This document shows positions 1 to 64,000 of a stretch of 64,000 nt of DNA, piece after piece. Under the pieces are notes generated by a model that was not told the DNA's origin, searched no databases, and saw only the letters and a program-made list of their open reading frames with translations. Source of the DNA: Bacillota bacterium. GTDB lineage: Bacteria > Bacillota > Clostridia > Christensenellales > UBA1242. Positions within the stretch are counted from its first letter, which is position 1, and each line of letters opens with the position of its first letter. The translations under genes were made by a program, and so were the position numbers. The DNA is taken from NCBI GenBank assembly GCA_009784555.1, contig WRBO01000002.1:1-64000 (forward strand), given 5' to 3'.

Positions 1-1181
<1,181 letters not shown>

Positions 1182-1656
1182 GATATATCATGAAATAAAT
1201 CATGACATACTTAAAAATTGTCATTCATATACGTTGATTCTTGGTACCAAGTTTTGCAACTTGATATCATATTTTTGTCGTGGTCACGATAGCTGTGTGA
1301 CCACTGACATGAGTTACATTTTTGTTTTTTGCCTATTACTGCATGGCATTGTTCCTCGCTCTTGACTCAAACGGAACGGCCAGCTTTGCAGGCAAACTTC
1401 ATACTGTTATTAATTGTAATATTAATATTGTTAAGTTATTTACTCAGCGTAATTGATTTTGTGAAACGACTTGGCTTTTACCATGTCGTTAAAATTGAAA
1501 ATTTGTATTACACCTTTTTTGACCTCTTTCGAGGTCGCTTAATAAATAAGATATTTTTACTTCTCTCGTTGTCCACACCACTTATACATGGTGTAGACTC
1601 TTACAGTATGCAGTTGTCAATTTTCACTTGTCATCGCCAGCAAAAAGTGACGACAA
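1182..1656 (-). other. Long non-coding leader of the 23S transcript
   Basis: About 475 nt between the predicted 23S transcription start and the mature 5' end hold no convincing gene. Two clean hairpins are visible: 1280-1304 (GTGGTCAC/GTGACCAC, 8 bp) and 1521-1536 (GACCTC/GAGGTC). Around 1570-1597 there is a third, imperfect one (ACACCA/TGGTGT). No tRNA, 5S or 16S signature was found. The stems may serve in pre-23S processing, but this is inferred. Confidence 0.5.
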
Positions 1657-1663
1657 CAGGACA

Positions 1664-1692
1664 ACTATATCATACCCAAAAACCTCTGTCAA
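1664..1692 (-). promoter_or_regulatory. Consensus sigma-A promoter for 23S rRNA
   Basis: On the minus strand TTGACA (1687-1692) is followed after exactly 17 bp by TATAGT (1664-1669). It overlaps the position of the stop-codon end of the SEC-C gene and points toward the 23S gene about 480 bp away. It is one of the best promoters in the window, as expected for a stable-RNA gene transcribed without a 16S partner. Confidence 0.8.
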
Positions 1693-1727
1693 CACTTTTT
1701 TCAAATTATTTTACAAAATGTTTGCGG

Positions 1728-2846
1728 CTAATATCTGACCATCCTGAACAAATCAAAGCCGCACTTCTTGTTCAACCATTGATATCCCGTGTTAATATAT
1801 TGGCCAACCAACATCGGCTCTGCCCCCGCCACCCTACACAACTCCGCCTTTGCCTTGGGGGTTAGGCTGTCAATCAAAACTGGACTGTAATATATCTCCT
1901 CTGTTATCGTGGGCAACATTATATTGAACACATCCAATACCTCTTTGGTCGTCCGCATTTGTGCAAAGAACTTTCCATAATGTGCATTATCGATATCCTC
2001 GTTCAACCAAGAACAAATGATATGGGTCTTACCATCATTCGGAAAACACGCAACCGTCATCTGGGGATAGTAATTTTCTTTGCCAACCTCCGCCACCAAG
2101 TTCGGGTCAATAGCCCCACCATTTGGCAATGTATTCGTATACAACAATGAACAACATGCAAACCCAATCTCGTAATCCAACTCAAAACACCTATGCGTCA
2201 AAATGGAAAAATCCCTCTCCTCTACCGCCCTCATGTATTTGTCATGGAGCATCCGAATCCGCGCATAGTCGTCTTGCATTGCGATGTTGCTTAAAATAAA
2301 TTGTTCATACATGCCACCTGCTCTGCCCTCGAAAAAATCATGAAAGATATTGTACTTGTCAAAATATTCGGTCTTCCAATAATTCCTGTTCTCGGTTGCT
2401 TTCCATAACGAAAACAATATCGACCTGAACGAATACAAAAGATTTTGCTCGTCACTCCCTATATACGGTTGCTTCTCGATAGGCGCAAACAACTCTGCAT
2501 CATGCCTGTTACACAAACACCGAAAGAGCGACGTTTCGTTCCGCCCGATTTTCTTTAACTCGATTTTGGGATAACCGTCGGGCGCGGTTCCATCCGTTTC
2601 ATAAACATGCCCATCAACGGCCAATCTATCCAAGATACCGTTGTTCTGTATCGTGTGCGATTTTATAACTGGCTCGCTACAATTGCTAAACACACATGGC
2701 ATTTTGAATTGGTCATATTGCCTTGCCCTCTTACCAATGAACTGATTATACGTATGATAATCAAAGGTATAACGCGGCTTTAACTTGCAACACCTTTCAT
2801 AATCTTCCCCGCTTCCGCAAAGACACTCGCCCACCCTTAATTTCAT
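1728..2846 (-). CDS. SEC-C motif protein with HNH-like zinc site
   Basis: A 372-residue cytoplasmic protein of unknown function. Residues 7-20 form a SEC-C zinc motif (CLCGSG...YERCC), as found at the ends of SecA and in many stand-alone proteins. A second cysteine/histidine cluster follows: a Cys pair with SEPVIKSHTI near residue 55, and LCNRHDAELF near 110. These resemble the degenerate HNH/zinc-finger arrangement seen in some uncharacterised SEC-C proteins. The rest has no recognised domain. There is no Shine-Dalgarno. TTGCAT (2875-2880), 17 bp and an extended TATAAT (2852-2857) end 5 bp before the ATG, so the mRNA is probably leaderless. The gene diverges from the small gene at 2927. Confidence 0.8.
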   Translation of the reverse strand: MKLRVGECLCGSGEDYERCCKLKPRYTFDYHTYNQFIGKRARQYDQFKMPCVFSNCSEPVIKSHTIQNNGILDRLAVDGHVYETDGTAPDGYPKIELKKIGRNETSLFRCLCNRHDAELFAPIEKQPYIGSDEQNLLYSFRSILFSLWKATENRNYWKTEYFDKYNIFHDFFEGRAGGMYEQFILSNIAMQDDYARIRMLHDKYMRAVEERDFSILTHRCFELDYEIGFACCSLLYTNTLPNGGAIDPNLVAEVGKENYYPQMTVACFPNDGKTHIICSWLNEDIDNAHYGKFFAQMRTTKEVLDVFNIMLPTITEEIYYSPVLIDSLTPKAKAELCRVAGAEPMLVGQYINTGYQWLNKKCGFDLFRMVRY

Positions 2847-2851
2847 TCGGT

Positions 2852-2880
2852 ATTATACCACCCACATATTCCCTATGCAA
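2852..2880 (-). promoter_or_regulatory. Leaderless-type promoter of the SEC-C gene
   Basis: TTGCAT (2875-2880), a 17 bp spacer, then TATAAT (2852-2857) with TG one base upstream (extended -10). The -10 ends 5 bp before the ATG at 2846, so transcription should start at or beside the start codon. Confidence 0.65.
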
Positions 2881-2926
2881 ATTTGTCGTTTGACGGTGGG
2901 GGCGTGGCGGACGTATTATAATAAGG

Positions 2927-3193
2927 ATGATAGAACAAAAATATATCGACGAGTTAGAAGAAATGGGTCTGTCCACCGATGTGGTGCAACAACACGCACG
3001 ACGGTTGGAAACATTCGGGAACAATGTTGACGACATGTGCACCCAGAGTAAATGTACCCATGCGGGACACAAACGATACGGCACCGCATATGTGATGGCG
3101 GGATTACGCAAGGGCAACAACATCGACGACGCGATGAACAACGGATACGACCGCGTCAACCACATCCATGCGAAAAACGAAATGAGGGATTAG
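2927..3193 (+). CDS. Small hypothetical protein (88 aa)
   Basis: A short, charged, soluble protein without a recognised family. The N-terminal third is helical and acidic (IDELEEMGLSTDVVQQHARR). A small Cys/His cluster follows (MCTQSKCTHAGH, residues about 37-48), which could bind a metal. There is no Shine-Dalgarno. TTGACG (2890-2895) and TATTAT (2914-2919, 18 bp spacer) place the transcription start at the ATG. A bidirectional terminator follows the stop directly. Its reality rests on promoter, start and terminator all fitting together. Confidence 0.6.
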   Translation: MIEQKYIDELEEMGLSTDVVQQHARRLETFGNNVDDMCTQSKCTHAGHKRYGTAYVMAGLRKGNNIDDAMNNGYDRVNHIHAKNEMRD

Positions 3194-3215
3194 AAAAGAG
3201 GGGGCACCCTCTTTT
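3194..3215. terminator. Bidirectional intrinsic terminator
   Basis: AAAAGAGGG-GGCA-CCCTCTTTT forms a 9 bp stem, with A and T runs on either side, between the convergent genes ending at 3193 (+) and 3224 (-). Confidence 0.85.
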
Positions 3216-3223
3216 GTTTGTAT

Positions 3224-4027
3224 CTAATTCCCGAACCCATCCATCTCGTCAAATGTCGCGGGCATGTCTGGCTCGGGCGCGAATTGGTGCCGCGGTGGTG
3301 GCCCCATCGGTGACATCGGCGGCGCGGGTTGCGGTTGCATCATCATTGGTGACGGTTGTGGCATCGGCGACGGCATTGGTTGTAGCATTGGTGCGGGCGC
3401 GGGCGGTGGTGGCGACATCGGTTGTGTCGGTTGTGGCAATGGCGGTAATTCCTCCTCCATTACGGACGATGACTTCTGTCTTGGTCGCTTTGCCGGGAAC
3501 GCAATTCGTATCCCTGTCCCCGACGGCAATACCACCAACGACATCGCAATAACCCCAATACCAAGCAGTAAAAGTAATATCCCGCCAATCGCCGGTCGCC
3601 CCGACGTCGACGCACCCGACAACAATCCCGCGGTCAAATCGCCTAACACGCCCGCGGTCGTCAACCCGGCAAAGACCGATAACACACCGACCAATACCGC
3701 ACCGCCGCCCGCGACAAACATAATGCGTTGGTAACGTGGGATGATGTAATCCGCGCGCTTGTCAATTAATAACAATACCCCGCCCACCATCATTGCAATC
3801 AATATGATGAACAATGCCAAAGACGCAATAGCGGCCAGCACCCACCACGCGTTACCCATTTCGCGCAACATCGCGAACATGCCATAGCGACTGGTTTCCT
3901 CCATCGCGGGACTAAACAATGTCTGGGGAACCGAAATGTGAAAGGCAACCAAAGGCAGCATCAGCGAAACAAACAAAACAACCGCGGTGACCAAGGTAAC
4001 TAAACCGAACTTTTGATTTTCCTTCAT
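3224..4027 (-). CDS. Membrane protein with proline/methionine-rich tail
   Basis: A 267-residue protein of unknown function with about four transmembrane segments in residues 8-170 (for example around 8-30, 62-85, 100-125 and 148-168). A hydrophilic C-terminal tail of about 75 residues follows, dominated by Pro, Met and Gln (runs of PPPP, MPQP, MMMQPQP). The tail is likely disordered and may bind partners. A GGGGGAAAA Shine-Dalgarno precedes the ATG. It is the last gene of a three-gene minus operon (4694-3224), so it probably works with the small membrane protein just upstream. Confidence 0.7.
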   Translation of the reverse strand: MKENQKFGLVTLVTAVVLFVSLMLPLVAFHISVPQTLFSPAMEETSRYGMFAMLREMGNAWWVLAAIASLALFIILIAMMVGGVLLLIDKRADYIIPRYQRIMFVAGGGAVLVGVLSVFAGLTTAGVLGDLTAGLLSGASTSGRPAIGGILLLLLGIGVIAMSLVVLPSGTGIRIAFPAKRPRQKSSSVMEEELPPLPQPTQPMSPPPPAPAPMLQPMPSPMPQPSPMMMQPQPAPPMSPMGPPPRHQFAPEPDMPATFDEMDGFGN

Positions 4028-4048
4028 TTGTTTTCCCCCGATATAATA

Positions 4049-4303
4049 TTAGGCCTTTTCTTCCGTTGCCACGTCATCCTCGTCCGACATTTCTTTTGCG
4101 GTGTTTTGCAAGTTCTGTTGTACGTTCTTGCGTGTGTCCAGCCACGACCACAAAACCAACATCGACCCAACCAGGGCCAATCCCGCGCCGACAATCATCG
4201 CCCATTCGTACCCGCCGAAAACGTTGATAGCCATAAACACGGCACCCACCAGGAATATGCCCGCGGCAACAATCATCAATATTTGGTCACGTGAATATTT
4301 CAT
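4049..4303 (-). CDS. Small two-helix membrane protein (84 aa)
   Basis: Two hydrophobic segments (about residues 8-28 and 33-53) are joined by a very short loop and followed by a charged, acidic C-terminal tail (SDEDDVATEE). No family recognised. A strong AGGAGGG ribosome site precedes the ATG. It is the middle gene of the 4694-3224 operon and lies 21 bp upstream of the four-helix protein. Small hairpin membrane proteins like this often act as partners of larger ones, which is only an inference here. Confidence 0.65.
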   Translation of the reverse strand: MKYSRDQILMIVAAGIFLVGAVFMAINVFGGYEWAMIVGAGLALVGSMLVLWSWLDTRKNVQQNLQNTAKEMSDEDDVATEEKA

Positions 4304-4343
4304 ACACCCTCCTAAACTCTATACTCTAATCTCTACTCTCTAC

Positions 4344-4694
4344 TTAAAACTTTAATGTTTCTTTTGTGTAAATTGTGGCCTCGTAATCGTCCGTACCCTC
4401 TTGGGAAAACAGGAGCGGGGTGGTAATCAATGCCTGTTTAATAATTACGCCAAATAATCGCAGGGCCATTTTGCGGTCGCCGTCGCACGCGTCCATCACC
4501 GGTTGGTACACGGTTTTCGTCCAATCGTGCGGTGCCAAATCGGTGGCCTTGAAACGTGTGGTCATGTTGACCTGTTGCTGGGCATTAGTGATAATCAGGA
4601 ACAGTTCGCGCGCGGTCAAACGGTCCAACCGTTCGACGGACGTACCGCGGAAATCCAAACTTTTAACCAATTTACCATTTTTATCAAGGAGCAT
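4344..4694 (-). CDS. Hypothetical soluble protein (116 aa)
   Basis: First gene of the three-gene minus operon. It has a predicted mixed alpha/beta fold, no membrane segment and no recognised motif. The N-terminus (MLLDKNGKLVKSLDFRG) resembles a beta hairpin and the middle is helical. A GAGGAGGG Shine-Dalgarno fixes the start. Upstream, TAGATAGTATACCC near 4720-4735 may contain a weak -10 on the minus strand. Function unknown. Confidence 0.6.
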   Translation of the reverse strand: MLLDKNGKLVKSLDFRGTSVERLDRLTARELFLIITNAQQQVNMTTRFKATDLAPHDWTKTVYQPVMDACDGDRKMALRLFGVIIKQALITTPLLFSQEGTDDYEATIYTKETLKF

Positions 4695-4812
4695 CTTAAC
4701 GCCCTCCTCTTTTTCTTTTGTTTAGATAGTATACCCTTTTTATGTCGCCATCACCAAATAAAATCAGTCTTGATGTTCCTGTAACGCCGCCTTGCAGGGA
4801 AAACTAACTTTC

Positions 4813-4925
4813 CTTGCCTGCGGAGGAGAAAAGACCACCATGTATCGTGGTGGTCAAAGTTTAATAAATGGGTAGGCCATTTTCTCTGGTCCTCGGCTAC
4901 GTAAAGTTGTTGTTCCCTCGGCGGC
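4813..4925 (-). repeat. Structured repeat, copy A
   Basis: On the minus strand two blocks match the element at 7306-7450. The first is CCGAGGACCAGA-AAA--GGCCT-CCC (4870-4896). The second is CGATACA...TGG-GGTC-TTT--CTCCGCAGG-AAG (4813-4847). In both copies GAGG pairs with CCTC and ACC with GGT, while the inner hairpin differs in sequence. The outer end GCCGCCGAGGGAACAAC (4909-4925) recurs exactly at 5414-5430. Confidence 0.6.
4828..4855 (-). terminator. Intrinsic terminator of the XRE gene
   Basis: On the minus strand GACCACCA-CGATACA-TGGTGGTC forms an 8 bp stem followed by TTTTCTCC. It lies inside repeat copy A, downstream of the XRE gene ending at 4927. Confidence 0.65.
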
Positions 4926-4926
4926 T

Positions 4927-5139
4927 CTATTCTTCAAACCCCAACAGATAATCTGTTGTAACCTCAAAGAATATTGCCAACTTGACAACCGCTTCGGATA
5001 ACGCGTCTGACCTGCCTATTTCCCATTGTCCGATGTTTGTTTTGGATATTCCAACCTCTTCTGCCAACTGTAACTGTGAAAGTTTACGTTCTGTACGCAA
5101 CTCCTTTAACCTCTTCGCAAATGTGCTAACTCTTTTCAT
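4927..5139 (-). CDS. XRE-family helix-turn-helix regulator (70 aa)
   Basis: A minimal Cro/CI-type DNA-binding protein. The HTH occupies about residues 10-63, with the recognition region LAEEVGISKTNIGQWEIGRS and the typical C-terminal phrase FFEVTTDYLLGFEE. I place the start at the ATG at 5139: the longer reading frame upstream has no family similarity, and a TATATA -10-like box ends just before this ATG. The CCCGTAATTGCGGG inverted repeat next to it (about 5153-5166) is a plausible self-operator. Divergent from the small gene at 5211. Confidence 0.85.
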   Translation of the reverse strand: MKRVSTFAKRLKELRTERKLSQLQLAEEVGISKTNIGQWEIGRSDALSEAVVKLAIFFEVTTDYLLGFEE

Positions 5140-5175
5140 AATCCATATATACCCGCAATTACGGGAGAAAAGTAG

Positions 5176-5204
5176 TTGACCGCCCTCATTTGAGAGTGTA
5201 CCAT
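5176..5204 (+). promoter_or_regulatory. Leaderless-type promoter of the 5211 gene
   Basis: TTGACC (5176-5181), a 17 bp spacer and TACCAT (5199-5204), ending 6 bp before the ATG. It sits in the short gap shared with the divergent XRE gene, so the repressor could control both directions. Confidence 0.65.
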
Positions 5205-5210
5205 AAATGT

Positions 5211-5444
5211 ATGAACGAACTTGACCAATACACCGAAGACCTGCACGAATTTTCACAAGCCATGGCTCGTATAGAAAAAATCGCCGACTCACTCGGCATA
5301 ACTCTTAAATCGCTATGTGTCGATTTCACTCCCGCCCGCTTCATGGTTGACTATCTCTACGGTTACATCGACTGCCTCATCGCTAACAACCTCCCACCAA
5401 ACGGTAACTCGGGGCCGCCGAGGGAACAACCTACCACCACCTAA
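5211..5444 (+). CDS. Small hypothetical protein paired with XRE regulator
   Basis: A 77-residue soluble protein, mostly helical (NELDQYTEDLHEFSQAMARI), of no recognised family. The start is set by the promoter 5176-5204, which places transcription at this ATG. A frame opening earlier at 5190 would begin upstream of the expected transcript. The C-terminal end (GPPREQPTTT) is encoded by sequence shared with other repeats in the window (GCCGCCGAGGGAACAAC), so the 3' end may have been altered by repeat insertion. The divergent pairing with an XRE repressor resembles small regulatory or phage-derived modules. Confidence 0.5.
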   Translation: MNELDQYTEDLHEFSQAMARIEKIADSLGITLKSLCVDFTPARFMVDYLYGYIDCLIANNLPPNGNSGPPREQPTTT

Positions 5445-5600
5445 CCAACCCTCTCTCCCTTGCCAGACCAAAGGTGCGGACGAACAATTTGCAGCGCAAA
5501 TTTTCGGCGCGGTTTTTGGTCGTGGGGGTATTGACAAAGGGGCCCTCCCCTTTTGTCCGTTTTTTTGCACTACTTTTTTTGCGGAAAAAAAAGTAGTACT
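5411..5600. repeat. Mosaic repeat with two hairpins
   Basis: The left half (GGCCGCCGAG--AAC--CCTAC-A--AC) matches 33050-33085. The right half has a G-rich hairpin (GACAAAGGGG/CCCCTTTTGTC, about 5531-5556) followed by an A/T hairpin (ACTACTTTTTTT/AAAAAAAGTAGT, about 5569-5597). The order of hairpins parallels the 78 nt repeat at 26673 and 33088. It covers most of the non-coding stretch 5445-5680. Confidence 0.5.
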
Positions 5601-5680
5601 AAAATAATTATCAAATTTTGTCAGTAACCCCCTTGCACAAAAAAATCCCCATGCTACCTTGGGGGTACAAAGGAGGTTCT

Positions 5681-6427
5681 ATGACCAACCAAACAACACA
5701 TTCCTCCACAAATGAAACACACACGGAAACCCTCACAAACGAAACAATCATCCCCCGCGACGCATTTGCATTCCAACGTGAATTCTTCGACGTAACCGCC
5801 GACCTGCCCCCCGAACTATTCAAAGCCGTCATCACCGCCCTATGTAACTACGCACTCAACGGGGAACTCTCGGGCACCGAAACCGCGGAAACAAATTACA
5901 TCATCGAACCCTTACTACAAAACATCACCGCCCGCAACAATCGCTACGATGCGGCCGTCGAAAACGGTAAACTGGGCAAACAATTTGGCTACCTTGGTGC
6001 CGCATTTGGCAAATTGGGTGGTCGTCCGAAAAACACCCCCGTGGCTGACGCCTTCGGGCCAAACGCTCGCCCTTACGGGCTCGGCCCGAACTATAATGAA
6101 AAAAACCCCCCAGTAAAAAACGAACAAAACGAAAACCCCCCAGTAAATGAAAAAGAAAATCATCCCGAAAACTCCCACGAAAATGACCACTCAATCTACA
6201 CCCTCTCCCAAACGGAACAGGTAAATACCGCCCACGACTGGGATGATGACATGCAAATCGAACTCGCCGTCCGAAAACTCCTATTCGGCCACACCGTACC
6301 TACCTACATCGTAAAAAACGGTCGCCTAATCAAAACCCGCTACTATCCGCCTAACTTCCGATTGTTGCATCACTATTTCAACGGCACCCTCAACTTAAAT
6401 CCTTATGAAAAACAAACCACGGCCTAA
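5681..6427 (+). CDS. DUF6291-type, phage-derived protein
   Basis: A 248-residue protein. After a Thr/Asn-rich N-terminus, residues about 28-95 match the DUF6291 pattern common in prophages: an aromatic FQREFF, then LPPELFKAVITALCNYALNG, then an aromatic/hydrophobic stretch ending in NNRYDAAVENGKLG. The middle is a charged linker with two near-identical segments (NPPVKNEQNE, NPPVNEKENH) encoded by a paired C-tract repeat. The C-terminal 60 residues are unrecognised. A perfect AAAGGAGG site sets the start at 5681. Probably a remnant of a phage or integrated element. The role is unknown. Confidence 0.7.
   Translation: MTNQTTHSSTNETHTETLTNETIIPRDAFAFQREFFDVTADLPPELFKAVITALCNYALNGELSGTETAETNYIIEPLLQNITARNNRYDAAVENGKLGKQFGYLGAAFGKLGGRPKNTPVADAFGPNARPYGLGPNYNEKNPPVKNEQNENPPVNEKENHPENSHENDHSIYTLSQTEQVNTAHDWDDDMQIELAVRKLLFGHTVPTYIVKNGRLIKTRYYPPNFRLLHHYFNGTLNLNPYEKQTTA
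6106..6141 (+). repeat. Paired C-tract element, copy 1 (in DUF6291 gene)
   Basis: AACCCCCCAGTAAAA (C-run 6106-6111) and AACCCCCCAGTAAA (C-run 6136-6141) are 30 bp apart and separated by A-rich sequence. The same layout occurs at 33543-33582 and 58115-58153. Confidence 0.55.
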
Positions 6428-6576
6428 CGGAAACGGTTACGCTCGTAATTCCACCAAACCACGGACCACGTGTCATGAATGTGCGCACAGCGCACGGATT
6501 AATGGAAAAATCCCACCGCATAATTCGACACGACCCCTCATAAACATTGGCAACAACGACATTATGGAGGTTCACA

Positions 6577-7299
6577 ATGCAATCGAAACGCAAGAAATTG
6601 GCAAAGCGCATGGGCGTGCTGGTGGTGGTCGGCGCAATGGTCGGGTTTTTCGTGTGGGTCGCCACATTAACCGGCGGCCATTCATCATTACAACAAATGG
6701 CAATGGACAACATTTCCGAAGCCCGATTTTTCATGCGCCACGCACATTCGGAAAATCTGCGCGTGCAATTCTTTTCGGGCGTACGCGAATCCAATTACGA
6801 AATTGACGGGGTCGCGGGCGGCACCACACCCTTTGCCCTCCTGAACGTTGAACCGCGTAATGCCAGTCACCTGGATGACAGCGAGCTTCGCGGCACCCTG
6901 CAAATCGGCACCGAAACAGTCGAAGTCACACTAGAGCGAAACGAGTTCGGGCGAAATTTTGCAGTCGACCTGGGACGCGAGGTTGCGGCGGATGTCGACG
7001 TCCTGTTCACCCTCTTGCCCGTTAATGCCAATGCCGTGCCATTCCCATTGTTGCCCGCCATGCCCGAGGGGTCGATTGATTGGAAAGAAGCCCTGCGTAT
7101 AGGTACCGATTACCTGGCCGAGGCCATGGCAAACGTTACCCAGTTTGAATCATACGTAAAAATCATCACCGACCGCGGCAACCACAGCGCGTTCTGGTTC
7201 GTGCAATTCATCACCAATAACGGCGAAAATCACTTTGTCGTCATCGCGGCCGGCGGCGAAATCATCGGCGGCCAACAACCCGCATCGTCGGTGGGTTAA
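6577..7299 (+). CDS. Membrane-anchored secreted protein, unknown function
   Basis: 240 residues with a positively charged N-terminus (QSKRKKLAKR) and one transmembrane helix at about residues 11-30. The rest is an extracytoplasmic, beta-rich domain without cysteines. The C-terminal part (about 165-240) has a WKEALRIGTDYL helix followed by strands (SAFWFVQFITNN, HFVVIAAGGEIIG), which resembles the PepSY layout, but this is only suggestive. A TGGAGG site at 6565 fixes the start. The 150 bp upstream hold no other credible gene. Confidence 0.7.
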   Translation: MQSKRKKLAKRMGVLVVVGAMVGFFVWVATLTGGHSSLQQMAMDNISEARFFMRHAHSENLRVQFFSGVRESNYEIDGVAGGTTPFALLNVEPRNASHLDDSELRGTLQIGTETVEVTLERNEFGRNFAVDLGREVAADVDVLFTLLPVNANAVPFPLLPAMPEGSIDWKEALRIGTDYLAEAMANVTQFESYVKIITDRGNHSAFWFVQFITNNGENHFVVIAAGGEIIGGQQPASSVG

Positions 7300-7305
7300 T
7301 CAAAA

Positions 7306-7450
7306 AGGGGTCAACGGACAGTCAAGTGTCTTGCGCACCCGAGGACCAGAAAAAGCGGCCTGCCCCCGCAAGCCGCTTTCGATACAATATATCATGGCGG
7401 TCCTTTTTCCTCCGCAGGGAAGCAAGATACTTGACTGTCCGTTGACCCCT
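7306..7450. repeat. Structured repeat, copy B, bounded by 29 bp inverted repeat
   Basis: Arms 7306-7334 and 7422-7450 are inverted copies of each other with one mismatch (AGGGGTCAACGGACAGTCAAG...). Inside lie AAAGCGGC/GCCGCTTT (8 bp stem) and the blocks shared with copy A (7339-7365 and 7380-7426). It fills the gap between convergent genes and could act as a terminator in both directions, but the arm length and the second copy suggest a mobile or MITE-like unit. Confidence 0.65.
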
Positions 7451-7452
7451 AA

Positions 7453-8076
7453 CTAGTGAATATTGATGTCGGTGTGGGATTCGGATTGGTTGCTGTGCCG
7501 TGCGTTCCATGCCCCCGCGACCGACCGCACGGTAATGCGATAAGTTCCAGGCAGCAGGAGGCGTTCGCGTAACTCGGCGACCTCTACCGTTCCCGCCGTT
7601 CCCGACCATATCAACACATTGTTTGCAAAGACCTGGTGCCCGTTGCGCGCCGGGTTTTGCGCATCATCCCAGACGAGCATACCCTCGGCCGTGCGCACAT
7701 TGGTCGGGGGTTGCAGTTGGGTTACGGCGAACTCTATCGCGGTGCTGGGCTCGCTGTCCCTGTATCCCGTGCCCGCCATCGCGCGCACAGTCAAGGCATA
7801 GTTCCCCACCGCGAACCCCGACACATCAAACGACCGCACGGTGGACAACAACATCCCCATGGAAACATCATTCACCAAAATTTGAAACCCCGCAACATTC
7901 CCCGAAACCGCCTCCCACCGCACCACCCCGTTGGTGTCGGGTGCGGCCAAGGTTGGGGGTTGCAGTTGCGGCTCCATTGGCCCGCCCGTTTCCGCCGAAC
8001 GCCAAAAGCATCCCGCCAACCCCAGCATCGGCGCGGCCAACATTATAATAACGACAAGTTTCAGAAGTCTTTTCAT
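7453..8076 (-). CDS. Lipoprotein with two FN3-like domains
   Basis: 207 residues. The signal sequence (MKRLLKLVVIIML...) ends in a lipobox LAGC near residue 22, so the protein should be lipid-anchored outside the membrane. Two repeats follow (about 40-117 and 118-195) with the pattern PPT...VRWEAVSGNVAGFQILVND...Y.LTVRA, typical of degenerate fibronectin type III folds. A related domain is seen at 59773-60171. The start is put at 8076 because the signal peptide begins there and TATCAT ends 6 bp before it. The 20 codons further upstream look like non-coding sequence. Confidence 0.8.
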   Translation of the reverse strand: MKRLLKLVVIIMLAAPMLGLAGCFWRSAETGGPMEPQLQPPTLAAPDTNGVVRWEAVSGNVAGFQILVNDVSMGMLLSTVRSFDVSGFAVGNYALTVRAMAGTGYRDSEPSTAIEFAVTQLQPPTNVRTAEGMLVWDDAQNPARNGHQVFANNVLIWSGTAGTVEVAELRERLLLPGTYRITVRSVAGAWNARHSNQSESHTDINIH

Positions 8077-8186
8077 GAATTTATGATAGCCATATTTGCC
8101 TGTCGACCCATGTCGAAAAACGGGACTAGATAACAAAAAAAGTCGGCTGTGGCGGGGTGCCCCGTGGGCGATAATTCCCAGGTCTT

Positions 8187-8218
8187 AAAAAAGCCCCGCT
8201 GTGGATACGAGGCTTTTT
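8187..8218 (-). terminator. Intrinsic terminator of tuf
   Basis: On the minus strand AAAAAGCCTCG-TATCCACAG-CGGGGCTTTTTT. The stem is GC-rich and is followed by a T run. It lies about 90 bp past the tuf stop. The rest of the gap 8077-8305 holds no gene. Confidence 0.85.
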
Positions 8219-8305
8219 ATAATTTGTGTTTGTTGATGAGGTTACTTAATAAGTAAGCAACAACCACCCGAGCGTAAAGCGAGGGGACGGGGCCGAAGTA
8301 AGTTA

Positions 8306-9508
8306 TTACTTAATAATCTTTGCAACAACTCCAGAACCGACTGTACGTCCGCCTTCACGGATAGCGAAGCGAAGACCCTGTTCAATAGCGATGTCGGTGA
8401 TGAGTTTCACGGTCATTGTTGTGTTGTCACCAGGCATAACCATTTCGGTGCCTTTTGCCAATTCGATGGAACCGGTAACGTCCGTTGTACGGAAGTAGAA
8501 TTGTGGACGGTAACCATTAAAGAATGGTGTGTGGCGTCCGCCTTCTTCTTTTTTCAAGACGTAGACCTCGGCCTCGAATTCTGTTCCAGGAACGATGGAT
8601 TTTGGAGCCGCGAGGACTTGGCCACGTTCGATGTCAGTACGGTTAACACCACGGAGCAAGATACCCGCGTTGTCACCAGCCATAGCCGATTCAAGGTTTT
8701 TACGGAACATTTCGATACCGGTAACTGTGGTGTCTTTTTTCGCGCCCATACCGATAATCGATACGACGTCACCAAGTTTAACCGAACCACGCTCTACCCG
8801 ACCGGTTGCGACTGTACCACGTCCTGTGATTGTGAAGACGTCTTCGACAGGCATCAGGAATGGCTTGTCTGTGTCACGTGCAGGTGTTGGGATGAATTCG
8901 TCAACCGCAGCCATAAGGTCAAGAATAGGCTTTAGAGCCGCGTCGTCTTTTTTACCAGCAGATGCCGCCTCGAGTGCTTTTGCAGCCGAACCACGGATGA
9001 TTGGTGTTTTGTCGCCAGGGAATTGGTATTTGTTAAGAAGTTCACGGATTTCCATTTCAACGAGGTCTTGCAACTCTGCGTCGTTTGCAAGGTCACATTT
9101 GTTCATGAAAACAACGATGTTTGGAACACCGACTTGACGTGCAAGCAGGATGTGTTCACGTGTTTGTGGCATTGGGCCGTCCGTTGCGGCAACCACAAGG
9201 ATAGCACCGTCCATTTGAGCGGCACCAGTAATCATGTTTTTGACGTAGTCAGCGTGACCAGGACAGTCGACGTGAGCATAGTGACGAGTTGCGGTTTCGT
9301 ACTCGACGTGCGCGGTGTTAATTGTGATACCCCGTGCCTTTTCTTCTGGTGCCTTGTCGATTTGGTCGTATGCCATTGCTTGTGCCCCACCGGTAAGTGC
9401 CAGTGTTGTACAAATAGCCGCGGTCAACGTGGTTTTACCGTGGTCAACGTGACCGATGGTACCAATGTTAACGTGGGGCTTATTCCTGTTAAAATTCTCC
9501 TTTGCCAT
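8306..9508 (-). CDS. tuf: Elongation factor Tu
   Basis: 400 residues, the usual length. EF-Tu delivers aminoacyl-tRNA to the ribosome with GTP hydrolysis. The G1 loop GHVDHGKT is at residues 19-26, G3 is DCPGHADY, G4 is NKCDLA, and the switch I region carries [14 protein letters not shown]. Domains II and III are complete and end in [15 protein letters not shown] site precedes the ATG, and the consensus promoter at 9551-9579 makes it a single-gene unit. In most relatives tuf follows fusA directly. Here a two-gene module (9599-11337) lies between them. Confidence 0.99.
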
Positions 9509-9550
9509 TATATAGGCCTCCTTTTTTGCTCTTTATTGCAAGTATTACCG

Positions 9551-9579
9551 ATTATATAAAAGGTAGGGGAAAATGTCAA
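9551..9579 (-). promoter_or_regulatory. Perfect consensus promoter of tuf
   Basis: TTGACA (9574-9579), a 17 bp spacer and TATAAT (9551-9556) on the minus strand, about 40 bp upstream of the tuf start. Confidence 0.9.
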
Positions 9580-9598
9580 CTAGTTATCCGAATGATGA

Positions 9599-10465
9599 TT
9601 AATTAACTTGGTCGCTGATATCGGATTCCAGGGCCTCGGCCAGGGTTGGTAGGCCGGTTATTTGGAATTGGCTGCTGTTTATTTTGTATTTGTTTGCCCC
9701 GTCCCGTTCCAGTTTTTGTGGGTTGGTGAAATACAATTCCATCCAGCCAGCAACGGCCACACCGAGGAAGCTGTGCATTTTTACGTGAACCTTTATTTTG
9801 GTGAATGGGTTGGTTATGTCTTCGTTATAGAACTCGCTGTCTTTGTCGACGATTAGGTTGACCGAGGCTTCTTGGCGTTTTTCGTCCTCGTTATAGAGGA
9901 TTAGGGCATGGAATGATTTAGAGCATGGGACGAAGCTGTGAACCGTGTTTTCGCGCACCATTAATATGTTGGTGAATTGGATGGCGCGGACGGCCGTGCC
10001 GACAACAATTCGGATTGGAAGTTTCAGAGTTAGGAACAGGTAGTTGTCGTAGTTTTCCCGGACCTCGGCCACTGCTATGCCATTTTCACGCATATAGAAT
10101 TTGAAGTCGCCCGTGTCGCGAAGACGTTTTGTGTAACGTTCGGAAATACGAAATAGCAGCATATTATCCACAAAGTCCACGATTGTGTGGTTTGCCGCGA
10201 TGAATTGTAGGGTGCGAAAGGCCTCGGACCGCGCGTTGACGTCATCGTTGTTTTTGCGGGTTATGTCCCCCTGCCTTATCAAAAGGAAGCTGAACAATGC
10301 CGAGGTTAGGGCCATACCCAGTGATAAGAAGTTGCTGATGACCTGGAACGTTGGCGGTTGGATTATGTTTTGGTCATTGTGCGCCATGATTTGCGACGCG
10401 ACGAAAAGACCGAGTGTTATCACCACGAATGTGCAAAGTATTATTATCATCGTACGTGTTTTCAT
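9599..10465 (-). CDS. Two-helix membrane protein, unknown function
   Basis: 288 residues from the ATG at 10465. Two N-terminal transmembrane helices lie at about 6-26 and 40-62. A large soluble domain of about 220 residues follows, with helix-rich (RSEAFRTLQFIAANHTIVDFV) and beta-rich (LPIRIVVGTAVRAIQFTNILMV) parts. No family recognised. The start is placed two bases after the stop of the HExxH gene (10468-11337), with GGGATGGGA as ribosome site. The longer frame would overlap that gene by over 120 bp. The tight spacing implies co-transcription and a shared task. Confidence 0.7.
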   Translation of the reverse strand: MKTRTMIIILCTFVVITLGLFVASQIMAHNDQNIIQPPTFQVISNFLSLGMALTSALFSFLLIRQGDITRKNNDDVNARSEAFRTLQFIAANHTIVDFVDNMLLFRISERYTKRLRDTGDFKFYMRENGIAVAEVRENYDNYLFLTLKLPIRIVVGTAVRAIQFTNILMVRENTVHSFVPCSKSFHALILYNEDEKRQEASVNLIVDKDSEFYNEDITNPFTKIKVHVKMHSFLGVAVAGWMELYFTNPQKLERDGANKYKINSSQFQITGLPTLAEALESDISDQVN

Positions 10466-10467
10466 TT

Positions 10468-11337
10468 TTATAATCCCATCCCCAGTGTATAGATGTTGCT
10501 TGCGGCATTGATGGCGCGTTGTTCTTGTCTGGCGCGGGCCACGCGTTGTTTCAATTCCGCCTGGTAGTCCACCCAATCGAGGTAGTTGTTCCATGATTCG
10601 TCCGTACCCGCCAAGCGTAGTGTTTGTTCGGCTTCACGGATACGGTCGGTCAAGGGGTAACGATGTCGGCGCATATGCTTCATTGCAAAGTTCGATGCAT
10701 CAAATTCACGGGGCGAGGTCATGTATAACATATATCCGTCGGACGAGGGGGCGGTCGGCATTGTCCAACGTTTCATATAGTATTCTTGGTCACGATGGTT
10801 GTCCGCAACAATCTTTCCCTCGACAAAGTCTTTTTCAAAGAAGTGGAAGGTTTCGTGCAACATTGTCCACATCAAGTCGGAAGATTCGCGGCGTTGTGGT
10901 GTCAGGGTTTGTCCCCGCCGTTTTGCGCGGATGGTTTCCTTTGCCGTTGGTGTTTCGTACAAAGATATACCCATACGGCGTTCGGCCTTTTCACCCGTAC
11001 GCGCCAAACCGAGATTTGTCGATTCGGTTGATGTTGGCAGGAGGCCTTGCACCTTTATCGGGTCGATGCCGAGGGATTCAGCGACCTCGTTACATTTGAG
11101 TTGGAGTGCGTTCAGGGTTAGGCGGTCGCGGGTACGGCTGTGTTGAAAATGAGGACCGTACAATATATCATCCGCCATTATTGATGTAATTTGGGTCGGC
11201 CATGGGACAGCCTCGACCGCGCGAACATTACGTTTATAATCCCCCGCAGTTTGATAGACCGTGTTTAGCCCGCCCGATTTCAAGATGGGTTTGAAAACAC
11301 TTTTCAGGTTTTGATGTTTATAGAGTGACTGGGCCAC
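10468..11337 (-). CDS. HExxH putative zinc metallopeptidase
   Basis: 289 residues without membrane segments. HETFH at 161-165, inside the helix SSDLMWTMLHETFHFFEKDF, is a zincin-type HExxH motif. A third ligand cannot be assigned; candidates lie in the 30-60 residues after it. The N-terminal half shows no known domain. The start is GTG, preceded without Shine-Dalgarno by TAACAT ending 6 bp upstream and GTGACA 17 bp further, so a leaderless GTG start is likely. Forms an operon with the membrane protein 9599-10465, inserted between fusA and tuf. Peptidase activity is predicted from the motif only. Confidence 0.6.
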   Translation of the reverse strand: MAQSLYKHQNLKSVFKPILKSGGLNTVYQTAGDYKRNVRAVEAVPWPTQITSIMADDILYGPHFQHSRTRDRLTLNALQLKCNEVAESLGIDPIKVQGLLPTSTESTNLGLARTGEKAERRMGISLYETPTAKETIRAKRRGQTLTPQRRESSDLMWTMLHETFHFFEKDFVEGKIVADNHRDQEYYMKRWTMPTAPSSDGYMLYMTSPREFDASNFAMKHMRRHRYPLTDRIREAEQTLRLAGTDESWNNYLDWVDYQAELKQRVARARQEQRAINAASNIYTLGMGL

Positions 11338-11373
11338 AGTTATATGTTAGCCTGTTTTTTGATTTCTGTCACC

Positions 11374-11396
11374 AAAAAAGGGGTTGCCCCCTTTTT
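11374..11396 (-). terminator. Intrinsic terminator of fusA
   Basis: AAAAAGGGGGCAACCCCTTTTTT on the minus strand, directly after the fusA stop. It also separates fusA from the HExxH module. Confidence 0.85.
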
Positions 11397-11405
11397 GTGT
11401 ATTAA

Positions 11406-13484
11406 TTAGTCTTTTTTCGCGCGTTCGCCAGCAACTTTTTCTGCGACGTTTTTTGGGACCTCGTCATAGTGACTGAAGACCATGTCGAATGTTCCGCGAC
11501 CCTGGGTCAGAGAACGGATATCGGATGCATAGCCGAAGAGTTCGGACAGCGGTACAAGGGCGCGAATGACCTGGACCCCTTGGCGGGCGTCCATACCCTG
11601 GAGTTGGCCGCGGCGGGACGAGATGTTACCCATAACATCACCAAGGTAGTCTTCCGGTGTTTCAATTTCCATCGACATGATAGGCTCGAGAAGGACCGGG
11701 CCCGCTTTGCGAGATGCCTCTTTGAAGGCCATAGAACCAGCGATTTTGAAGGCCATTTCGGACGAGTCGACCTCGTGGTAGGAACCGTGGACAAGAGTTA
11801 CTTTGAAGTCCACACACTCGTACCCCGCGAGGACACCAGACATCTTGGCTTCTTGGATACCTTTGTCAACCGCAGGAATGTATTCTTTTGGAACCACACC
11901 GCCGACGATTTTGTCGACGAATTCGTATCCCGTGCCAGGGTCTTTTGGTTCGACAATAACTTTGACGTGACCGTATTGTCCCTTTCCACCAGATTGTTTA
12001 ATGTATTTTCCTTCAACCTCGACGCGGTTACGGATGGTTTCACGGTATGCGACCTGGGGCTTGCCCACGTTGACGTCGACCTTGAATTCGCGGCGCAGAC
12101 GGTCAACGATGATTTCCAGGTGAAGTTCGCCCATACCCGCGATGATTGTTTGGTTGGTTTCGCTGTCTGTATATGTTTTGAATGTTGGGTCTTCTTCGGC
12201 CAATTTGATGAGGGCCATAATCATTTTTTCTTGCATTGCCTTTGTAGCCGGTTCAATTGCAAGGTTTATGACAGGTTCGGCGAAGCTCATAGATTCCAAT
12301 GCAATTGGGTGAGCAGGGTCACAGAGGGTGTCCCCCGTTATTGTGTCTTTCAGACCGACAAGCGCACCGATGTCACCGGCACGGAGTTCGGTAATTTCGG
12401 TACGGTTGTTTGCGTGCATTTGCAGGATACGTCCAACACGTTCCTTTTTGTCTTTTGTTGCGTTTAGGACGTATGAACCCGCCTCTAGCACACCGCTGTA
12501 GACGCGGAAGAAACACAGACGGCCAACGAATGGGTCGGTTGCGATTTTGAATGCAAGACCCGCGAACGGTTCGTCGTCCGATGATTTGCGTTCCTGTTGC
12601 TCGCCCTTTGGTGTTGTTCCGCCGATGTTTGGAACATCGATTGGGGATGGCATATAGTCGACAACCGCATCAAGCAGTTTTTGGATGCCTTTGTTTTTGA
12701 AAGACGAACCACAGACAACCGGGTTGAATTTCATAGCAATTGTGCCCTTGCGGATTGCGGATTTAAGTTCATCTATCGTTGGTTCCTCGCCCGCGAAGAA
12801 TTTTTCCATCAGGGCGTCGTCCATTTCGGCCGCGGCCTCGATAAGTTTGTTACGGTATTCCTTTGCCAAATCAACAAGGTCGGCAGGGATGTCGATTTCT
12901 TCCATGACCTTGCCCATGTCGTCTTTGTATATTGTTGCCTTCATTGTAACTAGGTCAACGACACCGCGGAAGTCTTTTTCCGAACCGATAGGCAGTTGAA
13001 TAGGCACAGGGTTAGCACGCAGACGGTCACGCATTGTTTGAACGGCGCGCAGGAAGTTTGCGTCGTCCCTGTCCATTTTGTTGATATAGGCGATACGAGG
13101 AACGCTGTACTTGTTGGCTTGGGACCAGACCTTTTCAGATTGTGGTTGAACACCCGCGCGGGCACAGAACACGGCAACGGCACCGTCGAGGACTTTTAAC
13201 GAACGCTCGACCTCTACCGTAAAGTCAACGTGGCCCGGGGTGTCGATGATGTTGATTTGACAGTGTTGCCATGATGTTGTTGTTGCGGCCGAGGTGATTG
13301 TGATACCCCGTTCCTGTTCCTGGACCATCCAGTCCATTGTTGCGCCACCGTCATGAACCTCACCAATCTTGTGGCTTTTTCCCGAATAAAAAAGGATACG
13401 TTCAGTCGTTGTGGTCTTGCCCGCATCGATGTGAGCCATAATCCCAATGTTTCGGTAATCTTTCAAATCTACCTTTCTTGCCAT
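11406..13484 (-). CDS. fusA: Elongation factor G
   Basis: 692 residues, full length. EF-G is the translocase of the ribosome. The N-terminus carries the P-loop [15 protein letters not shown] (about 17-31), switch region [14 protein letters not shown]3 DTPGHVDF and G4 NKMDRD. Domains II-V are present, including the domain IV segment around [10 protein letters not shown] and the C-terminal [23 protein letters not shown] precedes the ATG. It has its own promoter (13537-13565) instead of being read from rpsG. Confidence 0.99.
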
Positions 13485-13536
13485 AGTTAAAGTTTTCTCC
13501 CTCTTGTTTTGATTTTGTTATTATTAACTAGTCACG

Positions 13537-13565
13537 ATAATAACACACAGGGGCGTTTTTCGCAA
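13537..13565 (-). promoter_or_regulatory. Promoter of fusA
   Basis: TTGCGA (13560-13565), 17 bp, TATTAT (13537-13542), with TG one base upstream of the -10. It lies in the gap after the PnuC-like gene and separates fusA from the rpsL-rpsG unit. Confidence 0.7.
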
Positions 13566-13573
13566 GGATTTAA

Positions 13574-14254
13574 TTATTTTGTTTGTTCGCGGCGGAGTCT
13601 GCGCCATGCCACAAATCCATAGATATCAATGAGCAAGAATAGGACAAATGTCGATATCATTACGGTCGCGGCCGAGTCACCATCGATAAGAAGCATCAAC
13701 CAAAGAACGGCCTGGACAAAGTCCAGTATTATATACGTTGCGAACGAGATTGGGCTGCGCCGTGCCATGAAGTATGTGGCCAGAACATTCAGGGCAACAG
13801 AGATAACAGATATTATAAGGAAAGGGGTTCCGAACGCACGGAGAAGAAAAAAGTAACCGACAGATAAAACAAGTTGGGACAGGATAGCCAATATCAATTC
13901 CCGCCGCGTTGTTACCGAGATTTTAATAATTCGGCCAGAGTGCCGATTGCGCAGCCACGAATACATCGCATAGATTTTCAGCGGCATGATGAATGCGAGG
14001 ATAACCGTGACCTCGCCAAATAAACTGACCTGCCATGATGCCACAACATAAAAGACAAGAGAGATTATCGCCAAGAAACGACTCTCGATTTTTCCCTTTA
14101 CCGCCAGCACCGCGCAAACGGGCATTGACACACCCGCCAATATCGCCCAAACGGAACCGTCAAAAATCACCCCGAACGTAATCGGGATGATAATGGACAA
14201 CATTAAAAGGACGACCTCCCAGGCCGTCCAGTTTTTGAAATAGGTTCTTACCAC
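13574..14254 (-). CDS. PnuC-like nicotinamide riboside transporter
   Basis: 226 residues with about seven hydrophobic segments. The pattern is that of PnuC facilitators: an N-terminal WTAWEVV, an aromatic-rich helix ending in [10 protein letters not shown], and a late pair of helices [28 protein letters not shown]. PnuC proteins import nicotinamide riboside for NAD synthesis. The assignment is by pattern and is moderate. The GTG start overlaps the rpsG stop by 7 bp, so the gene is translationally coupled to rpsG. A vitamin transporter in the str operon is unusual. Confidence 0.6.
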
Positions 14255-14718
14255 TTGTAGTGAGCAAACGCCTTGTTGCTCTCGGCCATTTTGTGGACTT
14301 CTTCTTTTTTCTTGAACGCGCCACCCGTTTGGTTGTATGCGTCAACCAGTTCGTTGGCAAGACGTTCTTCCATTGTTTTTTCGTTACGCTTTCGCGCAAA
14401 GTTTACCAACCAACGGATACCGAGGGTTTGACGGCGAGCAGGACGAACCTCCATCGGAACTTGGTAGTTGGAACCACCGACACGACGGGCCTTTGTTTCA
14501 AGGAGTGGCATGATGTTTTCAAGTGCCTGGGTAAATGCGGTCATTGCATCGACGTTTGTCTTTTTCGCCATGCGGTCGAACGCGCCGTAAACGATAGCTT
14601 GGGCGGTGCCCTTTTTACCGTCTTGCATGATTTGGTTGATAAGTTTTGTTACGACTTGGCTTCTGTAGATTGGGTCCGGCAATACCGGTTTGACCCCGAC
14701 TCCGCTTCTTCTTGGCAT
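14248..14718 (-). CDS. rpsG: 30S ribosomal protein S7
   Basis: 156 residues, standard length. S7 binds the 3' major domain of 16S rRNA and starts assembly of the 30S head. Recognisable features are the N-terminal MPRRSGV, the [21 protein letters not shown] segment, and the ending FAHYKW. GGAGAAAAT is the ribosome site. It follows rpsL by 65 bp and is probably in the same transcript. Confidence 0.98.
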
Positions 14719-14783
14719 GATTTATTTTCTCCTTTTCTTGTCACAATTCTGTGACGGATACTCCGCTTTGCGGTTATATCAAA

Positions 14784-15158
14784 TTACTTCTTTGGACGCT
14801 TTGCGCCGTATTTTGAACGGGCTTGCATACGTTTGTTAACACCAGCGGTGTCAAGCGTTCCGCGGATGATGTGGTAACGCACACCCGGAAGGTCCTTTAC
14901 ACGGCCACCACGGATGAGAACGACACTGTGTTCCTGGAGATTGTGACCGATACCAGGGATGTAACAGGTTCCCTCTTGCTTGTTGCTGAAACGAACACGC
15001 GCAACTTTACGAAGAGCCGAGTTTGGCTTTTTCGGTGTGGTTGTTTTGACTTGTAAACATACACCACGTTTTTGCGGACATTTTTCCAAAATAGGCGACT
15101 TTGATTTTGATGTCGTCTGTTTCCGTCCTTTTCGCACCAGTTGGTTCATTGTTGGCAT
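14784..15158 (-). CDS. rpsL: 30S ribosomal protein S12
   Basis: 124 residues. S12 sits in the decoding centre. The [10 protein letters not shown] loop and KDLPGVRYH loop, where streptomycin-resistance changes occur in other species, are of normal sequence. I start it at [11 protein letters not shown] (15158), preceded by AAGGAG. A frame open to 15200 would include a terminator-like hairpin. The leader holds that hairpin (15178-15201), which suggests attenuation. Confidence 0.98.
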
Positions 15159-15177
15159 TGTTTCGTTTCTCCTTAAC

Positions 15178-15201
15178 AAAAAGATGCTCACACAGAGCAT
15201 C
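15178..15201 (-). terminator. Terminator-like hairpin in the rpsL leader (attenuator candidate)
   Basis: On the minus strand GATGCTC-TGTGT-GAGCATC is followed by TTTTTG. It lies between the promoter (15205-15234) and the rpsL ribosome site, so part of the transcripts should stop before rpsL unless readthrough is favoured. Confidence 0.65.
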
Positions 15202-15204
15202 CCT

Positions 15205-15234
15205 ATATTATCATAAGTATATTGTTATAGTCAA
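15205..15234 (-). promoter_or_regulatory. Promoter of rpsL-rpsG
   Basis: TTGACT (15229-15234), 18 bp, TAATAT (15205-15210), with TG one base upstream of the -10. The -35 overlaps the stop codon of the upstream gene. Confidence 0.65.
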
Positions 15235-15569
15235 GCCATTTCCAATTCTTTTGCGTCGTTTGTAAATTGACCCTCGAGCTTCATTACGTTGGCGCGGCCC
15301 GCATAGTTATCCGACATTGTGTCGATGGCGGCCATAGTTTTGCGCAGAACATCTACCTGTTGCCCCGCGGCGACCTCGGTCGCGAGGATGCCAGGCAGTT
15401 GATTGATGTTGGTTTGCATTTGGTTGCGAGCAATGTCACCAGCCAGTCCAGGGGCGAACACGCCGTAATCCATGCCCTTTCCCGCCAATCGCGTGTAAGA
15501 GAGCATATCGGCAAGTTGTTGGCCGTTTGGTTTGCTACCCGATTTCATCATATCTACTACGATATCCAT
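15231..15569 (-). CDS. Hypothetical helical protein (112 aa)
   Basis: Soluble, largely helical, of no recognised family. The C-terminal 60 residues (NQLPGILATEVAAGQQVDVLRKTMAAIDTM...) have heptad-like spacing and could form a helical bundle or coiled coil. No Shine-Dalgarno is present. TTGGAC (15599-15604), 17 bp and TATAAT (15576-15581) end 6 bp before the ATG, a clear leaderless layout. It is followed directly by the rpsL promoter. Confidence 0.65.
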   Translation of the reverse strand: MDIVVDMMKSGSKPNGQQLADMLSYTRLAGKGMDYGVFAPGLAGDIARNQMQTNINQLPGILATEVAAGQQVDVLRKTMAAIDTMSDNYAGRANVMKLEGQFTNDAKELEMA

Positions 15570-15575
15570 GCATTA

Positions 15576-15604
15576 ATTATAGCACACACGAACCAGTTGT
15601 CCAA
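15576..15604 (-). promoter_or_regulatory. Leaderless-type promoter of the 15569 gene
   Basis: TTGGAC (15599-15604), a 17 bp spacer and TATAAT (15576-15581). Six bases separate the -10 from the ATG. Confidence 0.7.
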
Positions 15605-15708
15605 ACCAAAATTTTGATGAATACTATAGGTTAAAAAAGTTCGTAAATCATTAGACAAAAGCCGTAACCATCCCATATAATTAGGTTAGATAACAGGGGG
15701 AGATTGGG

Positions 15709-15972
15709 GTGCCAAAGTTCACATATCCAATAGTGTTTATATTTAACGAGGAAGCGGGCGTGTACAATGGTTACATTCCTGACCTTTGTATTTATGCCGC
15801 GGGCAACACGTTGGAGGAAGTATATGCCGATGCCGAGGATTTGATGGGCCAGTTTTTTACACTCTGTTTGGCGCACGAAATTGATTTCAACACACCAAGT
15901 ACATTAGAAGAAGTCACAGACAAATGGGTTGGTTACAAGGTAAGTTTGTTAACCGCCAAGGTTCCAGATTAA
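15709..15972 (+). CDS. HicB-like protein without a HicA partner
   Basis: 87 residues matching the HicB partial RNase H-like fold: YPIVFIFNEEAGVYNGYIPDL, then GNTLEEVYADAEDLMGQFF, then the short C-terminal strand region. HicB proteins neutralise the HicA mRNA nuclease, and many orphans exist. No HicA-like frame is found on either side, and the extra C-terminal DNA-binding domain of some HicBs is missing. GTG start with a GGGGGAG site. Flanked by a strong terminator. Confidence 0.75.
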   Translation: MPKFTYPIVFIFNEEAGVYNGYIPDLCIYAAGNTLEEVYADAEDLMGQFFTLCLAHEIDFNTPSTLEEVTDKWVGYKVSLLTAKVPD

Positions 15973-15980
15973 TTACAACA

Positions 15981-16010
15981 AACAAAAAGCCCCGAGGGGC
16001 TTTTTGTTTT
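15981..16010. terminator. Bidirectional intrinsic terminator
   Basis: AAAAAGCCCC-GA-GGGGCTTTTT between the HicB-like gene (+) and rplA (-). Strong in both directions. Confidence 0.92.
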
Positions 16011-16023
16011 GAGCAGTCAATAA

Positions 16024-16710
16024 CTAGATTACAACAGCAACCTTTACACCTACACCCATTGTTGAGGTAAGCACAACGTTTTTCAGATATGTGCCCTTTG
16101 CCGCGGATGGCTTTGCCTTGATAATGGCATTGATAAGCGCGTTGAAGTTTTCAACCAATTTGTCCGAACCGAAAGAAACCTTTCCGATAAGACAGTGAAC
16201 GTTGTTTCCTTTGTCCAGACGGTATTCAACCTTTCCGCCCTTTGCCTCGTTAACGGCCTTGGTCACGTCGGTTGTTACGGTACCGCTCTTTGGGTTTGGC
16301 ATAAGACCCTTTGGTCCCAAGATTTTTGCAACACGACCGACAACACCCATCATGTCAGGGGTTGTAATACACACGTCAAAGTCGAGCCAGTTTTGGGAAA
16401 CGATTTTTTGAACGATGTCCTCGCCCCCTACGTGGTCGGCGCCAGCTTTTTTGGCTTCTTCTTGCTTGTCAGGTTTTGCGATTACCAATACGCGAAGGGT
16501 TTTACCCGTTCCGTTTGGCAGAACGACGGTTCCGCGAACCTGTTGGTCGGCTTGGCGGCCGTCAACACCCAGGCGAACATGGAGTTCGACACTCTCGTCA
16601 AATTTGCTGGTTGCGTTTTCGATGACCAATTTCATTGCGTCGTCCGCGCTGTACATTTTTGCGCGGTCAACTTTTTCGTGACGCGCGGTTACTTTTTTTG
16701 CTTGTTTCAT
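16024..16710 (-). CDS. rplA: 50S ribosomal protein L1
   Basis: 228 residues, normal length. L1 forms the mobile stalk near the E site and, in other bacteria, represses its own operon. Recognisable are the [21 protein letters not shown] segment and [24 protein letters not shown] precedes the ATG. It lies 16 bp after rplK, in the same transcript. rplJ and rplL, which often follow, are absent, and a terminator comes next. Confidence 0.98.
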
Positions 16711-16726
16711 AATACCTGTCCTCCCC

Positions 16727-17152
16727 TTAGTCCACTACCACGACACCCATTGAACGGGCGGCGCCGGCAACCATGCTCTCGGCCGCGGCCAAGTCGGTGG
16801 TGTTCATGTCGACCAATTTTTGTTTCGCAATCTCGGTGATTTGTGCACGTGTGATTTTACCGACTTTGTCGGTGTTTGGCTTTTTTGAACCGGATTCCAG
16901 GCCAAGGACCTTTTTGATAAGAACAGCCGTTGGTGGGGTTTTCAGGACAAAGTCGAACGACCGGTCCGTGTAGATTGTGACAACAACGGGGATGATAAGA
17001 CCCGCGTCTTTTGCCGTTTGGTCGTTAAACGATTTAACGAACAGCGGTATGTTAATACCATGGGGACCCAGGGTCGAACCAACCGGTGGAGCCGGTGTGG
17101 CCTTGCCCGCGCCGATTTGCAGTTTTACCTGCGTCTTGATAGCCTTGGACAT
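16727..17152 (-). CDS. rplK: 50S ribosomal protein L11
   Basis: 141 residues. L11 binds the GTPase-associated region of 23S rRNA. The N-terminal domain has [20 protein letters not shown]. The C-terminal RNA-binding domain has [24 protein letters not shown] is the ribosome site. First gene of the rplK-rplA operon. nusG and secE, the usual upstream neighbours, are replaced here by lepB. Confidence 0.98.
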
Positions 17153-17245
17153 TGCAATTCCTCCTATTATTTATTGTGGTCCTGGCGAAGTGCACGCGGC
17201 ACCTCTTCCACTTGGGGATGATGTGTCTTTCAACACAGTAGGGGT

Positions 17246-17274
17246 AGTATACACAAGTACAACCATTATGTAAA
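17246..17274 (-). promoter_or_regulatory. Promoter of rplK-rplA
   Basis: TTTACA (17269-17274), 17 bp, TATACT (17246-17251). A leader of about 85 nt follows with short inverted repeats (GTGTTGAAAGACAC; GTGCCGCGTGCAC), a possible place for ribosomal protein feedback. Confidence 0.75.
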
Positions 17275-17281
17275 GGGTTTG

Positions 17282-18145
17282 TTAACCGACCCAACGGCCC
17301 CAGATGAAGCGGAGGGTGATGATGTTTATTAGTTGTTGGGCAATCCAGCCGATGAGGGTGTCGTTATAGCCCAGGATGTCGGATACAACACCAACGAAGA
17401 GGACCATTGGTTGAGGGCCGAACGAGGCCGAGTCCCAAGACATCAGGTCACGGTCGGCGTCCGAGCCGTCGCCTCCGCGGTTATCACCCATATAGAACAT
17501 GTAACCCGCGGGCACGGAGATTTCCCAACGATTGCGTTCGGGAACGAATTGAATAAAACGGGCGAACGGGCCGCGGTGAACGGCGTTCGGGCGTGTCCAG
17601 TTCCAAATTGATGTATAGGTAACATTTTGACCCCAATGCGCGTCCAGATACCATTCGTCAATGGCCTGGCCGTTTACATGTATTTCATAACGCCATGGGT
17701 GTTGGCCGATTGGTGTGTTTTCGCGCGGACGGCGATAGAAATAAACAAAGTCACCGTCCATGGCAATCATACGTTTGACAAAGAAATCAAACGGCAGTCC
17801 GTGTTCACCTATTTGCCCACCCTGGGGGTGATAGTGCCTGACAACGATGATGTTGCCCCGTTCGGGACGGGAATAGCGATTGACGACGACACTGTCGGTG
17901 TTGTTTCCGCCTACCCCATTGACCACCCAGTTAGGGTTCAGGGTCGTCATCATGCTGCTGCCCTCTACGAAAGATACCAAGAAAATAATTGTGAAAACAA
18001 TCATAGTTATGGAGAGTCCGACCGAGACACCGAAAAATCCGCCACTGGCAATATTTGCCAGGCGGTTTCCTATCGTCCCCTCGCGGAGATTTCGCCCTTC
18101 GTTAGCAACGCTGTGCTCTTGGGCGACGTATTCCCTGTTCCCCAT
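17282..18145 (-). CDS. lepB: Signal peptidase I
   Basis: 287 residues. Cleaves signal peptides on the outer face of the membrane. A transmembrane helix (about 38-62) is followed by the Ser box GSSMMTTLNPN and the Lys box FFVKRMIAMDGDFVY, giving the Ser/Lys dyad. GDNRGGDGSDADRDLMSWDS is the later conserved box, and a second hydrophobic segment closes the protein. I start at 18145 because TTGACA-18-TATGAT on the minus strand overlaps the upstream ATG at 18160, so that codon would lie outside the mRNA. A long poorly conserved insert holds the tandem NNTDS/PERG region. Confidence 0.9.
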   Translation of the reverse strand: MGNREYVAQEHSVANEGRNLREGTIGNRLANIASGGFFGVSVGLSITMIVFTIIFLVSFVEGSSMMTTLNPNWVVNGVGGNNTDSVVVNRYSRPERGNIIVVRHYHPQGGQIGEHGLPFDFFVKRMIAMDGDFVYFYRRPRENTPIGQHPWRYEIHVNGQAIDEWYLDAHWGQNVTYTSIWNWTRPNAVHRGPFARFIQFVPERNRWEISVPAGYMFYMGDNRGGDGSDADRDLMSWDSASFGPQPMVLFVGVVSDILGYNDTLIGWIAQQLINIITLRFIWGRWVG

Positions 18146-18204
18146 GACCTGTTCAATCATATATGATAAGCACCCTTGCTGTCAAACCATGATATTATAA
18201 ATAC

Positions 18205-18909
18205 ATGGAAGAAGATTTCGCCCAACGCGTTATAAAGAAACGCAAGAGCATTCGCGAGAACCGAAAGTTACGCGAACAGAAGATTTACACCCTGGGCGGT
18301 GAAATTTTTTCCGCCATTACGCATGGGATTACCGCCGCATTGGGGGTGGCCGCGTTGGTGCTGTTGATTGTATTTGCCAGCCGTTCCGATTACGGCGCAC
18401 GTGCTGTTGTTTCGGTGACGATTTTCGGGGTGTTTGCGTTGGCGGGGTTTTTGGTTTCGACGATTTATCATTCGTTGGCGATTAACAAGGGCAAGCGGGT
18501 TTTTCGTGTCCTGGACCATTGTTCGATATATTTCATTATCGCGGGAACATATACGCCGTTTAGCTTGCTGGCCGTTGGTGGGTGGATTGGATGGGTGTTG
18601 TTTTCCATTGTATGGGGATTGGCCGTTATTGGTTGCGCATTAACGGCAATCGACCGCGAACGTTTCAAAAAGTTCGCATTCGCATGTTATCTGATTATGG
18701 GATGGATGGGTGTTGTTGCCGCCGTTCCGTTGATTTCAAACATTGGAATTGGGGCGTCGTTTTGGCTGCTGCTTGGCGGTGGTGTTGCGTATACCTTGGG
18801 CGCGATAGTTTACAAGCAACCGGGCAAGTACACCCACGGCATTTGGCATTTGTTTACAATGGCGGGGTTGGTTCTGCAATTCCTGTCCATTCTATTTCTT
18901 CTGGTTTAA
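18205..18909 (+). CDS. Hemolysin III / YqfA-like membrane protein
   Basis: 234 residues with seven predicted helices, the PAQR-like fold. Diagnostic motifs: GGEIFSAITHGITA near residue 31, STIYHSLAINKGKRVFRVLDH near 90-110, then YFIIAGTYTPFSL, and a C-terminal GIWHLFTMAG. The conserved Ser, Asp and His residues are the likely zinc site. Despite the name, the physiological role in bacteria is unclear. No Shine-Dalgarno. TATTAT ends 6 bp before the ATG. Its last 56 bp overlap the 3' end of the opposite vanW-like gene. Confidence 0.9.
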   Translation: MEEDFAQRVIKKRKSIRENRKLREQKIYTLGGEIFSAITHGITAALGVAALVLLIVFASRSDYGARAVVSVTIFGVFALAGFLVSTIYHSLAINKGKRVFRVLDHCSIYFIIAGTYTPFSLLAVGGWIGWVLFSIVWGLAVIGCALTAIDRERFKKFAFACYLIMGWMGVVAAVPLISNIGIGASFWLLLGGGVAYTLGAIVYKQPGKYTHGIWHLFTMAGLVLQFLSILFLLV

Positions 18910-20158
18910 CGTATTCGATTATTCGCGGCTTTCCTTTATATGTACTCTTCCTTATGTATTTCGAGTCTATGTACGTTCCGTCACGATAACGGTCAAGATA
19001 CGTCTTTGTTTCCCGAGCATTCTTTCCATGGCATATGACCTTTTCGGTAAAGAACAGTCCCGGAACATCGCCGACAAATTCGGTTACCATTGGTTTGATA
19101 CGGGTTTCGACACGTGGTTTATATGTGAATTCCGATTGCGCACCAAAGATGCGAACCTGGGCCGTGTTTATTCGGCCTTTGTCGATCACACGGGCCTCTA
19201 TGTACAACGGCGCGTTTGTCGTGTTTTTGAATTTGAAATCGGCGGCCGATGAAACCATCGCATCCCGGCCGAGGGGAACATAAGAAATTGCCAGACTGTG
19301 ATTATGGCTCTCGACAATTTTTAACCCCGCCAACAAAACGGCATTGAACAGGGTCGTTGATGCCTGGCACACGCCTCCGCCCACGCCAGGTACGAATTCA
19401 CCGTCGATTATTATCTTGGCTTCCTCGTATTCGCGTTGCCGTGTCCGCGGGCCGACAACGCGGTTGAATGATACGGTATCGCCCGGTTGTACAACCAGAC
19501 CATCAAAAGATTCCAACGCCAATGTTATATTATTTTCACGCGGGGCGTTGTCCTCGAAATTCGTTGCGTATCCGCCGCGCAGAACGATGTCGCCCAGAAC
19601 CTCTTTGACATCGCGGGGATGTACGTCAACGACATGGGCAATGACCCGATTTTCATCATTCAACAGGGCCGTTATAATATCGGCGCAAAGCCGTTCGGTG
19701 TCCAATCGTTGCCCCACCCGTTGATTGGTGACCCAGAATTTTTCCCGTTTATCCGGGTCAAAGTTTATCCGTCCGTCCGAGTGAGGAACAAAGACCTCTC
19801 TTTCCAGTTTGGCTATATCCGTCCATATATCTGGGAACCAGCGAAGTGCCTCCGCGGGCGATAGGGTTGGGTCGTATCCCTTGTCGCCGAAAATTCGTTT
19901 CGCGCGTTGATAGATGTCCTGGCCTTGGGTAAATTCGTATTTGTCCAGGGCGTTCCACCAACGGTGTTCGTCCCGTATAAAAAATTCGTGCCCAGCACGC
20001 GTTATAAGCGTCCCGAATTTTTTGGACATTAATGAATCCAAAACATCACACGGAAATATCTGCGATATTTCCTGGGTCATGACAAAGGGCTGGTACGACC
20101 CCATCAACAAAACGCCGCACAAACACACAAGGCACACCGCCGCTATCTTTTGTTTCAC
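18854..20158 (-). CDS. VanW family protein with signal anchor
   Basis: 434 residues. The N-terminal hydrophobic helix (4-22) targets it outside the membrane. The VanW domain spans about 220-370 with GDTVSFNRVVGPRTRQREYEEA, FVPGVGGGVCQASTTLFNAVLLAGL and SLAISYVPLGRDA. VanW proteins accompany cell-wall functions but their reaction is unknown. The C-terminal 60 residues are extra. GTG start, CATAAT 6 bp before it, and no Shine-Dalgarno. Convergent overlap with the hlyIII-like gene. Confidence 0.9.
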   Translation of the reverse strand: MKQKIAAVCLVCLCGVLLMGSYQPFVMTQEISQIFPCDVLDSLMSKKFGTLITRAGHEFFIRDEHRWWNALDKYEFTQGQDIYQRAKRIFGDKGYDPTLSPAEALRWFPDIWTDIAKLEREVFVPHSDGRINFDPDKREKFWVTNQRVGQRLDTERLCADIITALLNDENRVIAHVVDVHPRDVKEVLGDIVLRGGYATNFEDNAPRENNITLALESFDGLVVQPGDTVSFNRVVGPRTRQREYEEAKIIIDGEFVPGVGGGVCQASTTLFNAVLLAGLKIVESHNHSLAISYVPLGRDAMVSSAADFKFKNTTNAPLYIEARVIDKGRINTAQVRIFGAQSEFTYKPRVETRIKPMVTEFVGDVPGLFFTEKVICHGKNARETKTYLDRYRDGTYIDSKYIRKSTYKGKPRIIEYVKPEEIEWTGIAEPTPPL

Positions 20159-20183
20159 GACATTATTATGTTAAGATAAAGCC

Positions 20184-21062
20184 ATGGAAATACATGCGGC
20201 CCCATTGGCGGGATATACCGACCATGCGTTCCGTCGGGTCTTGGCCCGATGCGGGGCGCGGATTTTGTATACGGAAATGGTGTCCGCCACCGCGATGTTT
20301 TACGGGTCGGACAAGACGATAAATTTACTGGGCCATGATCGCGGTGTGTACAACGTGGTTCAATTGTTTGGATCACGTCCCGAACATTTTGAATTCGCAA
20401 TAAAGAGCGGACATTTAGATGCCTTTGACGAGATAAACATAAATATGGGCTGCCCCGCCCCAAAGATAATAAAAAACGGCGAAGGCAGTGCGTTGATGAA
20501 AAACCCCGAATTGGCCCGCCGCATAATTGAAACATGTGTCCGCGCAACGACAAAACCCATCAGTGTTAAAATGCGCCTGGGGTTCACCGAGCCAATCGCA
20601 ACAGTAACAGAGTTCGCGAAAATGTGCGAAGAGGCGGGCGCACACAGGATAATAGTTCACGGCAGATACACCAGCCAAGGTTACAGCGGCATTGCCAATT
20701 GGAACAAAATAGCCGAGGTTGTGCGGTCGGTAAAAATCCCCGTCATCGCAAACGGCGATGTTGTTGATTTGGAATCGGCAAAAAAATGTCTGGACGCAAC
20801 GGGTGCCGCGGGTTTGATGATTGGCCGCGCGCTAATGGGGGCACCATGGAAAATCGACCCGACGTTTACACCAACCCCCGAATTCATCCGCGACATTATT
20901 AAATTTCACATTGAAACTGCGATAGAACTAAACGCGTACTTTCCCGAAATGAAAAAGCATCTGTTGTTTTATTGCAATCACCTGTCCAATTCGCGCGATA
21001 AAAAGCTGTTAATCGCAAAGGCCGAAAATTTTGACGAGGCCCGAAAAATCATGGAAATTTAA
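20184..21062 (+). CDS. dus: tRNA-dihydrouridine synthase
   Basis: 292 residues. Reduces specific uridines in tRNA with FMN. The TIM barrel starts at APLAGYTDHAFRRV. The catalytic Cys is C90 in NINMGCPAPKI. VKMRLGF, HGRY, IANGDV and GRALMGAPW are the FMN/phosphate-binding segments. The C-terminal helical domain is short but present. No Shine-Dalgarno: TTGTTT (20150-20155), 16 bp, TAAGAT (20172-20177), 6 bp, ATG. The promoter overlaps that of the divergent vanW-like gene. Confidence 0.95.
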   Translation: MEIHAAPLAGYTDHAFRRVLARCGARILYTEMVSATAMFYGSDKTINLLGHDRGVYNVVQLFGSRPEHFEFAIKSGHLDAFDEININMGCPAPKIIKNGEGSALMKNPELARRIIETCVRATTKPISVKMRLGFTEPIATVTEFAKMCEEAGAHRIIVHGRYTSQGYSGIANWNKIAEVVRSVKIPVIANGDVVDLESAKKCLDATGAAGLMIGRALMGAPWKIDPTFTPTPEFIRDIIKFHIETAIELNAYFPEMKKHLLFYCNHLSNSRDKKLLIAKAENFDEARKIMEI

Positions 21063-21526
21063 TAACCGCCAAGGAGTATAGGCCATCCGACTATTGTTTC
21101 GTGCGCCCTCTCGACAATTTGTAAATTAATACGTCGGCCGTCAGATGTTATAAAATCGCGGCCGCGGGTGTTGTGGGCGTATGTTATGTGACCCGCGTGT
21201 ATTTGTTGCGTGGACACGACATGATGCCCCAAACGGTTCAGAATTTCGGATGCATTGGTTCGTGGCAACCGTATGCTCTCGCCATCTATGTGGTTGAACT
21301 TTGCGCGCAATGCCGCGGCGTTGTGTGATGATGTTATGTACACATGACCCAGGGCGATGTCTATGCGACGTTCGACAAGGGGACTGTTGACCAATTCCCT
21401 GCTATAAATACGGAACTCGCCATTGCCCAGGGTTTCCAACTGGGGATTGCCCATTGTTCCAAAATGCCAAACCAACAATGCCGCGCACCCCGCAACAAAG
21501 ACAATAAATTTCGGTGCGTTGGTCAT
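21059..21526 (-). CDS. Membrane-anchored hypothetical protein
   Basis: 155 residues from the ATG at 21526. A short N-terminal transmembrane helix (about 6-24) is followed by an extracytoplasmic alpha/beta domain (ALGHVYITSSHNAAALRAKF ...). No recognised family. The start is chosen because GATAAT ends 6 bp before it and the hydrophobic helix follows directly. The frame extends 13 codons further without support. Overlaps the dus 3' end by 4 bp, convergently. Confidence 0.55.
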   Translation of the reverse strand: MTNAPKFIVFVAGCAALLVWHFGTMGNPQLETLGNGEFRIYSRELVNSPLVERRIDIALGHVYITSSHNAAALRAKFNHIDGESIRLPRTNASEILNRLGHHVVSTQQIHAGHITYAHNTRGRDFITSDGRRINLQIVERAHETIVGWPILLGGY

Positions 21527-21563
21527 GTGTACATTATCGACCGCACCATGATATATTAGACCC

Positions 21564-22337
21564 ATGCCGCAACAAAGAAAACGGGAAGACCCGGACGTAC
21601 ATAAACAAATTCATAATGGCCGCCGCGAAAAGCTGCGTGCCTCGTTTTTGAAATATGGATTAGAATCATTTAACCCGGTCCAGGTTTTGGAATACGCGTT
21701 GGGCCTGGCTATTCCCCGCATTGATACAAATCCAATTGCGCACGCATTGATAAACCGGTTCGGCAGTTTATCAGGAGTGCTAGAAGCCCACCCCGACAGA
21801 TTACAGGAAATCGACGGCATAGGCGAGGTCAGCGCGATATTCATTTCGTTCCTGCGCCAATTTGCGAAATATGCGGCCGCATTGGAAAATCACCAGCACA
21901 AAATCAAATCCCCCGCCGAGGCAATCGAACACCTGCAATCCATTATGGGTATGGCATTGGAGGAAGAATTAGTTATCCTGTGCATGGACCGCAACGGTAC
22001 ATTATTGTTACAGGAACAAATTCGCGGAAACCAAAGTCGGGTCGAGGTTCACCTGCGCAACATTGTCGATGCAATCATGCGGGTAAAGAGTGCGTATGTA
22101 ATATTGGCCCACAACCATATTGACGAATCGGTTAATCCGTCCGACGCGGATATACATTTCACGCGAACGTTGTTGGGAATATTGCGTCCATTGGAAATTA
22201 TGGTCATGGACCATTTGATATTCGGAAAAGATGGAAAGGTATTCAGTTTCGCGGGCAAAGGATTATTGGGTGTATTGGAACGCGAACACCGTGCATTTAT
22301 AAATTGCAAAGATTACGAAGAAATGATTAACGGTTGA
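21564..22337 (+). CDS. radC: RadC-like JAB/MPN domain protein
   Basis: 257 residues. An N-terminal helix-hairpin-helix region (LQEIDGIGEVSA) precedes the JAB domain. The metal motif is HNHIDESVNPSDAD (H183, H185, D196). E-type ligands lie earlier. RadC is common, but its historic link to repair is not established and its substrate is unknown. The usual HNHPSG reads HNHIDE here. TATATT ends 6 bp before the ATG, without Shine-Dalgarno. Confidence 0.92.
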   Translation: MPQQRKREDPDVHKQIHNGRREKLRASFLKYGLESFNPVQVLEYALGLAIPRIDTNPIAHALINRFGSLSGVLEAHPDRLQEIDGIGEVSAIFISFLRQFAKYAAALENHQHKIKSPAEAIEHLQSIMGMALEEELVILCMDRNGTLLLQEQIRGNQSRVEVHLRNIVDAIMRVKSAYVILAHNHIDESVNPSDADIHFTRTLLGILRPLEIMVMDHLIFGKDGKVFSFAGKGLLGVLEREHRAFINCKDYEEMING

Positions 22338-22340
22338 TAA

Positions 22341-22622
22341 CTATTGTTGTTGTGTCCAGTGATTTTGGCCCGGCCGCCCCAACCCCAATTCATCGCGGGC
22401 ATAATCCAAGATAAATTGCCATGTATCCATGTATTCTAATTCGTTTTGTATATTGCGTAATTGTTGTTCCAATCGTGCGTTTTCCATCGCCAATGCATCC
22501 GCCCGCGACAATCGCGTGTGGTTCATCGACATAATCAAAACCAAAACCAAGACCAACGTAAACAACAATGTCACGGCCCCGACAACGACGATTTGTAATC
22601 TCTTTTGTGCGATTGCGTCCAT
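22341..22622 (-). CDS. DivIC/FtsB-like septum formation protein
   Basis: 93 residues with the classic layout: a short cytoplasmic N-terminus, one transmembrane helix (about 9-33), then a coiled coil (SRADALAMENARLEQQLRNIQNEL) and a short domain ending ARDELGLGRPGQ, a typical FtsB/DivIC phrase. Such proteins form the FtsQ-FtsL-FtsB complex that activates septal wall synthesis. The start lies 3 bp after the upstream phosphoesterase stop, so it is likely co-transcribed. Confidence 0.85.
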   Translation of the reverse strand: MDAIAQKRLQIVVVGAVTLLFTLVLVLVLIMSMNHTRLSRADALAMENARLEQQLRNIQNELEYMDTWQFILDYARDELGLGRPGQNHWTQQQ

Positions 22623-22625
22623 GTT

Positions 22626-23375
22626 CTATTTTACCTCGTTAAAATCAATTCCGAAACAAAATTTGCCAAAGTTTTCTTTTTCAGGGATAGGCAGGGTTCG
22701 CATCTTTTCCTCGAACCGCTTGCGGTTGAATTTTATGTTGACGCGGTAAATGTCCAGGTTGCTGTCTTCCTTACATATGTGGTGGTTCACATCAAAATAT
22801 GTATAGAACGTTTTGTCGCCTTTGACGCAACCACTGCTGCCGTTACATACGTATGACTTACCACTCTCGTTTATAATTATTTTGCGGGTATGAATGTGTC
22901 CAAAAAAGACGATATCACAATTTTTCACGCCGAACAACCTGTCCAAATGCGCCTCGGTAAATTCATCATAATCATCACGCACAACGCCGTTTTCATCGTG
23001 GCTGTAATGTGTGAACAGGACATTAAACCCCTTGTAAGAAATTTTGTATTCGTGCGGCATAGATTTGATAAATCGCAAGTCGTCGTTGTCCAAACTCTTG
23101 TATATGTATTCCATGTGTTTGATACCGGCATATGTCATTGTGCTGACGCTGCTGTCGTAACGCACCATTCGTTGTTCATGATTGCCCGTAACACATTTAA
23201 CCTTGTCTTTGTATTTGGACAGCAATTTCAAACACGCCGAGGAATCGGGGCCAAAGGTAATCGCATCCCCCAAAAAGTACGCTTGTTTAATCTTGCGGTT
23301 GCGGCGGATATGTTTCAATATGGCCTCCAGGGCCTCTAGGTTGCCGTGAACATCTCCAAATACTGCTATTGCCAT
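22626..23375 (-). CDS. Calcineurin-like metallophosphoesterase
   Basis: 249 residues. Ordered metal-binding motifs: GDVHGN (7-12), GDAITFGPD, GNHEQRM, THYS and GHIHTRK. This is the YfcE/ApaH-like fold that hydrolyses phosphoesters, and the substrate cannot be told. A basic C-terminal extension (NRKRFEEKMRTLP) is extra. GGGGGAG precedes the ATG. Followed at 3 bp by the DivIC-like gene. Confidence 0.9.
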   Translation of the reverse strand: MAIAVFGDVHGNLEALEAILKHIRRNRKIKQAYFLGDAITFGPDSSACLKLLSKYKDKVKCVTGNHEQRMVRYDSSVSTMTYAGIKHMEYIYKSLDNDDLRFIKSMPHEYKISYKGFNVLFTHYSHDENGVVRDDYDEFTEAHLDRLFGVKNCDIVFFGHIHTRKIIINESGKSYVCNGSSGCVKGDKTFYTYFDVNHHICKEDSNLDIYRVNIKFNRKRFEEKMRTLPIPEKENFGKFCFGIDFNEVK

Positions 23376-23422
23376 CTACTCCCCCTCTTGGACATGTAAT
23401 ATATCACAGTTACGCAATATTG

Positions 23423-23854
23423 TTACAACATTTGCTCGCGCATCTTTTTCTTTTCTTTGTTGTCGATTTCGCGCTTGGCCTCCATTTCATCGAAAACATT
23501 TGCCTTGACGTGTTTGCGCATTTCCATCATGTCTTGTAATGTTATCTTTTCGCGTGGAACCTTTACCTTGGTCGCCTCGTATGACGAGATATACTCGGCA
23601 ATAATTTCCTCGAAAGGCACGTCCAAGGTCGAGGCCATGACATGCCAATAAAACAACATCTCGCCCAAAATCTCGGCCATACGGCGTTGCCGCTCGGGGC
23701 TGTATGGACTTTCGCTGAAACCTACTGCACCGACTATTTCTGCGGCTTGGCCTGTGGATTTGCTCATCCCTATGCCTGCGTACGCCAATGCGTTACGTAA
23801 TGTCATCCCTTCTTCCGTCAAAAATTCCCTGACCAGATTTTCCATTTGTTCCAT
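23423..23854 (-). CDS. MazG-like nucleotide pyrophosphohydrolase
   Basis: 143 residues, all-helical. The region AAEIVGAVGF...MAEILGEMLFYWHVMASTLDVPFEEI matches the MazG-like helical core (paired acidic helices EExxE and ExLGDxLxY), where Glu and Asp bind magnesium. The family removes pyrophosphate from non-canonical or excess NTPs. The second motif reads ELGE instead of ELGD. The C-terminal 35 residues form a charged helix. It lies just after uppP and is probably in its transcript. Confidence 0.75.
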   Translation of the reverse strand: MEQMENLVREFLTEEGMTLRNALAYAGIGMSKSTGQAAEIVGAVGFSESPYSPERQRRMAEILGEMLFYWHVMASTLDVPFEEIIAEYISSYEATKVKVPREKITLQDMMEMRKHVKANVFDEMEAKREIDNKEKKKMREQML

Positions 23855-23857
23855 ACG

Positions 23858-24610
23858 TCAGTTTAGTATAAACAACGTCGCAATGGCAAGAGCAATTAAA
23901 TAGATTGAAAAATACCACAACCGTATTCGGCGAACGATGCGCAACATGAACTTGATTGAAAACACCCCCGCAACCAAAGCAACAATAAATGCCAGCACCA
24001 ACTGCAATCCATCCACCCCCATCGTTATGGGACCGTCCCCAGTGACCTCGAACAACAACGCCCCGATGATAATGGGAATGGACATGAGGAAGCTAAACTC
24101 CGCCGCCGCCTCTCGCCCCGAACCCGTCGCCATTGCGGTGGCGATGGTAAACCCCGAACGCGAAAACCCAGGAATTACCGCCAACCCCTGGGCCAATCCC
24201 GTTGCCGCGGCCGAACGCATTTTCACCTCGCCCTCGTTCCGTTTAATGAATGTCGTTGCAAACAAAACAATCGCGGTAATCATAAACGTGATTGGCAATA
24301 TCGACGCGGTAAAAGTCCGTTCAATAAAATCGCGAAACAATAAAACAAACGTAACGGTAATAATGGTCGCCAACAACAATGCGTATACCTTTGGTTGTAA
24401 TGGATTTTTCAACATTGCCCAAATTTTGCGCCAAAACACCAATAAAACGGCACATAATGTTGCGATATGCAAAACAATGTTAAACAGTAACAAGTCACCA
24501 TCAAGACCAAATATATGTTGTGCCAGGATAAGGTGCCCGCTGCTGCTGACAGGCAGGAACTCTGTCAACCCCTGTACCAACCCCAAGATAATCGCAACGA
24601 TGATTGTCAT
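23858..24610 (-). CDS. uppP: Undecaprenyl-diphosphatase
   Basis: 250 residues, eight hydrophobic segments. Recycles the lipid carrier of cell-wall synthesis and gives bacitracin tolerance. Signature motifs: QGLTEFLPVSSSGHL (14-28) and PGFSRSGFTIATAMATG (about 155-171). ATGA overlap with the upstream lipoprotein gene shows translational coupling. Confidence 0.96.
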   Translation of the reverse strand: MTIIVAIILGLVQGLTEFLPVSSSGHLILAQHIFGLDGDLLLFNIVLHIATLCAVLLVFWRKIWAMLKNPLQPKVYALLLATIITVTFVLLFRDFIERTFTASILPITFMITAIVLFATTFIKRNEGEVKMRSAAATGLAQGLAVIPGFSRSGFTIATAMATGSGREAAAEFSFLMSIPIIIGALLFEVTGDGPITMGVDGLQLVLAFIVALVAGVFSIKFMLRIVRRIRLWYFSIYLIALAIATLFILN

Positions 24611-25242
24611 TTCCTAGTTATATGTAAATGGCGGGATACAAAATACACGGTCGTCATAAACACCGCCGTCATCAAAACGGCCAAGCCATACCACATCGGG
24701 GTGTTCGCGTATCGGTCGCGCAGGGTTATATTCGACAACTCCGCCCCCGTGAAATAATGACTTCTTTGCGGGGTTGTATACACGAAAACCATACCGACGT
24801 CGCGGGTTTCACATTCGACCATATTCAAAAACATATTTACCAAAATCGCCGCTTTGTTTGTTTCTGCCGTCAAAAAATCTGTAAAGGGGTTTTCGATATA
24901 TGTCGTACGACTTATAAAAAAAGCCGTGCGTTCTATCTCCCTCGTGGTTTTCAAATCCGTATCCATGACCACGCGGATGTAATCCATACCCTCGGTTATG
25001 TCGCCGAACTCCTCACCCATGATAAAATTCGTGATTTTCAATCGCGCGGTCTTGTGCGCAACCGTTCTGTCAAAGTTCAATTGCACGACCTGGACAACCT
25101 CTGCGTTTGATTTACGTTGAACAATAATCTGGGCGCGCCCCCCAATCACGGGTTCGCCCGCGGCCGCCGAACACCCCGCAAACAAAAAAACGGCCACCCC
25201 AGCCATGCACACCGACACAATCGACATAGTTAATTTCTTCAT
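24607..25242 (-). CDS. Lipoprotein with C-terminal membrane helix
   Basis: 211 residues. The signal sequence ends in a lipobox LFAGC near residue 24. A mostly beta extracytoplasmic domain follows, and a transmembrane helix near 183-203 anchors the C-terminus, an unusual double anchor. No family recognised. TAATAT ends 5 bp before the ATG with TTAGGG 16 bp upstream, so a leaderless start is likely. Couples to uppP by ATGA. Confidence 0.65.
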   Translation of the reverse strand: MKKLTMSIVSVCMAGVAVFLFAGCSAAAGEPVIGGRAQIIVQRKSNAEVVQVVQLNFDRTVAHKTARLKITNFIMGEEFGDITEGMDYIRVVMDTDLKTTREIERTAFFISRTTYIENPFTDFLTAETNKAAILVNMFLNMVECETRDVGMVFVYTTPQRSHYFTGAELSNITLRDRYANTPMWYGLAVLMTAVFMTTVYFVSRHLHITRK

Positions 25243-25275
25243 TCCTTATATTACTATTCGCACTAGGAACCCTAA

Positions 25276-25304
25276 TTGACTCTCCGCGCGATATAAGATA
25301 AAAT
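25276..25304 (+). promoter_or_regulatory. Leaderless-type promoter of the 25310 gene
   Basis: TTGACT (25276-25281), 17 bp, TAAAAT (25299-25304), then 5 bp to the ATG. A clear example of the leaderless layout. Confidence 0.75.
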
Positions 25305-25309
25305 AGGTA

Positions 25310-25600
25310 ATGGAAAATTTTACACTGCCCCAAAACATAGACGCCCTTGTCCGTCGCCGCAATGAAATATTGAACGTATTGAATGCAAACAAATCAAAGC
25401 CGGGATTCAACCCAAACAACACGGTCGGATTGCCGGGCGAAGAAGTTCTCATCAACGAATTTTTTGAAATAGAGCGCGCACTGCGCGGCGAGCCAACATG
25501 GGGTTCCCTAACCGCAAACGCACAAAAACCAATAGAGCCATCCGTCCAAGCCGCCGCATCAAACATCTATCAATTCCCAACCGCCGAAAAGAGAAACTAG
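25310..25600 (+). CDS. Small hypothetical protein (96 aa)
   Basis: Soluble. The N-terminal half is helical ([20 protein letters not shown]), the middle glycine/proline-rich, and the C-terminus probably disordered. No known family. The strong promoter ending 5 bp before the ATG supports its reality. Its stop overlaps that of pyk by 4 bp. Confidence 0.6.
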
Positions 25601-26601
25601 AACCCTGCCCCCTCGGCCTCTATCACCACACGCCGCATAATGTCAACGCACTCGATTGGCCATTCGCCGCGGGCTGTTTCGCCGCTGGTCATCACTGCGG
25701 TTGCGCCATCCCATACCGCGTTGGCGACATCCCCGACCTCTGCCCTTGTTGGGCGGGGTTTATATGTCATGGATTCCAACATCTCGGTCGCGACAATCAC
25801 AAACCGCCCCGCCGCGTTACATTTTCGGATAATGTGTTTTTGCAGGGTGGGGATTTGTTCCAACGGATACGCAACACCCAAATCACCGCGCGCAACCATT
25901 ATGCCGTCCGATATCGCAATAATTTCGTCCAGATTTTTAATCGACAACGAACTTTCAATCTTTGAAATAATTGGCGTATTTTTACCGATAAATTCGCGCA
26001 TTTCGACGACTTCGCGTGCGTGGCTTACAAAACTGGCCGCCACCATATCCACCGTTTCCTCCGTACCCATTTTCAAATCCGCCTTATCCAACTCGGACAA
26101 AAACGGCATCTTGAAATCCACGTCGGGAATGTACAAACTTTTACGTTGGCCCAATTTCCCGCCAATCACAACGCGAGTTATGACATTCGTACCCTTTACA
26201 TCCGTAACCACCAATTTCAACCGCGCATCATCGACCAAAATTTCCTGCCCCACCTTCATGCTCTGGGCAAAATTCGTCGGATACGGCACAGACACACAGG
26301 CACAGTTCCCAACACACTCATAATTAGAAAGCATCAATTCCTGGCCCGTGACCAATTCGACCTCGCCGCCCTTTAACGCGCCGATACGAATGTCTGGGCC
26401 CTTTGTGTCCAACATAATCTGAAAGTCCAATTTCTTCTTCGTCCGCACATCTTTTAATCGGCGAATTAAATCGCGATTTTGTTCGGTCGTGCCGTGGCTG
26501 CAATTAACACGCGCAACATTCATCCCCGTGCGCGCCAATTGCTCTATCCTCTCGGGCGACCAAGACGCAGGCCCAATCGTGCAAATTATCTTTGTTTTCA
26601 T
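25597..26601 (-). CDS. pyk: Pyruvate kinase lacking the C-terminal domain
   Basis: 334 residues against 470-590 in the family. Transfers phosphate from phosphoenolpyruvate to ADP. The catalytic A domain and the B domain are complete: [22 protein letters not shown] (63-74), SKIES with catalytic K214 and E216, MVARGDLGV, and [12 protein letters not shown] (302-312). The protein then stops after [16 protein letters not shown], so the C-domain (effector site and part of the tetramer interface) is absent. No remnant is seen in any frame downstream. An allosterically unregulated form is likely. Start: TAACAT with extended TGA ends 6 bp before the ATG. Confidence 0.93.
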
Positions 26602-26672
26602 AACAATATGTTATCACCAAACTATGCCAACGTGAAAACAAAAAAGAGGTGCCAACCAGACAACCTCTATAC

Positions 26673-26750
26673 TTTAGTGCGCAAGGGGGTTTGGGGGCAC
26701 TCGCTTTGCCCCCAATCGTTTTTGGTTCTTTTGGCAACCCAAAAGAACAA
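26673..26750. repeat. 78 nt two-hairpin repeat, copy 1
   Basis: Differs from 33088-33165 at 4 of 78 positions. Contains GGGGGCA/TGCCCCC (7 bp stem) and GTTCTTTTGG-CAAC-CCAAAAGAAC (10 bp stem). Lies between jag and pyk. REP/MITE-like in size. It may also terminate jag transcription. The remainder of the gap 26602-26758 holds nothing else. Confidence 0.8.
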
Positions 26751-26758
26751 TACAGGAG

Positions 26759-27547
26759 TTACTCCGACTCTTTCTTTGCCAACGCAATACACAACCGTCT
26801 GTCATTCCCCTCGCCTACACTGTAGCTGCGAACACCCTCTATATCTTGCAATGCCGTGTGAATGATTGCACGGTCGCGTGGGTTCATCGGGTCCAACTTT
26901 ATTGTGCGCCCACTCTCTAATACTTTTGCGGCCTTGCGCTCGGCCAACGCCTTTAATGTTTCCGCCCGACGCTCTTTGTAATTTTCGATGTTAACGAATA
27001 CGCGGCGGCGATCTTCTTTGTGTGATTGACCAACGGCCTGGACAATTACCTGTAACGCATGCATGGCCTCGCCGCCCTTGCCGATTAATCGGCCAACGTC
27101 ATCGCCGCTGATTTCTATTGTGAAACTTCGCTCGTCCTCGGTACATGTTACCCCGCATTCGGAACCCATGGCCGCCAACAATTCGGTCACAAATTTCACA
27201 CATGCATCAACCTTTGCACTCTCGCCCGCGACAACTGGCTTTTGCTCTCTTTTCTCGATTGGCTTTCTTTCTTCTCTTTTTACTGGCTTTTCGGCCTGTT
27301 TCTCCGCTTGTACCTCTTTGACTGGTTCTGGCTTAACTTCCTTTTTTGGCTCTGGTTTTGGTTCTACCTTTGGCTCGGACTTCTTTACGCCCTCTTTCAT
27401 CGTTATTTTTACCTTGGCCTTTTTGAACATTCCGCCGTTTGAAATGATTTCAAAATCTACCTCGTCATATGCGGCCCCTAACTGCTCCAACCCTAACTCA
27501 ATCGCCTCGTCAATTGTCTTTGCTTGAATCTCTACCGATTTCGCCAT
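26759..27547 (-). CDS. jag: Jag/SpoIIIJ-associated RNA-binding protein
   Basis: 262 residues. Domains in order: Jag-N (1-50), a charged Lys/Glu/Pro linker (about 55-108), a KH domain with GRLIGKGGEAMHALQ (about 153-167), and R3H at the C-terminus (DPMNPRDRAIIHTAL). Jag binds RNA and acts with YidC in membrane insertion and in control of wall synthesis. AGGAGAATAGAGG is the ribosome site. Last gene of the rpmH-rnpA-yidD-yidC-jag operon. Confidence 0.95.
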   Translation of the reverse strand: MAKSVEIQAKTIDEAIELGLEQLGAAYDEVDFEIISNGGMFKKAKVKITMKEGVKKSEPKVEPKPEPKKEVKPEPVKEVQAEKQAEKPVKREERKPIEKREQKPVVAGESAKVDACVKFVTELLAAMGSECGVTCTEDERSFTIEISGDDVGRLIGKGGEAMHALQVIVQAVGQSHKEDRRRVFVNIENYKERRAETLKALAERKAAKVLESGRTIKLDPMNPRDRAIIHTALQDIEGVRSYSVGEGNDRRLCIALAKKESE

Positions 27548-27584
27548 ACACCTCTATTCTCCTTTTGTTATATACCGACACAAA

Positions 27585-28751
27585 TTATTTACTTTTGAAA
27601 TACTTTGCGTGTGGGTTTATTATTGTCATGTCTGGGGCACTCTCTTTCTTTTTGGCCTCTTTACGTTTTAACATCTTGTCAATGATAACATTCAAACCAA
27701 TCGCATAGACCGTGGAAATAATCGAAGACGCGATAATATAAATCGCCAACGCAGACGTCATCGTCATCGTAACCCCAATCATAACCAAAGGCATAATAAT
27801 CTTCATCATCTTGCCCATTTGCGCGGGGTCGAATGATGGAACGTCTGGCTTCTTGGTACCGTCGTTTACGGCCTGGTTTTTTACGTTACGAATACCGTAT
27901 CCGATTTCTGGCTCCTCATTTTCTTTTTTCGCGGTGATTGGTTTTGTTCGTGCCATTACTTTTGCACTGATAACCGCACCCGCGTATGTCGCACCACCGG
28001 CCAAGAGGATAAGCAACAGCCATCCATTCAACCGACGGTCGGTATCATCAATGTGCGAAAAGATTTCATTGTATTGCGCGCGCAAGGCATCCATCCCCGC
28101 CGCATCCAATCCATATGTCGCACGGTCGGAAACACCGCTTATGGCACTGCGGAATTGGTCGAAATCCAACACTCGCGCCGTCCATGGGGTGTCTGGCCGC
28201 CATACGTTCGTAACCCACAAAAACCCTACACGTGTTTCGGAATACTCGGCACGGATGGCCTCGGCGAATTCCTCGGTGTCGTGATACCCATCCCATTCTT
28301 GGTGAATAGCCTGCAGTCGCAAAAACTGGTTATTAACGTTATAGTTACTGATGACTCCCAATGCCTGGAACATACTTATGAACACCACGAAAATCATAAC
28401 GATGTTCAAAATGGTAAAGAGGCAAAATCCGCCCATCGCGCCCGCACCATGCTTGCGATATAACTCCTGACGCTTTTGGTTCATGGTGACGGGGTCGTCC
28501 GCGTACTTGATACGGATTGCATCGTCCTCGGGTTTAATCTCGGCCATACGCAGGCTGTTTTGCTTTGTGAAATACTTTGTACCAAAATCAATAGGTATCA
28601 AAACGGTACGCAGCAACAGTGCAAACAATATAACGGCCAAACCGTAACTGCCTACCCCGCCATAAAGCCACCCCAAAACGTTATAAACCAAACGGGCAAT
28701 CGCACCGCCCTGTTCGGGAAAAACAACTATGCTTTGCAACATTTCAAACAT
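27585..28751 (-). CDS. yidC: Membrane protein insertase YidC
   Basis: 388 residues, five or six hydrophobic segments. Inserts membrane proteins. Conserved segments are SYGLAVILFALLLRTVLIPIDF with the pore Arg (about 48), the cytoplasmic hairpin (MNQKRQELYRKHG), and the late helices LVMIGVTMTMTSALAIYIIAS. An unusually long insert (about 130-235) lies between the first and later helices on the outside. There is no lipobox. In the standard order after yidD. Confidence 0.93.
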   Translation of the reverse strand: MFEMLQSIVVFPEQGGAIARLVYNVLGWLYGGVGSYGLAVILFALLLRTVLIPIDFGTKYFTKQNSLRMAEIKPEDDAIRIKYADDPVTMNQKRQELYRKHGAGAMGGFCLFTILNIVMIFVVFISMFQALGVISNYNVNNQFLRLQAIHQEWDGYHDTEEFAEAIRAEYSETRVGFLWVTNVWRPDTPWTARVLDFDQFRSAISGVSDRATYGLDAAGMDALRAQYNEIFSHIDDTDRRLNGWLLLILLAGGATYAGAVISAKVMARTKPITAKKENEEPEIGYGIRNVKNQAVNDGTKKPDVPSFDPAQMGKMMKIIMPLVMIGVTMTMTSALAIYIIASSIISTVYAIGLNVIIDKMLKRKEAKKKESAPDMTIINPHAKYFKSK

Positions 28752-28775
28752 CTAACTTCTCCTAATCTCTAAACT

Positions 28776-29036
28776 CTACACTACCCACTTGCTGCCGCCG
28801 CGCAATTTCCACGGGACGGGGTCAAAGCCACGGTTGTTCCGACCAAAGGGGCGGCACCGCAATATTCGGCGCGTCGTCATCCACCATCCGACAAACGGGC
28901 CATGCCGCCGAATCGCAATCAATGCGTATTCGGAACATGTTGGTGTAAATGCACAACTCTTTGGCAATAATGGTCGAATAACGAACCTATAGAAGTATAT
29001 AGGAAGACATGCCACGAATTCAATCATTTTTCGCAT
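28776..29036 (-). CDS. yidD: YidD membrane insertion factor
   Basis: 86 residues. The family core is complete: [48 protein letters not shown] in segments, ending in the GFDPVP phrase. Thought to assist YidC. It overlaps rnpA by 13 bp, implying coupled translation. Confidence 0.95.
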
Positions 29037-29368
29037 ATTAAACCCGCTTTTTGCAACACGGCGACCATCGCCGCCTGGATTTCGGTTAAATGCTTTTTCT
29101 CGATACCCTCTTTGGCAACGAACACCAAACTGTGGTTCGGTGCAATTCGGTCGACCAACGGCCGTGCCGCCGCGCGCATCAAACGAATGGCACGATGCCG
29201 CACCACGGAATTACCAACCTTTTTGGACACGGAGAAACCGACCTTGATATTTTTCATCTTGGCCGAAACAAAGACAAGGGTCAGCAATTCACACCCCACG
29301 TGCCGACCCCTGCGATAGATATAGTTAAACGATTTGCGCTTCTTAAGGCGATATTGTTTAGACAGCAT
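29024..29368 (-). CDS. rnpA: Ribonuclease P protein component
   Basis: 114 residues. Binds the leader of pre-tRNA together with RNase P RNA. Recognisable are [40 protein letters not shown] and the C-terminal [13 protein letters not shown]. The family RNR signature reads RHR here. Follows rpmH by 11 bp. Confidence 0.95.
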
Positions 29369-29379
29369 CTAAACCTCCC

Positions 29380-29514
29380 TTATGCAGAGAGTACTTTTCT
29401 TCCTCGCGCCCTACGACGCTTCAAAACGTTACGTCCGCCTTGGGTACGCATACGCGCACGAAAGCCGTGGACTTTTGACCGTTGACGCTTTTTTGGTTGA
29501 TATGTTCTTTTCAT
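29380..29514 (-). CDS. rpmH: 50S ribosomal protein L34
   Basis: 44 residues: [19 protein letters not shown], then [20 protein letters not shown] and a KVLSA end, the classic small basic L34. GGGAG lies 10 bp before the ATG. First gene of the operon that runs to jag, from the consensus promoter at 29549-29577. Confidence 0.97.
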
Positions 29515-29548
29515 GTTTTGTTACTCCCGAAATAATCCAAGTCCACTT

Positions 29549-29577
29549 ATTATACAGACCCCAACCCATTTCGTCAA
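29549..29577 (-). promoter_or_regulatory. Promoter of rpmH operon
   Basis: TTGACG (29572-29577), 17 bp, TATAAT (29549-29554), 35 bp upstream of rpmH. Confidence 0.85.
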
Positions 29578-29598
29578 GTTGTTCATCCCGATGACAAA

Positions 29599-30345
29599 TC
29601 ATTTGCCATACTTTTTGTAAAAGTTCCTCATCTTCATTTCCAGTTGTTTGCTGCTAGAATTGTTTAACAATGTTGTTATGTTTCCATCGGCCCAATAAAC
29701 CCATATAAAGTCTGGGTCAACAACAATCCTTTGGGATTCCAGACTGCGGAAATACCTAACACATTCGTTGCACATCCTCCTGGAAACCCCTATTGGCCTG
29801 TCGGTACGGCGCGACAACTCCCGCTCTGCGTGTGAACCATAAAAACGTCCATCCGTTCCACCGTCTCTGTAATTCGCTTTGACCAACCCCTTTTTCTCAT
29901 CTTCCTTTATCTGTTCGTCCAAAACACCCTTAAACGTTGTTTGATTTGTTAATCCTGCGGCCCTTAACTCGTCAATCGCTTTTTGACGTTTGTAACCTGG
30001 GCCGACAATCTCGTCGCTATACCCGCTTGCCCCCGCCACACTAGATGTGTCTATGGTAATCGCCAAGGTCTTTTTGTCCATCTCGGAACCATATGCCCAC
30101 TGCATTTCGTCGGCCATGTACTGGGCGAAAATTGCCACGATGATATCGTCTTTGACGGCCACGGGCAAATCCAGCTTCGACTCCGCACACTGTCGCTCCA
30201 AATTATCCACGATAATTTCTTTCAACTTTGCATTACCTTGAACGTATTCGACTATAAAGTCCTTTGGTTTGGAACCCTTTGGCTCTAAATTCAACAAACC
30301 AATAACTAATTCGCGTGGTATTGCTTCACTTATTTTATTTGTCAT
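29599..30345 (-). CDS. Putative deaminase-superfamily protein
   Basis: 248 residues. The C-terminal part shows the zinc deaminase pattern: SHAERELSRR with HAE at 172-174, then a Pro-Ile strand (RPIGVS), then MCNECVRYF with C192 and C195. These are the metal and proton-shuttle positions of cytidine/nucleic-acid deaminases. The N-terminal 150 residues are helical and unrecognised. Which base or toxin role is involved cannot be told. No Shine-Dalgarno. TATAGT with extended TG ends 6 bp before the ATG. Lies between rpmH and the GNAT operon near the origin. Confidence 0.55.
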   Translation of the reverse strand: MTNKISEAIPRELVIGLLNLEPKGSKPKDFIVEYVQGNAKLKEIIVDNLERQCAESKLDLPVAVKDDIIVAIFAQYMADEMQWAYGSEMDKKTLAITIDTSSVAGASGYSDEIVGPGYKRQKAIDELRAAGLTNQTTFKGVLDEQIKEDEKKGLVKANYRDGGTDGRFYGSHAERELSRRTDRPIGVSRRMCNECVRYFRSLESQRIVVDPDFIWVYWADGNITTLLNNSSSKQLEMKMRNFYKKYGK

Positions 30346-30420
30346 TCGTTAACTATAACATACCTGTTAACACTTCTTGGCGGTACAACTCCCCCACACT
30401 TTTTGATAAAATTGGGGTCT

Positions 30421-30966
30421 ATGGATAACGCAGTAGTTTGGGATTATATTGAGGAATCCCACGGGGGACTTTCTGTACTGTTTTTGAAGCCGGGAATGCG
30501 GCCAAAGTTCCCCATGTCATGGACGGGAAAATTGATAGAGGGATTAAACGAAAACAACATCGCCGAACACATGGACCCGCACGGCCCATGTGCGGGGTAC
30601 ATAGATATAAATGCCAACTACAACCAAATGGCGCGCCGCGGTGCCGAAATTTCATGGATTGAAATCCTGGACCCCGAATTCCGGGGGCGGGGTTTCGGCC
30701 GTGACTTGACCCAAGTCGGGGCAATGCACATCGGCGGCTACGGTGTCGGACGGCTGGAACTCGAGGCCCACAACGGAACCGAGGGGTTCCACGAAAAAAT
30801 GGGCTTTACAAGGGAAACCAGTCAAAAGGGCCTGCGTTCAAACATCATATCAATGGCAACCAACCTCCCCAACACCGAACTAAACGCCGCATGGACAAAA
30901 TTCAAAATGAACCCCACACTTTCGCAAATTGCATCAGACCTAACCGCACGGAGAGAAATATCATGA
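30421..30966 (+). CDS. GNAT-family N-acetyltransferase
   Basis: 181 residues. The acetyl-CoA binding motif is clear: ISWIEILDPEFRGRGFGRDLTQVGAMHIGG (beta4, the R-G-x-G loop and helix 3), followed by VGRLELEAHN and FHEKMGFTRET. Substrate unknown. The ATG at 30421 is preferred to a TTG 18 bp earlier because TAAAAT ends 8 bp before it. ATGA overlap with the next gene implies a two-gene operon. Confidence 0.85.
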   Translation: MDNAVVWDYIEESHGGLSVLFLKPGMRPKFPMSWTGKLIEGLNENNIAEHMDPHGPCAGYIDINANYNQMARRGAEISWIEILDPEFRGRGFGRDLTQVGAMHIGGYGVGRLELEAHNGTEGFHEKMGFTRETSQKGLRSNIISMATNLPNTELNAAWTKFKMNPTLSQIASDLTARREIS

Positions 30967-31817
30967 CAAAACCACCATTGCGAAAATTCCTGACACGAAA
31001 ATCATTGATAACCATGACCCCACCAAACGGTGCGGGGAAAAACTCCCTAATGGTACACGAAATGGGCCAAGGCGTTGCAAACCAACTCAAAAGTTACAGC
31101 CTGCTTACTCACATCAACTTTCTCTTGGCATCTATATCCCACCTGCACAACGACCACACCTCAAATATAAAAGAGGTCGAGGCCCTCTGTCACGAGGCCG
31201 GTGTTCCAATGCTCTTCCTCGATTATTACAACCACAACGGCGGCCCATACGCCCAAGACAGCCACAAACTCTACCGCGGCCTCCAAGACCTGGGCATCCA
31301 ACGCCCGAACATGATTACCCCGCGCGAAGGCGCAACGATGATGGGCCTTCGCAACATCGAAAACACTCGCCTGGTTCATGCCGAGGGTTTCCATTCGTTC
31401 GCCCTGGCGATGGAGGACGATACCAACGAACTCCAACGTATTACAACAATCTTGCCCGATAACTGTGATGTCAAGGGTTCCAAACGGTTTTTCAAAGGCG
31501 ACCTTGCCGGGCCAATGTTAAAACAAAATTTCTTTGACGTAACGGGCGAGCGACAGCACCGCCGCAACTTCCACCTGTCCATCGACACGGTCAAAGGCTA
31601 TAACGTGTACGAAGACGAAAAAGGCAAACACTGTGCATGGCACATGTACACCAACACCCAAGGCAGCAAAAACCACGACCTCTCCCAACAACTGATGGAC
31701 AACGGCTTTGACATTTTCTATCGCCACATGTACAAGGGCTCTCGCCACCTGAACGAATTAAACAAACCAATAAAAAACCCCGAAAAATCGGGGCCTCAAA
31801 TCGGCGAATCGGCCTAG
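30963..31817 (+). CDS. Unrecognised protein coupled to GNAT
   Basis: 284 residues, soluble, rich in His and Asn. After a basic N-terminus comes GAGKNSLMVHEMGQGVANQL, followed by a Rossmann-like alternation (VPMLFLDYY..., MITPREGATMMGL). No confident family. The GAGKNS stretch resembles a P-loop but lacks GK[ST] spacing and is probably chance. The overlap ATGA with the acetyltransferase gene suggests a shared pathway. Its last codons hold the dnaN terminator of the opposite strand. Confidence 0.65.
   Translation: MTKPPLRKFLTRKSLITMTPPNGAGKNSLMVHEMGQGVANQLKSYSLLTHINFLLASISHLHNDHTSNIKEVEALCHEAGVPMLFLDYYNHNGGPYAQDSHKLYRGLQDLGIQRPNMITPREGATMMGLRNIENTRLVHAEGFHSFALAMEDDTNELQRITTILPDNCDVKGSKRFFKGDLAGPMLKQNFFDVTGERQHRRNFHLSIDTVKGYNVYEDEKGKHCAWHMYTNTQGSKNHDLSQQLMDNGFDIFYRHMYKGSRHLNELNKPIKNPEKSGPQIGESA
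31772..31793 (-). terminator. Terminator of dnaN, inside the opposite gene
   Basis: On the minus strand CCCCGA-TTTT-TCGGGG followed by TTTTTT, 20 bp after the dnaN stop. It lies wholly in the coding 3' end of the convergent plus gene (codons for the KNPEKSG stretch). Confidence 0.8.
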
Positions 31818-32911
31818 GATATCCGCACAGGCAACACAAGGAACGTAAAATCCCCATCCTTTGCCGCGGTGATTATTGCGGGACTATGCTCGCCCGTCAA
31901 TTGTAATTTGATAAAATCATTTTGAATGTTACGCAACGCATCAAACAAATACTTTGCATTAAACGCAATTGTAACATCCTTTCCCGTCAACGACGCCGCG
32001 ACCTTTTCGTTAATGCGGCCAATTTCATTTGTACTTGAAACCGCAACCTGCTTGTCGCCAACTTTGATGGTAACCAAATTCACCCTGTCTGAACGCACCA
32101 ACAACCCTGCCCGCTCTACCGCGTTTTCAAAATGGCTCTTTTCAACAACCGCGTCGGATGTAAACTCTTTTGGCATTATTTGCGCGTAATTGATAAATTC
32201 GCCGTCAATCAAACGCGTAGCCATAATTGTGTTACCGACGGAAATTTGCAAGAACTTGTTTTCAACAACAACGTTAACCTCGCCATTATCATCCGACAAC
32301 AACTTCCGCACCTCGTCCAAACTTCGCGCGGGGACAATAATTTTGCCCGCGTCTTTGTAATTTGCAATCGACTTCTCTACCTTTGCCATACGGAACCCAT
32401 CCAACGCAACACCCGTCAATGTATCCTTATATAACTCGAACAACACACCCTTTAATACTGGGCGGCTGTCATCCTGGCTGGTACAAATCGTGGTCTTTGA
32501 AATCAAATCACGCAAAGCCTCCGACTTAATCGAAAAATACGGCTCCTCGGTCAGGTTAATAATTGACGGATATTCATCCGCGGGCAAACATTGGAAATTA
32601 CAAATATTGTCGGCATGTTTAATAACAACCGTCTGGCCGTCGCTGGTAATTGACAAACTGCTCTTGTCCAACTTTCGCACATATTCGGCGAACAAACGCC
32701 CTGGAACAATTACCGTCCCCTGTTGTTTAATATCCGCACGAATTGTCTTTTGTAAAAATATTTCCAAATCGGTCGCCGACAATGTCAACGTATCCTTTGT
32801 CGCCGTCAACTTAATCCCTTCCAAAACTGGGTTAATTGCCTTTGCATTCGCGGCTCGCGCCACCGTCGCAACCGCCTCTGCTAAATCCAATCCATCAACC
32901 GTTAACTTCAT
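31814..32911 (-). CDS. dnaN: DNA polymerase III beta sliding clamp
   Basis: 365 residues, standard length. Forms the ring that tethers polymerase III to DNA. Three similar domains are visible, with LSATDLEIFLQKTI and YVRKLDKSSLSITSDG (first), RPVLKGVLFELYKDTLTGVALDGFRMAKVEK (second), and FNAKYLFDALRNIQ with a LPVRIS end (third). GGAGGG precedes the ATG. A TTGCGT-18-TATACT promoter lies about 40 bp upstream. Divergent from dnaA, not downstream of it as in most Bacillota. Confidence 0.98.
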   Translation of the reverse strand: MKLTVDGLDLAEAVATVARAANAKAINPVLEGIKLTATKDTLTLSATDLEIFLQKTIRADIKQQGTVIVPGRLFAEYVRKLDKSSLSITSDGQTVVIKHADNICNFQCLPADEYPSIINLTEEPYFSIKSEALRDLISKTTICTSQDDSRPVLKGVLFELYKDTLTGVALDGFRMAKVEKSIANYKDAGKIIVPARSLDEVRKLLSDDNGEVNVVVENKFLQISVGNTIMATRLIDGEFINYAQIMPKEFTSDAVVEKSHFENAVERAGLLVRSDRVNLVTIKVGDKQVAVSSTNEIGRINEKVAASLTGKDVTIAFNAKYLFDALRNIQNDFIKLQLTGEHSPAIITAAKDGDFTFLVLPVRIS

Positions 32912-33267
32912 ATACCCTCCGTCTTACAATACATTCAATTGGAGTATATCATCTACCCTAATCATCACGCAAGCCAATCAAATCCCGCATGACGAACTTA
33001 TGTTCACCGAGGGCTACCTCGCATGCATAAAAGACGGCAACAGGCCGCCGAGAAAACCCCCTACTAAAACCAAGCCATCCTCTCCTCTTTAGTGCGCAAG
33101 GGGGTATGGGGGCACTCGCTTTGCCCCCATTTGCTTTTGGTTCTTTTGGCAACCCAAAAGAACAACCGCCTGTTAAGGCAAACCTCAGTGCCCCCTGCAA
33201 GACGGCCATACACATTTGTCAGTGAACTATTGATTTCCCAAAATTCACATGTATAATGTAACTAGAT
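32912..33267. other. dnaN-dnaA divergent gap, likely origin region
   Basis: About 355 bp without a gene. Holds the dnaN promoter (near 32945-32975, minus), a mosaic segment (33050-33085) matching 5411-5450, the 78 nt two-hairpin repeat, and the dnaA promoter: TTGATT 33230-33235, 16 bp, TATAAT 33252-33257. Strand bias switches here, so the origin is likely in or near it. No perfect DnaA box (TTATNCACA) was found in it, which weakens the claim. Confidence 0.5.
33088..33165. repeat. 78 nt two-hairpin repeat, copy 2
   Basis: 74 of 78 bases match 26673-26750. Both stems are intact: GGGGGCA/TGCCCCC and GTTCTTTTGG/CCAAAAGAAC. Position in the dnaN-dnaA gap, between two divergent promoters, argues against a plain terminator role. 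Confidence 0.8.
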
Positions 33268-34638
33268 ATGGATATCGAAAAAATTTGGCGTGGCGCGCAA
33301 AAAAAGATTCAAGACAGGGTTTCCGCCGTGTCCTTTGACCTGTGGATTGCCACCCTAACCCCCGAGGAATTCCGCGACGGCGAATTCGTCCTGGCCGCCA
33401 CATCTTCAAACGCACGGGACCAGGCATACAAAGACATCCACTTTCCGCATATAGAGGCGGAAATCCGCGACGCCGCCCCCATCGTCGAAAAAATCGTCAT
33501 CATAGACGCAATTGAAAAAGAACAACGGGATGCCGCGAAAAACCCCCCCCAGAAAAATTTGGAAAATGAAATAACCCCCCCCAGCTACAGCGCAGGCTTC
33601 ATCGTCCCAAACCCCACCAAAACATTCGACACATTCATAGTCGGCAAATCAAACGAATACGTCGCCGCGGCGGCCGAGGCCGTCGCACGCGCCCCGGGTA
33701 AACGCATAAATCCACTATTTATCTATGGGAACAGCGGCCTTGGCAAAACCCACCTCCTTCACGCTATTGCCAACCACATCCGCAACGAACAGCCCCACCT
33801 TAAAATCGCTTTTGCCACATGTGACAAATTCACAACCGATTACGTTAACGCAATGCGGTTCAAATCCATTCCCGTCGCACAATTACGCGAAAACTATCGC
33901 AATGTGGACGTCCTCCTGCTGGACGATATCCACGACATCGAAAACCGCACGGGAACCCAAGAAGAATTCTTCAACACGTTCAACGACCTGTTTCAAAACG
34001 GCAAACAAATCATCCTGACATCCGACCGCCACGCGGACAAGTTTACAACGCTAGAGGAACGTATGCGCAGCCGCTTCAAATCTGGCCTTATCCAAGACAT
34101 GACCGCCCCCGATGTCGAAATGCGTATGGCAATCCTGCAAAAAAAAGCCAGCCTCGAAAACTACCGCCTGGACACCGATGTCGTACAATACCTGGCGGAA
34201 AAGGCGTTCAAGCGAAACATGAACATCCGCGATATGGAAGGCATCCTGTTCAAGGTCATTTTTTACGCTGGTCTTAAAAACCGCGAAACGCCGACCATCC
34301 TCGACTGTCGCGAAGCTCTCCAAGAACAGGAAGAAGACGTAAAAAGCCAAACCACATCCGAAACCATCATCGATAACGTTTGCAAGTATTTTCACGTAAA
34401 AAAAGACGATTTAATATCAAAAAAGCGAAATCGCGAATTTGCCGAACCGCGCATGTTTGCAATCTACCTTATATCTGAATTCCTAAACATTCCCTTGGTA
34501 AACATCGGCCAACTGTTCGGCGGCCGCGACCACACAACAATCCTACACAGCCGCAACAAAATCACAAACCAACTTACAAAAGACACCCGAACCAAACGCA
34601 TAGTCGAAGACCTAACAAAACTGGTAATAAACGACTAA
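33268..34638 (+). CDS. dnaA: Chromosomal replication initiator DnaA
   Basis: 456 residues. Domain I (1-80) begins IEKIWRGAQKKIQDRVS. The domain II linker (about 82-112) contains two PP segments encoded by a paired C-tract repeat. The AAA+ domain has Walker A GNSGLGKTH (about 153-161), Walker B LLLDDIHDIE and the sensor region MRSRFKSGL. Domain IV holds the DNA-binding signature FGGRDHTTILHSRNKI. The -10 ends 10 bp before the ATG, and there is no Shine-Dalgarno, so the leader is at most a few bases. Confidence 0.98.
   Translation: MDIEKIWRGAQKKIQDRVSAVSFDLWIATLTPEEFRDGEFVLAATSSNARDQAYKDIHFPHIEAEIRDAAPIVEKIVIIDAIEKEQRDAAKNPPQKNLENEITPPSYSAGFIVPNPTKTFDTFIVGKSNEYVAAAAEAVARAPGKRINPLFIYGNSGLGKTHLLHAIANHIRNEQPHLKIAFATCDKFTTDYVNAMRFKSIPVAQLRENYRNVDVLLLDDIHDIENRTGTQEEFFNTFNDLFQNGKQIILTSDRHADKFTTLEERMRSRFKSGLIQDMTAPDVEMRMAILQKKASLENYRLDTDVVQYLAEKAFKRNMNIRDMEGILFKVIFYAGLKNRETPTILDCREALQEQEEDVKSQTTSETIIDNVCKYFHVKKDDLISKKRNREFAEPRMFAIYLISEFLNIPLVNIGQLFGGRDHTTILHSRNKITNQLTKDTRTKRIVEDLTKLVIND
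33543..33582 (+). repeat. Paired C-tract element, copy 2 (inside dnaA)
   Basis: Eight Cs at 33543-33550 and eight at 33575-33582, both in the context AACCCCCCCCAG, with 24 A-rich bases between. Same design as 6106-6141 and 58115-58153. Confidence 0.55.
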
Positions 34639-34730
34639 CCCCGCCTGATGTTCTTCCGACGGTAACACTACCTTGATTCTCTCAACACTCATGATAACAG
34701 ATTGTCACAAACCATGTTAAAATCTCCTAC

Positions 34731-35801
34731 ATGCATATCAAGACCTTGACCGTAAAGAATTTCCGAAATCACGTCGCGACGCAAATCGACCTCGCCCCCA
34801 CCGTGAATGTTTTGGTGGGCGATAACGCCCAGGGCAAGACGAATCTGCTCGAGAGCATCTTCCTCGCCTGTGTCGGACGTGGGTGGCGCGCTAACCGCGA
34901 CCGCGACCTTATCCGCTTTGACACCGACATCGGCATTGTCCGCGCAATCGCAACAAAACGTTACGGCGACGTCACGGTCGAGATTAAAATACCGCGAAAC
35001 GGCCGTAAAACCATCCTTATTAACGGAATTCCCGTACAAAAGATGGGCGAATTAATGGGCCAAATAAATTGCGTTTTCTTTTCCCCCGACGAACTCCGAT
35101 TGGTAAAAGACGCCCCAGCCGACCGCCGACGATTCATGGACATAGACATCAGCCAAATTGACAAGTCATATTTCTATTCATTGCTGCGATATAACAAAAT
35201 CTTGGCCCAACGTAATGCCCTCCTAAAATCATCCACAGAAGACATCTCACGCGGATTGGAAATTTGGGACCAACAACTGGCAAAGGACGCCGTGCAAATC
35301 ATTGCCCGTCGCATCAAGTTCCTGGACGAGTTAAAGGCAGGTGTCACCACAACACACGGTTTCCTGACCAACGGCCGAGAAACCATTTCACTATCATACG
35401 AAGGCACAGCAATCATGGACGAAGAAGAATTCATCACTGCCCTTTCCGCCGCCCGCGAACGCGACATGCGCTTGCGCACAACCACCATAGGCCCCCATCG
35501 CGATGACATATGCATATGCATAGACAACAAAGACGTCCGCCAGTTCGCAAGTCAAGGACAACAGCGCACCGTGGCATTATCAATCAAATTGGCAGAATTA
35601 GACATTTTCGAGCATTTTACAGGCGAAAAACCGATACTTTTGTTGGATGATGTTTTTTCAGAACTTGATGATGCGCGCCAGACCAGATTGTTGCAAGCAA
35701 TTCATAATTGCCAAACAGTCATCACTACCACAGGCTTTTGCGGGCTCTCTGACCCTAATATAAAAATATTCAATATTAAAAATGGCAGTCTATTCGTTTG
35801 A
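34731..35801 (+). CDS. recF: DNA repair and replication protein RecF
   Basis: 356 residues. SMC-like ATPase that helps load RecA at gaps. Walker A GDNAQGKTNLLE (about 30-41), the signature QGQQRTVALSIKLAE near 285, and Walker B PILLLDDVFSELDD. TAAAAT ends 7 bp before the ATG, without Shine-Dalgarno. The 92 bp between dnaA and recF contain nothing else clear. Confidence 0.97.
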   Translation: MHIKTLTVKNFRNHVATQIDLAPTVNVLVGDNAQGKTNLLESIFLACVGRGWRANRDRDLIRFDTDIGIVRAIATKRYGDVTVEIKIPRNGRKTILINGIPVQKMGELMGQINCVFFSPDELRLVKDAPADRRRFMDIDISQIDKSYFYSLLRYNKILAQRNALLKSSTEDISRGLEIWDQQLAKDAVQIIARRIKFLDELKAGVTTTHGFLTNGRETISLSYEGTAIMDEEEFITALSAARERDMRLRTTTIGPHRDDICICIDNKDVRQFASQGQQRTVALSIKLAELDIFEHFTGEKPILLLDDVFSELDDARQTRLLQAIHNCQTVITTTGFCGLSDPNIKIFNIKNGSLFV

Positions 35802-35827
35802 CCAGATGGCTATATTTATGATACAGT
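35798..35827 (+). promoter_or_regulatory. Leaderless-type promoter of the cvpA-like gene
   Basis: TTGACC (35798-35803, overlapping the recF stop), 18 bp, TACAGT (35822-35827), 6 bp, ATG. Confidence 0.6.
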
Positions 35828-35833
35828 ATATTT

Positions 35834-36397
35834 ATGTTCGCAGATATCGTCGTAGGGACGTTAATCCTTCTGTTCGCCATCATCGGTGCGCACACCGGAT
35901 TATTGCGCGGGCTTATTAAATCCATACCCACATTCGCCATAGTTGTCGTGGCCATTATGCTGGCCGTTCCAATTGCTGGCCTTTTGGACGGTTGGTTTAA
36001 TTGGGCCGAGGCATTGAGTGCCCTGTTCGAGGGCGAGGGCACCCTGGACACCTGGGCCCGCAATAATGGACGCAGTGTCCTCATCGTGTTAACCGCCGTT
36101 GGCCTATTCCTCCTTATGAAGCTTATACTTCTTTCTCTATCTCGTTTCATCAAACGCCTTACACAATCAAACCGAACCATAGGACGCGTTGACCGCATAC
36201 TTGGATTTTTCTTTGGCTTGGGGCGCTTCTTGGTATACGCTTGCATCTTGGCGATGTTTCTATCCCTCTTTCCCGACCTTCAAGAAACTCTCCTCGAGGA
36301 CAGCACTCTCGCCGCTTGGATATATGACCGTGCCGTTGACATCGCATCCTTGGTCATCCGCAACGTTAACGCTGGGTCATATCTACCTCTCCCATAA
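35834..36397 (+). CDS. CvpA-family membrane protein
   Basis: 187 residues, four hydrophobic segments (about 5-27, 33-52, 83-105, 123-147). The pattern GAHTGLLRGLIKSI, an arginine after a G-x-x-x-G helix turn, and the later RVDRILGFFFGLGRFLVY fit CvpA, a family linked to envelope tolerance and toxin production in enterobacteria. Precise role unknown. A second CvpA-like N-terminus occurs in the 846-residue protein at 38458. Confidence 0.8.
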   Translation: MFADIVVGTLILLFAIIGAHTGLLRGLIKSIPTFAIVVVAIMLAVPIAGLLDGWFNWAEALSALFEGEGTLDTWARNNGRSVLIVLTAVGLFLLMKLILLSLSRFIKRLTQSNRTIGRVDRILGFFFGLGRFLVYACILAMFLSLFPDLQETLLEDSTLAAWIYDRAVDIASLVIRNVNAGSYLPLP

Positions 36398-36415
36398 CCG
36401 CACGTCTCGCACAAC

Positions 36416-36445
36416 AAAAAAATGTTCCACGTGGAACATTTTTTT
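36416..36445. promoter_or_regulatory. parS site 1, also a bidirectional terminator
   Basis: A7-TGTTCCACGTGGAACA-T7 is a perfect 30 bp palindrome. The core 36423-36438 fits the parS consensus TGTTNCACGTGNAACA bound by ParB. The flanking A and T runs make the same sequence an intrinsic terminator between the convergent cvpA-like gene and parB. Confidence 0.92.
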
Positions 36446-36471
36446 GTTTGCTGATTATTGAACACAGTCGA

Positions 36472-37368
36472 CTATCCTTTTAGTTTTGCAATAAGTCTCT
36501 CCAACTCTCTCATCTCATAATATTCAATTACAATGCGGCCACTACGGTCTGTCCCTTGTATAGTGACCTTTGTACCCAGTGCCTGACCCAAATCCAAGGC
36601 CACACGCCGCATATCCGCCCCTTGCGGTTTTGGCCGCGACAACGATGGGGGAGTCAACCTTGTTTCTCTCGCACTTTGGATAATATCTTCAAGCTCACGG
36701 ACGCTCAAGCGTCCTGACACAGAATCACGCGCCAGCTGCTTGCACTTTTCCGCATCCGAAACCGCCACAAGGCATTTAGCGTGTCCAGCCGACAATTGGC
36801 CATGCTCAACCAATGCCTGAACCTCTGATGGAAGGTTCAGCAGTCGCAGGGTGTTTGCAATTGAACTGCGACTCTTGCCCAAAACGGTCGCGACCTTTTC
36901 CTGTGTCAGCATGTGGTCGTCCATTAACTTCTTAATACCACGAGCCAAGTCCATATCGTTAAGGTCCTCGCGTTGCAGATTCTCAATAATCGCTATCTCG
37001 GCAATTTGACGATTGCTATAGTTGCGAACGATTGCCGGAATCTTTGCCAGGCCCGCCAACTTGGATGCACGCCAGCGTCGCTCGCCAGCAACAATCAGAT
37101 ACCTGGCCCCGACCTTGTTCACCAAGATAGGTTGAAAGACACCATTGACCACAATGCTGTCTGCCAGTTCCTGCAACTGTACTGGGTCAAAGTATTTCCG
37201 TGGCTGATTAATATTGTTGTCAATCAAGCTGATGTCTATCTCCTCGACGCCGTTCGCAATCTCCGCCTGGGCCAAAGACTTTTTCATCATTGGCGACTTT
37301 GGCGCCTCCTCATCAAACATTGAAATCAACGCCCCTAGTCCCGTACCTAATCCTTTTTGACTCATCAA
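36472..37368 (-). CDS. parB: Chromosome-partitioning protein ParB
   Basis: 298 residues. CTP-dependent clamp that spreads from parS. The N-terminal nuclease-like/CTP domain has QPRKYFDPVQLQELADSI and LIVAGERRWRASKLAG (the GERRxRA CTP-binding motif). The helix-turn-helix is LTQEKVATVLGKSRSSIANTLRLL. The C-terminal dimer domain ends the protein. GGGAGGTAG precedes the ATG. Divergent from parA with parS site 2 in between, unlike the usual parA-parB operon. Confidence 0.97.
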   Translation of the reverse strand: MMSQKGLGTGLGALISMFDEEAPKSPMMKKSLAQAEIANGVEEIDISLIDNNINQPRKYFDPVQLQELADSIVVNGVFQPILVNKVGARYLIVAGERRWRASKLAGLAKIPAIVRNYSNRQIAEIAIIENLQREDLNDMDLARGIKKLMDDHMLTQEKVATVLGKSRSSIANTLRLLNLPSEVQALVEHGQLSAGHAKCLVAVSDAEKCKQLARDSVSGRLSVRELEDIIQSARETRLTPPSLSRPKPQGADMRRVALDLGQALGTKVTIQGTDRSGRIVIEYYEMRELERLIAKLKG

Positions 37369-37412
37369 ACCTACCTCCCTAATATTGACACTTTATAGGC
37401 ATATGCACAAAC

Positions 37413-37442
37413 TGTCAATTGTTCCACGTGGAACAATTGACA
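37413..37442. promoter_or_regulatory. parS site 2, overlapping promoter elements
   Basis: TGTCAATT-GTTCCACGTGGAAC-AATTGACA is a perfect 30 bp palindrome containing a parS core (37420-37435). Each end carries TTGACA. On the minus strand TTGACA is followed 15-17 bp later by TATAAA/TAAAGT, a plausible parB promoter that ParB itself would cover. Confidence 0.9.
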
Positions 37443-37522
37443 TAAGATTTGCTATAATAATTATAGATTTCCCAAAGACGGGTAGATATTCCCAAATCTG
37501 TCGTCATGTGCTAAACTCTTGC

Positions 37523-38407
37523 ATGGCAAAAATTATTGCATTCACGAATCAAAAGGGCGGAGTAGGGAAGACCACCACCTGTGTCAACCTGTCAGCATAT
37601 CTGGCCGAGATGGGCAAGAAGGTCCTCATCATTGACGTCGACCCCCAAGGAAACGCGACAATGGGTGTGTTAGGATTGGAAAGAAAAAAATCAGCAAGCA
37701 TCGGTATATACGATGTACTGTGTGAAAACTGTCACATAGCCGACGCGGTATTGACCAGCCAAATCAAGGGCCTGGACATTATCCCCGCGACAGTTGACCT
37801 AGCCGGGGCAGAGGTTGAATTGGTACGCGTCCCAGGACGAGAAAAAATGCTGAAGAAATATTTGGATGCGGTGCGCGAAAGTTATGACTATGTATGCATT
37901 GACTGTCCGCCTTCGCTGGGTTTACTTACCCTGAATGCAATGACATCGGCCGATGCCCTTGTCATTCCTATACAATGTGAATTCTTTGCACTGGAAGGTG
38001 TTTCCCAACTTATTAATACATTGAAACTTATTCGCAACAGTGGCCTTAACTCTACGCTGGACATTGACGGAGTATTGTTGACCATGTATGACAAGCGAAG
38101 CAGCCTGACCGACCAAGTTGCAAACGAAATTTTGAAACACTTTGGCAGCAAGGTTTTCAAAACCAAAGTTCCACGCAACATACGGTTGGCCGAGGCCCCA
38201 AGTCACGGACAACCAATAAGCCTTTACGACCCGCGCTGTGCAGGGGCATTGGCATATCAATCGTTAGCAAAAGAATTCCTGCAAAGACAGCCAACGGCCA
38301 CAAGTACAGCAACCTCGCAACCAATCATAGAAGAACAGGTCTTCGAGGCGGATGCACCAGAAGACGATACAACCACCGAATCATTTGGGGAAAGCCAGAC
38401 TTCATGA
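37523..38407 (+). CDS. parA: Chromosome-partitioning ATPase ParA (Soj-like)
   Basis: 294 residues from MAKIIAFTNQKGG. Deviant Walker A KGGVGKTT, followed by VLIIDVDPQGNATMG and the DCPPSLGLLTLNAM segment. ParA dimers on the nucleoid move or position ParB-parS. The C-terminal 35 residues are an acidic Thr/Ser-rich tail. The frame opens 46 codons earlier, but TAAACT ends 5 bp before the chosen ATG and the family starts here. Confidence 0.97.
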   Translation: MAKIIAFTNQKGGVGKTTTCVNLSAYLAEMGKKVLIIDVDPQGNATMGVLGLERKKSASIGIYDVLCENCHIADAVLTSQIKGLDIIPATVDLAGAEVELVRVPGREKMLKKYLDAVRESYDYVCIDCPPSLGLLTLNAMTSADALVIPIQCEFFALEGVSQLINTLKLIRNSGLNSTLDIDGVLLTMYDKRSSLTDQVANEILKHFGSKVFKTKVPRNIRLAEAPSHGQPISLYDPRCAGALAYQSLAKEFLQRQPTATSTATSQPIIEEQVFEADAPEDDTTTESFGESQTS

Positions 38408-38457
38408 TACTTTAGCAGGGATACACGCATAAATAAAACAGAAGGGGAGGGTTCACA

Positions 38458-40998
38458 ATGGAGCCAATGGAAATAGTCGCACTTGGACTTTTAGGACTAT
38501 TCTTGCTTGCGGTCGCATTTGGACTGCTTTGGGGAACTATTCGCGGGTTCAAGCGTTCGCTTATCCGACTGGGTACGATTGTTGTCGCGGGGGTACTGGC
38601 ATTGTTCCTGTCGCCCGTCGTCGCACGAATGTTGGTCGGCATTTCATTACCCATAGGGGAAGACGGAGAAAGTCAGACAATTGACGATACCATCAACAAC
38701 ATGCGCGATGACAACGAAGTCCTAGACAGCATGTTTACCAACTTTACGGGCATTTCTGATTTCGCATCGGCACTACCGGTCGCAATCATCAGCCTAGTTA
38801 CCTTTATAATAATGTTCATTGCTCTGCGGTTCTTGACATGGATTGTATATGCAATATTGGCACGCGTATTTGCACCGCGCCGTGTTCGCGAGAGCCGCGG
38901 CCGCACCCGTAACGGAGCACAAAGAGTCCAGGCTACACGCATCCCGCCGCGTCGCGGATTAGGCGCATTGGTCGGGGTTGTCCAAGGCTTGGTAGTTTTC
39001 TTCTTTATCATGATTCCAATTAATGGACTGTTAAGCATCGTTGACGAGATCGACAGCTATGTCCCGCCCGAACAATACCGCACCGTCTCGGCGGCGTACC
39101 TGCGTGAAAATGTTTTCTTGAACGAAGACGTCAACAACATGGCTGGCGTATATGAATTGGTCGCCGACTTTAACGCGGACGTCAATGACTCCATCTATGG
39201 CACAATCATTCGCTTTACCGGAATACGTGCTTTGTCTGGACCTATGTTTGGATATCTGACCACCGTACGCATGCCAAACAGCGACAACATCTCTCTCCGC
39301 CGTGATGCGGTAGAGGCCATCAGCTTGCACCGCGACCTGTTGACAATCTTACGCTTCATGCCTGACGAGGTCGACCGCACAAACGGTAACGGGACATACG
39401 AGGATGAAGACGAACCATTCGGCGGGGCATTCGGGGAAATGTTAAAAGACCTGCCCGCAGAGTATTTTGGCCTTATGCGCTTTATGGTTCGCAAACTCTT
39501 TGACCTTGGGATGTTTGCATTAATAGCAGGGGAGATTGAAAACCTAGCCGACTTTATCGAGGATGCCGAACTACTGTATGACGAAGACGGTAACCCCGCC
39601 TTTGAATTCCTGCCATTGCGCGAATCCGAAGAAGACCCAGACGACCGTCCAGAAGGATGGGTAAACCCAAACGTTCGTTTCAATGCGGCCCTGATGAATG
39701 CTATACGCGAAATGGATGTTGCGTTCCTGCGTGACGACTTGATGCTTCCTTTGGTCAACATCCTGCAACTACTTTTTAACGAAACACGCACTCTGTCAGA
39801 TGCACCCGATGCAGAACAATATAACCTGGCCAATGCATTCGGCGGGTTAATGGACCGCGAAGACACAGACACAGGACATGCCGCTGATGTATTGCGCCTG
39901 TTCACAACCGCACCCGCGGGACAAACCCCTGTGATGGAACAATTCTTGGAGGCCTTCTTCAGTCTGGGCCTCTTCACCAGAATCCTAACTGACGAGAACC
40001 CAGGAACCTCTGACCTTGTTCGACTGCCATTGCAACAAATACTGGGGATGCAGGGTAACGAACTCAACTTTGCATTGAAATGGGATAGTGTCCCATACGA
40101 CATCAACCGAATAATGAACTTGGCTGTTGATGCATTCGTTGGTCTGGACATCCTGTTGGAATCCGACAACATCCTGGATGCATTGACCAGTAACGAATTC
40201 TATGACACCATTAACTCTATTGGACAAATCCTAAACATCTTGACCCGTGAAATCGGATTGAGCTCAAACTTCCGCTCTCTTATTGTCCGATTCATCGAAG
40301 ACCAAGAGTTCGACTTTGACCTGGGAATCGGAACTGCGGGCGATGGAGAGGTTTCACCTGTCCAACAAATGATGAACGATATCGCCGACCGCCTGCGCCC
40401 AGACGGCCCTGGAATCGACTGGCCAGTCCAACTACGCACTCTGCGCGAGGTTGCCCGTATCGCAAACGAATTCGGAAACTTTGACGCCGACAATGACCTG
40501 GACCGTATTCTTGAACTCATCCTGGATTACGACTTGCTCATGACCTTTGCCGACGACCCTATTTTGGGGCCAATCGTTGTCGAACAACTGGAACGTATGC
40601 TGAACGACGAAGACATGCTGGGCGATGTTCTGGATGGTAACTTCAGCATCAACATGGACCCCGACCGTGCAAGAGACAGCCTAGAGGCCTTGGCCTTGCT
40701 CTCGGAAGGAATGCGCGACATCATCGAAATCGTTAACGACGAAGACGGTATCTATGGTGGAGACTTTATCGACAGCATCGAAAACGCCCGTGACATTTTT
40801 GAAACAATCATCAACATGGGCCCAGAAGGAGAAGAGAGCAGTCCAATCACAATCACAATCGAAGACCCAGACATGCGCACGGAAATCATTGCCGCGGTCG
40901 AATCCCTGTATGCCGATGACTACGGATATATCAGTGCCGACTACCAAGACACAATCGACGCTATACTCCTGCAAATCTTTGGCATAAACATGAATTAA
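38458..40998 (+). CDS. Large CvpA-like membrane protein with extracytoplasmic domain
   Basis: 846 residues. Four hydrophobic segments in the first 200 residues (about 5-27, 38-58, 107-135, 168-190) and GTIRGFKRSLIRLG resemble CvpA. The remaining 640 residues are soluble, acidic and helical, without a recognised domain. Asp/Glu-rich turns repeat (YEDEDEP, YDEDGNP, DNDLDRILELILDYD). Topology suggests they face outward, though this is uncertain. GGGGAGG is the ribosome site. Follows parA by 50 bp and precedes folD by 11 bp. Confidence 0.65.
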   Translation: MEPMEIVALGLLGLFLLAVAFGLLWGTIRGFKRSLIRLGTIVVAGVLALFLSPVVARMLVGISLPIGEDGESQTIDDTINNMRDDNEVLDSMFTNFTGISDFASALPVAIISLVTFIIMFIALRFLTWIVYAILARVFAPRRVRESRGRTRNGAQRVQATRIPPRRGLGALVGVVQGLVVFFFIMIPINGLLSIVDEIDSYVPPEQYRTVSAAYLRENVFLNEDVNNMAGVYELVADFNADVNDSIYGTIIRFTGIRALSGPMFGYLTTVRMPNSDNISLRRDAVEAISLHRDLLTILRFMPDEVDRTNGNGTYEDEDEPFGGAFGEMLKDLPAEYFGLMRFMVRKLFDLGMFALIAGEIENLADFIEDAELLYDEDGNPAFEFLPLRESEEDPDDRPEGWVNPNVRFNAALMNAIREMDVAFLRDDLMLPLVNILQLLFNETRTLSDAPDAEQYNLANAFGGLMDREDTDTGHAADVLRLFTTAPAGQTPVMEQFLEAFFSLGLFTRILTDENPGTSDLVRLPLQQILGMQGNELNFALKWDSVPYDINRIMNLAVDAFVGLDILLESDNILDALTSNEFYDTINSIGQILNILTREIGLSSNFRSLIVRFIEDQEFDFDLGIGTAGDGEVSPVQQMMNDIADRLRPDGPGIDWPVQLRTLREVARIANEFGNFDADNDLDRILELILDYDLLMTFADDPILGPIVVEQLERMLNDEDMLGDVLDGNFSINMDPDRARDSLEALALLSEGMRDIIEIVNDEDGIYGGDFIDSIENARDIFETIINMGPEGEESSPITITIEDPDMRTEIIAAVESLYADDYGYISADYQDTIDAILLQIFGINMN

Positions 40999-41009
40999 TA
41001 AAGGGCACC

Positions 41010-41843
41010 ATGCAAATAATCGACGGACGGGCGATTGCCCAAAAATTACGGGAAAGAACAAGGGAGGACGTTGCCTCCCTTTCCGGTGTTATATGCTTTC
41101 ACGCAATTCTAGTGGGTGATAATCCCGCCAGCAAAATTTACATAACAATGAAACAAAAAGCCTGTGCCGAGGTCGGTATAGACATGCACGTAACCCACAT
41201 GCCCCAAGACACAACCCAAAAGACATTAAACAACCACCTTGCGAAATTATCGGCCGCCACTGGTGTACATGGGATATTGTTGCAATTACCTCTGCCAGAC
41301 CACTTGGACGCACGGAACGCCATCGCACATATCAACCCGCTAAAGGACGTTGACGGATTGACAATTGAAAATTTCGGCCACCTGACAATAGAGGGACCGA
41401 AACTCTCGCCATGTACCGCGCTGGGCATTGTTCATATTCTGCACGCTATGAATATTGAAATCGCGGGTAAAGATATAACGGTAATCGGGCGCAGCAACAT
41501 CGTGGGCAAGCCAACTGCACTTCTCCTGATGTCGCAAAACGCCACCGTCACGGTATGTCACAGCGGAACACGTGACCTTGGCAAACACACGGCCAACGCC
41601 GACATTATCATTGTTGCGGCGGGTTGCCCAGGGCTTTTAACACCCAACATGGTCAGGCACGGAGCCATCGTTATCGATGTCGGAATTAACCGTTTGCCAA
41701 ACGGAAAGGTGGTAGGAGATGCTGATTTCGAGGGTTTACAGGGAAAAGTATCCATGATTACCCCCGTTCCAGGCGGTGTTGGGCCGCTTACTATTGCCTT
41801 TTTATTGGAAAATATAGTACAATCATATAGATTGCAACAGTAA
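41010..41843 (+). CDS. folD: Methylenetetrahydrofolate dehydrogenase/cyclohydrolase
   Basis: 277 residues. Interconverts methylene-, methenyl- and formyl-tetrahydrofolate. Key segments: VGDNPASKIYITMKQKACAEVGI with the catalytic Lys, GILLQLPLPDHLD, PLKDVDGL, the NAD(P)-binding VIGRSNIVGKPTALLLM and TPVPGGVGPLTIAFLLENI. AAAGGGC precedes the ATG. Confidence 0.98.
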   Translation: MQIIDGRAIAQKLRERTREDVASLSGVICFHAILVGDNPASKIYITMKQKACAEVGIDMHVTHMPQDTTQKTLNNHLAKLSAATGVHGILLQLPLPDHLDARNAIAHINPLKDVDGLTIENFGHLTIEGPKLSPCTALGIVHILHAMNIEIAGKDITVIGRSNIVGKPTALLLMSQNATVTVCHSGTRDLGKHTANADIIIVAAGCPGLLTPNMVRHGAIVIDVGINRLPNGKVVGDADFEGLQGKVSMITPVPGGVGPLTIAFLLENIVQSYRLQQ

Positions 41844-41876
41844 TCTTTGCATACAAATACAAAAGAAGGGGGCCAC

Positions 41877-43244
41877 ATGTACAACACAATCGCCGAACTT
41901 TTCGCCGACATTGCCTCGGCCATATCGCTTGATACACTTGCCATTATTGCATTGGCCATTATTGGCTCTGTGTTACTATTGCAAATTTTCTTTACTTTCT
42001 TTCGATTCAAAAAATTGGCTCGACAATGTGGATGTGATTTTGCCAAATCGCGCGCCCGTACGGTTCGACTTATAACATGGTCACTTGGATTGTTAACAAT
42101 CGCTCTTTGTGCCATTGTCGGGTCAATGACTCTGGCCCCACTTATCGTTGCCGCAATTATTTTGATTAATCTATTGTTCATGTTCTTCCAACGTTGCTCT
42201 GACTGTATCGTGCAATTGCCAAAGCCAAAGAAAGAAAAAGAAGAACCCAAGGAAGAAAAACAAACTCCTGTTATCGAGCCAGTTATCACAAAAGAAAAGC
42301 CCCAGCCAAAACCAAAGCCAGAACAAAGGGCAGAGCCGAAACCCGAACCAAAGCCAACACAAAAACCCGAGCCAAAAAGGGCAGAACCAATCCCCGTAGC
42401 CATAACGGAACACAGGGAGCCAATCGTCCTGCCTGAACAAGAACGGGTAATCACCGCACCTAAACCAAAGTCAACGCCTACGCCCCGTCCACGCCTGCAA
42501 ACTAAAGAGGCAAAGGCCACCGTATCCGAAAAACAAAAACCCGCGCCAAAACCAAAACCTGAAACAAAGCCAAAGGACGAAACCCCATCGGTTAAACCAA
42601 TGTTTGAAAAAGTCACCGCGCTACCAGGAACCAAAGACAAACCCGACAGCGCACCCGCCCGTGTCGAGGCCGCACCAACAAAAAAGGTCGCTACAAAACC
42701 CGCACCCACACCACAACCAATACACGAAAAAATTGTGGTAGAAGATGCCAGTCAACTGCCACGCCACTACGGCGAGCCAACTGTACGTACATGGAGCCAT
42801 GTCGAAGTCATCGAAAAACCCGCAACAACGATAACAACATCCTCCACATCGTCAAGTTCCTCGGCGGCCCTTTCCTCGGCATCGGTTGAACAGGTTCGTT
42901 CAATAGAAGCAAAAAGCCAAGTCGCAACAATCCATTCAACCAGCGAACTAAAGGCACAACGCGAATCACTAAAGGCACAATACACCGAACTGGAACAAAA
43001 ACTGACCTCTATTCGTTCGGGAAAATTGGCCGCATTGGACCACGACAAATCACATGATGACAGCGGCACAAAAGCAACCGGCTTTTACACCGATGCGAAC
43101 TCTTTTAACAAGACGGGTAGCGGATACCTGCACAAAGTTTCCCACAACCAAAAGTACAACGAAGCCGAGGTCAAAGAGGCCCTCGGCGGATTAAAACACG
43201 CCATGGACGAATTGCAAAGACAAATTGACGAACGTCAAGGATAG
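41877..43244 (+). CDS. Membrane protein with Lys/Pro-rich stalk and coiled coil
   Basis: 455 residues. Two or three hydrophobic segments (about 18-40, 62-84, 88-110) are followed by a long Lys/Pro/Glu-rich stretch (about 118-270; PKPEQRAEPKPEPKP...), a Ser/Thr-rich patch near 320-335, and a coiled coil near 355-385 (LKAQRESLKAQYTELEQKL). The design resembles a tether that spans the wall or cytoplasm, with no known family. Start at 41877 after GAAGGGGG. The frame opens 10 codons earlier. Confidence 0.65.
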   Translation: MYNTIAELFADIASAISLDTLAIIALAIIGSVLLLQIFFTFFRFKKLARQCGCDFAKSRARTVRLITWSLGLLTIALCAIVGSMTLAPLIVAAIILINLLFMFFQRCSDCIVQLPKPKKEKEEPKEEKQTPVIEPVITKEKPQPKPKPEQRAEPKPEPKPTQKPEPKRAEPIPVAITEHREPIVLPEQERVITAPKPKSTPTPRPRLQTKEAKATVSEKQKPAPKPKPETKPKDETPSVKPMFEKVTALPGTKDKPDSAPARVEAAPTKKVATKPAPTPQPIHEKIVVEDASQLPRHYGEPTVRTWSHVEVIEKPATTITTSSTSSSSSAALSSASVEQVRSIEAKSQVATIHSTSELKAQRESLKAQYTELEQKLTSIRSGKLAALDHDKSHDDSGTKATGFYTDANSFNKTGSGYLHKVSHNQKYNEAEVKEALGGLKHAMDELQRQIDERQG

Positions 43245-43264
43245 TTTTACTGGTATAATAAATT

Positions 43265-44638
43265 ATGAAACTTTATAACACAATGTCGCGGCGCAAAGAG
43301 GACTTTGTCCCCATGGACGGCAAAACGGCCACCATCTATTCATGTGGCCCTACCGTATACGGTACCGCATCCATAGGCAATTTGCGCGCGTACATATTCA
43401 CCGACATCTTGAAACGCGGATTATTGCTTGCGGGCTTTGGCATCAAAGATGTTATCAACACCACCGACGTAGGACACCTGCAATCTGATGCCGACGACGG
43501 CGAAGACAAGATAGAGGTCGCGGCCCGAAAAGCAAAACTTGACCCTGCCGCAATCGCCCAACAATATACGGATGAATTCCTGCGTGACTGTGATGCATTG
43601 AACATCCTGCGGCCAAAGAAATTGGTTCCCGCCACATCATGTGTGGACAAGATGATTGAACATATCGCGGGCCTGGAAAAATTGGGCTATACATACATCA
43701 CCTCCGACGGGGTATATTTTGATTCGTCCAAATTTGAACGATACTGGGACATGCAAGGCAAGCCAAAAGAGGGTAAAGGCGACAAGGCTGGGGCTCGCAT
43801 CGACATGGGCGAAAAACGCAACGCTCACGACTTCGCATTGTGGAAATTTACACCGCCAACCGCATTACAAAAATGGGATTCGCCTTGGGGCGTTGGATGT
43901 CCTGGGTGGCACATTGAATGTTCGGCAATCATCCGGAAACACTTGGGTGACACCATAGACATCCATACTGGCGGAATCGACCACATCCCAATCCACCACA
44001 CAAACGAAATCGCACAATCCGAAGCCCTAACGGGAAAAACCTTTGCCCGATTTTGGATGCATAACGAATTTATGAAAGTCGACGGCACCAAAATGTCAAA
44101 ATCCCTGGGAAACGTCTACACATTGCCGCAACTAGCCAAGCGCGGATTCACTCCCATGGCTTTTCGCTACTTTGTTCTGGGCGCACATTACCGAACGATA
44201 TTAAACTTCACCTTCGAGGCTCTGGAAGGCGCACAAAACGCCTACAACAACTTGGTCAAAGAAGTTTTCAAACACTATCATGCCACAACCCACACCCCAG
44301 TCACAAACGACGATTTTGCAACAGCCATTTTGGATGACTTGAACACACCAAGAGCATTGGCCGCCATCTGGGAACTTTTAAGGGAAAAGCCAAACCGCGG
44401 TGTTTATGACTTGATTGTTAAATTCGACAAAACACTTGGACTGGGTCTGGAAGCCGCGGTTTCCGTAAAAATCATTGTCAACGAAATCCCCACATCGATA
44501 AAGGAGCTCGCCGAAAAAAGGTTTGCCGCCAAACAAAAAAAGGACTTTACCGCCGCCGACAAACTACGAGCAGAGGTTCAATCCATGGGCTACGAAATCT
44601 TGGATTCAAAAGACAGCTACGAAATAAAGAAAATTTAA
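43265..44638 (+). CDS. cysS: Cysteinyl-tRNA synthetase
   Basis: 457 residues. Class I synthetase. SCGPTVYGTASIGNLR holds the HIGH motif as SIGN (residues 36-39), with Ser replacing the first His. Zinc ligands lie in SCGPT, CPGWHIECSA and the HTGGIDHIPIHHTNE region. KMSKSLGN is intact. Loss of the first His of HIGH is unusual. TATAAT with extended TGG ends 5 bp before the ATG, and there is no Shine-Dalgarno. It meets the convergent DUF1846 gene with no gap. Confidence 0.95.
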   Translation: MKLYNTMSRRKEDFVPMDGKTATIYSCGPTVYGTASIGNLRAYIFTDILKRGLLLAGFGIKDVINTTDVGHLQSDADDGEDKIEVAARKAKLDPAAIAQQYTDEFLRDCDALNILRPKKLVPATSCVDKMIEHIAGLEKLGYTYITSDGVYFDSSKFERYWDMQGKPKEGKGDKAGARIDMGEKRNAHDFALWKFTPPTALQKWDSPWGVGCPGWHIECSAIIRKHLGDTIDIHTGGIDHIPIHHTNEIAQSEALTGKTFARFWMHNEFMKVDGTKMSKSLGNVYTLPQLAKRGFTPMAFRYFVLGAHYRTILNFTFEALEGAQNAYNNLVKEVFKHYHATTHTPVTNDDFATAILDDLNTPRALAAIWELLREKPNRGVYDLIVKFDKTLGLGLEAAVSVKIIVNEIPTSIKELAEKRFAAKQKKDFTAADKLRAEVQSMGYEILDSKDSYEIKKI

Positions 44639-46090
44639 TTAAGCCATAACAGGTTCCATAGTCAAATTCACACCCAACTTTTTCCACACTAAACTTTCCT
44701 CGTCGGAAATCATGTATGTAAAGTGCGCATCCGTCCCGCGAAGCTCGCCCAACTGTTCCAACGCATGCGCCGACAGTTCATTAGTCAGGGCAGAGGACGA
44801 CAAAATAATCAACACCTCACCCAATCGAAGATGAAACTTGCGCTCTCCTAATGTTTTTTGTTTCAACTCTATGGCTTTTTGCAAGATGTTATCCGACAGA
44901 ATTTTAATCTTACTGTTCACACCCAAAAGCTTTTGCAAAGTTTTCAACAACAACTCGCTCGATACACTGGTCATGCCATTCTCGGCCGCCGATACGATTT
45001 CGCCTGTCTTCAGCTGGATTGCCGCACTGTTCCTATTGGTCTTTTCTTTCGCGGCCAGGGCGGGAACAACCACCGCACGGTCGGTTGGTCGCAAGCCCAT
45101 TTTCTCCATAAGTATTGTTATCTTCTTTACCGCATCGGCATCAACCGAACCATTTTTGAAATAACACAGGGTTTCATAATACCGACGTATAACCTCGGCC
45201 TTGCTTGCCGCCTCGGCCGCCGCCATATCCTCGATGCAAAACCCAACCATGTTAACACCCATGTCGGTTGGGCTGTAATAAATATCCTCGCCATACATTT
45301 TGCGGAACATATGTTGCAACAATGGAAAGGCCTCTATATCTCTGTTATAATTCACGGCAACCACCCCATATTTGTCCAAATGATACCCGTCAATCATGTT
45401 CAGGTCATTGATGTTAATCGTGCTGGCCTCGTACGCAATATTAACGGGATGTGACAGGGGCAAATTCCAAACTGGCAACGTCTCAAATTTTGCATAACCA
45501 ACCTTGTTACCGCGCTTAAGTTCATGATAGAGTTGCGACAACGCAACACGCATCTTACCGCTCTTTGCCCCGGGGCCGGTTGTTATAACAATCGGCTTTG
45601 TCGTTTCAATAAATGGGTCGGCACCATAGCCCGCCTCTGACAACACTAAATCAACATTTGCGGGATATCCATCAATGTGTTTGAACACATACGCTTTTAT
45701 CCCCAAATTCTCTAACCGTCGCTTAAAAAGAAGGGCAGCAGGTTGCCCCTCGAACTTGTTGATAACGACTGAATTAACTTGGATGCCCACATCACGGAAC
45801 ATGTCCACTAAATGAATCACATACGATTCGTAACTTAAACCAACGTCGTGACGCTTCTTACCGCTCTCCACATCCTCGGCAAAGATTGAAACAATAACCT
45901 CAACCTTATCCTTGATGGATGCCAACATTTTTATCTTGGTGTCTGGTTGGAAACCTGGCATACACCGTGAAAAATGGTTGTCGTCGAATAATTTACCACC
46001 GAATTCTAAATACAGTTTTCCAAACTTTGACGCGCGCTCCATGATTTTTTCCGATTGGAGGCGTATGTATTTCTCGGTGTTAAAAGCCAT
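44639..46090 (-). CDS. DUF1846 family protein
   Basis: 483 residues matching the UPF0371/DUF1846 family throughout: FNTEKYIRLQSEKIMERASKF, YLEFGGKLFDDNHFSR, RKHIDGYP-like VFKHIDGYPANVD, and ITTGPGAKSGKMRVALSQLYHEL. A structure exists for the family but no agreed reaction; the GPGAKSGK loop suggests nucleotide binding. TTGCCA, 17 bp and TAGGTT end 5 bp before the ATG. A nested palindrome (about 46121-46170) lies in the gap shared with gyrB. Confidence 0.93.
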   Translation of the reverse strand: MAFNTEKYIRLQSEKIMERASKFGKLYLEFGGKLFDDNHFSRCMPGFQPDTKIKMLASIKDKVEVIVSIFAEDVESGKKRHDVGLSYESYVIHLVDMFRDVGIQVNSVVINKFEGQPAALLFKRRLENLGIKAYVFKHIDGYPANVDLVLSEAGYGADPFIETTKPIVITTGPGAKSGKMRVALSQLYHELKRGNKVGYAKFETLPVWNLPLSHPVNIAYEASTININDLNMIDGYHLDKYGVVAVNYNRDIEAFPLLQHMFRKMYGEDIYYSPTDMGVNMVGFCIEDMAAAEAASKAEVIRRYYETLCYFKNGSVDADAVKKITILMEKMGLRPTDRAVVVPALAAKEKTNRNSAAIQLKTGEIVSAAENGMTSVSSELLLKTLQKLLGVNSKIKILSDNILQKAIELKQKTLGERKFHLRLGEVLIILSSSALTNELSAHALEQLGELRGTDAHFTYMISDEESLVWKKLGVNLTMEPVMA

Positions 46091-46201
46091 GTCTCAACCT
46101 AGCAGATTTCAAATCGATTGGCAAGTCAAAAGGCCCCTCGAAAGTGACAAATTTCGACCATCCCAGAGGGGATTATGCTATCCCCAACCACTATTATTTG
46201 G

Positions 46202-46230
46202 TTGTGACTCTTCCTTATATATGGTATAAT
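46202..46230 (+). promoter_or_regulatory. Leaderless-type promoter of gyrB
   Basis: TTGTGA (46202-46207), 17 bp, TATAAT (46225-46230) with extended TGG, then 7 bp to the ATG. Confidence 0.75.
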
Positions 46231-46237
46231 TGGGCCT

Positions 46238-48166
46238 ATGGGTAAAAATGATACAATATCAAAAATTAACACCAATTACGGGTCGGACGAAATCCAAGTT
46301 CTCGAGGGTCTTGACCCCGTCCGAAAACGTCCTGGGATGTATATCGGGTCGACCGATGTACGTGGTCTTCACCACCTGATTGTCGAGATTGTGGACAACA
46401 GTGTCGACGAGGCACTCGCTGGCCACTGTACAGATATCGAGGTCGTCATCCAAAAAGACGGCAGCGTTTCCGTAACCGACAACGGCCGTGGTATTCCAAC
46501 GGGAATGCACAAGACCGAGAAAAAATCGGCGGTCGAGGTCGTCTTGACCAAACTCCACGCTGGTGGAAAGTTCGGCGGCGGCGGGTACAAGGTCAGTGGC
46601 GGTTTGCACGGTGTTGGTCTGGGTGTTGTTAACGCGCTGTCCGAATGGCTGGATGTCATCGTATGGCAAGACGGCCGTGAATTCCGCCAAACATACAACC
46701 GCGGTATCCCACAACGCGCCCTGGCCGAGGTCGGCAAGACACCAAAGCGCGGAACACGCATTATATTCATGCCTGACTCTGAAATCTTTGACACGGTTGA
46801 ATTTAACTATGACACCATGCGCTCTCGCCTGCGTGAGGTCGCGTTTCTTAACAAAGGCCTGCGCATAATTGCTCGTGACGAACGTCCGGGTCGCGAACGC
46901 AAAGACGAATTCATGTACAAAGGCGGTATCGTCGAATTCGTCAACCACCTTAACCGCAACAAAAACCTTATTATCCCAAACACAATTTATATTGACCAAC
47001 CAGGTAAAAACAGCCACGTTGAAATCGCATTCGCATACAACGACGGCTACGCTGAAAACATCCACACATATGCAAACAACATTAACACCGAGGAAGGCGG
47101 GGTTCACCTCATCGGTTTCCGTAACGCCCTCGCAAAATGTATCAACGACTACGGCCGTAAAACTGGGCAACTAAAAACCGAAAACGACAAACTCTCTATT
47201 GATGACTGTCTCGAGGGTATTGTCGCAATCGTCAGCGTTAAATTAACCGACCCGCAATTCGAGGGACAAACAAAAACAAAACTCGGAAACACCTACATCC
47301 GTGCCGAGGTTGAAAAGGCCCTGACGACTGGCTTCGGTGAATTCCTCGAAGAAAACCCAAAAGAAACAAAGGAACTCGTCCTTAAATGTATCTCCGCCAA
47401 AAACGCGCGCGAGGCCGCACGTAATGCAAAAGACCTCTCTCGCCGTAAAACATCTTTTGAATCAACAACCCTGCCTGGGAAACTATCCGACTGTACCGAG
47501 AAAAAACCCGAGCTCTGTGAAATCTACGTGGTCGAGGGTGACAGTGCGGGGGGCAGTGCGAAACAAGGACGTGACCGACGCTTCCAAGCCATCCTTCCAC
47601 TGCGTGGTAAAATTCTGAACGTTGAAAAGGCACGCCTTGCAAAAGTCTTGGAAAACGCCGAAATCAAAAACATGATTACCGCGTTCGGGTGCGGCATCCA
47701 AGAAGACTTCAACATGGACAAACTCCGCTACCACAAAATTATAATAATGACTGACGCGGACGTTGACGGCTCTCACATTCGCATACTGCTCCTTACATTC
47801 TTCTACCGCTTCATGAAACCATTGGTAGAAGGCGGACATGTCTACATCGCACAACCACCACTTTACAAGGTCACACGCGGCAAATCCGAAACCTATATCT
47901 ACAGCGACGCGGAACTGGAGCAATACTTCAAAAAGAATTCAAAGAGCGGAACCACTCTGCAACGCTACAAGGGTCTGGGTGAAATGATGCCTAACCAATT
48001 GTGGGAAACAACCATGAACCCGGAAAACCGTACATTGTTACAGGTAACTATGGAAGACGCATTCATGGCGGACGAAATGTTCTCAACCCTTATGGGCGAC
48101 AAGCCAGAACTCAGGCGTGAATTCATCAGCGAAAACGCGGCCAGCTATACAGACGTGGAGGTTTAA
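46238..48166 (+). CDS. gyrB: DNA gyrase subunit B
   Basis: 642 residues. ATPase subunit of gyrase. GHKL ATP site with VDNSVDEAL and GRGIPTGMHK. YKVSGGLHGVGLGVVNALSE is the ATP lid region. The TOPRIM domain has YVVEGDSAGGSAKQGRDR, PLRGKILNVEKAR and MTDADVDGSHI. The C-terminus ends RREFISENAA. No Shine-Dalgarno. Leaderless promoter 46202-46230. Followed by gyrA at 6 bp. Confidence 0.99.
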   Translation: MGKNDTISKINTNYGSDEIQVLEGLDPVRKRPGMYIGSTDVRGLHHLIVEIVDNSVDEALAGHCTDIEVVIQKDGSVSVTDNGRGIPTGMHKTEKKSAVEVVLTKLHAGGKFGGGGYKVSGGLHGVGLGVVNALSEWLDVIVWQDGREFRQTYNRGIPQRALAEVGKTPKRGTRIIFMPDSEIFDTVEFNYDTMRSRLREVAFLNKGLRIIARDERPGRERKDEFMYKGGIVEFVNHLNRNKNLIIPNTIYIDQPGKNSHVEIAFAYNDGYAENIHTYANNINTEEGGVHLIGFRNALAKCINDYGRKTGQLKTENDKLSIDDCLEGIVAIVSVKLTDPQFEGQTKTKLGNTYIRAEVEKALTTGFGEFLEENPKETKELVLKCISAKNAREAARNAKDLSRRKTSFESTTLPGKLSDCTEKKPELCEIYVVEGDSAGGSAKQGRDRRFQAILPLRGKILNVEKARLAKVLENAEIKNMITAFGCGIQEDFNMDKLRYHKIIIMTDADVDGSHIRILLLTFFYRFMKPLVEGGHVYIAQPPLYKVTRGKSETYIYSDAELEQYFKKNSKSGTTLQRYKGLGEMMPNQLWETTMNPENRTLLQVTMEDAFMADEMFSTLMGDKPELRREFISENAASYTDVEV

Positions 48167-48172
48167 TCAAAT

Positions 48173-50686
48173 ATGGATAACGAAAACATCATCGACGCAG
48201 GTATCCCAGACGCAGAAAACATCACCGACAAAACACGGGTGGTCAAGGTTCGTATCGAAAATGAACTTAAAAACTCCTTCATGTCATATGCCATGATGGT
48301 TAACGTTTCACGTGCCATCCCCGATGCGCGTGACGGGTTGAAACCTGTTCACCGCCGTATCTTGTACGCAATGCATGAACTGGGATTGGAACACACCAAA
48401 CAATACAAAAAATCCGCTCGTATCGTGGGTGAAACCATGGGTAAATATCACCCCCACGGTGACAGCTCCATTTACGACGCCCTCGTTCGTATGGCCCAAG
48501 ACTTCTCTATGCGTGTGCCTCTGGTCGATGGCCATGGGAACTTTGGTTCGATTGACGGCGACAACGCGGCGGCTATGCGTTATACCGAAGCCCGTCTAAC
48601 CGCCATTTCTGGCGAACTCCTGCGCGAAATCGACAAGAACACCGTCGACTTCATGCCCAACTATGACGAAACCGAACAACAACCATCCGTCATGCCTGCA
48701 CGTTTTCCAAACCTGCTTGTCAATGGTTCGGACGGTATTGCGGTTGGTATGGCAACAAACATTCCGCCGCACAACCTGTGCGAGGTCATCGACGGGGTAA
48801 TTGCCCTCATCGACGACCCGGATGTTACGGTCGACCAACTCATCAAAATCATTCCTGCACCTGACTATCCAACTGGCGGCATCGTCATGGGACGCCAGGC
48901 CCTTCGCCATGCCTACAAAACTGGACGGGGCGGGGTCGTGGTTCGCGCCAAATGCGAAATCGAAGAAGTCCGCGGCCGAACACAAATCGTCGTCACCGAA
49001 ATCCCGTTCCAGGTCAACAAGGCAAAACTTATCGAAGCCATCGCCTTACTGGTCAAGGAAAAGAAAATCGACGGCATCTCTGAAATCCAGGAACAATCCG
49101 ACCGTCACGGTCTGCGTATAGTCATAACGATAAAGCGCGAGGCCCAAGCCCAAGTTGTCCTCAACAGTCTCTACAAACAAACCGCCCTACAAATGAGCAG
49201 CGGCATCATCTTCCTTGCCCTCGTCGGCAATGAGCCAAAATTCCTTAACCTAAAGGAAATGCTGTATCACTACCTTGAACACCAAAAAGAAGTCATCGTT
49301 CGCCGCACAAAATTCGACCTTGAAAAGGCCGAAGAACGCGCCCACATCTTGGAGGGGCTCACAATCGCCCTCGCAAACATTGACGAGGTCATTCGCATCA
49401 TCAAGACAAGCGAAGACCGCGAAGCCGCGCGCGAAAACCTGATGAAAAAGTTCCTGCTCTCGGAACGCCAGGCAAACGCAATCCTCGACATGCGACTTGC
49501 ACGCCTTGCCAAACTCGAGGTCGAAAAAATCCAAGCCGAGCTTAAACAACTCATGGAACTTATCGCCGAACTCAAATCCATCCTTGCATCCCCTCAAAAA
49601 GTCCTCGCCATTATTAAAAAAGAACTCAACGAAATCAAAGAAAAATACGGCGAAGAACGCAGAACAGAAATCAGTCACGACTTCGGCGAAATTGAAATCG
49701 GCGACCTCATCGACAAAGAAGACGTTGTCGTATCCATGTCGCACCAAGGCTATGTCAAACGCCTGCCATTGGCCGAATACCGTACGCAACGCCGCGGAGG
49801 GAAAGGGGTCATCACCCAATCGACCAAAGAAGAAGACTTCGTCGCTCAACTGTTCGTCACAAACACTCACCACGACCTCCTATTCTTCACCAACGTCGGA
49901 AAGGTCTACTGTATCAAAACATACGAGGTACCCGAGGCCGCCAAAAATACAAAAGGCCGCATGATAGTAAACCTCCTCCAACTGGGCGAGGGCGAACGCG
50001 TCACCTCATGTATCCCAATCGAAGATTACACAATGGGCCACCTCATGATGGCAACCGCACGCGGACTTATCAAAAAAACCGACATCGGCGAATTCAAACG
50101 CATCAACCGAAAAGGAAAGATAGCAATCGGGTTCAAGGACGAGGGCGACGAACTCATCAGCGTTCAAAAAACATCTGGCCGTGACGAAATCCTCATGGCA
50201 TCATCAACAGGGAAATGTATCCGTTTCAGTGAAGAAGACGTACGTTCAATGGGCCGAACCGCCGCGGGTGTTAAATCAATCAAACTCGACAGCAACGGCG
50301 AAGACATCGTTGTCGACATGACCGTAATTCTCCCTGACCACGAAATCCTTACCGTTTCCGCAAACGGTTACGGAAAGCGCAGTGACGTCGAAGACTACCG
50401 CCTACAATCACGTGCGGGTAAAGGCATCAAGGCAGGTATCTTCAACGCAAAAACTGGGGCACTCGTCAACTTGAAACAAGTCCGCCCTGAACAAGACGTA
50501 ATGCTCATCAGCGACAACGGAACAATCATCCGAACACGCGCACGGGAAATCTCCAAAATCTCCCGCGACACCCAAGGTGTGCGCATAATGAAACTAAAAG
50601 ACACAACCAGCAAAGTTGTAAGTGTCGCCATAGCACAAGCAAGCGAGGAAAGCGAAAATGGCGAAGAAGGCACCGCCGAAGAATAG
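48173..50686 (+). CDS. gyrA: DNA gyrase subunit A
   Basis: 837 residues. Catalytic Tyr at 137 ([11 protein letters not shown]). The quinolone region [19 protein letters not shown] carries the normal Ser. The GyrA-box QRRGGKG is present, marking a true gyrase, not topoisomerase IV. Six beta-pinwheel repeats follow. GGAGG precedes the ATG. The last 29 bp overlap miaA. Confidence 0.99.
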
Positions 50687-51428
50687 AATAATCTCCATCG
50701 TCGGTTTAACCGCATCGGGAAAGAGTTGGCTGGGAATACAACTGGCCAATCTTTTCAATGGTGAAATCATAAGCACAGACAGCCGCCAAGTCTATAAACG
50801 CTTGGATATCGGTTCGGCAAAAGTCACGGCCGAGGAACAATCCATGGCCCCGCACCACCTACTCGACATCGTTGAACCAATGGGAACTATGGACGTTTTC
50901 ACATTCCAAAAATTGGCTTTCGATAAAATCGACGAAATCCATGCCCGCGGAAAAACCCCGATACTCGTGGGGGGCACAGGGCTCTACAGCCGCTCTATCA
51001 TCGAAAACTATAACTTCGCGGACAAGGCAAATCCCACCCAAGGCGAACGTAAATATGACTTCCTGCAAATCGCCCTCCTCCCGCCACGCGAATGGCTGGA
51101 ATCCACAATCGCCAAAAGAAACCAACTTCGCTACGAAATGGGAATGATAAATGAAACGCGGGAACTCCTCGCATCGGGCGTTGACCACAAATGGTTACGA
51201 AAACTCGGACTTGATTATCAATTAACAACCGAATACGTTATGGGTGAACTCACCCGCACCGAATTTGAATCATGGCATGTCATCCGAACAATGCAATATG
51301 CAAAACGCCAACGCACCTGGTTCAAACGCGAACGTGATACAATATTCCTAACCGACCCCGACCTGTTCAACAACCCGCAAAAATTACTAAACACCGCAAA
51401 GCAATTAACAGAGGAGTTTATAAAATGA
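50658..51428 (+). CDS. miaA: tRNA dimethylallyltransferase, shortened
   Basis: 256 residues against about 300-320. Adds an isopentenyl group to A37. P-loop [10 protein letters not shown] (15-24), [17 protein letters not shown], and the PHHLLD loop are intact, as is the C-terminal [10 protein letters not shown]. The middle part with the HPND/RRI-RALE-V region, which forms the inserted helical domain, is absent. Overlaps gyrA (29 bp) and leuS (4 bp), so translation is coupled. Confidence 0.9.
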
Positions 51429-53683
51429 ACTATACTGAAGTACATAAAAAGTGGCAAAAATATTGGAACGAACACGACACCAATAAATTTGACCCAAAAT
51501 CAAAGCGGCCCGCCTACTACCACTTGGATATGTTTCCATATCCATCTGCGGCAAATCTGCATATGGGACATTACTTTCACTATGCGCCCTCTGACACACA
51601 CGCCCGCTTTATGCGCATGACGGGGCACAATGTCTTTCATCCAATGGGCTATGACTCGTTCGGTCTGCCATCCGAAAACCACGCATTAAAAACCAACACC
51701 CACCCTGGGCCAAACACCACTACCAACGTTGAACGTTTCACCCGACAATTAAACGAACTGGGCGGCATGTACGATTGGAATTACTCCCTGACAACTTCCG
51801 AACCCGACTACTACAAATGGACGCAATGGCTGTTTCTACAACTGCACAAACACGGCTTGGCCTATCAAAAAGAAGCCGCCGTTAACTGGTGTTCTGGCTG
51901 TCAAACGGTACTTGCAAACGAACAATCCCAAGATGGCAAATGCGAAAGATGTAACGCCGAGGTCGTCCGCATGAACAAAAACCAGTGGTTCTTCCGTATT
52001 ACTGACTTTGCGGACGAACTCTTGACCGACTTGGATAAAATCGACTGGCCCGCCAAGACTCGGGCAATGCAAACTAACTGGATTGGAAAATCCGATGGCG
52101 CACGCATAACATTTGACGGCATCGACGTTTTCACAACACGCATAGACACGATAAACAGCGTCACTTTCCTCGTCCTCTCACCCGAACACCCCTTCGTGGA
52201 CAAACTAACTACAAAGGAACAGTCCCGCGCCGTCGCCGAATACAAAAAAATGGCGGCAAAAAAATCTGAAATCGAACGAATGGAAAACCACGAAAAGACT
52301 GGGGTCTTTACCGGGCACTACGTAACAAACCCATACAACGGTGACCGCGTTCCGTTATGGGTTGCTGACTATGTCATATACGGCTATGGAACTGGCGCGG
52401 TAATGGGGGTTCCTGGATACGACGAACGCGACCGTGAATTCGCCGAAAAGTACAATATTCAAATATTGGAAAACGAATTTGTCCCCGTGGCGGCAACAAT
52501 CAAAAAACTTGGCAAATCTGCTCGGACCGAAACCACCTACCGCCTGCGCGACTGGTCCATCGGGCGACAACGATACTGGGGTTCACCTATCCCAATCATC
52601 TATTGTGACAAATGCGGGGTGGTTCCCGTACCCGAACACCAACTACCTGTAATGTTACCGCACCTAGACGACTTCAAACCCCGCGGCGCACCACCTTTGG
52701 CAAACGACCCGAACTTTGTTAAAACAACCTGCCCAATATGCAAAATCCCCGCCAAACGTGAAACCGAAACAATGGACACATTCGTTTGTTCATCATGGTA
52801 CTTTTTACGCTATCCAACGGTGGGTAATGACAAAATCGCATTCGACAAAACCACCGCCCGCCAAATTGACACCTACGTGGGCGGGGCCGAACACGCTTGC
52901 GGCCACCTGCTCCAGGCCCGCTTTATAACCAAATTCCTGCACAAACACGGCTACATCAACTTCAACGAACCTGCAAAAAAATTGGTACACCAAGGCATGA
53001 TTCTCGCATCCGATGGCCAAAAGATGTCCAAATCAAAAGGCAACACAATTGCCCCTGACAATTACGTGGCGGAATTCGGCAGCGACATTTTACGCCTATA
53101 CATGCTCTTCGGTTTTAATTATACGGACGGCGGGCCCTGGAGCGAAGGCACCCTAAAAACAATGCCGCGCTTTATTGAACGGGTAATCCGCGCCGTCGAA
53201 CAAATTAACTGCGAAATGGAAACGGACCCAGAGGTTCAACACATCCGCGCAACAACAATCGCGGCCGTACGAACGGATATGCAAGATTTCAGCTTCAACA
53301 CCGCCGTCGCTCGATGCATGGAGTTATTGAATGCTATATCCGCGGCAAAGGGCAAGAGCCGCGAATCCATCCGAGACCTAATTCTCTGCCTGGCTCCAAT
53401 GATTCCGCACATCGCCGAGGAACTCTGGGATATGGCAAAACTTCCGCGAAAAACGGGGGAGTCCATCTTCAACATGGCATTCCCAACCGCCGACCCAAAT
53501 CACCTGGAACGGGCCATGGTCGAATACGTTGTCCAGGTAAACAGTAAAAAGCGGGGAACCATAACCGTATCAAAAGACGCGACACAAAAGGATGTCGAGG
53601 CCGCCGCTCAAAAACTCCTTGACGGCACCACCCCTAAAAAGACCGTCTACGTACCTGGCCGCCTAATCAACTTCATTGTCTGA
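51425..53683 (+). CDS. leuS: Leucyl-tRNA synthetase, short form
   Basis: 752 residues against about 800-880. HMGH (LHMGH near 41-45) and KMSKSKGN are intact. MGYDSFGLPSENHAL is leucine-specific. The editing domain CP1 is present: FTTRIDT and GVPGYDERDREF, where the usual PAHDERD reads PGYDERD with the key Asp kept. The segment after CP1, usually with INSG...NGL, is reduced. Zinc-like Cys pairs occur in YCDKCG and CPICKIP. ATGA overlap with miaA. Confidence 0.97.
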   Translation: MNYTEVHKKWQKYWNEHDTNKFDPKSKRPAYYHLDMFPYPSAANLHMGHYFHYAPSDTHARFMRMTGHNVFHPMGYDSFGLPSENHALKTNTHPGPNTTTNVERFTRQLNELGGMYDWNYSLTTSEPDYYKWTQWLFLQLHKHGLAYQKEAAVNWCSGCQTVLANEQSQDGKCERCNAEVVRMNKNQWFFRITDFADELLTDLDKIDWPAKTRAMQTNWIGKSDGARITFDGIDVFTTRIDTINSVTFLVLSPEHPFVDKLTTKEQSRAVAEYKKMAAKKSEIERMENHEKTGVFTGHYVTNPYNGDRVPLWVADYVIYGYGTGAVMGVPGYDERDREFAEKYNIQILENEFVPVAATIKKLGKSARTETTYRLRDWSIGRQRYWGSPIPIIYCDKCGVVPVPEHQLPVMLPHLDDFKPRGAPPLANDPNFVKTTCPICKIPAKRETETMDTFVCSSWYFLRYPTVGNDKIAFDKTTARQIDTYVGGAEHACGHLLQARFITKFLHKHGYINFNEPAKKLVHQGMILASDGQKMSKSKGNTIAPDNYVAEFGSDILRLYMLFGFNYTDGGPWSEGTLKTMPRFIERVIRAVEQINCEMETDPEVQHIRATTIAAVRTDMQDFSFNTAVARCMELLNAISAAKGKSRESIRDLILCLAPMIPHIAEELWDMAKLPRKTGESIFNMAFPTADPNHLERAMVEYVVQVNSKKRGTITVSKDATQKDVEAAAQKLLDGTTPKKTVYVPGRLINFIV

Positions 53684-55048
53684 TTGGAAATCTTTCTTGC
53701 GATACGTATATCCACTGTACACAATAAACGCGGACACACATGCAATCGTAACCCCAATAATCAACAACATCCCCAGCCAATTCTGAACATTCATACTTTG
53801 CGTTGCGCGCCCGCCGTCAAAGCCAATGATATCCAAACTCAATCCAATCACAAACATGATGAACGCGTTTGAAATCTTCATACAAAATGTCAAAAAGGCG
53901 GCCGACGTGGCCGTCTTGTCATTTCCCGTCTTCCGCCGTTCTATATCAATACAATCGGCAAACATGGACATAGGGATACTGTACATACACCCCGTACCCA
54001 ATCCGCAAATAAATATGGTCATGGCAACCAACGGCAACACTGCTTCGGCTCGTACCGTGTTACGGGTGGCTAACACCAAACTAAACACAACCATCCCAAC
54101 CAAAACCAAACAAAGGGCGGCCAACAACGCCTTTATCTTATCCGTACGACGGGCAATGTAAAACCACATCGGCTGGCCAAAGACTATTCCGATAACCATG
54201 CACATCATAATGATTGGAATTTGATACGTGGTAAACATAAATGTAAAGGTAAATATATGCAACCCCAGCGACGTAATAAATGCCCCCGCCGATAACGATA
54301 TCGCATACCCCAAAATCAATCGCCCAACATTCTTCTGCCTAATCACCCCAAAAAAGTCATTGAATATACTCGTCTTCTTTTCCTCTGTTTCTTCTTGCCG
54401 TGTGTTTATGTGGCGATGTTTATACGTCCCAAAGAACACCGTCAACCCGCAAATTATACACAACGCCGATGTTACCATCGCAATGTGAATATATCCTCGT
54501 GAACTTTCACCAACATTGGCATATCGGTCGGGCGACAAAAACACAGCCATTAACAATGACGGCACCAATAAACTCGAAAAACTGAACACCGTCTTAAATG
54601 CCTGTATCGCCGTGCGGTCTTCATAATTCTGGGCCAAATCCAATCCCAATGCCTGGTACGGTGTTGAAAAGGTCGTGTTAAACGTTTCAATTACAAGCAA
54701 TAGGAACAGCAACAATGCAAACTTCGCCCCCAATGGCAGGTCAGGGGATATCGACCAAATCATAATGTTAACAATGGCAACGGCAACACAGCCTACCAGG
54801 ATAAACAAATGCCTCTTGCCGAAACGCCTGCTCTTCATCCTGTCTGACATGTACCCAACAATCGGGTCGGTTCCCCCATCCCAAATTGTCGATATGGCAA
54901 TGGCCACACCCATCAATGTCCCGGGGATTCCCAATATCCCTGTACCAAAAAACATTAAAAAGGCACTGAACGCCTGACCCGTACTACCATACCCAAAGGC
55001 CCCAACTCCATATAAAATTTTTGTCTTGGTGGGGATTTTTGCGGCCAT
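53663..55048 (-). CDS. GPH-family sugar/cation symporter
   Basis: 461 residues with twelve predicted helices. GPH motifs: ILYGVGAFGYGSTGQAF, WDGGTDPIVGYMSDRMKSRRFGKRH and TPYQALGLDLAQNYEDRTAIQ. Such carriers import glycosides, pentoses or hexuronides with Na+ or H+. The substrate is unknown. Start at 55048: TTGAAT, 17 bp and TAATAT put transcription next to this ATG. The ATG 6 bp earlier is too close to the -10. Overlaps the leuS end by 21 bp, convergently. Confidence 0.92.
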   Translation of the reverse strand: MAAKIPTKTKILYGVGAFGYGSTGQAFSAFLMFFGTGILGIPGTLMGVAIAISTIWDGGTDPIVGYMSDRMKSRRFGKRHLFILVGCVAVAIVNIMIWSISPDLPLGAKFALLLFLLLVIETFNTTFSTPYQALGLDLAQNYEDRTAIQAFKTVFSFSSLLVPSLLMAVFLSPDRYANVGESSRGYIHIAMVTSALCIICGLTVFFGTYKHRHINTRQEETEEKKTSIFNDFFGVIRQKNVGRLILGYAISLSAGAFITSLGLHIFTFTFMFTTYQIPIIMMCMVIGIVFGQPMWFYIARRTDKIKALLAALCLVLVGMVVFSLVLATRNTVRAEAVLPLVAMTIFICGLGTGCMYSIPMSMFADCIDIERRKTGNDKTATSAAFLTFCMKISNAFIMFVIGLSLDIIGFDGGRATQSMNVQNWLGMLLIIGVTIACVSAFIVYSGYTYRKKDFQSDNEVD

Positions 55049-55161
55049 AACCATGAATATTAGTTGGCATACCCCTGTAATTCAAGTAAAATGAACTGAT
55101 GTGGCTTTTGCCATTTTAATATAAGATACATTCAAATTAACATTTAACGGAGGACATCATA

Positions 55162-56013
55162 ATGTCAAAGATTATAATTTCTTTCGACCGCACCGCGGAC
55201 GTCAGTCCCGAATTGGTCGAAAAACACAACTTCAAAATCGCGGACATGGGCATCTATATCGGCGAGACTCTACATTCCGACCGCGACGTAACGGTTGATG
55301 ATATCTACCGGGCCATGGACGTCGACAACATCGTCCCACGCACATCTGCGGGATTGGAAACCGACTACCGCACCATGTGGGAAGAAGCCACGGCCAACGG
55401 CGGCGAAATCATCCACTTTAACATCAGTGCCAAACTCTCGGCCAGCCACGGTAACGCCAAACGCGCGGCCGAGGGGTTGTCGGGCGTATACGTCATCGAC
55501 AGTAAAACTCTCTCTTTTGGTATCGGCATGCTGGCGGTAAAGGCCGCCGAAATGCGGGATGCGGGAATGTCCGCCCCCGAAATCGTCGAAAAAATTTCGG
55601 CCATCCGTGATGTACTGGACGTCGGCTTTATCATCAATGACCTGAAATACCTGTACAAGGGCGGGCGTGTATCTGGCCTGAAACTCCTTGGTGCCAACCT
55701 GTTGAAAATCCGTCCATCGCTGGACTTGGACCCCGATGGCAAAATGGTTCCGGGACGCAAGTACAAAGGCAACTTTGCCATGGCCGTGCGCGAATATATC
55801 AAACACCGCATAGAGGGCAACCCAAACGCCGACAAGTCATTCGTAGCGGTCGTCAGCAGCCACATGGATGACCCATCCCTGCCACAAATGATGGCGGACG
55901 AACTCCGCGCGGCTGGGTTCGTGGATGTAATAATCCTGCCCGCTGGGCCTTCCATCACCGTCCATTGCGGCCGCAACACCATCGGTGCGGTAATCGCCAA
56001 CCGTGCCGAATAA
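55162..56013 (+). CDS. DegV-family fatty-acid-binding protein
   Basis: 283 residues. Two-domain DegV/FakB fold: IIISFDRTADVSPELVE, VPRTSAGLETDY (ligand loop), then the glycine-bearing VGFIINDLKYLYKGGRVSG near 155-175. FakB-type proteins hand fatty acids to a FakA kinase, which is not in the window. The N-terminal loop reads DRTAD for the usual DSTAD. GGAGG is the ribosome site. Confidence 0.93.
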   Translation: MSKIIISFDRTADVSPELVEKHNFKIADMGIYIGETLHSDRDVTVDDIYRAMDVDNIVPRTSAGLETDYRTMWEEATANGGEIIHFNISAKLSASHGNAKRAAEGLSGVYVIDSKTLSFGIGMLAVKAAEMRDAGMSAPEIVEKISAIRDVLDVGFIINDLKYLYKGGRVSGLKLLGANLLKIRPSLDLDPDGKMVPGRKYKGNFAMAVREYIKHRIEGNPNADKSFVAVVSSHMDDPSLPQMMADELRAAGFVDVIILPAGPSITVHCGRNTIGAVIANRAE

Positions 56014-56075
56014 AAAAGTCACGCCCAGCGCACGTTTCACAATAATGGTGGCTCGTTCTCGCGGGTCACTTTTTT
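56012..56075 (+). terminator. Long imperfect terminator after degV
   Basis: AAAAAAGTCACGC...GCGGGTCACTTTTTT forms a long imperfect stem with an A run and a T run at the ends, directly after the degV stop. Confidence 0.55.
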
Positions 56076-56118
56076 GTTTGTACGTTCTTCGCTTTTTGCT
56101 TATACTATGACTATACGT

Positions 56119-56952
56119 ATGGGGATAATTCAATACGCACAAACGAAACAATATCGGATAATTCTGATTGTCATGGCATCTTTTGCTGGGCTTTTTATTT
56201 TGCTTGGAACTATCTTTGCCTTGGCAACTGGTGGCGTACGTGCAACGGGGATAGTAATCCATGCATCCAACATCGTCCAATCACATGGCAACACACACCT
56301 GATTGATGTATATTCTCGCCACACACCTATAACAATCCACACAAACCCGGCAAACCAAACATCTGACCCCGTCCGCATCGATGTTTACCAAGGCATAGCA
56401 ATGGTCAGTATCACGCGCAGTGTCCGCACGGGCGAAACCGCATTCCTAACCTTGCTCGACAATCCCGCAACTGGGGTTCCGTTCTTTCACGGGGTACACG
56501 ACCCCGACGACCGTATCATCATTCATGTTACGGCGGGCGGCCTGTTGGCCATCCTGCATATCCGAATACAACTATCTATGCACATGGTCGAATTTGATAC
56601 CGTGCTACAACAACATGTGGCGGGAATTTGGCTGACTCCACAAAACCAGAGATTAAGCCTACATACCTATCAAATCAACCCCGCATCATATCGCATCAAA
56701 TCAACATTCCGTATTTTTGGGGTAGAGCTCTTTAACACCGAAACTAACTTCAACATGTTCCGCGCAATAGACATGGAGGCATACGGCATGGGCACGGGAA
56801 TAGAACTCTTTCGCCCGCATCCAATCGTCGGGCCGCACATCTATATCCCGCGAGAATTGCTGACGACCCAAGGCGGGCATCCTTTCGCTTTGGAGGTCGA
56901 TTTTGCGGGGCGCACATTCAACCGATTTTTCAACATCTATATGGTCGCATAG
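56119..56952 (+). CDS. Membrane-anchored beta-rich protein, unknown function
   Basis: 277 residues. One N-terminal transmembrane helix (about 14-36), then an extracytoplasmic domain rich in beta strands (SNIVQSHGNTHLIDVYSRH, PVRIDVYQGIAMVSITRS). No cysteines, no known family. I start at 56119 because TTGTAC, 17 bp and TATACT (56101-56106) place transcription near 56113, after the in-frame ATG at 56107. Followed at 18 bp by the EamA transporter, probably in one transcript. Confidence 0.65.
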   Translation: MGIIQYAQTKQYRIILIVMASFAGLFILLGTIFALATGGVRATGIVIHASNIVQSHGNTHLIDVYSRHTPITIHTNPANQTSDPVRIDVYQGIAMVSITRSVRTGETAFLTLLDNPATGVPFFHGVHDPDDRIIIHVTAGGLLAILHIRIQLSMHMVEFDTVLQQHVAGIWLTPQNQRLSLHTYQINPASYRIKSTFRIFGVELFNTETNFNMFRAIDMEAYGMGTGIELFRPHPIVGPHIYIPRELLTTQGGHPFALEVDFAGRTFNRFFNIYMVA

Positions 56953-56970
56953 TTCACAAAAGGGGCACTC

Positions 56971-57987
56971 ATGATTTACTTGCTTGTTATTCCTATGGTA
57001 ATTGCCTCGACCGCCGAGGCCCTGTTGTGGAAGAAAAATAAGCGCGGGCCGCTCGAGGCTGCGGGCGGTTCGGCCCTGTGGGGACTTGTCCTGTCGGCCG
57101 TTGTTTTTGCCGTTACCGTTTTCATCGGCCAAGACGTTTTCGCCAACATAACTTGGCAAAACATTGGATTGATTGTTGCGGTCAACGTTTTCACCATTAT
57201 ATGTGTCGGGTCATGGGTTATGGTTTTACGGAATATGCCGATTTCGATTGCCTCGCCAATTTCCCTTGTTCGTTTGGTTTTCCTGGTGTTCTTTTCTTGG
57301 CTGATATTTGGCGGAGACCTTTCCATTTGGCAAATATTGGTGGTCGGCTTGATATTTATTGTCTGTGCGATGTTGGGGTACTTTTCCGAACGCACACCCG
57401 CATCAACACCTGGGTTGGCACATAATGAACCGGACGCAAAACTAACCAATCGTGCCCACGATGTCGGCGGGGAACGGCGCGAACACATCGCCAAGACATT
57501 GGGCGTGACCGAGGGTTTAATGTGGAAACAAATCGGGGGCAACAGGGTAGACGAAACATCATTCCGCCGCGGCCTGACATTTATGGCCATATGGATTGTC
57601 AGTTTGATTGGTTTGGAAATGTGCGCCACCGCCGTAATCCGTTCGGATGTTTTGCCGACGACATACGTCATGCTACGCTTTGGGATTTTCTTCCTTATGG
57701 CTTTGTTCTTGCTTCTCTTATTCAAACGCCGCGAAACCGTGGATATCCTCCTTGATAAATATCTTATCGGTATCGGTATTCTTTGGGCGACGGCGTCAAC
57801 CTTTTTCAACATCCTCCTTCAAACCATGAATGCGGGTATCGTTTCGGCAATCAACACGGCATCCGTTCCCTTGGTCATCCTGGGCGGGGTGATATTCTTC
57901 CGCGAAAAAATCCGCAACCTGTCCTACATCTTCATCTTCCTCATCCTGGCCCTGACCATCGGCCTATCCCTTTTAAGTGCCAGCTAA
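56971..57987 (+). CDS. EamA-family (DMT) transporter
   Basis: 338 residues, two inverted five-helix EamA halves (1-130 and about 205-335) with a hydrophilic linker (about 138-195) longer than usual. Motifs: SIASPISLVRLVFLVFFSWLIFGG in the first half and IVSAINTASVPLVILGGVIFFREK in the second. Family members export or import small metabolites. The substrate cannot be told. AAAAGGGG precedes the ATG. Confidence 0.9.
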   Translation: MIYLLVIPMVIASTAEALLWKKNKRGPLEAAGGSALWGLVLSAVVFAVTVFIGQDVFANITWQNIGLIVAVNVFTIICVGSWVMVLRNMPISIASPISLVRLVFLVFFSWLIFGGDLSIWQILVVGLIFIVCAMLGYFSERTPASTPGLAHNEPDAKLTNRAHDVGGERREHIAKTLGVTEGLMWKQIGGNRVDETSFRRGLTFMAIWIVSLIGLEMCATAVIRSDVLPTTYVMLRFGIFFLMALFLLLLFKRRETVDILLDKYLIGIGILWATASTFFNILLQTMNAGIVSAINTASVPLVILGGVIFFREKIRNLSYIFIFLILALTIGLSLLSAS

Positions 57988-58174
57988 ATGTCAGTAACCC
58001 TATTTACATCTATAAAACTCATGTTATCCTAAACTGCAAAGGCTAGGCTGCCTAGGCACTTCCATGTTTTGGATGATATAATTTGAAAATTTAATACTGC
58101 CTCCCGTGGGAGAACCCCCCCCAGTAAAAGACGCAAAAGTAATAACCCCCCCCATAAATTAAAATCCAAAACAA
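57988..58174. other. Gap upstream of glyS
   Basis: No gene seen. Contains CTCCCGTGGGAG (near 58101), the paired C-tract element (58115-58153), and two direct repeats TAAAATCCAAAA that bracket the -35 of the glyS promoter (about 58159 and 58179), a possible operator. Confidence 0.45.
58115..58153 (+). repeat. Paired C-tract element, copy 3 (glyS upstream)
   Basis: C-runs of eight at 58115-58122 (AACCCCCCCCAGTAAAA) and 58146-58153 (AACCCCCCCCATAAA), separated by 23 A-rich bases. The only copy outside a gene. Confidence 0.55.
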
Positions 58175-58203
58175 TTGACTAAAATCCAAAATCGGCATAT
58201 ACT
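58175..58203 (+). promoter_or_regulatory. Promoter of glyS
   Basis: TTGACT (58175-58180), 17 bp, TATACT (58198-58203). It gives a leader of about 190 nt, in contrast to the leaderless genes. Confidence 0.8.
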
Positions 58204-58209
58204 ATGTCA

Positions 58210-58380
58210 ACATCTGACTGGGAGTTTGTGTTCATGGAAAATACAATCACAAAGAGAGTTAATGGGGGGCGCGGGAGAAACTAGGCCTATGTCTTTTGCG
58301 GCATGGGTGATACCGTGACCCGCGAATGTTAATCGAAAAACGAAACATCTGGCGGAACACAAATACGTTAGATGTTTTTT
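58210..58380 (+). promoter_or_regulatory. T-box-like attenuator leader of glyS
   Basis: The leader ends in an intrinsic terminator: AACATCTGGCG/CGTTAGATGTT (58344-58375, with two G-U pairs) and a T run. An alternative hairpin ATGTTAATCG/CGAAACAT (58326-58348) uses the same AACAT and would prevent it. Upstream lies GGGTGATACCGTG (58305-58317), near the T-box core GGGTGGNACCGCG, and AGAGAG near 58253. A CGCGGG/CCCGCG pairing frames this part. Control by uncharged tRNA-Gly is a reasonable guess but the core differs at a tRNA-pairing position. Confidence 0.5.
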
Positions 58381-58402
58381 AATCAAAAAGGAGTTTAATA
58401 AA

Positions 58403-59776
58403 ATGAAAAAGGAATCAAAACAAATTTGTTTGCAAAGTTTGGACAAGCTGATTGCGCTTTCCAAAAATCGGGGTTTCATTTTCCCTGGTTCCGAAATATA
58501 CGGCGGTTTGGCAAACACATGGGATTACGGCCCATTGGGTGTTGAGTTAAAAAACAACATCAAACGCGAGTGGTGGAAATATTTCGTTCAACAAAACCGT
58601 AACAGCGTAGGTATCGACGGCGGTATATTGATGAATCCATCGGTGTGGGTGGCATCCGGTCATGTGGGCGGCTTTTCCGACCCGTTGATGGATTGCAAGG
58701 CATGTAAAACACGGCACAGGGCAGACCACTTGGTCGGTACGGACGAGCTTTCAAACGCCGAGATGGAGGCGATGATTGCCAACAAAAAAATTAACTGTCC
58801 ACATTGTGGCAAACATGATTGGACGGGCATACGTCAATTTAACCTGATGTTCAAAACCAATAGGGGGGTCGTGGAAGACAGCACCAGCACAGTATACCTG
58901 CGCCCCGAAACCGCGCAAAGCCAGTTTGTGAATTTTCAAAACCTGCAACGTGTTTCGCGAATGAAACTGCCCTTTGGTGTTGGTCAAATCGGTAAGGCTT
59001 TCCGCAACGAAATCACCCCGGGTAACTTTACATTCCGAACAATCGAATTTGACCAAATGGAGTATCAATATTTCTGTCACGCGGCCGAATCCATGGATGC
59101 ATACGAAATGTTCAAAAAGCGCGCGATGGATTATTATGTCAACCGCTTGGGTTTGGACAAGGACAAGTTACGGTTCAAAGACCACGGCGCGGCATTGTCA
59201 CATTATGCAAAGGCCGCCGTCGATGCCGAATTCCAATTCCCATTTGGTTTCGGTGAAATCGGCGGTACCCACCACCGCGGTACATATGACCTGGGCAATC
59301 ACATGGAATGTTCAAAAAAATCGATGGAATACATCGACCCTACATCAAACGAAAAATATATCCCAACGGTTATAGAGAGCAGCCACGGTGCCGACCGTCT
59401 GGTCTTGGCGGTGTTGGCCAACGCATATGACGAAGAACAAATTACGGACGACGACACCCGCATCGTATTGCGAATTAAACCATTGATTGCACCGTACAAG
59501 GTCGCGGTTCTGCCGTTGCAAAAACGCGGCTTGACCGAAAAATCCGAGGAAATATTCGACATGTTGTCACAACAATTTATGACCACATACGATGACACGG
59601 CATCTATCGGTAAACGATACCGCCGTCAAGACGAAATCGGTACGCCATTTTGTGTCACCGTGGATTACGAAACGTTGGAAGACAACGCCGTCACAATCCG
59701 CGACCGCGATACAATGAAGCAGGAACGCGTCAAAATTTCCGAATTGGTTTCATATATCGCGGCCCGAATTATTTAA
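58403..59776 (+). CDS. glyS: Glycyl-tRNA synthetase, single-chain type
   Basis: 457 residues. Class II synthetase of the homodimeric GlyQS-independent type found in Gram-positives and eukaryotes. Motif 1 region SEIYGGLANTWDYGPLGVELKNN, Cys pairs CKACKTRH and CPHCGKHDW, motif 2 near RNEITPGNFTFRTIEFDQMEYQYF, motif 3 near ESSHGADRLVLAVLANAY, and an anticodon-binding domain at the end. AAAAGGAG precedes the ATG. Leader control is likely. Confidence 0.98.
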   Translation: MKKESKQICLQSLDKLIALSKNRGFIFPGSEIYGGLANTWDYGPLGVELKNNIKREWWKYFVQQNRNSVGIDGGILMNPSVWVASGHVGGFSDPLMDCKACKTRHRADHLVGTDELSNAEMEAMIANKKINCPHCGKHDWTGIRQFNLMFKTNRGVVEDSTSTVYLRPETAQSQFVNFQNLQRVSRMKLPFGVGQIGKAFRNEITPGNFTFRTIEFDQMEYQYFCHAAESMDAYEMFKKRAMDYYVNRLGLDKDKLRFKDHGAALSHYAKAAVDAEFQFPFGFGEIGGTHHRGTYDLGNHMECSKKSMEYIDPTSNEKYIPTVIESSHGADRLVLAVLANAYDEEQITDDDTRIVLRIKPLIAPYKVAVLPLQKRGLTEKSEEIFDMLSQQFMTTYDDTASIGKRYRRQDEIGTPFCVTVDYETLEDNAVTIRDRDTMKQERVKISELVSYIAARII

Positions 59777-60171
59777 TCCTCGGGATGAGGCAGGGGTTCC
59801 CATACTAGTTGGATTGGTAAACTTAAAATCGAATTGCGGTGCGTGTTTTGGTTTCCCACGGCACGCACGCGTAATTCATATGTTCCGTATTCCAATGACA
59901 GAGGCGGGATGCTGAACGATGATTGTGTGGTTGTACCCGCACGCACGCCGTCGACATATATGTCATATGCGCCCGCATGCAAAACCGCATCCCACGTTAA
60001 TGTACGGTTCAATCCCGTCAAACGTAAGTTCAGTGGGGCCGATAATTGCGGCCTTTCGGGTGCGGGTTCATCATTATCAAAAACCCCCGTCAACAACAAT
60101 ATCCCCACCGCCACCATCGCCGACAGAGCCATCAAAACCAAAGTTCGTATCAATACTTGTTTTTTATCCAT
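59773..60171 (-). CDS. Membrane-anchored FN3-like protein
   Basis: 132 residues. Transmembrane helix about 9-30, then a short acidic/proline spacer and one FN3-like domain (PLNLRLTGLNRTLTWDAVLHAG...YELRVRAVG). The domain resembles those of the lipoprotein at 7453-8076. Overlaps the gmk stop by 8 bp, so it is translated from the gmk transcript. Its stop overlaps that of glyS by 4 bp. Confidence 0.75.
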   Translation of the reverse strand: MDKKQVLIRTLVLMALSAMVAVGILLLTGVFDNDEPAPERPQLSAPLNLRLTGLNRTLTWDAVLHAGAYDIYVDGVRAGTTTQSSFSIPPLSLEYGTYELRVRAVGNQNTHRNSILSLPIQLVWEPLPHPED

Positions 60172-60733
60172 TGCATATCACCTTGTGTAATTCGTCTACA
60201 CATTTTCCTACTTCACAATTTCCGACCTCTATGTCACATGCCGCGCGGATTTGCACGCTGTATTGGTCGTAATCGGCCAAACGTCTTTGCATGTCCTCAT
60301 CGCTTCCTCCACGTGCCGCGATACGCCGTGCGATTTCTTCCTTTTCAACGTGCAGGTACACCGCCAACACATCCGCATCCCCGTATGTTTTTTTCAACGC
60401 ATCAATCCCAACCCAATCACAATCCTTTAATGATATCAATCCGTCGGCGATGTTTTTGTCGATGATTTGTTTGCTCATCCCCCTATAATGGTCGTCGCGG
60501 CTCATTATTGTGTATTCAAATACCTCGCCCGATTTAATCTTTTCCTCGAACTGGGCCCGTGTTACGAATATGTACGGATTTCCCTGGGCCTCGCCATCCC
60601 GCATCTCGCGCGATGTCATGCTTATCATCTTGATATATTTGTTTGGATACCGTCGGATAAGCTCCCTTATGACCGTATCTTTTCCGGCACCGCTGGGGCC
60701 TTCTATCACAACTATTTTTGGTGTCTTTTTCAT
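60164..60733 (-). CDS. gmk: Guanylate kinase-like protein
   Basis: 189 residues, near the normal 190-210. Phosphorylates GMP. P-loop EGPSGAGKDT (11-20), MTSREMRDGEAQGNPYIFV (GMP-binding region), then VFEYTIMSRDDHYRGM, where YRGM replaces the usual YGT. SDEDMQRRLADYDQY is the lid. The variant lid/GMP contacts leave some doubt about the substrate. TAACAT ends 6 bp before the ATG in a palindrome shared with the divergent gene. Confidence 0.85.
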   Translation of the reverse strand: MKKTPKIVVIEGPSGAGKDTVIRELIRRYPNKYIKMISMTSREMRDGEAQGNPYIFVTRAQFEEKIKSGEVFEYTIMSRDDHYRGMSKQIIDKNIADGLISLKDCDWVGIDALKKTYGDADVLAVYLHVEKEEIARRIAARGGSDEDMQRRLADYDQYSVQIRAACDIEVGNCEVGKCVDELHKVICNG

Positions 60734-60737
60734 GCAA

Positions 60738-60751
60738 ATATGTTAACATAT
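60738..60751. promoter_or_regulatory. Symmetric bidirectional -10 element
   Basis: ATATGTTAACATAT is a perfect 14 bp palindrome. It gives an extended -10 TGTTAACAT on each strand. TAACAT ends 6 bp before the gmk ATG (60733, minus) and 5 bp before the ATG at 60755 (plus). Confidence 0.7.
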
Positions 60752-60754
60752 TGT

Positions 60755-61897
60755 ATGGAACAAACACAACAAAACGCGAACGAACAACACTTTGAAGAAA
60801 ACATGACCGAACAAGAAGTCCAGGCACAAACCGCGCAAAATAAATGTCCGTCCTGTGGCGCGAACATGTCTTTTGATATTGAAACGGGCGGGTTGAAATG
60901 TCGGCACTGTAACACTACCAAGGCCTTTGACGATACCGAGCGTGTTCAACGTCGCCAAATCACGAACGAGATTTTAGGTACCCACAGTCAATGGCGCGAG
61001 GGCAAGGTCTTTCGTTGTTCAAACTGTGGCGCGCAAGAAGTTTTAACAGAACGCAGTTTGGCAACCAAATGTGCGTTCTGTGGCTCGGCCCAGGTTTTGG
61101 AATCGGACGAGCTACCTGGGATTCAACCCGACAGTGTCATCCCATTCCAAATCACCGAACAATCGGCCGTTGAACGTTTTCGCAAGTGGTTAAAATCACG
61201 ATGGTTCACACCAAACGCGTTCAAACGTTACGACATCCGCGAGCAAATGAGCAAGCTCTATACCCCTTGTTGGTCTTTTTCGGCACGCACCGAAAACCAA
61301 TACCAGGGAACGGTCGGCCGTACAATTACAACTTCGCATTCACGCAACGGTCGTGTGCAAACACAAACACGTATTCAATGGTTCCGTGTCCGCGGTCAAA
61401 TTAACCACAACTATACGGATTATTTTATCCAGAGTGGTGATCGCATCGCATCGCGAAACTTTAACGCGTTGAAACCGTTCGACCTGCGCCAGGTCAAGGT
61501 ATACCGCCAAGAGTTCCTGTCCGGTATCATTGCCGAACATTATACAAAAAACCTGGAACAATGTTTTAACGAATTTTCAAACTTTGTTAAACGCGATATG
61601 CGTACACGTATAATGCGAAAACACGGGGCAGACCATGTTCAACACCTGGACATACGTACCCGTTTCCACGACCGACGATTTAATTATATCCTCCTGCCTG
61701 TTTACATCAATAACTACCGTTACAAAGAAAAAACATATAACTTCTTTATCAACGGCGCAACGGGCAAGGTCGTTGGACGTTACCCACGTTCACGTGTAAA
61801 AATTGCATTATTGGTATTGGGTGGTTTGGCCGTACTTGGATTGGCAATTTGGGGATTGGCCGCATCTGGAATGATTGGCACACAATACGGGTTTTAA
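60755..61897 (+). CDS. Double zinc-ribbon membrane protein
   Basis: 380 residues. Two CxxC...CxxC zinc ribbons: CPSCGAN...CRHCNT (about 31-55) and CSNCGAQ...CAFCGSA (about 89-112). A beta-rich middle domain (about 130-330) and a C-terminal transmembrane helix (about 352-372) follow. The layout matches uncharacterised TFIIB-type zinc-ribbon membrane proteins of Clostridia. Starts at 60755 by the bidirectional promoter. The frame upstream overlaps gmk and is spurious. Followed by dnaX at 18 bp. Confidence 0.85.
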   Translation: MEQTQQNANEQHFEENMTEQEVQAQTAQNKCPSCGANMSFDIETGGLKCRHCNTTKAFDDTERVQRRQITNEILGTHSQWREGKVFRCSNCGAQEVLTERSLATKCAFCGSAQVLESDELPGIQPDSVIPFQITEQSAVERFRKWLKSRWFTPNAFKRYDIREQMSKLYTPCWSFSARTENQYQGTVGRTITTSHSRNGRVQTQTRIQWFRVRGQINHNYTDYFIQSGDRIASRNFNALKPFDLRQVKVYRQEFLSGIIAEHYTKNLEQCFNEFSNFVKRDMRTRIMRKHGADHVQHLDIRTRFHDRRFNYILLPVYINNYRYKEKTYNFFINGATGKVVGRYPRSRVKIALLVLGGLAVLGLAIWGLAASGMIGTQYGF

Positions 61898-61915
61898 TTA
61901 AACAAAAGGGAATAC

Positions 61916-62866
61916 ATGAATACATCAATCAATTCACTATACCGAAAATATCGGCCCGCAACATTTGACGATGTTGTTGCCCAAACACATATTGTAAAGA
62001 CATTACAAAACCAAATAAAAAGCGGCAAGGTAAACCACGCATATTTATTCGTTGGAACACGAGGCACGGGCAAGACAACAATCGCGAAAATCTTTGCCCG
62101 CGAAATAAACGGGGGTGGCGGGGAACACGACATTTTTGAAATAGACGCGGCCAGTAACAACAGCGTCGACAACGTCCGCGAATTAATTGAAAAAATAAAA
62201 TTTCCGCCCGTCACGGGAAAATACAAAGTCTACATAATTGACGAGGTTCACATGTTCTCGGGTTCCGCTTTTAACGCATTGTTAAAAACACTGGAAGAAC
62301 CTCCCAGCCATGTGATATTTATACTCTGTACCACCGAGGCACATAAACTGCCACAAACAATCCTTTCACGTGTTTTGCGATTTGATTTTATGCCTTTTCC
62401 AACGGCTGATATCACCGCGCGATTGACACATATTTTCACAAAAGAATCCATCAAGGCCGAACCCACCGCCATCGAAATGATTGCAAAAATGGGACGCGGT
62501 TCAATGCGTGATTCATTATCAATTGCCGAGGCCGTCTCGGCATACACAAAAAATATCAAAACCCGTGATGTCGAAGATGTTCTGGGGACGGTTGGGGACG
62601 AAACATTGGGAACCCTGGCCTCGGCTATCTTAAAAAAAGACATCGATGGTATTACCAAAACATTGGAAACAATATTTTCCCGTTCGGTGAATGCCGTTGC
62701 ATTGGTTTCACAATTTTTGGCCGTGCTGCGCGATATGTTTATCAAAACAAAAGACGTTAACGTCATGCGTGTTTACAAATCGTTTGCGGAAATCGAACTA
62801 CTGGTAAAAACCGCCGCCGACCCCTCTGGTATGTTTTCTGGAACGGCATATCTTTCGGCTGTATAA
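61916..62866 (+). CDS. dnaX: DNA polymerase III clamp-loader subunit DnaX, ATPase part
   Basis: 316 residues against 430-650 in the family. AAA+ domain: LYRKYRPATFDDVV, Walker A VGTRGTGKTT (46-55), Walker B IIDEVHM, the SRC-equivalent LSRVLRFDF and sensor GSMRDSLS. The zinc module with four Cys normally between Walker A and EIDAASN is missing, replaced by INGGGGEHD (64-72). The protein stops after domain III (AEIELLVKTAADP). A likely separate C-terminal part lies at 63356. AAAGGGA is the ribosome site. Confidence 0.95.
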   Translation: MNTSINSLYRKYRPATFDDVVAQTHIVKTLQNQIKSGKVNHAYLFVGTRGTGKTTIAKIFAREINGGGGEHDIFEIDAASNNSVDNVRELIEKIKFPPVTGKYKVYIIDEVHMFSGSAFNALLKTLEEPPSHVIFILCTTEAHKLPQTILSRVLRFDFMPFPTADITARLTHIFTKESIKAEPTAIEMIAKMGRGSMRDSLSIAEAVSAYTKNIKTRDVEDVLGTVGDETLGTLASAILKKDIDGITKTLETIFSRSVNAVALVSQFLAVLRDMFIKTKDVNVMRVYKSFAEIELLVKTAADPSGMFSGTAYLSAV

Positions 62867-63112
62867 TCACCTAAACATATTCCTTATACTGAAACCCTTT
62901 TTCACCGTGTTCGTATATTTTATCGATGTCACCATACCGGATATTTCAAGGTTTCCTTCCTTTACCGATGCACTTTGAACAGACAAATTCGACCCGGTAA
63001 TTACAATCATACAATTCTCCAGGGCGGCTACGACCTGGCCTGGTTCACTGCTCTTTATCTTTTTAATTCCCGTCAAGGTTAACAAACTTCTATTTGCCAG
63101 TGTTAAATCCAT
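62867..63112 (-). CDS. YabP/YqfC-like sporulation protein
   Basis: 81 residues with the YabP beta-strand pattern: LTLANRSLLTLTGIKKIKS, ENCMIVITGSNLSVQS, GNLEISGMVTSIKY. Family members act in spore coat or sigma-E-dependent development. It ends directly against the dnaX stop and separates dnaX from its presumed C-terminal gene. A TAGATA box ends 5 bp before the ATG. One such gene does not show that the organism sporulates. Confidence 0.7.
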   Translation of the reverse strand: MDLTLANRSLLTLTGIKKIKSSEPGQVVAALENCMIVITGSNLSVQSASVKEGNLEISGMVTSIKYTNTVKKGFSIRNMFR

Positions 63113-63355
63113 AAATATATCTATGTTCTATTTAGTAATATTGTTTTTCGTTTCCAAGTGTTTTATTTCAATAAAGCCATCATTTATCCGCGACTTGGTT
63201 TTTTCTGTGGTCATGCTTTGTGTATTACTTTCCCTAAAAATCAACACGTTATAAACACAAAAACATCGATAACTACTGACCTAAACACACTTATCCACAT
63301 TTCCACACCACTTATTAATATTGTTATTATTTAATAACTCCTATATAATATCATC
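63113..63355. other. AT-rich gap with a perfect DnaA box
   Basis: 243 bp without a gene. Contains TTATCCACA (63291-63299), identical to the DnaA box consensus, a near match TTATCCGCG (63185-63193), a weak terminator CCAAGT/ACTTGG-TTTTTT (63155-63205) and the promoter of the next gene: TTGTTA 63321-63326, 17 bp, TATAAT 63344-63349. Confidence 0.5.
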
Positions 63356-63700
63356 ATGAGCGACGAAGATTACGACATAGTTAACCTAACGCCAAATATG
63401 AACGAGGTTTATTCTGGTCTTTTGTCACGGTTGAAAAGGGACAATAACATTAACCTCTATACCTTGCTTGACCAAACCGTTAAACCCTCTTTCACACATG
63501 ATACAATCCTAATGTATACCAAGAGCGAGAGTGCATTTGAGACATTAAAAAAATACAAAGGCACGTTGACCGAGTTAATTGGCGATGAAACATTCAAAAT
63601 AATACGAACGCGCGAATCACAAAAACACAATGAAAAAACCAAAAAAATAAGACAAATATTTGGGAACCACGTTACAATAATAACCGGAGGTAAGAAATGA
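63356..63700 (+). CDS. Probable separate C-terminal (tau-like) part of DnaX
   Basis: 114 residues, basic at the C-terminus. [33 protein letters not shown]... in sequence order resembles the C-terminal domain of Gram-positive DnaX: a leading helix with a small set of residues in W-x-x-LL, a second helix ending in xLL, and strands with a polar-to-hydrophobic edge ([17 protein letters not shown]). The position directly before ybaB, where dnaX normally ends, supports it. No Shine-Dalgarno. TATAAT ends 6 bp before the ATG, and ATGA couples it to ybaB. The assignment is by pattern and context. Confidence 0.55.
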
Positions 63701-63999
63701 AAAGAGGAATGATGGGCGGCGGCCAGAATATGCAACAAATGATGAAACAGGCCCAAGAAATGCAAAAACAAATGGAGCAAATGAAAGAGCAACTTGCGGA
63801 AACGTTAATTGAGTCAAGTGCAGGCGGCGGCATGGTATCGGTTGAAATGAGCGGGGCATACGAACTCCTAAACATTAAAATCAAACCCGAAGCCGTTGAC
63901 CCAGACGACGTCGAGATGGTAGAAGACCTGGTCATCGCCGCCATTAACGAAGCCATATCCCAAGTAACAAAACTGCGCGAGGAGACATTACCATTGTGA
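63697..63999 (+). CDS. YbaB/EbfC nucleoid-associated protein
   Basis: 100 residues, standard length. Residues 10-40 form a long helix ([21 protein letters not shown]), then [25 protein letters not shown], and a C-terminal helix [15 protein letters not shown]. Forms dimers that bind DNA. The usual dnaX-ybaB-recR order suggests recR lies just beyond the window. CGGAGGT is the ribosome site. Confidence 0.95.
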
Positions 64000-64000
64000 A

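Follow-up and report, generated by a model that had tools for sequence, protein, structure and literature searches.

Multicopy hairpin repeats of ~140 bp with variable stems and fixed internal loops in a Bacillota genome

The pneumococcal BOX, RUP and SPRITE elements are structured, multicopy and enriched between convergent genes; they would form long stem-loops if transcribed, one member is terminator-like, and their movement, suspected to occur in trans, is mostly inferred (PMC3049150). Rickettsia palindromic elements are ~150-bp palindromes with many copies, some of which are read through by ORFs (PMC10969869), and REPs measure 20-40 bp (PMC3733652). Here we describe two hairpins, A and B, in a 64,000-nt stretch of a Bacillota contig (hereafter the window), which are best read as members of a lineage-specific, multicopy, non-coding repeat of ~140 bp comparable to MITE- or BOX-type elements. 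This looks like a kind of repeat already known in other bacteria, with an unusual manner of stem evolution. As small modular multicopy non-coding repeats, the hairpins come closest to BOX/RUP/SPRITE (PMC3049150), along with Correia-type MITEs; the likeness is one of architecture, with no sequence relation claimed, and it ends with the stems, which are rewritten between copies while the loops stay fixed, and with a sister species, whose hairpins are built alike but form a different sequence family. With Correia elements, NIMEs and other bacterial MITEs (PMC10969869) they share a multicopy, inverted-repeat, promoter-bearing, intergenic and lineage-specific character. Of the suggestion in the preliminary description that this is a MITE family, the multicopy inverted-repeat part holds, whereas the defining cognate insertion sequence with its transposase, a terminal-repeat match and a target-site duplication were not found for these hairpins, the transposase search having covered Y1 enzymes genome-wide and duplications having been looked for by eye at unit ends; for this reason, membership in the MITE class is unproven. 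Rickettsia palindromic elements resemble the family in size, palindromy and copy number but carry a conserved peptide frame; that identity is excluded because the copies here share no such frame, their open frames differing from copy to copy (28% open in copies versus 18% in shuffles). REPs are likewise dispersed palindromes, of 20-40 bp as against ~140 bp here, and a REP/RAYT system was rejected since the source genome contains no Y1 (RAYT) transposase in a search that covered Y1 only. Reading the type 1 and type 2 ends by eye, we noticed no attC core boxes (RYYYAAC / GTTRRRY).

The features of the locus are as follows:

4784-4927, minus strand: copy A, whole hairpin (covariance model 149 bits, E = 2.7e-36; 137 bits with R2), with a type 1 outer stem, GCCGCCGAGGGAACAACAACTTT / AAAGTTAGTTTTCCCTGCAAGGCGGC
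4817-4894, minus strand: copy A core, GAGGACCAGA ... TCCTCCGCAGG, exact pattern match
4927-5139, minus strand: XRE/HTH_3 regulator, 70 aa from ATG (Pfam HTH_3, E = 1e-12), its stop codon touching copy A
5211-5444, plus strand: small 77-aa ORF, oriented divergently to the XRE gene and found at 9 places in the genome
5412-5430, plus strand: remnant of a type 1 5' arm, GGCCGCCGAGGGAACAAC, 17 bp, in the 3' end of the 77-aa ORF (compare C9:36435)
5619-5660, plus strand: left-end, promoter-like sequence, TGTCAGTAACCCCCTTGCAC-N-CCATGCTACCTT, a pattern shared by ~55 places in the genome
5681-6427, plus strand: DUF6291 gene (Pfam PF19808, E = 5e-8), with a second full copy on contig C10
7306-7450, plus strand: copy B, whole hairpin (95 bits with the covariance model, E = 5.6e-22); the outer stem is unrelated and particular to this copy
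7306-7334, plus strand: copy B outer 5' arm, 29 bp
7341-7418, plus strand: copy B core, GAGGACCAGA ... TCCTCCGCAGG, exact pattern match
7422-7450, plus strand: copy B outer 3' arm, 29 bp

At the window edge lies a partial 23S rRNA gene (1-1181, minus strand).

The preliminary description had recognized two inverted copies sharing two sequence blocks, and both blocks indeed recur exactly at 4817-4894 (minus) and 7341-7418 (plus), with no further exact occurrence in the window. The 29-bp inverted arms that it had assigned to copy B pair at 28 positions by Watson-Crick pairs and at one by G-T; copy A has outer arms as well, and ends on the XRE stop codon (4927). Both copies are thus real, but at ~140 bp the element is longer than first drawn. 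The shared blocks pair with each other as proposed, CC-ga-GGA-cma-G with C-c-TCC-gca-GG, within a single long rod of ~140 bases that forms the consensus fold in an alignment of the copies with their flanks; it is this rod that is conserved, whereas the enclosed "perfect" hairpins, although present, are local and specific to each copy. Copy B has a folding energy of -88 kcal/mol (z = -12.7), and the fold of copy A has z = -3.1.

The family is considerably larger than the two copies from which it was first recognized. In the source genome (1.12 Mb, 29 contigs), the exact frame GAGGACCAGA-N(30-60)-TCCTCCGCAGG occurs 12 times, and not at all when read backwards; none of 59 relatives contains it. 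The covariance-model search of the genome and its relatives that had been proposed as a check was run with a model built from 11 copies, copy B being left out: it returned 31 genome copies at E <= 5e-12, including copy B (E = 5.6e-22), and none in 58 other genomes of the same family. These 31 copies are, like MITEs, short (115-204 bp), dispersed, non-coding stem-loops. A second model, built from 32 copies, added ~11 more divergent copies (E <= 0.0015) that lie in other repeat units in reverse orientation, which brings the family to 31 copies at the least, and probably to over 40, in a single small genome. The count is a lower bound, since 5 of the 31 copies lie less than 1 kb from a contig end (~1.6 expected), as repeats that break assembly would.

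Beyond the 58 family genomes, a search of 396 genomes of the order found no member of the repeat family, a weaker negative given that 8 candidates were scored per genome, and a pattern scan of GTDB genomes gave 29 matches, most of them resembling coding sequence and none convincing (best covariance score, 17 bits). IMG/VR yielded one true match, L072 (3300010369_000279); all 4298 bp of it align with contig C16 of the source genome at 99.7% identity, so it is not an independent occurrence. This match is a termite-gut metagenome contig, its metagenome identifier occurring in a termite-gut paper (PMC7800795). L072 is viral by its IMG/VR label, yet it carries ordinary bacterial genes, e.g., an ABC transporter ATPase. 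The copy at C16:20710, like that in L072, combines a type 1 5' arm with a type 2 3' arm; we draw nothing from this chimera because both contigs end there and it may be an assembly artefact.

Across copies, the stems change in sequence while their pairing is kept. In an alignment of 36 distinct rows, which includes a few near-palindromic reverse-strand self-matches and, being fitted to the model, is biased towards it, 93.2% of cells are paired and 35 of the 45 stem pairs have changed on both sides, a number reached in 0 of 500 shuffles. Two-sided changes amount to 218 cells versus 57 in shuffles; slid structures score 0.05-0.10 against 0.39, and shifting the partner by a single column collapses the score. 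This is covariation beyond chance for one consensus structure in the sense used by Rfam, and neither of the outcomes that the preliminary description would have counted against it, an absence of further copies or broken pairing in them, was observed. The stems can also be read without any model, each type's arm meeting its own near-perfect complement:

type 1: GAGGGAACAACAACTTT
type 2: GGAGCAAATAATTTTCGC
C5:50102: CTGGAAAAGGGTCCGCG
C18:777: CGACATAGGTGCTTTGCG
C9:1974: AAAATGTAGATATAGGGTCTGCG
copy B: GGGTCAACGGACAGTCAAGTGTCTTGC

Set between these variable stems are asymmetric internal loops, GA opposite RCA and CMA opposite C, which are kept in nearly all copies, and at the base of several types a constant unpaired GACGAG stands opposite (C)GAAGGA.

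How the stems change points to a process at the DNA level. Among 32 unique copies, 1242 cells hold a Watson-Crick pair, 53 a G-U pair and 13 an A-C pair, with the majority of the G-U pairs at one column pair and the three apical pairs; wobble is thus nearly absent from the main stems, which have little strand bias and swap bases almost always in strict Watson-Crick fashion. Drift under RNA selection would be expected to leave more G-U intermediates on one strand. Between copies at least 90% identical, double changes are as frequent as single ones and G-U intermediates are few (36 double Watson-Crick changes and 8 that enter or leave a G-U pair, with 26 of other kinds), although few columns lie behind those comparisons in which the short L030-type copy takes part. 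A single template switch, in which one arm is copied from the other, can give a long inverted repeat paired changes (PMC8794818); such events are documented to create and maintain hairpins (PMC8794818; PMC7202029), quasipalindromes in E. coli being an example (PMC7202029), and covariation alone is therefore no proof of selection. The earlier proposal of selection on structure is in this respect only partly borne out: the paired double changes fit it, but template switching could produce them too. The invariant unpaired loops are better evidence of selection than the covariation, because their asymmetry is what arm copying tends to erase, yet their sequence is fixed across unrelated stems. Together, the double-change pattern points to arm-to-arm copying of DNA by template switching combined with selection on the loops, rather than to ordinary RNA drift alone; strong selection in which intermediates are rare, or gene conversion among the copies, could also account for the double changes.

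We find it somewhat probable that the family is a non-autonomous mobile or selfish hairpin repeat, whose arms would evolve by copying and whose loops would be kept by recognition. A folded DNA hairpin or cruciform phase, during replication or transposition, would let one arm be copied from the other; such a step is suggested by the double changes, the few G-U pairs and the documented cases of template switching. A mobilizing nuclease or transposase, or a host factor, might recognize the hairpin at its loops and so keep these invariant, and insertion near gene 3' ends may be tolerated, where the hairpin could replace an ordinary terminator, as perhaps in copy B. Mobility itself we infer from the dispersal of the copies, no movement having been observed directly. 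By eye, no target-site duplication was seen at unit ends, and relatives, at ~65-75% DNA identity, are too diverged at orthologous sites for a base-resolved empty-site junction. More tentatively, and as a possibility rather than an expectation, the family may represent a class of hairpins with a folded single-strand or cruciform DNA stage, concerted stems, fixed loops recognized by an enzyme, and sequence families that differ from one species of the genus to the next.

Functional RNA structure is by convention proved through covariation, and the family bears on how far this can be trusted alone: with probably more than 40 copies in this one genome and paired changes that seem to be single DNA events, it is a natural test set. 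It would also be a described structured mobile repeat family in a little-studied lineage.

Many copies sit in short units of ~120-470 bp that begin with the left-end sequence. TGTCAGYAACCCYCTTGMMC, with up to 3 mismatches, is found at ~55 places in the genome; it resembles a promoter, with TTGACC or TTTACA as the -35 element and TGnTAY as an extended -10, in the arrangement TTTACA-N16-TGnTAY. At most of these sites two C-tracts, ACCCCCCCC-N(~25)-ACCCCCCCC, follow within ~120-470 bp downstream, and at most of 46 listed sites TGTCAG is directly preceded by unrelated sequence. Many such units, starting with the promoter-like TGTCAGYAACCCCCTT, contain the family hairpin. Two genomes of the same genus, G002 and G003, lack the left end in the stretches searched (400 kb and 396 kb, respectively). 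A further short unit with left end and C-tracts lies at 57989-58160 of the window, where the family hairpin was not recognized. Two other modules with changing hairpins are also present. One, TTCGGGCCAAACG..stem..GGCCCGAA, is stem-variable and occurs in both orientations at L102, L104 and L119, at many unit right ends and inside the DUF6291 gene (window 6055-6095); the other, a variable small hairpin of the form ACCACGTGTYATNAATGTG-(AACATAGTT or CGCACAGCG)-CACGGATTAATGG, is readable as a zinc-ribbon-like peptide and lies at window 6466-6505, with copies on C12, C15, C23 and C9.

The promoter-like starts (TTGACC / TTTACA-N16-TGnTAY), which in several copies lie just before the hairpin, allow for a second explanation, namely that the hairpins are small structured RNAs or 3'-UTR elements whose RNA structure is selected and whose loops bind a protein or ligand, the left-end promoter transcribing the hairpin or the hairpin capping mRNA 3' ends. 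Copies that directly follow an XRE or small-ORF stop codon in sense orientation, the conserved internal loops and the frequent G-U at one position agree with this. We nevertheless consider it unlikely: the stems are nearly devoid of G-U, which shows no clear excess over A-C outside the apex and that one position, the ~11 divergent copies run antisense to the left end, and Rfam searches of the window and the hairpin loci, by gathering threshold and by E-value, matched no family.

Several copies are also associated with small gene cassettes. XRE-type ORFs recur next to them, and outward-facing hairpin pairs enclose XRE/ORF cassettes on C10 (43184/43607), C9 (35836/36435) and C5 (45146/45821), with no recognized transposase inside; the pair at C4 68093/68323 has no XRE/ORF genes between its members. 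In the window, the hairpin of which the arm remnant at 5412-5430 was part is otherwise missing. The DUF6291 gene of the window is preceded by the left end just as hairpin units are, and in many left-end units the hairpin and C-tract region occupy the place of the DUF6291 coding part. Such arrangements would be expected if the hairpins were terminal or replication structures of phage- or satellite-like elements carrying XRE, ORF, DUF6291 and the zinc-ribbon-like ORF, with the short units as decayed forms. This explanation, which overlaps with that of a mobile repeat, draws on the flanking pairs, on the left end and C-tract motif that the DUF6291 copies share with hairpin units, and on the match of XRE to phage repressor families. 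It appears quite unlikely, as the ORF and DUF6291 match no phage family, no recognized capsid, integrase or replication gene lies beside these genes, and the left-end pattern is without a match in IMG/VR.

Comparison with the same genus bears on whether the hairpins might be ordinary bidirectional terminators that resemble one another by chance. The S20-TSCPD locus (C10:34757) is syntenic in the sister species G002, where, at the same spot, a different hairpin (z = -10.5) lies 7 nt after the TSCPD stop codon. It belongs to a family of four copies with the core AACCTTAGACC...AGGTC-RCA-GTT and differing outer stems, which in three of the four comprise 23 to 28 pairs and no more than one mismatch, and the region upstream of S2 in G002 likewise has a long hairpin where the source genome has a hairpin unit. 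Homology of the two families is not established, since the second model matches nothing in stretches of G002 and G003 (best E = 1.2), and the common architecture may reflect common descent or convergence. The position of copies near gene 3' ends would suit terminators, as would the G002 hairpins, in which A/T tracts at the base are frequent and several of which lie between convergent genes. In the source genome, however, the copies are rods of 140 nt that lack a U-tract and have conserved internal loops, and simple short terminators stand at orthologous loci (a plain intrinsic terminator at the copy B site in G002, a plain terminator at the counterpart of the C15 site in G003), which makes a chance resemblance very improbable. 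G002 has a second long hairpin family, with a GGTGCGGAA ... TTCTCGGTTT frame and differing stems, at gene ends (L212, 3970-4156; L214, 11521-11702).

That a reverse transcriptase (RT) of the genome copies the hairpin RNA, as in a retroelement, is scarcely credible and was rejected as a general mechanism: two RT genes are present in the source genome and none in the same-genus genomes G001-G004, but one is a UG26-type defence RT (PADLOC RT_UG26, E = 5e-155) with its own RT-5 RNA, unlike the family hairpin, the other is DGR-like, beside an Avd-like ORF and variable-region-like sequence, and G002 has its own hairpin family yet no RT. RT-5 (RF03026) is a structured RNA of the source genome too, but of different structure and at one locus, directly upstream of the UG26 RT (L147, 1105-2419; C15, ~20.2-21.2 kb), an arrangement suggesting an association of RT-5 RNA with UG26 RTs. 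The second RT lies in a likely diversity-generating retroelement (L148, 882-2714; C4, ~16.3-18.2 kb), with the Avd-like ORF of 140 aa upstream and the variable-region-like ORF (NGNANANNWNWNNSNAVRPA) downstream.
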